NCBI GenBank assembly: GCA_947167745.1 | Contig: CAMVJE010000016.1 | Span: forward strand, 1-30,562 | DNA length: 30,562 nucleotides | Source of the DNA: an uncultured Treponema sp. | GTDB lineage: Bacteria > Spirochaetota > Spirochaetia > Treponematales > Treponemataceae | Direction of reading: 5' to 3' | Shown: positions 1 through 30,562 of the stretch, in pieces | Layout: each line of letters opens with the position of its first letter | How positions within the stretch are numbered: position 1 is the stretch's first letter | Program-made: the position numbers and the translations under genes | Notes under the pieces: generated by a model | The model's input: only the letters and a program-made list of their open reading frames with translations | Told to the model about the DNA's origin: nothing | The model's database searches: none

Positions 1-3
1 AAT

Positions 4-31
4 GGATTTTCGGGTCAAGCCCGAAAATGAC
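4..31 (-). repeat. CTTGA-loop hairpin repeat, copy A
   Basis: A perfect 9-bp stem (6-14 with 20-28) closes the loop TCAAG, which reads CTTGA on the minus strand, and GTC flanks it. The same design recurs twice at 26870-26954 with different stem bases, so it is a dispersed repeat and not a chance hairpin. It may also act as a terminator for a gene left of the window. Confidence 0.6.
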
Positions 32-57
32 ACTTTTTGAACTTATTGGTCATCCTC

Positions 58-128
58 TTTTCCACAAATTGTTTAAAACCTGTTGATAACTTTGAATTTT
101 CCACAAGTTCCTAACAAAATGTGGAAAA
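58..128. promoter_or_regulatory. Cluster of four DnaA-box-like sites
   Basis: TTTTCCACA occurs at 58-66 and 97-105. TGTTGATAA lies at 81-89 and TGTGGAAAA at 120-128, both being boxes on the minus strand. Each differs from the consensus TTATCCACA or its complement by one base. Four such sites in 71 bases in AT-rich DNA without a gene is the usual look of a DnaA-binding cluster. Function is inferred. Confidence 0.5.
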
Positions 129-255
129 ATGAATGAATAAATGGTCGATTGTCCGCCAGGTGTTTTTAGAAAGAGTTTTTGGTAAAAACGAATTTCAGTG
201 TATTTTTGATTTTGAATTTAGATGCAATTTGCTTATTATTTGATGAATTCTCTTT

Positions 256-271
256 TGTTTCATGTGAAACG
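256..271. promoter_or_regulatory. parS-like ParB site 1
   Basis: TGTTTCATGTGAAACG matches the widely conserved chromosomal parS consensus TGTTTCACGTGAAACA at 14 of 16 positions. It lies about 300 bases from the better second site at 560-575. Confidence 0.45.
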
Positions 272-559
272 AAAACTGCGGGCAACGAAAATAGCTATAA
301 ATGAGAAACTTTCTTTATCGCGTAGATTTATTGCTTTATTTTCATCATTTTTCATGTGTGATGATATTTGTGAAAGTAGTGCTTAAAAGTAATTTTTTCA
401 AAAAACATTGAATAGGTTTATTTTCGAAACAGAAAGTTCTTTTATAAAGGAATAAACTTGGTTCGAAAATCCTTTTGAAATCAAAAGTTTCATGTAGAAC
501 AAATCTGCTTGAAACAAAGTCTACACCACTTCATTTAATTGTTATTGGCTAAAAATATG

Positions 560-575
560 TGTTTCACATGAAACA
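560..575. promoter_or_regulatory. parS-like ParB site 2
   Basis: TGTTTCACATGAAACA matches the parS consensus at 15 of 16 positions, differing only at the central G. A third, degenerate copy (486-501, 12 of 16) lies between this and site 1. Clustered parS sites in a gene-free region near DnaA boxes point to the ParB-loaded centromere near the origin. Confidence 0.55.
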
Positions 576-904
576 GAAATTCTGCTGTTCTAGCGCCCTA
601 GCGATAGTGAGTTTAAATCTGTCACTGTTTTTTCTTTTATCTTCTAGCTTTTAAAGAACGAACGGTGATTCATTTGGATAATCATATAAGCAAATACGGC
701 GACTTTGATAAGAAATATTAACTAAAGTTTGGTTGAATTTTAAGGTGATAATGAGCAATTTTATTTTCCTAACGAACGAATATTTGAATTTTTATGAGCT
801 TTTATATTTCTTATGGCTGTAATTTTTTCTCAATAAAGATGGCTTTCTTGTAATCGAGCCTTGTTTTTTTCCTTATAGAATTCATTTTCATTCTGATAAT
901 CCGT

Positions 905-912
905 GCTATACT
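905..912 (+). promoter_or_regulatory. Extended -10 promoter of the DUF4153 gene
   Basis: TG-C-TATACT (-10 hexamer 907-912) lies just six bases before the ATG at 919. A start site about seven bases after the hexamer would fall on the ATG, so the transcript may be leaderless. No Shine-Dalgarno sequence precedes the ATG. Confidence 0.45.
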
Positions 913-918
913 GTATGC

Positions 919-2673
919 ATGGAAAAATTCTCTTTTCGCGTGAAATCCGCGCTTTCGGAAATATTGCTTTATCTTTCGGAAAAGAAAGTCGTCTTCGCTT
1001 TCTCCTTGCTCGCTTTCTTTTTTTACGTCTTTCAGATTTATCAGGTCTACGATGTGCTGCCGGAGTTCTTCCGCCACTTTTTCGACATGACGACACTCTT
1101 GCATGTCTGCTACTCGTTCGCGCTCGGCTGCGTCTTTTCCATTCCGGCGACGCTGCTTTCCGGGCGGTTTGGGAGTTCCGCCTTCAAAAAATACGCTTTC
1201 CAGATTGCGGCGGGAATCGCTGGCTCTGTTCTCGGATATTTCGCCCTCGACGGATTTTGGCGGGAGTCTGGCGTGTACGATTCGCTCTATTATTTTGGAA
1301 TCGCTTTCGCCGTCATTGCCTTTTCGATTTTCCTCTTCATTCCAAAAACGGATTCAAAAGCTTATTTCGCCCTCGTCTTCAAGCATTTCTTCTTCTGTTC
1401 GCTCTTGTCGCTCGTCGTGCTCGCTGGAATGTGCCTTTTGATTTACGCGGTGCAGAACCTGATTCTGGACAGCGACGAATACTTCATCTACGAATGCTGC
1501 GTGGCCTTCTGCTTTCTGGTGGTCGCGGTCAACTCCTTCGCCTACCATCTTTTCTACAAGCGGAACGAGGCTTCTTCGGGCAAGGCTTTCAAAATCATCA
1601 TGCTCTACATTCTGCTTCCGGTATTCGCCGTCCTGCTTTTGATTCTCTACGCCTATCTCGTCAAGGCTCTCGTTTTGCTCAAGCTTCCGAACGGGCAAAT
1701 CAACTGGTTCGTCTCCTTCGCTTCATGCTTCTACATCGTCTTCTATTTTATCCTTCGGGAGTACGAGAACCTTCCCGTCGTGCGCGTCTTCTACCGCTTT
1801 GGAGCGTTCGCCTTCATTCCCCTAATCTGCGTGCAGATTCCGGCATTCTTCATACGGGTGGACGCCTACGGATTCACGGGCTACAGGTATTCGAGCCTGC
1901 TTTTCATAATTTTTTCGGTTCTGACAATCGCTCTCACATTCGTCAAAAAAGGCCGCTTCTGCAAATATTCGCTCCCGCTTCTTGCGGCTTTGATTCTCTT
2001 CGATTCAGTCTCTCCCTTCAATCTCATCGACATGGCGCACAAAAGCCAGTACGGGCGGATGCTCGGCGTGCTTGAAAAATATTCGATGTTCGACAGGGAA
2101 AAGGGCGCGCTCACGGAATACGACCGGGAAGAGCTTGAGAAGACGATTTGCGACGATGACAGGGAGCGTCTTTTGGAAAACTACTGCTATGTCGTCTGGA
2201 TAAGCGAGATTCCGGCTCCTGAGTGGATGAGGAAGATTGACGAAAAGGAATCGAAGAATGCCGATCTTCTTCCGTTCGAGGAGCTTTTTGGAATCAAGGA
2301 GCGGAAGGAGGACGAAAAACTCGTTTGTTTTGAAAGCGGTGTCGGAAATCTTAAAACGACATACGACATCGCTCCGTTCAGTCGGATGAAAGTGCTGAAT
2401 GAATATAAATTGACATACGGATATGCCGACAAATACGAATATGCCGACAAGTATCCTTCGGTCAAAATCGATACGCTGAACGGAACTTACGATGTGACGG
2501 AATTTTTCCTCTCCCTCGCTTCAAAAAAGGATTCCGGCGATGCGACTTGCCCCATCTGGTACAGTCCTGACGAGAAAACGACATTCCTTTTCGAGAACAT
2601 AGACTACGAATACAACGAGGAGAGGAAGCTTTTCAAAAGATTCCAATATTCGGGATTTGCCTTCTACAAGTGA
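919..2673 (+). CDS. DUF4153 family membrane protein
   Basis: A 584-residue protein with a short cytoplasmic head, then roughly 370 residues of closely packed hydrophobic segments (about 25-395) of the polytopic DUF4153/DUF4173 type, and a charged soluble tail of about 190 residues. The biochemical role of this family is not established. A place in the inner membrane is clear from the sequence. The gene is more GC-rich than the genes to its right. Its 3' end overlaps the end of argA on the other strand by ten bases, so the two are convergent with no room for a terminator between them. The start is supported by the extended -10 directly upstream, although there is no ribosome binding site. Confidence 0.75.
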   Translation: MEKFSFRVKSALSEILLYLSEKKVVFAFSLLAFFFYVFQIYQVYDVLPEFFRHFFDMTTLLHVCYSFALGCVFSIPATLLSGRFGSSAFKKYAFQIAAGIAGSVLGYFALDGFWRESGVYDSLYYFGIAFAVIAFSIFLFIPKTDSKAYFALVFKHFFFCSLLSLVVLAGMCLLIYAVQNLILDSDEYFIYECCVAFCFLVVAVNSFAYHLFYKRNEASSGKAFKIIMLYILLPVFAVLLLILYAYLVKALVLLKLPNGQINWFVSFASCFYIVFYFILREYENLPVVRVFYRFGAFAFIPLICVQIPAFFIRVDAYGFTGYRYSSLLFIIFSVLTIALTFVKKGRFCKYSLPLLAALILFDSVSPFNLIDMAHKSQYGRMLGVLEKYSMFDREKGALTEYDREELEKTICDDDRERLLENYCYVVWISEIPAPEWMRKIDEKESKNADLLPFEELFGIKERKEDEKLVCFESGVGNLKTTYDIAPFSRMKVLNEYKLTYGYADKYEYADKYPSVKIDTLNGTYDVTEFFLSLASKKDSGDATCPIWYSPDEKTTFLFENIDYEYNEERKLFKRFQYSGFAFYK

Positions 2674-4019
2674 AGTTTCAGTCGGAACAATTTTGAGCCG
2701 CGCTGAGGATTCCAGAGTTTTCGTCGTTTTTCAGGGAGAGTCTCGATTTTGTCTGGGACAAAGCCCTGTTTTTCAAACCAGTCGGCGGTCTGTGTGGTGA
2801 GAATGAAGACGCTTTCGATGGAGATTGTCTTTGCCTTTTCAATCAGATATTCAATCATCTTAGGGCCGATACCGATGTGGGCGCAGGTTTCGTCAACGGC
2901 AAGGGCGGCAATTTCTGCCTGAGTACGGTCGTAAATGTGCAGGGCTGCGCAGGCACGGACGGCACCATCCAATTCGTAGACGATGAAGTCGTTGTATTCG
3001 GCTTCCATTTGAGACTCGCTTCTTGGGAGAAGAATTTCCTTTTTGACGAAGGGGCGCATAAGTGAAAGAACTGCGGAAATATCTTCCCGGCGCATGGCAC
3101 GGAATTTTCCGTAGTTTGATTTATAAATCATCGTGCCGGAACCGAGGTCACTGAAAATCTCGCAAGGCAAAGTTCCCTCGATTGAGCCGTTTAAGATGTG
3201 TACGCGGGTAACACCTGATTCCACGGATTTTTTTGCAAGATTCAGCATGGAAGTGATTTTTGATTTTTCTGAGTCTTTGTTGCTACCGCTCGTTAGTTTT
3301 TTATTCGCTTTCAAAAATTCGTCCAATTCCTCAATGTTCATGGCAGGAACACAACCTTCGGGAGAAAGGCCTAAATCTTTTGGAATCGTAAAAGTTTTTT
3401 CAGAAAGCTCAGCATTTGGCAAAAGGAAGAAAAGTTTGTCTGCCTGTAAGTGGGTCGCGATTTGGGAAGAGAGCTGGGCAGAAGAAATGTTGTAGGGCTT
3501 TCCGTTAAGGCTCCAGCCTATGCAGGGGAAAATCGGAATGAAGCCGCTGTTTAGAACTGTTTTTATGGTCTCATCGTCAAGCTTGTCGATTTCGCCCGCA
3601 GTTCCGTAATCAACGCCAGAAAGAACACCTTTTCCTCGTGCTCTAACCCAGTTTCCAATGACCGCCGTAAGGTTTTCACCAGCGAGACTTGTCATGACTA
3701 CATTTGCCGCATCAAAGGCCGCGTTCTTTATTAAAGGCATGGCCTCGTTTGAGGTGACTCGAATTCCGTTTTGATATGTCCAAGAAATTTTATTTTGAGA
3801 AAGAACCTCATCGATTTTTTTCCGTGCGCCAGGAACGATAATTACCCGAAGCCCGGCTTGATGAATCAGCGCAATATCACGGATATGGCTCACGAACAAA
3901 GGAGAATCAATAATATCGTCGTCAATATAAATTACGACAGTTGCGTTTTTGAATCGTTTGATATAGCGAATGACATCGCGAATTCGTTCGGCTTTTTGTA
4001 AAATCGGGGATTCTTGCAT
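2664..4019 (-). CDS. argA: Amino-acid N-acetyltransferase (N-acetylglutamate synthase)
   Basis: First step of arginine synthesis: acetyl-CoA plus glutamate to N-acetylglutamate. The 451 residues show the ArgA two-domain plan: an amino acid kinase-like domain (about 1-290, with VVIYIDDDIID and the IIVPGARKKIDEVL segment near the N-terminus) followed by a GNAT acetyltransferase domain (about 305-451, with AALAVDETCAHIGIGPKMIEYL as the acetyl-CoA loop region). The length matches the usual ArgA of about 440 residues. A Lys/Ser-rich stretch (SGSNKDSEKSK) between the domains is a likely linker. It lies 69 bases behind argC on the same strand, so co-transcription is likely. No clear ribosome binding site precedes the ATG. 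In this family arginine feedback acts on the kinase-like domain. Confidence 0.88.
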   Translation of the reverse strand: MQESPILQKAERIRDVIRYIKRFKNATVVIYIDDDIIDSPLFVSHIRDIALIHQAGLRVIIVPGARKKIDEVLSQNKISWTYQNGIRVTSNEAMPLIKNAAFDAANVVMTSLAGENLTAVIGNWVRARGKGVLSGVDYGTAGEIDKLDDETIKTVLNSGFIPIFPCIGWSLNGKPYNISSAQLSSQIATHLQADKLFFLLPNAELSEKTFTIPKDLGLSPEGCVPAMNIEELDEFLKANKKLTSGSNKDSEKSKITSMLNLAKKSVESGVTRVHILNGSIEGTLPCEIFSDLGSGTMIYKSNYGKFRAMRREDISAVLSLMRPFVKKEILLPRSESQMEAEYNDFIVYELDGAVRACAALHIYDRTQAEIAALAVDETCAHIGIGPKMIEYLIEKAKTISIESVFILTTQTADWFEKQGFVPDKIETLPEKRRKLWNPQRGSKLFRLKLHL

Positions 4020-4088
4020 ATATACATTTTCGGCAAAAAAAAGAGAAATTTCTAGTAGTGTTTGAAAGAGAATACTTTGCTGAAAATT

Positions 4089-5033
4089 CTACAGACCTGT
4101 TCCCTCGTCAATTCCCATCATGATGTTCATGCACTGAACCGCGGCTCCGCTGGCACCTTTGCCAAGATTGTCGAAGCGGCTTGTGATGACTATTCTCTCA
4201 TCGTTTCCGCAGGTGATAATCTGCATGTTGTTTGTTCCGGCCAGAGTGTTCGCCGGGATAAAGCTTTCGGTGAGAGTGCCTTCGCCCATAAAGTCACAGG
4301 CTTTTACGAATTTGCAGCCATCGTAATGCTCTTTGAAAACCTCGGCGATTTCTTTTGCTGTAAGCTTTTTCTCCAGAAGTCGGGCGTGAAGAGAGACTGT
4401 GACAGTCATTCCCTGGAAGTAATCGCAGACATAAGGATTGAAAATCGGCTTGTAGTTGAGGCCGCTCACTTTCATCATTTCGGGAAGATGCTTGTGTTCC
4501 TGTGTGAGGGCGTACAAGCGTGGTGAATCAAGCTCCGGGTTACGATTCGGGTCTTCGTACTGGGCAATGGCTTTTTTTCCGGCGCCAGAATAGCCTGAAA
4601 CCGCATGGCAAACCACAGGATAATCCGGCGAGATGATTCCGTGTTTTACGAGAGGATAGCAGATTGAGGCAAAGCCTGAGGCATAACAGCCAGGACCTGC
4701 AACGCGGTTAGAAGATTCGATTCGTGCTCTGTGTTCTTTTGAAAGTTCCGGGAAGCCGTAAGCCCAGTCAGGATTTGTGCGGTGAGCCGTAGAAGCGTCG
4801 ATGATGCGTACCTTCGGGTTCGTGCAGAGAGAAACAGCCTCGATAGAAGCCGCGTCTGGCAAGCAGAGGAAAGTGAAGTCCGAAGCGTTAATCATTTTTG
4901 CTCGTTCGGCAGGATCCTTTCGCTTTTCGTCGTCAATCAATAAAATCTCGATGTCTTTTCGGTTTTCAAATCGCTCGTAGATTTTAAGTCCGGTCGTTCC
5001 TTCTTTTCCGTCAATGAAAATTTTGTATGCCAT
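4089..5033 (-). CDS. argC: N-acetyl-gamma-glutamyl-phosphate reductase, short type
   Basis: NADPH-dependent reduction of N-acetylglutamyl phosphate to the semialdehyde, the third step of arginine synthesis. The 314-residue length fits the shorter class of ArgC. Visible are the N-terminal nucleotide-binding region (FIDGKEGTTGLKIYERF), the FLCLPDAAS segment and the catalytic cysteine in AGPGCYASGF (Cys116). The start is fixed by a GGAAGGA ribosome binding site and a good promoter at 5058-5085. It is the first gene of an argC-argA unit; argB, argD and argJ are not in the window. Confidence 0.92.
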   Translation of the reverse strand: MAYKIFIDGKEGTTGLKIYERFENRKDIEILLIDDEKRKDPAERAKMINASDFTFLCLPDAASIEAVSLCTNPKVRIIDASTAHRTNPDWAYGFPELSKEHRARIESSNRVAGPGCYASGFASICYPLVKHGIISPDYPVVCHAVSGYSGAGKKAIAQYEDPNRNPELDSPRLYALTQEHKHLPEMMKVSGLNYKPIFNPYVCDYFQGMTVTVSLHARLLEKKLTAKEIAEVFKEHYDGCKFVKACDFMGEGTLTESFIPANTLAGTNNMQIITCGNDERIVITSRFDNLGKGASGAAVQCMNIMMGIDEGTGL

Positions 5034-5057
5034 AGTATCCTTCCAAATGTGACTTCT

Positions 5058-5085
5058 ATTATAGTGGAATCTTCTAAAACATCAA
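5058..5085 (-). promoter_or_regulatory. Promoter of argC-argA
   Basis: On the minus strand TTGATG (5085-5080) and TATAAT (5063-5058) are 16 bases apart. They sit upstream of the GGAAGGA ribosome binding site and the ATG at 5033. No arginine-repressor-like box was recognised. Confidence 0.55.
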
Positions 5086-5111
5086 TCTGAAAGGCATGAT
5101 TAAAATCACAT

Positions 5112-5837
5112 TTACTCAGAGCCTTTTCCCTGCTCAACAGCCTTTACGGCATCTTTTGAGGCTTGTTTTAAAGAGAATGTGTCAAAAATCGGTTCATCGG
5201 GTAATTTTAATTCTATGGAGTTGATTTTGGAAATCAGACCTTTCCCGGACTTCATGACAATGTCAAATACATGTCCGCCGTGTTTTTTGTCTTCGGAAAT
5301 GAAATGCAGATGCCAGCCCGCGGCATTTATTCCGTCCATGTAATCTGGAAAATAGACACAGACAAGAGTTCCCTTGATTTTTTCGAATTTGAAGGCCTTT
5401 TGTGTTTTTCCCAGCACTGTCTTTAACTCTACATGCACTGATTCATAACCAGATTCTGACCTGGCATCCACGAGCTCAAATTCACCGTCGATACGGGCCA
5501 TGTGCATACTGTTCAGACCGAAGTGTGAATCAATGATATTATTAAGCGCTATTTTTAGATTATCTATATTATCTATAGTGTCAAATTCAATGGGTTCGCT
5601 TTCTTCCATTGTGCAGACCGTAGAAAAGGGAACGCCACGGTCTCCTTCTGCTTTAACGACATCACCATTTTCCGTGGCTCTGTAACATGAACCGTCAAGC
5701 ACTATCATTTCGCCATCTACGCCAGTAAATGTTCCCAGACCGATATTTCCGTGTTTAAGAAGTTCTGAGACTGAAATGACAGACCGAAAATATCCAAGCA
5801 AGAGTGCCTGTAAGGTTGAGACCTGATACATCTTCAT
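5112..5837 (-). CDS. budA: Alpha-acetolactate decarboxylase
   Basis: Converts 2-acetolactate to acetoin in a fermentative, redox-balancing overflow route, and can divert acetolactate from branched-chain amino acid synthesis. The 241-residue length is normal. The metal-binding motifs are visible: GWHLHF (His176, His178) and KHGGHV (His189), with the GVPFSTVC segment earlier. There is no signal peptide, so it is probably cytoplasmic. Its ATG overlaps the TGA of the upstream PAP2 gene (ATGA, 5834-5837) and has a GAGGTGG ribosome binding site inside that gene, so the two are translationally coupled. No acetolactate synthase gene is adjacent. Confidence 0.9.
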   Translation of the reverse strand: MKMYQVSTLQALLLGYFRSVISVSELLKHGNIGLGTFTGVDGEMIVLDGSCYRATENGDVVKAEGDRGVPFSTVCTMEESEPIEFDTIDNIDNLKIALNNIIDSHFGLNSMHMARIDGEFELVDARSESGYESVHVELKTVLGKTQKAFKFEKIKGTLVCVYFPDYMDGINAAGWHLHFISEDKKHGGHVFDIVMKSGKGLISKINSIELKLPDEPIFDTFSLKQASKDAVKAVEQGKGSE

Positions 5838-6787
5838 ACTGCCACCTCTTTTGTCTTTTCAAAATATTTTATGCACAACGGGAAAATAAAGGTCACATAG
5901 AACATCTGGATAAAGCAGGTTACAATTGTGCCGGCCGGGCCAGAAATTCCGCTTTTAAGCAGGGGTATGAGAATCAGACTGACTGCATAGTAACTTAGAA
6001 GACCAGTCGTAAGCCTTGTCATCCGCACTGTCATTAAAACATTTGTTGAAAAAGCTATGTAGCGTCTTTCCAAAACCCAGCCGGCAAAAAAACCAATGCA
6101 CCAGCCAACGCCTTTGTAGGTATCATTGGCCATTTTTACACCATCAACTAAAATTTTTCCCGCTGCATCATAGTCTATTGGATAGGATTTGACCGCAGCA
6201 TATACAGCTACAGAAACAGACAGAAGAATAAAAACACACATCACAAGTATGTCTTTTCCTGGATTTTTCTCAATCCATGCAAGCAGTTTTGCAGTCAGCC
6301 ACATCACAAGTAGGGAGCAGCCTATACCCACCAGAATGTCCTGAGGCGTATGAACACCGAGAAAATTCCGGCTGAGTGCAATGAGTATCATTATAATCGC
6401 CAGCGTTATGCGAAGGCATTTTGGCAGTTCTTTGCGAATTGCTCCGCCACCAAACAAGGCCCCTGCATTCGAACAGTGTCCGCTGGGAAAAGAATATCCG
6501 GTTGCTGTCGCCAAAGCCGCTTTCTCAGGTATAATGCGAGCGTCTCTAATCCATGGACGATATACACAGGCTGTGACTTTTAAAAAGCCGTTAAGCACCC
6601 TGTTTCCGCTCCAGCCCATCAGAAGATATGTACCGAATTCCTTATTGACGCACCAGTAGATGAGTGCCGTAATAATCAGCACCGGGTTCATTTCTCCGAA
6701 GAAACTCATTTTTGTCATGAAACTTGTCAGACAGCCGCCAAAACCGTTTCTGAAATCCTGCAAAAACAAAAGAATATTAATATCCAT
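5834..6787 (-). CDS. PAP2 family membrane phosphatase
   Basis: A 317-residue membrane protein with the complete acid phosphatase signature of the PAP2 superfamily: KX6RP (Lys70, Arg77-Pro78), PSGH (101-104) and SRX5HX3D (Ser139-Arg140, His146, Asp150). All catalytic residues are present. At least six hydrophobic segments follow or surround these motifs. Such enzymes remove phosphate from lipid phosphates or undecaprenyl pyrophosphate; the substrate here cannot be told. The long C-terminal part (about 165-317) with extra membrane segments is larger than in minimal PAP2 proteins. A GGGGG-type ribosome binding site precedes the ATG. It overlaps budA by four bases. Confidence 0.88.
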   Translation of the reverse strand: MDINILLFLQDFRNGFGGCLTSFMTKMSFFGEMNPVLIITALIYWCVNKEFGTYLLMGWSGNRVLNGFLKVTACVYRPWIRDARIIPEKAALATATGYSFPSGHCSNAGALFGGGAIRKELPKCLRITLAIIMILIALSRNFLGVHTPQDILVGIGCSLLVMWLTAKLLAWIEKNPGKDILVMCVFILLSVSVAVYAAVKSYPIDYDAAGKILVDGVKMANDTYKGVGWCIGFFAGWVLERRYIAFSTNVLMTVRMTRLTTGLLSYYAVSLILIPLLKSGISGPAGTIVTCFIQMFYVTFIFPLCIKYFEKTKEVAV

Positions 6788-6845
6788 ACGCTAACCCCCA
6801 ATGAAAATTATTAATATAACATGCTTATTTGTTTTTGCAAAAGTA

Positions 6846-7523
6846 TTATTTCCGCATGGAATAGACGCAGCCACAGTAATCCTGCCGCCACAAACCGTAT
6901 TCTTCGGAAAGCTGGGTGCTGCGTAAAAATCCGCCTTTTTTCTTGAAGTCTGAAGGGAGAAATTTTGTCTGAGAAGTGATTGACAAACTATCGGTAGTTT
7001 TTTCTTCAAGCTCTCTTCCAATCACATTAATCTTTTCGCTGTCTTTGTGGGGGCTTATGCTAAGCGTTGTCGTGAACCAGTCAAAATTTTTTTTACAGGC
7101 ATATTCCCAGGCGCGTTTCATTCGGAAAAGATAGCATCTTCGGCATCGTTCGCCTTTTTCGGGCTCTGTTTGAAGTTCTATTTCCTGACGGACATTAGTG
7201 GCTTCAAAATACTCTTCGGGATTGTATTCATCGACTACGAGTTTTACCTCGTTTTTAACGGCATCAGGAAATCGTTCCAGAAATTTTTTCAGTTCTTCGA
7301 GCCGGCGGAAATATTCTTCTTTTGGATGAATGTTCGGGTTATAATAATAAATCGTGATGTCAAAAATACTGGCAAGATATTCAATTACATAAGATGAACA
7401 AGGCCCACAGCAGGCATGGAGCAGCAGAGTCGGCTTTTTATAATTTGAATCTCCCTTTTTTGCTTCAATTTGTGCGATAATTTTTTCAAGTTCTTTCTGG
7501 TAATTGTTTTTATGCGGTGTCAT
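6846..7523 (-). CDS. queH: Epoxyqueuosine reductase QueH
   Basis: Last step of queuosine synthesis: reduction of epoxyqueuosine to queuosine in tRNA, by the QueH (formerly DUF208) enzyme that replaces QueG in many anaerobes. The 225-residue length is normal. Signature cysteines are visible: HACCGPCSS (Cys38, Cys39, Cys42), then GERCRRCYLFRM, and YCGCVYS at the C-terminus. These ligate Fe-S and metal centres in the family. A TATACT hexamer (7540-7535 on the minus strand) lies 11 bases before the ATG with no ribosome binding site, which suggests a very short leader. Confidence 0.92.
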   Translation of the reverse strand: MTPHKNNYQKELEKIIAQIEAKKGDSNYKKPTLLLHACCGPCSSYVIEYLASIFDITIYYYNPNIHPKEEYFRRLEELKKFLERFPDAVKNEVKLVVDEYNPEEYFEATNVRQEIELQTEPEKGERCRRCYLFRMKRAWEYACKKNFDWFTTTLSISPHKDSEKINVIGRELEEKTTDSLSITSQTKFLPSDFKKKGGFLRSTQLSEEYGLWRQDYCGCVYSMRK

Positions 7524-7563
7524 ATTTTGACATTAGTATAATAAAAATTCAGCTTTACAGATA

Positions 7564-7980
7564 TTACTTTGCGATAAGGGATGTAAGAGCGGCATAAAAG
7601 TCAGGATAATCTTTCTTTACCTGAATGATTCTGCCTTCTGAGCTGACAAAACAATGTTCTGAGCTTCCTTCACAAACTTCTTTGCCATTTGCATTCTGCA
7701 TTGCATATTTTAGTTTTAATTTAATTCCAGTGAATTCTTCGATAGAAACTTTGATAGAAACAACATCATCAAAAGTTGTGCTTGTTTTGTATTTGCAGGA
7801 AACACCGACTACAGGAGATATGATACCTTCTTCTTCTAGTTTTGCGTAATCCCAGCCAATTTGTTTTAGAAAATCAACTCTAGCTTCTTCCATCCAGCGG
7901 ATATAATTAGAATGATGAGTGATACCCATTTTATCTGTTTCATAATATTGAACATAATGAGTGTAAGACTTTACTTCCAT
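7564..7980 (-). CDS. Acyl-CoA thioesterase, 4HBT (YbgC/FadM-like)
   Basis: A 138-residue single hot-dog domain protein. The N-terminus carries the active-site pattern YETDKMGITHHSNYIRWMEE, with Asp16 as the likely catalytic acid, His23, and the following long helix ending ARVDFLKQIG. The family hydrolyses acyl-CoA or acyl-ACP thioesters; the substrate is not predictable from sequence. An AAGGAAG ribosome binding site lies six bases before the ATG. The gene stands alone between queH and the metal ATPase, with 40 and 66 base gaps. Confidence 0.85.
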   Translation of the reverse strand: MEVKSYTHYVQYYETDKMGITHHSNYIRWMEEARVDFLKQIGWDYAKLEEEGIISPVVGVSCKYKTSTTFDDVVSIKVSIEEFTGIKLKLKYAMQNANGKEVCEGSSEHCFVSSEGRIIQVKKDYPDFYAALTSLIAK

Positions 7981-8046
7981 AAATAACTTCCTTTTACGAC
8001 AAGTTTAAAAAATTATACATTAAAAATATTCCGTAGCAAAGTCTAA

Positions 8047-10110
8047 TTATTTCTTCAAGATCCGTGCTGAGTTTGCCACAGCCAGAATACAAACACCGAC
8101 ATCACCGAATACAGCGAGCCACATGTTCCCAAAGCCAATTGCGTTCAGCAACATGATAGCAATTTTGATTCCGATTGAGATGTAAATGTTCTGCCAAACG
8201 GCGTTCATTGTGGATCTGGAGATTTTGATTGCGTCCACGAGGCGGCTTGGTTTGTCGTCCATAAGTACAACATCTGCGGCCTCAATAGCTGCATCACTTC
8301 CTAAAGCGCCCATTGCAATTCCAGCATCTGCACGGGCAAGGACAGGGCTGTCATTTATTCCATCTCCGACAAAAATAAGAGGGGTAAATTTTTTAGAGTA
8401 TAAACTATCGTTCATTAGTTCTTCAACTTTTTGAACTTTGTCTTCTGGTAGAAGGTCCGCATATAATGTGTCGATTCCAAGGTTTTCGGCCACAAGGCGG
8501 GCATTTTCTGCTCGGTCGCCGGTAAGCATGATTGTCTTTTTGATACCGAGTTTTTTAAGACTATCAATCGTTTGTTTTGAATCTTCTTTTTCTTGATCAG
8601 AAATTACTATGTTTCCGCAGTAAAGACCGTCTACTGCCACATGAACAATTGTTCCGGCTGCTACTTTTGTTTCATTTTCAAATCCGCTGACTTTCTCGTT
8701 TTCCATAAATTTTGCATTTCCTGCACAGACTTTTTTCCCATCAACTACCGCTCGTATGCCATATCCACTGACTTCTTCAGGATCTATGATTTTGAGGGCA
8801 TCACAGAGAACGCAGTGATGTGCTTTTTTGAGGGATTTTGAAATCGGGTGATTTGAGTAGCTTTCTGCGTGTGTGGCTATGGCAAGAAGCTCTTCGGCAT
8901 TCATTCCGTTTGCCGGATTCACTTCAACTACATCGAAAATGCCTTTGGTAAGGGTTCCAGTTTTATCGAAGACGGCGCTTTTAGCTTTTGAAAGAATTTC
9001 AACAAAGTTTGAACCTTTGATAAGAACACCATATTTTGAAGCTGAGCCGATTCCGCAGAAAAAAGCCAGCGGGACTGAAATTACCAGAGCGCAGGGGCAG
9101 GAAACTACAAGGAATGTTAGGGCGCGATAAATCCACACTGACCAACCATATTTTGCAAAAAGTTCCGGCATGAAGAATTGCAGAAAGAGAGGCGGAAGAA
9201 CTGCAACAGCAAGGGCTGCAAAACAAACCATTGGAGTGTAAACTCTGGCAAATCGGCCGATGAATTTTTCTGACTTGGCCTTAACAGCGCTTGCTTTTTC
9301 GGTGAGATTGAGAATTCTTGAGACCGCACTTTCGCTATACGATTTTGTGACTCGGATTTTTAAAAGGCCTGTCTGGTTTACAAAGCCTGCAAGCACTTCG
9401 CTTTGGGCAAGGGCAGATACTTCTCGCGGGAGGCTCTCTCCTGTGAGGGCAGATGTGTCGGCAAATGATTTGCCTTCGACAATGATTCCGTCAAGGGGAA
9501 TACGTTCGCCGGGTTTTACTTCAATTGTTTCACCAATCTCTACTTCTTCTGGTGAGACGACGATTGTTTTTCCAGCACGAATGACTGTGGCTTTGTCCGG
9601 ACGAATATCCATGAGGGCGGAAATTGAATCGCGGGATCGGTCAACGGCATAATCTTGTACGAATTCACCTAGATTGTAGAAAAGCATGACGGCAACGGCT
9701 TCTGCAAATTCTCCTACGAAAATTGCGCCTGCTGAAGCGATTGTCATCAGGAATTGCTCGCCAAAGACATTTCCATTGTGTATGTTGCGAACCGCACCTT
9801 TTATTACATCTCGGCCGCAAATCAGATAGGCGATAAAATAAAGTATCCCGTAAGCAAGCCGGGGAAAGTCACCAATTACCGGAAAATTTTTTGCAAGTGA
9901 TGTCATGATTGGGGAGGATGCTGAAAACATTGGAAGATGCTCAACCAGAAGGGCTACTATAAAAATTATGAAGGCAAGAATGATTTTTTTGATGGTATTT
10001 TCTTCCTCATGTTCATTTTGTTTGTGCTCTTCATGTTCGTGAGTACAGTGTCCGCAGTCGCAGTGAATGTGCTCTCCCAGGTGATTATGATGTTCGTGTC
10101 TATGTTCCAT
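8047..10110 (-). CDS. zntA: P1B-type Zn2+/Cd2+/Pb2+ exporting ATPase
   Basis: ATP-driven efflux of divalent heavy metals across the inner membrane. The 687 residues show TGES (223-226), the CPC metal site in SCPCALV (338-340), the phosphorylated Asp382 in DKTGT, the HP motif (421-422) and GDGINDSP (582-589). Lys649 in the seventh and Asp670 in the last membrane helix are the residues that mark the Zn/Cd/Pb class (P1B-2) and argue against copper. No classical N-terminal HMA domain is present. The first 36 residues instead form a His/Cys/Glu-rich tail containing CDCGHC. It follows the ArsR/SmtB gene by 36 bases with an AGGAG ribosome binding site, forming a repressor-pump operon. The symbol zntA is by function; cadA would also fit. 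Confidence 0.9.
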   Translation of the reverse strand: MEHRHEHHNHLGEHIHCDCGHCTHEHEEHKQNEHEEENTIKKIILAFIIFIVALLVEHLPMFSASSPIMTSLAKNFPVIGDFPRLAYGILYFIAYLICGRDVIKGAVRNIHNGNVFGEQFLMTIASAGAIFVGEFAEAVAVMLFYNLGEFVQDYAVDRSRDSISALMDIRPDKATVIRAGKTIVVSPEEVEIGETIEVKPGERIPLDGIIVEGKSFADTSALTGESLPREVSALAQSEVLAGFVNQTGLLKIRVTKSYSESAVSRILNLTEKASAVKAKSEKFIGRFARVYTPMVCFAALAVAVLPPLFLQFFMPELFAKYGWSVWIYRALTFLVVSCPCALVISVPLAFFCGIGSASKYGVLIKGSNFVEILSKAKSAVFDKTGTLTKGIFDVVEVNPANGMNAEELLAIATHAESYSNHPISKSLKKAHHCVLCDALKIIDPEEVSGYGIRAVVDGKKVCAGNAKFMENEKVSGFENETKVAAGTIVHVAVDGLYCGNIVISDQEKEDSKQTIDSLKKLGIKKTIMLTGDRAENARLVAENLGIDTLYADLLPEDKVQKVEELMNDSLYSKKFTPLIFVGDGINDSPVLARADAGIAMGALGSDAAIEAADVVLMDDKPSRLVDAIKISRSTMNAVWQNIYISIGIKIAIMLLNAIGFGNMWLAVFGDVGVCILAVANSARILKK

Positions 10111-10146
10111 AAATTACTCCTATTAGTTATGCACAGCAGTATGCAG

Positions 10147-10500
10147 TTACTCTTCAATGTGTTCCAGGCCTATATTTAGGATTTTTGAAACGTGTTCGTC
10201 GCTAAGGGCATAAATTAATGATTTTCCCTCTCGACGGTAGCGAACTAGCCCGTTAGTTTTGAGAAGGCGCAACTGGTGGCTAATTGCACTTTGGGTCATT
10301 CGTAGAATTTCGGATATTTCTCCTACGGAAAGTTCCCGGCCTAGAAGGGCAAAAAGGATTCTTATTCGCGTAGAATCACCGAAGATTTTAAACAGTTCGG
10401 CTAAATCAATAAGTTTATCCTCATCAGGCATATTGTCTATGATAGCCCGGAGATATTTATTTGAGAACTCGTTTTGTGTAACATTTGAATAATTGTTCAT
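10147..10500 (-). CDS. ArsR/SmtB family zinc-type repressor
   Basis: A 117-residue winged-helix repressor released from DNA by metal. The recognition helix lies in MTQSAISHQLRLLK, with the wing in YRREGKSLIYAL. The C-terminal helix carries DEH, ten residues, then HIEE, which is exactly the alpha-5 metal site pattern DXHX10HXXE of zinc sensors such as SmtB and CzrA. The alpha-3 Cys site of cadmium/lead sensors is absent. It sits upstream of the Zn/Cd ATPase and so most likely controls its own operon. Operator and promoter lie at 10481-10539. The transcript is predicted to have almost no leader. Confidence 0.9.
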   Translation of the reverse strand: MNNYSNVTQNEFSNKYLRAIIDNMPDEDKLIDLAELFKIFGDSTRIRILFALLGRELSVGEISEILRMTQSAISHQLRLLKTNGLVRYRREGKSLIYALSDEHVSKILNIGLEHIEE

Positions 10501-10504
10501 ATGT
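10481..10504. promoter_or_regulatory. SmtB-type operator overlapping the arsR start codon
   Basis: An 11-2-11 imperfect palindrome (arms 10481-10491 and 10494-10504, 9 of 11 positions paired). On the minus strand it contains ATATGAACA and TATTCAAAT, the half-site type of SmtB/CzrA operators. It runs from about +1 to +24 of the predicted transcript and includes the ATG and first codons of the repressor. Confidence 0.65.
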
Positions 10505-10510
10505 AATTTT

Positions 10511-10539
10511 ATAATATTTTTATTTCATTTTCATGTCAA
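10511..10539 (-). promoter_or_regulatory. Promoter of the arsR-zntA operon
   Basis: On the minus strand a perfect -35 TTGACA (10539-10534), a 17-base spacer and TATTAT (10516-10511). The predicted start is about three to four bases before the ATG at 10500. Confidence 0.7.
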
Positions 10540-10586
10540 GTAAATAATTTTTATGCGACATATTAAGAATATTTTTTACAATGTGT

Positions 10587-10594
10587 GTTATAAT
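10587..10594 (+). promoter_or_regulatory. Extended -10 promoter of the HD-GYP gene
   Basis: TG-T-TATAAT with hexamer 10589-10594, nine bases before the ATG at 10604. There is no recognisable -35 and no Shine-Dalgarno sequence. The leader would be about three bases. Confidence 0.55.
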
Positions 10595-10603
10595 TAAACG
10601 GTT

Positions 10604-11602
10604 ATGAAGAAAAGATTTAGTATTTCGGCCGATAAAATCCCAGCAATTCTTTGCTTTATTCTTTTAATTGGTCTTTATATCGTTACGGATTTGTTTGCTC
10701 GAAAAACATCTATTTCAAAAGAGATGTTTATGATTTTTGGCCACCCTTTACCAATTGCATCTTTGGCAGGAGTTTTTTCTTCAATATCTATTATTGTTAT
10801 CATTTTTCTTGCTGTCTTTTATAGAAAATTTGGTTTTTATACTTCAATATTAATACTTGCACTTAGAATAATAAAACTGACCAGTGGAATCATTCATTTG
10901 CATGCTTCAAGTTTTCCTGCCATTTTTGTAACTCTTGTCGCGCTTATTTCAGTTATTCTGATATATTGCAGAAACGAAAAGATTCAAAGAATTCAGGAAA
11001 GACACAGGAAAGAGCTTATTGAATTTACAGATTCAATTATCGATGCGTTTTCAGTTTGTATCGATGGCAAAGATTCCTACACAAATGGTCACTCTCTTCG
11101 TGTTGCAAAATATACCAAAATGCTGGCCATTAAACTTGGTGCAAACAAAGAAGAAGCTCAAAAATTTTACAACATTGCACTTCTTCATGACATTGGTAAA
11201 ATAGGTATCCCTGACGAAATTTTGAATAAACCTGGGAAGCTGACAGACGAAGAATATGAAACAATGAAAAGTCATACATATCGTGGCTATGAAATCCTCA
11301 AGAAAGTAAAGACCCAAAAAGACATTGCTGATGGGGCCCAATATCATCATGAGAGATTTGACGGTAAAGGATATCCGGCAAGGCTTGGTGGTGAAAAGAT
11401 TCCGTATGTTGCCCGGGTAATTTCTGTTGCAGATGCCTTTGATGCCATGAGTTCTACAAGACCATATCGAAAAAAGCTTCCGATGAGTTTTATCGTTGAA
11501 GAAATCAAAAAATGTTCCGGTACACAGTTTGATCCGCGTGTTGCAAGTGCCTTCCTTGACCTTTATAAAGAAGGTGTATTTGATGATATAAAAACTGAGT
11601 AG
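10604..11602 (+). CDS. HD-GYP domain protein, probable cyclic-di-GMP phosphodiesterase
   Basis: A 332-residue protein with about four membrane helices in the first 125 residues and a complete HD-GYP domain after about residue 140. Visible are DSYTNGHSLRVAKY, the HD dyad in LLHDIGKIGIP (His195-Asp196), HTYRGYEIL, and YHHERFDGKGYPARLGG, which holds the GYP signature. All metal ligands typical of active enzymes seem present, so hydrolysis of cyclic-di-GMP is the likely activity. The membrane part has no recognised sensor domain. The Crp/Fnr gene begins three bases after the stop, so the two are one operon. Confidence 0.88.
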   Translation: MKKRFSISADKIPAILCFILLIGLYIVTDLFARKTSISKEMFMIFGHPLPIASLAGVFSSISIIVIIFLAVFYRKFGFYTSILILALRIIKLTSGIIHLHASSFPAIFVTLVALISVILIYCRNEKIQRIQERHRKELIEFTDSIIDAFSVCIDGKDSYTNGHSLRVAKYTKMLAIKLGANKEEAQKFYNIALLHDIGKIGIPDEILNKPGKLTDEEYETMKSHTYRGYEILKKVKTQKDIADGAQYHHERFDGKGYPARLGGEKIPYVARVISVADAFDAMSSTRPYRKKLPMSFIVEEIKKCSGTQFDPRVASAFLDLYKEGVFDDIKTE

Positions 11603-11605
11603 TCA

Positions 11606-12238
11606 ATGGAAAATCTTTCAGCAATTTTTGGATTTTGGAAAGATTTGACACCTTCTCAGGCGGCCTTCCTTGAAAATTCTGCCCGAAGTGAAACTTTTAC
11701 GCCCGGCATGTTGATTCATCGGTCTTCTGGGGATTGCAAGGGTGTAATGGCAGTTTTGTCGGGCAGCCTGCGTGTTTACTGTCTTTCTGAAGAAGGAAGG
11801 GAAGTTACTCTTTATCGGGTTGAGTCTGGAGATGTCTGTATTCTTTCAGCTTCCTGCCTTATGGATTCTTTGGTATTTGATGTAGTGATTGAGTCTCTCT
11901 GCCAAACCAAAGTCTGTCTGCTTCCTTCGCCGGCTCTTCACAAAATTGAAGAAGAAAATCCTCTCGTAAGCCTTTATATTTATAAAAACGCCACAGAAAA
12001 ATTTTCCGAAGTTTTGTGGACAATTCAGCAACTTTTGTTTATGAAAATTGACCAGCGGATTTTGAACGCTCTCCACGATGAATCTCTCCGGCAGAAAAGT
12101 AAAGTTCTTTCTATTACACACGAAGAACTTGCCAAAGAAATCGGCAGCGTGCGGGAAGTCGTCACTAAAACGCTAAAATATCTTGCAGAAGAAGGCAAAG
12201 TTTCTTTGGGGCGCGGCAAGATTGAGATTCTGAAATAA
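11606..12238 (+). CDS. Crp/Fnr family transcriptional regulator
   Basis: A 210-residue regulator with an N-terminal cyclic-nucleotide-binding-type beta barrel (about 10-120; VMAVLSGSLRVYCLSEEGRE), a dimer helix and a C-terminal winged helix (about 165-205; THEELAKEIGSVREVVTKTL). Cysteines in GDVCILSASCLM lie in the effector pocket region and could sense redox or metal, but the arrangement is not that of Fnr, whose Fe-S cysteines are N-terminal. A good candidate target is the Fe-S operon at 15030, whose promoter holds a TGTGA-type palindrome near -40. The defence genes at 12250-14944 separate the two. Its 3' end is 11 bases from the convergent nuclease gene. Confidence 0.85.
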   Translation: MENLSAIFGFWKDLTPSQAAFLENSARSETFTPGMLIHRSSGDCKGVMAVLSGSLRVYCLSEEGREVTLYRVESGDVCILSASCLMDSLVFDVVIESLCQTKVCLLPSPALHKIEEENPLVSLYIYKNATEKFSEVLWTIQQLLFMKIDQRILNALHDESLRQKSKVLSITHEELAKEIGSVREVVTKTLKYLAEEGKVSLGRGKIEILK

Positions 12239-12249
12239 GACGCTTAATT

Positions 12250-13335
12250 CTACTTGTCAGATTTCCTTCTATTACATTCCCTACAAAGCATCTGACAGTT
12301 TTCAAGATTTGTTTTACCGCCCTGACTCCACGGAGTTATATGGTCGGCTTCCATTTCTTCAAGTTCGAAATGTTTACCACATATTTTACAAATTCCGTTC
12401 TGCTTTGTATATGCCTGCAACTTTTCATTATCCGAAAAGGCACGGATTGAAAGATACTTCTCATTTCTTGTAAGTACATAGGGATAAATTCCCGATTTTT
12501 TTGTTACATCGTCATCGAGAATAAGTTTTTTGATTTCATCTTCCAATTTTATAGTATCGAATTCCGCATCCTTGTATTTGTTGTAAAGTTCGCCCCAGTT
12601 TATGCCTTTTGTATATTTAGGTCTTTTAGTCGGGAATAAGGCTTTTACCCAGGCGATTACTTTTTGAAAATAAACCCACAGAGCGGAGGCGTTTTCGTCA
12701 TGCTGATGAATTCCCATGTACTCGTCAATCTGACCATTAGAAATCCAGTCGATTACTGTTTCAAGAATTTCCTGTCTGTTTGCAGTTCCACTTACATAAT
12801 CGCCACCGAGAGAAACGGCAGGACAGCCTATTTTTGAAAAATACTTTTTAGCGTCCGAAACCCACGAACCACAGTAAACTGCATTTCTCAGCTCTTGAGG
12901 TGTAAGTTTTTCGCCTGCAATGTTTATACGCTCGAACCATTTTAATTTTTCGCTGTTTGTACCGCTGCAGATGTAAACATTAAGTTTATAATCCAAGATC
13001 TTTTTCTGCTCGTCATCCTGCAAATTGTTGAAGAATCGCATCAGGTGGGCAAAGTCACCGTTTACATACTGACAGATTGAAATTGTTCTTTGCTGACCGT
13101 CGATTACTTCATAAGTTCCGTCTCCACGGTCGGCCCAATACATTACATTGAGCGGAAAACTCTGTACGACTGAATCTATTACGGCATCGCGCTGTTTTTC
13201 TTTGTAAACGAATTCTCTCTGATAGGGCGGTCGGACATCCAGTTTTCCGCCGTAAGCCACAACTCCGCCTTCTGCATTGTCTGAAAATCCTTCTGTAAGT
13301 TCACGGATTGTTATTTCTGTCTGTTTTATTTCCAT
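12250..13335 (-). CDS. DUF262 and HNH domain nuclease
   Basis: A 361-residue protein with an N-terminal DUF262 (GmrSD/ParB-like) domain and a C-terminal HNH domain. DUF262 signatures are PPYQREFVYKEKQ (about 37-49) and DGQQRT (about 78-83), the latter the likely nucleotide-binding/hydrolysing loop. The HNH part has the zinc-ribbon pairs CKICGK and CRECNRRK around ADHITPWSQGG. DUF262 proteins with HNH ends include type IV restriction nucleases (GmrSD) and the phosphorothioate sensor SspE. Here the partner is an adenine methyltransferase gene 146 bases upstream on the same strand, so a modification-dependent or modification-inhibited restriction role is inferred. The target is unknown. Confidence 0.82.
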   Translation of the reverse strand: MEIKQTEITIRELTEGFSDNAEGGVVAYGGKLDVRPPYQREFVYKEKQRDAVIDSVVQSFPLNVMYWADRGDGTYEVIDGQQRTISICQYVNGDFAHLMRFFNNLQDDEQKKILDYKLNVYICSGTNSEKLKWFERINIAGEKLTPQELRNAVYCGSWVSDAKKYFSKIGCPAVSLGGDYVSGTANRQEILETVIDWISNGQIDEYMGIHQHDENASALWVYFQKVIAWVKALFPTKRPKYTKGINWGELYNKYKDAEFDTIKLEDEIKKLILDDDVTKKSGIYPYVLTRNEKYLSIRAFSDNEKLQAYTKQNGICKICGKHFELEEMEADHITPWSQGGKTNLENCQMLCRECNRRKSDK

Positions 13336-13354
13336 TACTTTTTTCTCCTTTTTT

Positions 13355-13436
13355 GGGGGAAGTCTCCCCCTACGCGCCCACTTCGTTGGTCGCTACCCTC
13401 TCGCCTAAGGGGGCAAGCCCCCTTAAAATCCCCCCA
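13355..13436. repeat. G/C-rich double-hairpin element between the nuclease and methyltransferase genes
   Basis: Two perfect hairpins in 82 bases: GGGGGA (13355-13360) with TCCCCC (13365-13370), loop AGTC; and TAAGGGGG (13406-13413) with CCCCCTTA (13418-13425), loop CAAG. The block is far more GC-rich than the AT-rich genes on either side. It may be an inserted intergenic repeat, or a terminator that lowers expression of the nuclease relative to the methyltransferase. Confidence 0.5.
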
Positions 13437-13481
13437 ATGTTGCCACACAGATTGGAAATTGCTAACGCAATTTCTGAAAGC

Positions 13482-14477
13482 CTATTTTTTACGCCTAATA
13501 AAAATGCGTTTGTAAACTCTGTTTCCGCAGACTACAGGTTGAGCAGTCTTACTTTCCGAATTCCATATTCCATTAGAAAATCCTTTGCCTTCACTTTCTG
13601 TTGCACCTAGTATTTCAAACTGTTGTGGATTATATTTATTCATGAAAGTAATCGGAACTCCCATAGGTTCAAAATAATCACATGGAATTTCATCAACTTT
13701 ATTTACATTTATAGCTCTATAATTATCATATTGAGGATATTCTTCTGCATTGTAGTTTTTATACAAAATTAAATCTTCATGCCTTTTTGAAATATCAAGA
13801 TTTGTATACCAGCAAGTGTTTCCTAAACTTCGCCATTTTTGACCACTTTCATCAATCCAAAACCTTGTTGTTCGTGGCATGTAGTATTCTGGAACTTTAA
13901 ATTTCATATCACCGTTAGTATATCCAAGCCAAATTTTATTCTCTTTAATAAGTGGAAATATTTCTTTATATGTTAATGCATTCTGATTCCCGATTATCAA
14001 AAACTTTTTATCATATTCTATAAGTTGTGCAACATACTCTCTGAATAGGCTGAAAGGTGGATTTGTAACAACAATGTCCGCTTCCTTTAAAAGCTCAATA
14101 CATTCCTTACTTCTAAAATCTCCGTCACCTTGAAGTTCTTTTATACCGATTTCTTCAACAGTTGGAACTTTGCTTCCATTTTTCTCACCACAATATTCAA
14201 GGCTGATTGCTTTTTCGCTGTTGTTCTGGCTGAACAAATCTCTTTCCTGATTTTTGTAGCAGGTTGTAATGAGTTTCTTCAAGCCAAGAGTTTCAAAATT
14301 ATATGAAAAGTAATGAAAGAAATTGCTTACCCGCGGGTCATCGCAGTTGCACAATACAGTTTTACCTTTGAAGTGTTCTTTATAATATTTAAGCTCGTTG
14401 GAAATATCATTTAACTGAGTGTAGAACTCATCTTCTTTTGCATCCCGGGCTTTTCCGAGACTCGCGTTTTTTGCCAT
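13482..14477 (-). CDS. EcoRI-family adenine-specific DNA methyltransferase
   Basis: A 331-residue protein resembling the M.EcoRI family (adenine N6 methylation of DNA using S-adenosylmethionine). The N-terminus reads KARDAKEDEFYTQ, the catalytic motif IV is VVTNPPFSLF (NPPF at about 138-141), and the segments VLCNCDDPRVSNF and FLIIGNQNA are typical of the family. The C-terminus ends in the basic GNRVYKRIFIRRKK. Composition is AT-rich compared with the argA or zinc genes, consistent with acquisition. A weak AAAGGG ribosome binding site precedes the ATG. The promoter and repeats lie upstream at 14490-14590. No classical EcoRI-like endonuclease is present; the DUF262-HNH gene downstream is the likely partner. 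Confidence 0.85.
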   Translation of the reverse strand: MAKNASLGKARDAKEDEFYTQLNDISNELKYYKEHFKGKTVLCNCDDPRVSNFFHYFSYNFETLGLKKLITTCYKNQERDLFSQNNSEKAISLEYCGEKNGSKVPTVEEIGIKELQGDGDFRSKECIELLKEADIVVTNPPFSLFREYVAQLIEYDKKFLIIGNQNALTYKEIFPLIKENKIWLGYTNGDMKFKVPEYYMPRTTRFWIDESGQKWRSLGNTCWYTNLDISKRHEDLILYKNYNAEEYPQYDNYRAINVNKVDEIPCDYFEPMGVPITFMNKYNPQQFEILGATESEGKGFSNGIWNSESKTAQPVVCGNRVYKRIFIRRKK

Positions 14478-14489
14478 TTTTTACCCTTT

Positions 14490-14588
14490 GTAATTACTTA
14501 GCATTTGTTGAAAATTCAGTAATTACTGAGTATATCATATAAAGTCAGAATAAATTCACTTTTAAGAGAAAAAGTCAGAAATTTTTCA
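14490..14588. promoter_or_regulatory. Divergent control region with two pairs of direct repeats
   Basis: GTAATTACTTAG (14490-14501) and GTAATTACTGAG (14519-14530) are 29 bases apart; the second lies in the perfect palindrome CAGTAATTACTG (14517-14528). AAAGTCAGAA occurs at 14541-14550 and again at 14571-14580, 30 bases apart. On the minus strand an extended -10 TG-A-TATACT (hexamer 14534-14529) places the palindrome at the methyltransferase transcription start. Spaced repeats between a methyltransferase and a divergent XRE gene suggest controller-type operators. Confidence 0.5.
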
Positions 14589-14602
14589 CATAATCCAATC
14601 TA

Positions 14603-14944
14603 ATGAGTGATTTTTGGAAACGCGTAGACGAAGAAATAGAATATAAAGGCATAAACCGAGCTTTCCTTGCAAAAAAATGCGATTTCAGTGTCACTAATAT
14701 CGGGCAGGGAATAAAATTAGGCAGCACCCCGTCTGCCGAAACTGCTGTTAAAATTGCTGCCGTTCTAGGAGTAAGCGTAGAGTATCTTGTTACTGGCGAA
14801 GAAAAAAGTAAGGAAAAAATCGAAATCGAACAAAATCAACTTCGTCTTTACCGTAAACACTCAGAAATCATAAAAAAATGTGAAGAGCTTTCTTCCGAAA
14901 AAGAAAAGCTTCTTGTCGATTTTTTAGATAAATTCGCTAAATAG
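14603..14944 (+). CDS. XRE-family helix-turn-helix regulator
   Basis: A 113-residue protein with an HTH domain in residues 1-70 (RAFLAKKCDFSVTNIGQGI, then AETAVKIAAVLGVSVEYLVTG) followed by a charged, probably coiled-coil tail of about 40 residues that may form dimers. It is transcribed away from the methyltransferase gene and is the likely binder of the repeats between them, acting as a controller of the modification-restriction genes. CATAAT (14589-14594) lies eight bases before the ATG without a ribosome binding site, so the mRNA may be leaderless. Confidence 0.8.
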   Translation: MSDFWKRVDEEIEYKGINRAFLAKKCDFSVTNIGQGIKLGSTPSAETAVKIAAVLGVSVEYLVTGEEKSKEKIEIEQNQLRLYRKHSEIIKKCEELSSEKEKLLVDFLDKFAK

Positions 14945-14967
14945 TTTTTCAACTTTTCTCTATTTAA

Positions 14968-14984
14968 TGTGACTTCATCACATA
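14968..14984. promoter_or_regulatory. Crp/Fnr-like palindrome upstream of the Fe-S operon
   Basis: ATGTGA (14968-14973), five bases, TCACAT (14979-14984): a perfect six-base inverted repeat with TGTGA/TCACA cores, as in Crp-type sites, but with a five-base rather than six-base spacer. With TG-TATCTT-like -10 bases at 15004-15009 the start would be near 15016, putting the centre of the site at about -40, the place used by class II activators. Confidence 0.5.
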
Positions 14985-15029
14985 CAAATTTTTTCTGCTC
15001 TGCTATCTTTCATTAATATGAGAGGTATT

Positions 15030-15239
15030 ATGGCAAAATCAAAAAAATATGCGTCCGTTGATAAGAAGCGTTGTGTTGCTTGTGGGGCTTGCGCGAATGT
15101 TTGTCCGCGGGATGCGATTTCGGTCTTCAGCGGCTGTTATGCGAAGGTCGATATTGACTTGTGCGTGGGTTGCGGACTGTGCGGAAAAACCTGTCCGGTT
15201 GGATGCATTGCACCGGTTTTACGGGAGGTGGAAGCATGA
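15030..15239 (+). CDS. Small 2[4Fe-4S] ferredoxin-type protein
   Basis: A 69-residue protein with two full cluster-binding motifs, CVACGACANVCP and CVGCGLCGKTCP, followed by VGC. It is an electron carrier or a subunit delivering electrons to its operon partners. An in-frame ATG at 15018 also exists, but AGAGG at 15021-15025 fits the ATG at 15030 and falls inside the longer reading, so 15030 is preferred. The stop overlaps the start of the next gene (ATGA, 15236-15239). Confidence 0.85.
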   Translation: MAKSKKYASVDKKRCVACGACANVCPRDAISVFSGCYAKVDIDLCVGCGLCGKTCPVGCIAPVLREVEA

Positions 15240-15838
15240 ACTCTTTGAAACGAAAGCCGTGGTATAATTATCTTTGGATTTGGTCAATCATCTATTTTTC
15301 TTTGGGATTTTTCAACATTCTTTTTGCCTGGCTGGGCATGATTGATTTTCTGCTCCCCCTGGGATTTGCCGTTTTCGGGGGAAACAAAAATTTCTGCAAC
15401 AATTACTGCGGGCGGGGGCAACTTTTTAATTTGCTCGGCTCGTCGCTCAAACTTTCCCGGAACAAAACAACTCCGCGATTCCTTTCTTCAAAATGGTTCC
15501 GTTATGGTTTCCTTGTGTTTTTTATGACGATGTTTGGTAATATGGTTTTTCAGACTTATCTTGTGGCCAGCGGGGCAGAGAATCTTCGGCAGGCGGTAAA
15601 GCTTTTCTGGACTTTCCGCATTCCCTGGAAATGGGCTTACACTCCGGGATTGCTTCCAGAAAACCTTAATTGGGTGGTACAATTCAGTTACGGCTTTTAT
15701 AGTCTCATGCTCACATCGACGCTGATTGGCCTGATTGTGATGCTTTTGTACAAGCCCCGCTCATGGTGCACGTTCTGCCCCATGGGAACAATGACGCAGG
15801 GCATCTGCAAATTGAAGATTAAAGAGGTACTAAAATGA
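15236..15838 (+). CDS. Membrane-bound 4Fe-4S binding protein
   Basis: A 200-residue inner-membrane protein with about four helices (near 12-32, 34-50, 90-110, 160-180). Cysteines are placed in two loops, FCNNYCGRGQ (about 55-64) and WCTFCPMGTMTQGIC near the C-terminus. This resembles half of the NosR/CcoG-type polyferredoxin pattern. It probably passes electrons across or along the membrane together with the small ferredoxin and the C_GCAxxG_C_C protein. A longer reading from 15161 exists, but the ATG at 15236 overlaps the ferredoxin stop and gives the natural coupled start. It overlaps the next gene by ATGA at 15835-15838. Confidence 0.8.
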   Translation: MNSLKRKPWYNYLWIWSIIYFSLGFFNILFAWLGMIDFLLPLGFAVFGGNKNFCNNYCGRGQLFNLLGSSLKLSRNKTTPRFLSSKWFRYGFLVFFMTMFGNMVFQTYLVASGAENLRQAVKLFWTFRIPWKWAYTPGLLPENLNWVVQFSYGFYSLMLTSTLIGLIVMLLYKPRSWCTFCPMGTMTQGICKLKIKEVLK

Positions 15839-16224
15839 CGATTCGGGAAAGGGCGGATATTGCCGCAAACCTTAAGGCGACCGGGCAGTGTAATTGCTGC
15901 CAGGCGGTCACGAAGGTTCTTGCCGATACGACAGGCGTGGACGAGGCGACTTTGCAGAAAATGTCCGCTGGCTTTGCTGCAGGAATGGGTTGTATGGAAG
16001 CTACTTGCGGCGCGCTGATTGGAGCCAACATGATTCTAGGACTTCGCACCGACGGAAACGGCACAGTCCGCCAGAGCCGGGAACTTCTCTCAAAATTCCG
16101 CCAGAAATGTGGAGCTGTCATCTGTAAGGATTTGAAGGGGGCAGGAAGTGGCAAAGTTCTTTGTGAGTGCGAGAATTGCTGCAGGAATGCCGTTATTGCT
16201 CTTGGGGAAGTTACTGGAGAATAA
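15835..16224 (+). CDS. C_GCAxxG_C_C family redox protein
   Basis: A 129-residue protein of the Cys-rich C_GCAxxG_C_C family, thought to be redox-active but without an agreed reaction. Visible are GQCNCCQAV (about 17-25), AGMGCMEATCGALIGA (about 45-60), CGAVICKDLKG and CECENCC at the C-terminus, giving at least ten cysteines. It is the last gene of a tight three-gene operon with the ferredoxin and membrane Fe-S protein, each pair overlapping by four bases. This suggests a membrane electron path ending on this protein. The extra Cys in NCC, where relatives often have NCA, is worth noting. Confidence 0.8.
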   Translation: MTIRERADIAANLKATGQCNCCQAVTKVLADTTGVDEATLQKMSAGFAAGMGCMEATCGALIGANMILGLRTDGNGTVRQSRELLSKFRQKCGAVICKDLKGAGSGKVLCECENCCRNAVIALGEVTGE

Positions 16225-16292
16225 AAAACTACAAAACCTTATTCGCCTATAAGCCTTACATCTCACATAGATTCTATCTTTTCTGACTTTAT

Positions 16293-16300
16293 GTTATAAT
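16293..16300 (+). promoter_or_regulatory. Extended -10 promoter of the 16324 gene
   Basis: TG-T-TATAAT with hexamer 16295-16300. Just upstream, TTCTGACTTT (16281-16290) is the reverse complement of the AAAGTCAGAA repeat found twice at 14541-14580 in the XRE/methyltransferase control region. AGGAA at 16314-16318 is the ribosome binding site for the GTG at 16324. Confidence 0.5.
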
Positions 16301-16323
16301 TTTTTAGAAAAACAGGAATTTGT

Positions 16324-16647
16324 GTGATAAAAATGACAAAAGAAGAATTCATAAAAGCATCAAAAAATTTCGCCAAGTATTATAGCAGAATAAATCTCCC
16401 AATTGATGAAAACTCTTTGATAGAAAGGGAAGGATGCAATTATTTCTTTTACTACGAGCTTCCTTCTGAATATGTGGATAATGATGATAACGATGTAGAA
16501 TGTACTCTCTGGTACTCAGTTTCAAACTACAAAGACCAGCGTCCGGAAGATGGCATTGAATTTGCTACAGGAATTGACGGCCGGTCTGGAGACCATTTTT
16601 TTATAAGCAGCAAGGACTGGCAGGAAGAAAAAAACATAAAAAAATGA
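16324..16647 (+). CDS. Hypothetical protein
   Basis: A 107-residue acidic, soluble protein that I do not recognise. It has no signal peptide, membrane helix or known motif; the middle is Asp/Asn-rich (YVDNDDNDVE). The GTG start is chosen because AGGAA lies five bases upstream; an ATG three codons later is the alternative. Its stop overlaps the next start (ATGA, 16644-16647), so it is co-translated with the membrane-anchored gene that follows and may be its partner. Confidence 0.65.
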   Translation: MIKMTKEEFIKASKNFAKYYSRINLPIDENSLIEREGCNYFFYYELPSEYVDNDDNDVECTLWYSVSNYKDQRPEDGIEFATGIDGRSGDHFFISSKDWQEEKNIKK

Positions 16648-17213
16648 ACAATCTTTTTATCCTTGGGGTAGTTATTTTACTAATCGCTTTTATCAGTAAA
16701 ATTTTAAGCAGAATGACAGCCGACAAAAATATTGAAAGTTCCTTTGCCGATTTAAGGGATACGTCTTCTGAAATGACAAATGAAAATGAAATACCTGAAG
16801 AATTTGATGAAAAATATTTTGAACGCTGTCAGAAAGGTGAATCACACCAGCTGTTTTTGAAAGTAGCATCATTACAGGATTGCACCATGATTCAAAGTCT
16901 GTTTGCATCACAAGGCGTGCCGTCTCACAGGGAGCATGAGCATTTTAATTCGATTTATGGCTTAGGAACATCAAATCTTCTTTCGATGACATTTTCAATT
17001 CAGCTTTGGATTTTGACTGCTGATTATGACAAAGCCTTCGAAATTACTCGCGATTTTGTACAACAGAAGTGCGAAAATTTAAAATCTCACGAGCAGAAAA
17101 GCAAGGGGCATAAATTAACAGAAGGAATTCTTGCAATTCTTTTCTCCCCTTATCCGATAACAAAATCATATCAGCTTTTGGGAATCACAATCTTCCCAAA
17201 GTCTGAAAAATAA
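16644..17213 (+). CDS. Membrane-anchored protein with DUF2007-like region
   Basis: A 189-residue protein with one N-terminal membrane helix (about 3-21), an acidic linker, and a region at about 70-145 resembling DUF2007, a putative signal-transducing fold. It reads LKVASLQDCTMIQSLFASQG, then WILTADYDKAFEITRDF, the two halves usually seen in that family. A basic C-terminal part follows with a weak hydrophobic stretch (GILAILFSPYPIT). The function is unknown. It is coupled to the preceding small gene. Confidence 0.6.
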   Translation: MNNLFILGVVILLIAFISKILSRMTADKNIESSFADLRDTSSEMTNENEIPEEFDEKYFERCQKGESHQLFLKVASLQDCTMIQSLFASQGVPSHREHEHFNSIYGLGTSNLLSMTFSIQLWILTADYDKAFEITRDFVQQKCENLKSHEQKSKGHKLTEGILAILFSPYPITKSYQLLGITIFPKSEK

Positions 17214-17221
17214 TGGAGAAT

Positions 17222-17242
17222 CGCGACTCCCTCCTTGTCGCG
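17222..17242 (+). promoter_or_regulatory. Hairpin with anti-SD-like loop in the ABC-F leader
   Basis: A perfect six-base stem CGCGAC (17222-17227) with GTCGCG (17237-17242). The loop TCCCTCCTT contains CCTCCTT, the same letters as the anti-Shine-Dalgarno end of 16S rRNA. It sits between a GGAG (17215-17218) and the ATG at 17252, so it could either bring the two closer or pair with the GGAG. Function is inferred. Confidence 0.35.
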
Positions 17243-17251
17243 CTGTGAGCT

Positions 17252-19270
17252 ATGAATATACTTTCTGTAAATGGACTTTCCAAAATGGGGCGTGAAGCTC
17301 CTCTTTTTAAGGATGTCACTTTTGGCCTCAACGAAGGCGACAAAGCTGCCATTATCGGCCGAAACGGCACCGGAAAATCTACTCTTTTGAATGTAATTGC
17401 GGGAGTTTTGCCGGCAGATGACGGTCAGATTACGATAAACAAACTATCGGGAGTTAGTTATCTTCCACAGAATCCCGAATTTGATGGCGAAAATACAATC
17501 CGGGAGCATATTTTTAAGTCAGAAAGTCCCAAGCTCAAAATAATCAACGAATACGAAGATTTATGCGAGAAAATGGCTGATGGTCTAACTAACGGTCAGC
17601 AGTCTAGATTTGATGCCCTCACCCTTGAAATGGATAAAGGCGACCTCTGGAACTACGAAAGCCAGATTCGCTCGATTCTTGGAGTTCTTGGAATCAACGA
17701 TCTTAACCGCAAAATGGGCACTCTTTCCGGCGGCATGGTCAAAAAAGTTGCGCTGGCTCAGGTTCTGGTTGAGGACACAAAGCTGCTTCTTTTGGACGAA
17801 CCTACCAACCACCTGGACATTCAGACGATTTACTGGCTTCAGAATTATCTTCACGACACAAAGCGAACTGTCCTTATGGTCACTCACGACCGCTATTTCC
17901 TGGATGCAGTTTGTAACAATATCTATGAACTTTTCCGCTATCACTTAAAGCTTTATGAGGGCAACTATTCGACCTACCTCGAAAAAAAGGAAATCGAGGC
18001 CGAAATTGAAGAAAACACCGAGCGGCGAATTGAAAGCGTCCTGCGTTTTGAGCGTGACTGGCTCCGCCGCGGCCCCTGCGCCCGCGGAACAAAGGCTAAG
18101 GCTCGAATCCAGCGGGACATGCAGCTGATTAACCGGGAAAAGTTCGCCAAAGACAAGGGCTTTCAGTTTGAAGTTGCCGGCCGCCGCCTGGGCGGGAAGA
18201 TTCTGGAGCTGCACGGAATCAGCAAAAATTTCTTGAAAACTTCGGACAATGCGCCGGTCATCCGCGACTTCTCCTACACTTTCAGCAAGGGCGAGAAAAT
18301 CGGCATTTTCGGCGGGAACGGCAGCGGAAAATCCACTCTCCTCAACATCATCACCGGAAATTTGCCGCCGGACTCAGGCGAAGTTATAAAGGGCGAGAAC
18401 ACTTTCTTCGGCTATTATCAACAGAATCCGGTTTTCAAAGACTTAAGCCTAACTGTTTTGGAATACATCAAGGAAGCCGCTGATATTGTGCACATGAACG
18501 ACGGGAAGACGCTGAGTGCAAGCCTGTTCTTAAATCAATTTGGTTTTGAAGGAAAAATCCAGCACTCCATGCTTTCAACATTAAGTGGCGGCGAGCGTAA
18601 GCGAGTTTTCCTGGTGCGCCTTCTGATTTCCAACCCCAACTTCCTGATTCTGGACGAGCCGACAAACGACTTCGACATCTTCACCATGAATATTCTTGAA
18701 GATTTCCTGCTTGGCTACAAGGGTTGCCTACTCATCGTTAGTCACGACCGATATTTTATGGATAAAATCGCCGACACAATGTTCATCATGGAAGAAGACG
18801 GCGGGATTTCCGGCTTTGTAGGAAAATGCAGCGAGTATCTGGAGTATCTGGAAGAAAACGACAAGTTGAAAACGGAAAACGGAAAACGAAAAGATGGTGG
18901 TGAATTAAATAAACTTACTAACGGTAGTTTAAATTCTCAGGCAAAAAATCCAAAAGGGGAAGGTGTTTCAGGCACAGCCTTCAACGAGACTCGCTCAAAT
19001 CCTGTCTCACAGAATTTGACCCCTTCTAGCGGCGGTTCCGCCCCCGCAACGCCCCCGAAGCCTCGCCGAAAGACTTTTAAGGAGCAGAAAGAATTTGAAA
19101 ATCTCGAAACAGAAATCATGGAACTGGAAGAGAAAAAATCTCTTCTTGAAGAGCAAATGGCCTGTGGGGATTTTACTCTGGCGCAAAAAGCTGGCGAGGA
19201 ATACAAAAACCTAGAAGAAAAACTTTCTGCCAATTATGCTCGCTGGGAAGAGTTGGCTGAGTTAAGCTGA
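17252..19270 (+). CDS. ABC-F ATPase, Uup-like
   Basis: A 672-residue soluble protein with two ABC ATPase domains. Domain 1 has Walker [10 protein letters not shown] (about 37-45), signature [13 protein letters not shown] and [12 protein letters not shown]. Domain 2 has [22 protein letters not shown] and [11 protein letters not shown]. There are no membrane helices. A Lys/Glu-rich interdomain linker and a C-terminal coiled coil (about 610-672) resemble Uup. ABC-F proteins act on the ribosome, and Uup is linked to ribosome assembly and DNA stability; antibiotic protection is possible in the superfamily but not suggested here. Between domain 2 and the coiled coil is a 60-residue low-complexity Gly/Ser/Asn/Pro segment, longer than usual. 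Confidence 0.85.
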
Positions 19271-19285
19271 AGTCTAAAATCGCAA

Positions 19286-19304
19286 TTTGAGATTCATTCT
19301 CATA
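19286..19304. promoter_or_regulatory. Fur-family (Zur-like) operator 1
   Basis: TTTGAGA (19286-19292), TTCAT, TCTCATA (19298-19304): an imperfect palindrome of the same design as operator 2, ending directly before the -35 hexamer at 19305. Centres of the two operators are 45 bases apart. Confidence 0.65.
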
Positions 19305-19333
19305 TTGACAAAATTATCGCACTCGTGTAATTT
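19305..19333 (+). promoter_or_regulatory. Promoter of the zinc-starvation locus
   Basis: TTGACA (19305-19310), a 17-base spacer, and TAATTT (19328-19333). The -10 hexamer runs into operator 2, so a repressor bound there would block RNA polymerase. The start would be near 19340, about 29 bases before the ATG at 19369. Confidence 0.6.
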
Positions 19334-19349
19334 GAGACTCATTCTCAAA
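19331..19349. promoter_or_regulatory. Fur-family (Zur-like) operator 2
   Basis: TTTGAGA (19331-19337), CTCAT, TCTCAAA (19343-19349), a perfect seven-base inverted repeat. Its core TGAGAAT-n-AGTCTCA (minus strand) has the 7-1-7 layout of Fur-family boxes. It covers the -10 region and the predicted start. The zinc-related genes downstream suggest Zur rather than Fur or PerR. Confidence 0.7.
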
Positions 19350-19368
19350 TCTGTGCGGGTGACTTTGC

Positions 19369-19674
19369 ATGTTTTCTATTTCAAAAGGACAGAACAAAAA
19401 GGTTTCGCTTTGGCTGGCATTGCTGCTTTTGGCGGGTCTTTGTCTTTCTGTCTTTTCTGTTCATGCTGATTTTGATCATGACTGCGCAGGTGAGGATTGT
19501 CCTGTTTGCGCTGTCATTCAGATTGCAAGAACAAATTTTCAAAATCTCAATCCCGCACCTCAAATTTCACTTCAAAATAACACTTTCTTTTTTGTCGTAG
19601 TCACGCTTTTTGCAGTGAATGCGATTCGTGTATCAAAAACGCCGGTTTCAGAAAAAACTCGTCTCAATAACTGA
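19369..19674 (+). CDS. Small two-helix protein with His/Asp/Cys cluster, zinc locus
   Basis: A 101-residue protein that I do not recognise. It has an N-terminal signal-anchor-like helix (about 12-31; SLWLALLLLAGLCLSVFSV), then HADFDHDCAGEDCPVCAV (about 32-49), a potential metal-binding cluster with two His, three Cys and several acidic residues, and a second hydrophobic segment (about 73-87). The cluster would face the periplasm. It is the first gene behind the two Fur-family operators and precedes the COG0523 and ZnuA-ZinT genes, so a part in zinc capture or in sensing is inferred. Ribosome binding is weak (GGGTGA). Confidence 0.6.
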   Translation: MFSISKGQNKKVSLWLALLLLAGLCLSVFSVHADFDHDCAGEDCPVCAVIQIARTNFQNLNPAPQISLQNNTFFFVVVTLFAVNAIRVSKTPVSEKTRLNN

Positions 19675-19715
19675 TGATTCCCGATTTTTACAGATAATGC
19701 CGCGCCCGCCGTGTA

Positions 19716-19739
19716 GCAGTGGCGAAGCCAGTCGCCTGC
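19716..19739. other. GC-rich structured leader upstream of the COG0523 gene
   Basis: Within a GC-rich block (about 19700-19795) GGCGA (19721-19725) pairs with TCGCC (19732-19736), extended by GCAG/TGC on the outside. The surrounding locus is much more AT-rich. No gene fits here. It could be a read-through attenuator between the small protein and the GTPase, or an inserted intergenic repeat. Confidence 0.35.
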
Positions 19740-19818
19740 GGCAGCAGGGGACCGAGGGCTACTGAGCTGCGGAAGGGCGGTTGCCAATAAAACTGCGCCA
19801 AAAAAATCGAGGAAAAAA

Positions 19819-20970
19819 ATGAAAAATCTTAAAAAAAAGCCTGTCGTTCTCATTACGGGCTACCTGGGGTCGGGCAAAACGACCCTTTTGAACAATCTTT
19901 TGAAGCAGGAGAAGCGTCGCGTGGCTTTGATTGTGAACGATATGGGCTCAATCAATGTGGATGCTGAAATCCTCAAAAAAGAGGGGGCAAATGTGGCGGA
20001 GTGCCCCATGTATGAGCTTCAGAACGGATGCATCTGCTGTACATTGCGGGACGAGTTTATCAAGCAGCTGGAAAAAATCTCCCAGATTGATTCGGTTGAG
20101 GTGGTTTTTGTTGAGGCTTCGGGAATTTCTGACCCGGGAGCAGTTTCTGTCAGTTTCCTTGCCTACGAGGACGAAAATCCCGACACGAATGTTCAGCTGA
20201 CTTCGGTTGTGACTGTGGTTGATGCCGACCGAATCTACAGGGAATTTTTGAGCGACCTTAAAGACGAGCTTAAAAAGCGGGATGAAGAAAAAACTGACGA
20301 AAACAATCTTACGGCGGAAGAAATCTCAACTTTAATCGTAGATCAGATTGAATTCTGCAATTTTATCATCCTGAACAAGTGCGATTTGCTGAGCGACAGG
20401 CAGCTTGAGGAAGTTCACAATATTGTCCGCCAGTTCCAGCCCAAGGCACCGATTTTCCACAGCGTAAACGGTTCGATTGAGCTTGAAAAAATCGTGACTG
20501 ACGAGCCTTTTGACTTTGAGCAGATTGATTCTTCTTCGGCAATCCAGAAGGCAATCAATTCACTTGACGGAACGAAGGGCTGCACCGACGAGTACGGAAT
20601 CACTTCCTTTGTTTATGAGGAAAAGCGGCCTTTCAACCGGGAACGCTTCACGACTTTCGTGAATGAAAAATATCCTAAGTCGCTGATTCGGGCAAAAGGC
20701 TACATCTGGTTTTCTGATGCTGACCAGGATGTGCAGCTTTTTGAGCAGGCGGGCCGGAATTCTTCGGTCATGGAAGTCTCTTACTGGGTGGACGCTCTGG
20801 TGGACGAGCAGAAAAATGAAATCCTCGCCGACAATCCCGACATGAAGGAAAACTGGGACCCTGAATTCGGCGACCGTGAGAATCAGATTGTCTTTATCGG
20901 AAAAGGCTACAATCAGGCGGAAATTAAAGCTGCACTGGAAAAATGCCTGGATGATAAGGCAATAGCATAG
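19819..20970 (+). CDS. COG0523 family GTPase, probable zinc metallochaperone
   Basis: A 383-residue G3E-family GTPase. Visible are the P-loop GYLGSGKTT (14-22), the metal-binding CXCC motif GCICCTLRDEF (Cys71, Cys73, Cys74), the guanine motif NKCD, and a CobW-type C-terminal domain ending WDPEFGDRENQIVFIGKG. Relatives such as ZigA, ZagA and YciC deliver zinc to client enzymes during zinc shortage and are Zur-regulated. The position between two Zur-like operators and a ZnuA homologue supports this role over cobalt or nitrile hydratase functions. A GAGGAAAA ribosome binding site precedes the ATG. An acidic insertion (KKRDEEKTDENN, about 153-164) lies before the NKCD motif. Confidence 0.87.
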   Translation: MKNLKKKPVVLITGYLGSGKTTLLNNLLKQEKRRVALIVNDMGSINVDAEILKKEGANVAECPMYELQNGCICCTLRDEFIKQLEKISQIDSVEVVFVEASGISDPGAVSVSFLAYEDENPDTNVQLTSVVTVVDADRIYREFLSDLKDELKKRDEEKTDENNLTAEEISTLIVDQIEFCNFIILNKCDLLSDRQLEEVHNIVRQFQPKAPIFHSVNGSIELEKIVTDEPFDFEQIDSSSAIQKAINSLDGTKGCTDEYGITSFVYEEKRPFNRERFTTFVNEKYPKSLIRAKGYIWFSDADQDVQLFEQAGRNSSVMEVSYWVDALVDEQKNEILADNPDMKENWDPEFGDRENQIVFIGKGYNQAEIKAALEKCLDDKAIA

Positions 20971-21002
20971 AAAAAGCAGGATTTTAGGATTTATCAACTG
21001 AA

Positions 21003-21099
21003 TAAAAATTGGTCTCCCGTCGGGAACGCGCCATCAAACATCGCTGTGAGCAAAGCTCAGGCGAGTTTGTGTCGCAACCCCGACTCCGACCAATTTTTA
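21003..21099. other. Structured element with 12-bp terminal inverted repeat
   Basis: TAAAAATTGGTC (21003-21014) is perfectly complementary to GACCAATTTTTA (21088-21099). Inside are a TCCCG-T-CGGGA hairpin and a GAGC-AAA-GCTC hairpin (about 21048-21058), so the 97-nt unit could fold as a multi-branched structure. It fills the gap between the COG0523 gene and znuA. Options are a transcriptional attenuator or partial terminator, a processing site, or a short inserted repeat. Confidence 0.45.
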
Positions 21100-21157
21100 G
21101 CAATCCTAAAATTTAAAAAGCTGCATTTTAGTTAATAAAAATATAGAGGAAATGAAT

Positions 21158-22786
21158 ATGAAAAAAATATTTGCACTTGCGGGCATTTTGCTTGCCCTTG
21201 GAATGGGTTCGGCTTTTGCGAAAAAGGCTTCGAACGAGAACAAAATCAAAGTCGTGACGACGATTTTCCCGGAATATGACTGGGCAAGAGAGGTCATCGG
21301 AGAGAAAGCTGACGATGTGGAACTTACCCTGCTTTTGAACAACGGCGTGGATTTGCATTCTTACCAGCCTAGCGTAAAGGATATCGCCAAGATTCAGGAT
21401 GCTGACATTTTTGTTTATGTGGGCGGCGAAAGCGATGAATGGGTGGAGGATGTTCTGAAGAATGTCAAATCCCCCAATCAGAAAGTAATCAATTTGCTTG
21501 AGGTCTTAGGCGACCGGGTTAAGGCAGAGGAAATTGTTGAGGGAATGGAGCATGAACACCATCACGGGCATGACCACGATGATGACGAGCATGGCCACGA
21601 TGACCATGACGGAGACCATCACGAACACGGCCACGACCATGATGAAGAAATTACAGAAGCTGACATTAAACCAAGATCTGTTTCTGAATTTGCCGGTGAA
21701 TGGCAGTCACTCTACCCTGTTCTTATGACAGGTGCTCTCGATGAATATGTTGAATTCCAGGCAGAAAAAAAATCAATTTCTGTAAAAGATTCTCGTGCAG
21801 AAATCGAAGCTAAATGGAACTGCAGAATTAAAACAATCAAAATCAAGGGTGATGAAATTACTCTTATTTATGATAACGGTAAAAAAGAAAGCGGTTCATA
21901 CAAATATGCCGGTTTTGCAACAAAGAAAAATGACCAGGGAAAAATCTCAAGCATCCGCCACAAGTTCTCACTGGTAAAGGGAAATGGTCCAAAATATGTA
22001 ATGCTTAACGATCACGGTTACAAACCGGTAAAATCTGTTGAACACTTTCATATTTACTTTGGAAACAACAACTTTGATGAACTTTTAACTACAAAATCAA
22101 ATCCATTCTTCGTAGATTCAAAACTTGATGCAAAAGGCTGTCTTGCAAATGTAATGGGACATGAAAAGGGTCATGATCACGGTCATGAAGCCCACGAACA
22201 TGAATATCACCATGATGAGCACGGTCATCACCACGACCACGAAGATGAAGAAAAAGACGAGCATGTCTGGCTTTCCCTTAAAAATGCCCAGATTCTCACG
22301 AGTGCGATTTGCGACGCTCTCTGCCAGGCTGATTCAAAAAATGCCGGCACTTACAAGAAAAATCTCGCTGCTTACAATGCAAAACTTTCCGACCTTGATT
22401 CAAAATATGAGGCCGCCGTAAAGGCAGCAAGCAAAAATACCCTTCTTTTCGGAGACCGCTTCCCCTTCCGCTATCTTGTGGACGACTACGGATTAAAATA
22501 TTTCGCGGCGTTCAGCGGATGTTCTGCCGAAAGCGAGGCCAGCTTCAAGACAATCGTATTCCTTTCTGAAAAAGTGAACGAGCTTGGACTGAATTCAGTC
22601 TGCCAGATTGAAAGCGGAAACGGCAAAATCGCCAAAACCATAATTTCCAACAGCAAAAACAAAAAGGCCAGGGTTCTGACCTTTGACTCTCTCCAGTCAA
22701 CAACGGCTAAGCAGATAAAAAAAGGCGCCACATATTATGGCGCCATGGAGAAAAATCTCGAAGTTTTGAAAGAAGCTTTGAAGTAA
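21158..22786 (+). CDS. znuA: Zinc-binding protein with ZinT domain nested in ZnuA
   Basis: Periplasmic zinc-capture protein of 542 residues. Residues 1-21 are a signal peptide ending GSAFA. The ZnuA N-lobe (about 28-128) has the zinc ligand motif DLHSYQPSVKD (His67). A His/Asp-rich stretch (131-162), a complete ZinT domain (about 177-335; FAGEWQSLYPVL to VEHFHIYFGN, with His296 and His298) and a second His-rich stretch (335-369) follow. The ZnuA C-lobe then resumes at DEHVWLSLKNA (His369). A normal ZnuA has one His-rich loop at this place, so ZinT sits inside it. In AdcA of streptococci ZinT is at the C-terminus instead. The third canonical His is replaced by FGDRFPFRYL. Start 21158 is chosen over 21152 because GAGGA is seven bases away. 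The znuB and znuC genes are not nearby. Confidence 0.87.
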   Translation: MKKIFALAGILLALGMGSAFAKKASNENKIKVVTTIFPEYDWAREVIGEKADDVELTLLLNNGVDLHSYQPSVKDIAKIQDADIFVYVGGESDEWVEDVLKNVKSPNQKVINLLEVLGDRVKAEEIVEGMEHEHHHGHDHDDDEHGHDDHDGDHHEHGHDHDEEITEADIKPRSVSEFAGEWQSLYPVLMTGALDEYVEFQAEKKSISVKDSRAEIEAKWNCRIKTIKIKGDEITLIYDNGKKESGSYKYAGFATKKNDQGKISSIRHKFSLVKGNGPKYVMLNDHGYKPVKSVEHFHIYFGNNNFDELLTTKSNPFFVDSKLDAKGCLANVMGHEKGHDHGHEAHEHEYHHDEHGHHHDHEDEEKDEHVWLSLKNAQILTSAICDALCQADSKNAGTYKKNLAAYNAKLSDLDSKYEAAVKAASKNTLLFGDRFPFRYLVDDYGLKYFAAFSGCSAESEASFKTIVFLSEKVNELGLNSVCQIESGNGKIAKTIISNSKNKKARVLTFDSLQSTTAKQIKKGATYYGAMEKNLEVLKEALK

Positions 22787-22790
22787 ATTT

Positions 22791-22809
22791 TGGGGGCTTT
22801 GTGCCCCCA
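22791..22809. terminator. Terminator between znuA and the chemoreceptor gene
   Basis: TGGGGGC (22791-22797) pairs with GCCCCCA (22803-22809) around TTTGT, followed by TTTC on the plus strand. On the minus strand AAAATTTA-type bases follow. It lies between convergent genes and may serve both. Confidence 0.65.
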
Positions 22810-22818
22810 TTTCAATCT

Positions 22819-24621
22819 TTACACTTTGAATTTTTTGACTTCGTTTAAAAGGGCAGAAATGCTTGACTTGTTTTCGTTTGACAGCTCGTTTACGCTGTTA
22901 ACTGCTTCGCTAATTTGATCTGCGCCACTTGCCATTTCGTTCATTCCACCGTTGATTTCCTGAGTGATGTTGTTCATGTTTTTTGCCTCGGAAGTGATTT
23001 GGTTGCTTCCGTTGAGCATTTCTACTGAACTTGACTGAACTTTGCTTGAGATATCGTTAAGTTTGTTCAAAGCCTGGAGAACATTCTTGCTGTCAATGGA
23101 CTGATTTTCGACGGTTTTTCGGATTGTTGTTTCCTGATTTGAGACTGTCGCAACTCCGTTTTCAATCAAAGTGAACTGAGAAACGACTTCTTCTGCATAA
23201 GAAATAACGGTTGCGATTGATTCCTTGATTTTTGCAAGAACTGAAGTAATTGTGTTTGTTTGCGAAGAAGAATTTTCTGCAAGTTTTCGGACTTCATCTG
23301 CGACGACCGCAAAGCCTTTTCCTGTTTCGCCGGCATGTGCTGCCTCAATTGCTGCATTCATTGCAAGAAGATTTGTCTGGCTTGCGATTCCCTGAATGAC
23401 ATTACTGATTTCCATAAGGCTTTCTGATTCCCGAGAAACTTCTTGAATTGCTTCGGTGATTTTATCGAGTACCATTCGTCCGGCCTGAGAAGTTCGTGAA
23501 AGTTCATCGATATTCTGGGTATTTTTTGCCAGAGTAGAGACCACGGAATCAATGCTGCCGATAAGGTCCTGAATTGAGGATTCTGATTCCTTAATGTTAA
23601 GATTCTGCTCTTTTATGAGCTGACTGAGCCTGTCGATTCCTCCAGAAATCTGTTCCATTGTGCTGGTTGTTTCAGTTACGCTTGCAGACTGATTAATTGT
23701 CTGATTTTTGATACTTCTGATGTTTTCGGTGATTTCATTGATTGCGGCTGCGGTTTCGGTCATGTTTGAGGCAAGTTCTACACCAACATTTTCAAGCCGC
23801 TCGCTCTGATCCTGAACAGAAGAAACCAGATGGTGGATTTTTTCAAATGTACTGTTGAAGTAAGTTGCCATGTCGCCGATTTCGTCAGAAGTATTGATTT
23901 CAATGCGTCGGGTCAAATCACCTTCACCTTCGGAAATATCTTTTAAGATTGCGGTGAATTTTTTAATCGGTTTTGAGATGATACTTGAAATAACGATTCC
24001 TAAAAGGGTGAGAATGATGGTAGAAAGTATTCCAAGACAAACTGCGGTCATTAAAAGCTTATTTGAGTCTTTGTCAATTTTGCTGACATCTGTTTTTAGT
24101 TCATTAACCTGTTCGTCAACAAAGAGATTGACTGATTCATAAATTTCTTCGGCAAACGGGTCGAATTTTTCCATATATTCATTTCCCTGAGACGGACCAT
24201 ATTCGATGTAAGTAGCGGCCATTTGCTTTCCGACATTGTAAAATTCTTCAAATGATTTAGAAAGTTCGTCCAGTTGGGAAATTTTTTCATAATTTTCTTT
24301 TTTGTTGTAGAAATTTTTATATTCCTGAATGATTTGGCGGAATCCTTTTGCGTGCTCCTCAGCTTCATCGTAGCCATCATCAAAGCCTTCTGCCCCTCGT
24401 GTTGCGGAGATATCCGTGAGCCACTGTTGGACTTGAATAACATGCATTTGAAGGTCTTTTGCGTTGAGAGTGTTAGGAAGGATTTCCATTTCTGAAGAAT
24501 AAGCGATTTGTCTAAAATTTACAGCATTTTTTGCAATTACAGCAGACAAAACAACAATGACCAAAATTGCGGCAAAGTATCAGCTAATGATTTTGGTGAA
24601 AAGATTGGATTTGATTTTCAT
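22819..24621 (-). CDS. Methyl-accepting chemotaxis protein with in-frame stop at codon 14
   Basis: A chemoreceptor with N-terminal membrane helix, periplasmic four-helix-type sensor (with [13 protein letters not shown]), second helix (about 172-195 from the inner TTG), HAMP region ([20 protein letters not shown]) and a full signalling domain with the hairpin tip [20 protein letters not shown]. The natural start is the ATG at 24621 with GAGGCG upstream, giving [13 protein letters not shown] and then TGA (24582-24580), after which [10 protein letters not shown] continues the first membrane helix in the same frame. A TTG at 24564 would give 581 residues, but it has no ribosome binding site and would lose the N-terminal charges and half of the helix. 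TGG to TGA (Trp to stop) is the simplest explanation, by mutation or sequencing error. Confidence 0.8.
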
Positions 24622-24751
24622 AAATCGCCTCGTTAAATATGGTTTCTATTGTTAAGATACACAAAGGGGGCAGTCTAATTTTAAGGGAATATTAAAGGAA
24701 AAGCAAATTTTTCTTTGTTCTAAAATTATCTTTAAATTTCGCTTATTCTGT

Positions 24752-24759
24752 GTTAAAAT
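24752..24759 (+). promoter_or_regulatory. Extended -10 promoter of glgX
   Basis: TG-T-TAAAAT with hexamer 24754-24759, nine bases before the ATG at 24769. No Shine-Dalgarno sequence is present, so the transcript is probably leaderless. Confidence 0.5.
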
Positions 24760-24768
24760 CTTACAGAT

Positions 24769-26871
24769 ATGGACTCTATTCGGATTTCAGCTGGTAAGGC
24801 TCTGAGGCCAGGAACTACAGTAACGGCAAAGGGCGTTTATTTTTCTGTGTTCAGCAGAAATGCAAAAAAAGTTTTTCTCGATTTGTACTCATCTCCAGAA
24901 GACGCAAAGCCTTATCACACGATTGAGCTGAATCCAGAGACTAACCGCACTGGCGATTTGTGGCATGTTTTTGTCGAAGGCTTAAAGCCGGGCGATTTGT
25001 ATCTTTATCGCGTTGATGGTCCTTTCACTCCTGGTCGTGGCCACCGGTTTGACAAAAATCAGTCTCTTTTCGACCCCAGGGCAAAGGCTTTTTCTGAAGG
25101 TTCGGTTTTTAAATACATGCTTCCCGGCAAAGACAAGTACATGGAAAAATATCCTAAATGTGTCATTGTCGATGATGAAGATTATGATTGGGAAGATGAT
25201 AAGCCGCTTTCAATTCCTCTTGAAAAATCAATCATCTACGAAATGCATGTCAAAGGATTTACGGCTTCTCCTTCTTCTGAGGTCGAGCATCCTGGAACTT
25301 ACCGCGGCGTAATCGAAAAAATCCCTTATCTCCAGTCGCTGGGAGTTTCTGCGGTAGAGTTGCTTCCTGTCATGGAATTTGACGAATACGAAAACACGAA
25401 TGTAAATCCACGCACTGGCGCGCGAATGAAAAACTTCTGGGGCTACAGCACAATCGGTTTCTTTGCTCCAAAATGTTCTTATGCCAGCGATAGAAGTCCG
25501 GGCGGCTGTGTCCGTGAATTTAAGGACATGGTAAAGGCTCTTCACAATGCAGGAATCGAAGTTCTTCTTGATGTAGTTTTCAATCATACTGCCGAGGGCA
25601 ACGAAAACGGCATCTCCCTCAATTTCCGAGGTTTTGACAATTCAATTTTCTATCATCTTGTCCATGACCACAAAGAATACTACATGAACTATTCTGGTTG
25701 TGGTAACGCGGTAAATGCAAATCATCCTGTCGTGCAGGATTTTATCATGGACTGCCTGCACTATTGGGTTCTTGAAATGCATGTGGACGGCTTCCGTTTT
25801 GATTTGGCAAGTGAACTCACTCGCGATGAAAATGGCTTTCCTTCAGACATAGCGCCACTTACAAAACGTATTTCCGAAGATTCAATCCTACGGAATACAA
25901 AAATCATTGCTGAGCCGTGGGATTGTGGCGGTGCATACCAAATCGGAAATTTCCCCGGTGGCAGATGGTGCGAATGGAACGATCATTACCGTGACGGAAT
26001 CCGCCGCTTTATCCGAGGAGACGAGCACACTTCAAACGAGGCGGCGACTAGAATCGCAGGCTCAAACGATTTGTACGCTTTGAGCGGACGCGGCCCGATT
26101 CACTCAATCAATTTTGTCACTGCTCATGACGGTTTTACTCTCAATGATTTGGTCACCTACAACAGCAAGCACAACGAGGACAACGGCGAAGAAAACCGTG
26201 ATGGTAACGACAACAATCTGAGCTACAACTACGGTTATGAAGGCCCGGTCATCAATCCAAAAATCGAAAAAGTCCGTACCCGGCAAATCAAAAATTTCTT
26301 CACCACGCTTTTGATTTCTCAGGGGACGCCAATGTTTGTTGCGGGTGACGAGGTTCGCAGAACGCAGAACGGCAACAACAATGCCTACTGTCAGGATAAC
26401 GAACTTTCCTGGTTCAACTGGGACGATGTTAAAAATAATTCCACGATGTTCGATTTCGTGCAGAAATTGATTACTCTCCGAAGCCAGCATCCTGTTTTCC
26501 AGCGGCGTAATTTCTTCGGCGGGGCGGCCACGAGTCAGTTTGATAATCCGCCGGACATCAGCTGGTTTAATTTTGACGGAACCGTTCCTGACTGGAAGAA
26601 AATGAACCGCTATCTTGGATTCCGCTTGGGAGGCAAGGCTAACGGTCTTCCGCGAGACGACAATGATTTTTTTGTCGCCATGAACATGGATATCCACGAT
26701 TTGACGATTACGATTCCCAAACCTTCAGCAGGGCGTACATGGTACCGGGCAATCGATACTTCAATCGAAAACAAAACAAGTATCCTGCTAGGCGGGGATG
26801 AAGAAACATTAAATTCCCAAGAGCACTATGTCATTTTGGCAAACAGCATCTTGGTTTTAATAAGCAAATAG
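24769..26871 (+). CDS. glgX: Glycogen debranching enzyme GlgX
   Basis: Cleaves alpha-1,6 branches of phosphorylase-trimmed glycogen or limit dextrin. The 700-residue length is typical of GlgX/isoamylase type GH13. An N-terminal CBM48-like domain (about 10-100; VYFSVFSRNAKKVFLDLY) precedes the catalytic barrel with VLLDVVFNHT, the nucleophile Asp345 in DGFRFDLASE, the acid Glu382 in IIAEPWDCGG and FVTAHDGFTL (Asp454). A C-terminal beta domain closes the protein. There is no signal peptide, so it acts in the cytoplasm. glgP follows 99 bases downstream in the same direction. The stop codon lies inside the first of two hairpin repeats. Confidence 0.92.
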   Translation: MDSIRISAGKALRPGTTVTAKGVYFSVFSRNAKKVFLDLYSSPEDAKPYHTIELNPETNRTGDLWHVFVEGLKPGDLYLYRVDGPFTPGRGHRFDKNQSLFDPRAKAFSEGSVFKYMLPGKDKYMEKYPKCVIVDDEDYDWEDDKPLSIPLEKSIIYEMHVKGFTASPSSEVEHPGTYRGVIEKIPYLQSLGVSAVELLPVMEFDEYENTNVNPRTGARMKNFWGYSTIGFFAPKCSYASDRSPGGCVREFKDMVKALHNAGIEVLLDVVFNHTAEGNENGISLNFRGFDNSIFYHLVHDHKEYYMNYSGCGNAVNANHPVVQDFIMDCLHYWVLEMHVDGFRFDLASELTRDENGFPSDIAPLTKRISEDSILRNTKIIAEPWDCGGAYQIGNFPGGRWCEWNDHYRDGIRRFIRGDEHTSNEAATRIAGSNDLYALSGRGPIHSINFVTAHDGFTLNDLVTYNSKHNEDNGEENRDGNDNNLSYNYGYEGPVINPKIEKVRTRQIKNFFTTLLISQGTPMFVAGDEVRRTQNGNNNAYCQDNELSWFNWDDVKNNSTMFDFVQKLITLRSQHPVFQRRNFFGGAATSQFDNPPDISWFNFDGTVPDWKKMNRYLGFRLGGKANGLPRDDNDFFVAMNMDIHDLTITIPKPSAGRTWYRAIDTSIENKTSILLGGDEETLNSQEHYVILANSILVLISK

Positions 26872-26900
26872 ATTATCTGGTCAAGCCCGATAATGACAGT
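26870..26900 (-). repeat. CTTGA-loop hairpin repeat, copy B
   Basis: ATTATCTGG (26872-26880), loop TCAAG, CCCGATAAT (26886-26894): eight of nine pairs. The flank GACAGT matches the flank of copy C in inverted orientation. The glgX stop codon TAG (26869-26871) overlaps its edge. Confidence 0.65.
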
Positions 26901-26923
26901 CTTACCTTGCAGATAATGCTAAA

Positions 26924-26954
26924 ACTGTCATTGCCGTACTTGATACGGCAATCT
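26924..26954 (+). repeat. CTTGA-loop hairpin repeat, copy C
   Basis: ATTGCCGTA (26930-26938), loop CTTGA, TACGGCAAT (26944-26952): nine of nine pairs, flanked by ACTGTC on the left. Together with copy B it forms a 85-base inverted pair with a 23-base spacer between glgX and glgP. It ends eight bases before the glgP ribosome binding site core. Confidence 0.65.
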
Positions 26955-26970
26955 AAAAAAGGAGTTTTAC

Positions 26971-29439
26971 ATGAAATTTGATGCAGAGAAATTCAGAGAG
27001 AATCTTTCCGCTCGTCTTCGCCGACAGTACGGTAAGGACATTTCTCAGGCAAACAGCCATGACTTGTTCGACGCAGTTTCTGCTTCAGTTCAGGAATTGA
27101 TTATGCCTGCCTGGATGGCAACACGAAACGCCTACGAAAAAAAGCCTACAAAGCAGTTGTACTATCTTTCTGCTGAATTCTTGATGGGACGCGCTTTGAG
27201 CAACAACCTTATCAACCTTGGAATCAAAGAGGAAGTCAAAAAAGTCCTCGATGACATGAACATCAATATCAATCTTATCGAAGACGAAGAGCCGGACGCA
27301 GGTTTGGGAAACGGCGGCTTGGGACGATTGGCGGCTTGTTTCTTGGATTCTCTCGCAACTTTGGACTATCCTGGACACGGCTACGGAATCCGCTATCAGT
27401 ACGGAATGTTCGAGCAGAAAATCGAAAACGGCTATCAGGTGGAATATCCTGACAACTGGCTCAAACACCGCGATCCTTGGGAAATCAAACGCTCTGATCT
27501 GGCTGTCACCGTTAAATTCGGCGGCGAAATCAAATATGGCAAAACTCCGGACGGACAAGATCGCTTCTACATCGAAAATGCAGAAGAAGTTACCGCAACT
27601 CCTTATGATATGCCGGTCGTCGGTTTTGACACAAACACTGTGAATACCCTCCGCTTGTGGCAGGCTTCTTCTCCCGACGGATTTGATCTGCAGCTCTTCA
27701 ATGATATGCGCTATCACGAGGCAGTTGTCCGCCAGAATGACGCAGAGAATGTTACGCGAGTTCTTTATCCTAACGACAACGGGCCGCAGGGAAAAGTTCT
27801 CCGACTTAAGCAGCAGTATTTCTTCTGTTCAGCTTCTTTGCAGGATTTGGTTCACCACTTCGTCGCAAATTACGGCACGGATTTCTCAAAATTCCCGGAA
27901 TTCCATGTTATCCAGCTTAACGATACTCACCCGGTTGTGGCAATTCCTGAGCTTATGCGCATTCTCATGGACGAATACGGCTTGGGCTGGAATGCTTCTT
28001 GGGACATCGTTCAGAAAACATTCGCTTATACCAACCATACGATTTTGGCAGAAGCTCTCGAAAAATGGGATATCTCAATCTTTCAGGGCTTGCTCCCGCG
28101 AATTTACCAGATTGTCGAGGAAATCAACCGCCGCTTCATGATTGAGCTTCGTGCAAAATTCCCAAGCGACTATCAGAAGCAGAATCACATGTCTATCATC
28201 CACGACGGAAAAGTTTACATGGCATGGCTCGCAATTCATGCAGGTTTCAGCGTAAACGGTGTTGCCGCCTTGCATACAGAGCTTCTCAAAAATCAGGAAC
28301 TCAAAGATTGGTACGAACTTTATCCAAAGAAATTCAACAACAAGACCAACGGTATCACACAGCGACGCTGGCTCTTGAACGCAAACCCGGAACTTTCTGA
28401 ATTCATCACAAAACGAATCGGTCACGGCTGGGAAAAAGATTTGACCAAGCTCAAGGAACTTGAAAAGTTTGCTGACGATGATGCTTCTCTGGAGGAGCTT
28501 ATCACAATCAAACGCCACAACAAGGAAGCCCTCGTGGAATTCCTCAAGCACAAGCAGAACGAATTCCTTGACCCGGATTCGATTTTCGATGTTCAGGTCA
28601 AGCGACTCCACGAGTACAAACGACAGCTTCTCAATGTGCTTCACATCATGTATCTCTACAACAAAATCATTGAAGACCCAAGCTATAACGCACCGAACCG
28701 AACATTCATTTTTGGCGCAAAATCGGCTTCAGGCTATCGCCGCGCAAAGGCAATTATCAAGCTTATCAACACAGTGGCTGAGCGCGTAAACAACGACCGA
28801 CGAATCGGTGGTAAACTCCGTGTTGTCTTCATCGAGAACTACCGCGTTTCTGTAGCAGAAAAAATCTTCCCGGCAGCAGATGTTTCTGAGCAAATTTCAA
28901 CAGCAGGTAAAGAAGCTTCTGGTACATCAAACATGAAGTTCATGGTCAACGGCGCACTCACAATGGGTACTCTCGACGGCGCAAACATCGAGATTTTCGA
29001 GGAAGCAGGCAAAGAGAACGGATTTGTCTTCGGTCTCACCACGCCGGAAATCCTCAAAATGGAAGAAGAGCATTCTTACAACCCGCAGCAGTATCTTGAA
29101 CGCAATCCAAAACTGGCTAAAGTAATCGAACAGTTGGTTGACGGCACATACGACCCAAGCCGGCAGATTTTCAAAGAGATTCATGATTCTTTGGTCTACG
29201 GTGTTGAGGGACAGCGTCCGGATGTTTACTATGTCCTCGCCGATTTCGACAAATATTGTAAGGCTCAGGAAGAGCTGGCAAAAGCTTACACCGACAAAAA
29301 AGGTTGGGCAAAGAAAACTCTTATCAACATTGCTAATTCAGGTAAATTCTCGTCAGACCGCACAATCGAAGATTATGTCCGCGACATCTGGCACTTGAAA
29401 AAGGTAATTGTTGAAGACAGCGAGATTAAAAACGCATAA
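26971..29439 (+). CDS. glgP: Glycogen/maltodextrin phosphorylase
   Basis: Releases glucose-1-phosphate from the ends of glycogen or maltodextrin chains using phosphate and pyridoxal phosphate. The 822-residue length is standard for GT35. Visible are YLSAEFLMGRALSNNLINLG near the N-terminus, EPDAGLGNGGLGRLAACFLD, VKRLHEYKRQLLN, and EASGTSNMKFMVNGA with the pyridoxal phosphate lysine (Lys656). AAGGAG seven bases before the ATG is a strong ribosome binding site. With glgX it gives a complete two-enzyme glycogen breakdown set. Read-through from glgX across the hairpin pair is likely, as I see no strong separate promoter. Confidence 0.95.
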   Translation: MKFDAEKFRENLSARLRRQYGKDISQANSHDLFDAVSASVQELIMPAWMATRNAYEKKPTKQLYYLSAEFLMGRALSNNLINLGIKEEVKKVLDDMNININLIEDEEPDAGLGNGGLGRLAACFLDSLATLDYPGHGYGIRYQYGMFEQKIENGYQVEYPDNWLKHRDPWEIKRSDLAVTVKFGGEIKYGKTPDGQDRFYIENAEEVTATPYDMPVVGFDTNTVNTLRLWQASSPDGFDLQLFNDMRYHEAVVRQNDAENVTRVLYPNDNGPQGKVLRLKQQYFFCSASLQDLVHHFVANYGTDFSKFPEFHVIQLNDTHPVVAIPELMRILMDEYGLGWNASWDIVQKTFAYTNHTILAEALEKWDISIFQGLLPRIYQIVEEINRRFMIELRAKFPSDYQKQNHMSIIHDGKVYMAWLAIHAGFSVNGVAALHTELLKNQELKDWYELYPKKFNNKTNGITQRRWLLNANPELSEFITKRIGHGWEKDLTKLKELEKFADDDASLEELITIKRHNKEALVEFLKHKQNEFLDPDSIFDVQVKRLHEYKRQLLNVLHIMYLYNKIIEDPSYNAPNRTFIFGAKSASGYRRAKAIIKLINTVAERVNNDRRIGGKLRVVFIENYRVSVAEKIFPAADVSEQISTAGKEASGTSNMKFMVNGALTMGTLDGANIEIFEEAGKENGFVFGLTTPEILKMEEEHSYNPQQYLERNPKLAKVIEQLVDGTYDPSRQIFKEIHDSLVYGVEGQRPDVYYVLADFDKYCKAQEELAKAYTDKKGWAKKTLINIANSGKFSSDRTIEDYVRDIWHLKKVIVEDSEIKNA

Positions 29440-29444
29440 TGCTT

Positions 29445-29479
29445 AGGGGAGGCAAGTTTTAGTAACTGCTGCCTCCCCT
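29445..29479. terminator. Terminator hairpin between glgP and the pectate lyase gene
   Basis: AGGGGAGGCA (29445-29454) and TGCCTCCCCT (29470-29479) form a perfect ten-base stem with a 15-base loop. It lies between convergent genes. There is no clear U-tract on the plus strand. A bidirectional stop or 3'-end protection role is likely. Confidence 0.65.
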
Positions 29480-29497
29480 GTAACGCCACGCCCGCTT

Positions 29498-30562
29498 TTA
29501 GTAAGACAGGTTTGTGAGGGTCGCGCCTTTGTCTGTCGGTGCGCTTGAAGAATAGCTTGAAGCTGTGTATGAGTAGGCTGGTTTTGAAACGCTTGATGAA
29601 CCGCCTGAACCATTGCAAGAATTATTGCTTACAGCATTCCATGAACCGCTTGTATCTCCGTAAGTTTTTGATGTTTCTGCATAGTAGAAGCCGATTGTGT
29701 AATCAGAGCTTTTCATGTTATTGAAAGAGTTTCCTTCAATGTAAAGCTTGCAGTTTGCACGGCAGTTGATACAGCTTGCCTGGCCACTGAATGTTCCTGC
29801 ATCGAAGTAGTTGTTGAGGATGTGTCCTGTTCCATAGCGGAAAAGTGGCATACGGGCATTCACATTTTTGAAGTAGTTTCCGTTGAATGTTACACGCATA
29901 TCGCTGTCAGTAAGGCCTGTTCGTGAGCTTGAATCCGGTCCGTCGTCGCCAGAAGCGCAGAGGACAGCCTTGTAGTGGTCGTGGAAGTAGCAGTTTGAAA
30001 TGGTAATCCATGCGCCGCCGTTTTTGATGTCCAGAAGTCCGTCGTAGAAGTCTTTTTCAAAATCTTCATCATTCGAAGAATTCGTTGCTTTCGTCCCGTC
30101 GTTCAGATACGGTGTTGTGTTCGACTTAAGTTCGCAGTGGTCAACCCAAACATGAGTGGCACCATTCAAAGAAAGTGCGTCGTTGCCAGTTCCGCCGTAA
30201 GTGTCGTAGGCGATTACTTCTCCCAAAACCAGGTTGCGGATGATTACATTGTCGCCGGAAACACGCATTTCGATATTCTTGAGACCGGCTCCAGTCACTG
30301 CACCATAAACAGTCTTGTTTGAACCGATGGAAAGAATCGTGCTGGCATTTCCTGTCGTTGTGATTCTTGTTGAATTCGTGAATTTGACGATGTACGGAAC
30401 ATTGCCTAAAAGTTCTTTTGCGTATGTCGTCAGGTCTGCAAGTGAGGAAATTTCAATAGTAGAGCCACCCGCTCCACCTGTAATCGTGTATCCTGCCGCA
30501 GAATCATTCGTTACGGTCGCATAGCCCATGTAGCCGTCGCTTTCCGTCGGAGCTGTGTAGTT
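29498..30562 (-). CDS. Pectate lyase, family PL1 (5' end outside the window)
   Basis: The frame is open to the right edge, so the N-terminus, presumably with a signal peptide, is missing; at least 354 residues are seen. It is a right-handed beta-helix pectate lyase that splits polygalacturonate by calcium-dependent elimination. Signatures are HVWVDHCEL and DGLLDIKNGGAWITIS, followed by NYFKNVNARMPLFRYG, whose Arg region is the catalytic part in PL1. The C-terminus is a Ser/Gly/Tyr-rich stretch, possibly a linker or disordered tail, ending TLTNLSY. An internal ATG at 30529 is not the likely start, because the reading continues upstream with pectate-lyase-like linker sequence. Confidence 0.88.
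   Translation of the reverse strand, partial: NYTAPTESDGYMGYATVTNDSAAGYTITGGAGGSTIEISSLADLTTYAKELLGNVPYIVKFTNSTRITTTGNASTILSIGSNKTVYGAVTGAGLKNIEMRVSGDNVIIRNLVLGEVIAYDTYGGTGNDALSLNGATHVWVDHCELKSNTTPYLNDGTKATNSSNDEDFEKDFYDGLLDIKNGGAWITISNCYFHDHYKAVLCASGDDGPDSSSRTGLTDSDMRVTFNGNYFKNVNARMPLFRYGTGHILNNYFDAGTFSGQASCINCRANCKLYIEGNSFNNMKSSDYTIGFYYAETSKTYGDTSGSWNAVSNNSCNGSGGSSSVSKPAYSYTASSYSSSAPTDKGATLTNLSY

Follow-up and report, generated by a model that had tools for sequence, protein, structure and literature searches.

The analyzed stretch of DNA, called the window throughout, is the 30,562-nt contig CAMVJE010000016.1 of an uncultured Treponema sp. (GCA_947167745.1), and the window protein is the product of its open reading frame at positions 21158 to 22786 (plus strand, stop codon included). 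The open reading frame and a Pfam search define this 542-residue protein as a ZnuA with a nested ZinT. The start at 21158 was chosen over one at 21152 because a GAGG sits 8 nt upstream (judged by eye), and the N terminus, also judged by eye, carries a Sec-type signal without a cysteine. In the Pfam search, the ZnuA family (PF01297) matched with 226 bits (cut-off, 29) in two stretches covering both lobes, and the ZinT family (PF09223) matched with 104.5 bits (cut-off, 27) over profile positions 11 to 181 of 181. The NCBIfam AdcA model (NF033605) reached 221.7 bits, below its curated cut-off of 700, with matches in separate stretches. The PF09223 match covers residues 168 to 337 in a 544-residue reading, i.e., residues 166 to 335 counted from the start at 21158; the initial annotation had predicted ZinT at residues 177 to 335, and the C-lobe does lie after it. 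Domain mapping gave an N-lobe at residues 23 to 129, ZinT at residues 167 to 334, and a C-lobe from about residues 361 to 364 up to 542.

All five parts are encoded on the plus strand. The ZnuA N-lobe (positions 21224 to 21544) is mostly ordered in the predicted structure, and it is followed by a left His-rich arm of 37 residues with 14 histidines (residues 130 to 166; 21545 to 21655), mostly predicted with low confidence. The complete ZinT domain (21656 to 22159), delimited by Pfam, domain mapping, and chain alignment, precedes a right His-rich arm (residues 335 to 363; 22160 to 22246), also of low confidence, in which 24 residues with 11 histidines were counted. The ZnuA C-lobe (residues 364 to 542; 22247 to 22783) was placed by Pfam, domain mapping, and the predicted structure. 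Thus, the two-lobed substrate-binding protein (SBP) fold is present despite the insert, and the His-rich loop between the lobes is present as two arms. ZinT lies between the lobes and not C-terminal to a complete ZnuA as in an AdcA-type fusion, and no cysteine for an AdcA-type lipoprotein anchor was seen by eye in the signal region. A chance match or a mis-drawn domain was ruled out by the curated Pfam cut-offs; both scores far exceed them and the ligand positions are conserved, so the nested domains are not due to chance. It is nearly certain that the gene encodes a ZnuA with a complete ZinT between its lobes, flanked by two His-rich arms, and the nested order, the two arms, and the difference from the C-terminal ZinT of AdcA were all read correctly in the initial annotation. 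Its proposal that ZinT sits directly over the cleft was not supported, as the predicted structure (pTM, 0.56) leaves both arms at low confidence and gives ZinT no fixed place.

The putative metal sites were then located by alignment. Ligand counts, trees, and correlations were drawn from 211 entries with both lobes long enough, reduced to 190 after the removal of repeats (75 plain rows, and 99, 13, and 3 rows with one, two, and three ZinT copies, respectively), the plain rows coming only from near the window (47 of 120 listed proteins plus 28 loci). The ZinT zinc-ligand positions H286, H296, and H298 (22013 to 22051, plus strand), aligned with AdcA and ZinT chains, are histidines in 134, 132, and 133 of 134 cassettes, respectively. 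On the ZnuA side, for which three histidines and one acidic ligand are expected, H67 (21356 to 21358, plus strand), aligned with AdcA, is kept in 189 of 190 lobes, and H369 (22262 to 22264, plus strand), aligned with the His of AdcA DPHVW, in 188 of 190. In the alignment, D433-R434 (22454 to 22459, plus strand) occupies the position of the third AdcA ligand histidine, and this canonical ZnuA histidine is Asp-Arg in all 190 relatives compared, plain and nested alike. E485 (22610 to 22612, plus strand) lies in the segment aligned with the Glu ligand region of AdcA and is an acidic residue kept in 190 of 190, although its register against AdcA Glu279 is only approximate. The AdcA ligands are those named in PMC3842936. 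Judging from these aligned positions, both the ZinT and the ZnuA sites would bind zinc. Silent codon changes exceeded replacing ones in five of five cassette pairs (e.g., 34 versus 9 of 169 codons between L041 and L045), suggesting that the ZinT domain is kept for function.

The gene before znuA (19819 to 20970, plus strand) encodes a CobW/COG0523-type GTPase by Pfam and NCBIfam, a candidate zinc metallochaperone whose best NCBIfam match, ZigA, scored 302.8 bits, below the cut-off of 600. Two genes before znuA (19369 to 19674, plus strand) lies the gene for a 101-residue protein with the motif HDCAGEDCPVC and without a Pfam match. Among 13 loci hand-chosen from about 107, the order small gene-GTPase-znuA recurs in L001, L003, L103, L104, and L107; only the GTPase is present in L008, the small gene precedes and the GTPase follows znuA in L002, L071/L101, L102, and L106 have the small gene without the GTPase, and L006 and L016 have neither. 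Ahead of the small gene, at 19288 to 19347 on the plus strand, are paired boxes (TGAGANTCATTCTCA) 45 bp apart, each differing at one position from the palindrome searched for. At three or fewer mismatches, this palindrome matched 7 times in the window versus 2.3 times in shuffled windows, and box pairs 45 to 46 bp apart were present in 7 of 16 loci hand-chosen from about 119 (L001, L006, L101, L102, L103, L104, and L107) and absent in the other 9. We take the paired boxes to resemble Fur-family operators; Zur control would therefore fit, and the locus may be under Fur-family (Zur-like) regulation. No permease was found among the 14 window open reading frames scanned. Elsewhere, a ZnuB-type permease gene (PF00950) is close to the nested gene in two genomes (G003 and G004) and on other contigs in four (G001, G127, G002, and G065), and it was not found in G126.

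Other features of the window were also observed. Between the GTPase gene and znuA (20971 to 21130) there is a 160-bp palindrome-like intergenic element with nested inverted repeats, present once in the window, of which an 89% copy lies in the opposite orientation before znuA of L101/L071. Rfam gave no match across the window at gathering scores. A zinc/cadmium-type P-type ATPase with a very His-rich N terminus (8047 to 10500) adjoins an ArsR-family regulator, and a GmrSD-N/HNH nuclease gene, an EcoRI-type adenine methylase gene, and a small helix-turn-helix (HTH) regulator are adjacent at 12250 to 14944, possibly forming a restriction-modification system.

The initial annotation had considered the ZinT part a recent graft on the basis of GC counts over 60-base lines, which are right within a point (43, 33, 30, 42 [written as 43], 48, and 53%). 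Over the whole window gene, GC is 0.36 in ZinT and 0.46 in the lobes, and GC3 is 0.28 and 0.53, respectively. The largest ZinT-to-lobe drops in GC3 among the loci compared were those of L019 (0.28), the window (0.25), and L041 (0.19); many other loci differ little, and GC alone was dropped as weak proof of transfer. The recent graft is better supported by a 533-bp tract (21635 to 22167, plus strand), spanning ZinT and the ZinT-proximal ends of the two arms, that is identical to a locus of another Treponema (L001, a metagenome-assembled genome [MAG]), together with a relative whose loop is empty. The lobes of the window and L001 share 75% DNA identity, their GTPase neighbors share 82%, and the longest word common to both before position 21000 is 41 bases. 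At third positions of unchanged residues, with 14 repeated loci omitted, the two are 55% alike in the lobes and 100% alike in ZinT. Since P0004 and L001 have a ZinT 97% identical on the same, identical lobes, the exact 100% with the window could partly be due to assembly merging.

Near relatives with the same, partly rearranged gene neighborhood have no cassette or an unrelated one. In G126 (L071/L101), the upstream genes are 94 to 97% and the downstream gene is 91% identical in DNA to those of the window, the GTPase and a gene corresponding to 22819 to 24564 are missing, and the znuA loop is empty. In their outer parts, both window arms match this ZinT-free, plain allele, consistent with the earlier claim that each half of the original loop remains. 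The znuA loop of G081 (L102) is also empty. In G127 (L104), a block 87 to 92% identical to the window, partly rearranged relative to its neighbors, carries a ZinT only 36% identical in protein sequence.

The nested form recurs widely, so that the graft can no longer be seen as a singular event. Among the best 120 of 7998 protein relatives, 73 have ZinT between the lobes (58 with one copy, 12 with two, and 3 with three) and 47 have no ZinT. A scan of genome contigs gave 27 loci, 23 of them MAG records; ZinT lies between the lobes in 25, and 23 are complete with one copy. The exceptions are L002 with two ZinT domains, L026 with three and a C-lobe cut by the contig end, L017, which stops after ZinT, and L027, which lacks the N-lobe. 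In the family of G001, 44 of 274 genomes matched PF09223, 42 of them above the cut-off, and 26 of 30 mapped places hold complete nested genes (19 other places were outside the mapping); a locus cut by the contig end (L050) and one with split frames (L057) both fit nesting. Two Treponemataceae loci (L059 and L060) have two weak ZinT-like domains each and no lobes. Treponemataceae frames of about 400 to 460 residues with weak ZinT matches were seen in 13 genomes (G035, G037 to G046, G049, and G050), in 5 of which two such frames are close together. Nine of 149 relatives of R. flavefaciens have ZinT, which is nested in 8 and alone in G300. Of 26 Brachyspira genomes, only G004 has a frame of sufficient length to encode the nested form. 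On the lobe tree, the lobes of L016 (Brachyspira catarrhinii) group with Clostridia, suggesting a whole-gene transfer. A C-terminal ZinT was seen in none of the relatives and genome sets examined, the protein list being ranked by likeness to the window and hence biased. None of 19 candidates passed as a free-standing ZinT close to that of the window (168-residue query), in a search that needs shared five-residue words and misses distant ZinTs. Viral contigs yielded no relative, and four stretches in them matched a pattern.

To compare the histories of ZinT and the lobes, pairwise identities were computed for the 99 single-ZinT proteins. The rank correlation (rho) was 0.75 between N-lobe and C-lobe versus 0.17 between N-lobe and ZinT and 0.16 between C-lobe and ZinT. 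For the 48 proteins nearest to the window, the values were 0.81, 0.18, and 0.19, respectively, and the weak lobe-ZinT correlation was above zero (0.19; permutation P, 0.004). Among 99 pairs sharing lobe identities of 85% or more, ZinT identity was below 50% in 35, 50 to 80% in 22, and at least 80% in 42. As extreme cases in a comparison of 108 single-ZinT rows of 176 entries, with P0049, P0084, and 7 repeated loci omitted, P0001 and P0020 share lobes 91% identical and ZinT domains 33% identical, and P0003 and P0008 share lobes 67% identical and ZinT domains 99% identical. For 18 of the 99 nested proteins, there is a plain relative whose lobes show 90% identity or more. On the lobe tree of 190 rows, a quick, midpoint-rooted build with 58 of 182 inner branches open, there were 30 plain/nested changes, gain and loss not being distinguished, versus a mean of 59 and a least value of 50 in 300 shuffles; cassette-type changes numbered 73 versus a shuffled mean of 110 and a least value of 103. 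These counts suggest that the plain/nested state retains part of the phylogenetic signal yet changes very readily, and ZinT is likely an exchangeable cassette in the ZnuA loop. The idea that the His-rich arms act as recombination hot spots via exact shared DNA was unsupported, as arm words are no longer than lobe words: the longest exact DNA words common to arms had medians of 10 (left) and 9 (right) versus 10 and 11 in equal-length lobe pieces (400 random pairs). The median for left arms after synonymous shuffling was 9 (150 pairs).

Searching with only the ZinT region gave 37 proteins, 2 of them from Piromyces sp. E2, an anaerobic gut fungus (Neocallimastigomycota); the other 35 have the nested order, except P0129, which lacks the N-lobe. 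Both fungal records are marked partial. In P0121, His-rich linkers join three ZinT domains, of which the last is incomplete; P0128 has a single ZinT domain, and neither protein matches the lobe models. Type A cassettes reach 52% identity to the first domain of P0121, and type C cassettes reach 62% to the second; judged by eye, the third is a repeat of the first. On the ZinT tree, the Piromyces domains fall in the A/B and C groups with supports of 97 and 96 and with long branches. The same A-C order is found in P0025 of R. flavefaciens, suggesting that a cassette pair moved out of a gut bacterium.

Taken together, we consider it probable that the window protein is a ZnuA that relays zinc from a ZinT carried in its loop, and that this ZinT is exchanged as a cassette by horizontal transfer. 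In this model, a secreted zinc-binding protein would serve an ABC importer: ZinT would capture zinc at its His triad, two flexible His-rich arms tethering it at both ends would carry the metal to the ZnuA cleft, and ZnuA would deliver it to a permease presumably encoded elsewhere. ZinT with the inner arm ends would form the cassette. It would have entered or left one loop, been stacked to as many as three copies, and been replaced, many times over and presumably by recombination; horizontal transfer would move cassettes in related bacteria while the lobes follow the host lineage. Hand-over through the arms is plausible by analogy with published work on AdcA and Salmonella. In PMC7858048, the His-rich loop of AdcA lies at the interface of its two domains, and a zinc relay from the ZinT domain to the cleft is speculated upon; according to PMC3842936, Salmonella requires one of ZinT or the loop. 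A ZinT inside the loop, tethered at both ends, can be read as the direct physical form of this relay idea. In 50 nested loci, the arms had medians of 19 residues with 5 histidines and 9.5 residues with 3 histidines, and plain loops (30 loci) had 35 residues with 12 histidines. The window arms are at the rich end of the nested loci; elsewhere, nested arms are often short with few histidines, so that hand-over is less convincing as a general role. The Asp-Arg at the third ligand place and the lack of a permease among the window open reading frames scanned also count against the model, as do, for exchange, the lobe-ZinT correlation above zero and the 42 of 99 close pairs whose ZinT domains stay similar.

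These short arms would also suit a ZinT that acts as a zinc buffer or host-contact domain and not as a donor to the cleft, a reading we regard as rather unlikely. It would agree with the two fungal proteins that have ZinT without a lobe-model match, with the plasminogen binding reported for the AdcA C-terminal domain (PMC8878332), and with the tolerance of AdcA (PMC7858048) for the single loss of the ZinT domain or the loop, neither of which significantly affected growth under zinc restriction. However, PMC7858048 describes a growth defect once both accessory regions are lost, ZinT occupies the interlobe loop in all 73 ZinT-bearing relatives among the best 120 of 7998, and each His of the triad is present in 132 or more of 134 cassettes, which favor a donor.

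Regarding the exchange itself, part of the swapping could be an artifact in which assemblies join the lobes of one species to the ZinT repeat of another. The share of MAG records among the contig loci (23 of 27) and the P0004/L001 pair, as expected from merged similar cassettes, speak for such chimeras, which we nevertheless consider improbable as the explanation. Least probable, to the point that we give it very little weight, is a nested form ancestral in the subfamily, with plain ZnuA arising by repeated loss and little horizontal exchange. In its favor, the midpoint-rooted lobe tree has nested proteins in its deeper rows, with plain rows sampled only near the window. Yet loss alone cannot yield P0001/P0020, P0003/P0008, or the 533-bp identical tract, and the GC3 contrast within the window gene and the present incongruence of ZinT and lobes also argue against it. 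Relay by an exchanged ZinT remains our preferred explanation. We also lean, with less assurance, toward a broader view in which the His-rich loop of this ZnuA subfamily would serve as a permanent site of exchange: spirochetes, Clostridia, and even anaerobic gut fungi would draw on a community-wide stock of ZinT cassettes, each bringing its own His-rich ends, and would insert, remove, stack, and swap them. Zinc capture would then be tuned through an internal domain with the transporter interface unchanged.

How ZinT and the His-rich loop aid zinc uptake by ZnuA is a long-standing question. Here both are joined in one chain, with natural versions that carry no, one, two, or three ZinT domains and with similar lobes that bear unrelated cassettes, making intramolecular zinc transfer directly testable. 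Furthermore, an internal domain and not a whole gene is apparently traded across species and phyla, one of its holders being an anaerobic fungus. The initial annotation had allowed that the nested order might be standard and fully described in many taxa; widespread it is, but no description of ZinT inside the ZnuA loop, of two- to three-copy stacking, or of exchange at one loop was found in titles and abstract openings of the open-access literature. Both domains and the AdcA fusion are already known, and the nested order, stacking, and exchange at one loop are apparently new.

The best PDB sequence match to the window protein is AdcA of Streptococcus pneumoniae (PDB 7jj9), likewise a single chain with a ZnuA-like SBP, a His-rich loop, and ZinT. 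Unlike the window protein, AdcA carries its ZinT after the C-lobe (chain positions about 305 to 458; PMC7858048) and is a lipoprotein with one ZinT; at the third ligand place, it has a His in lieu of the Asp-Arg of this subfamily. ZinT (YodA) of E. coli and Salmonella belongs to the same Pfam family as the nested ZinT, with aligned His-triad positions, but is a separate periplasmic protein, whereas here it is an insert with no signal of its own. ZnuA of E. coli and YcdH of B. subtilis are likewise two-lobed metal-binding SBPs with a His-rich loop, but they lack a ZinT insert, and the aligned YcdH row, like that of AdcA, has His at the third ligand place. In polymorphic toxins and HsdS target-recognition domains, a conserved frame holds a variable domain traded between lineages, as appears to be the case here. 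In the present case, the frame is a nutrient-binding protein and the insert is an internal metal-binding domain.
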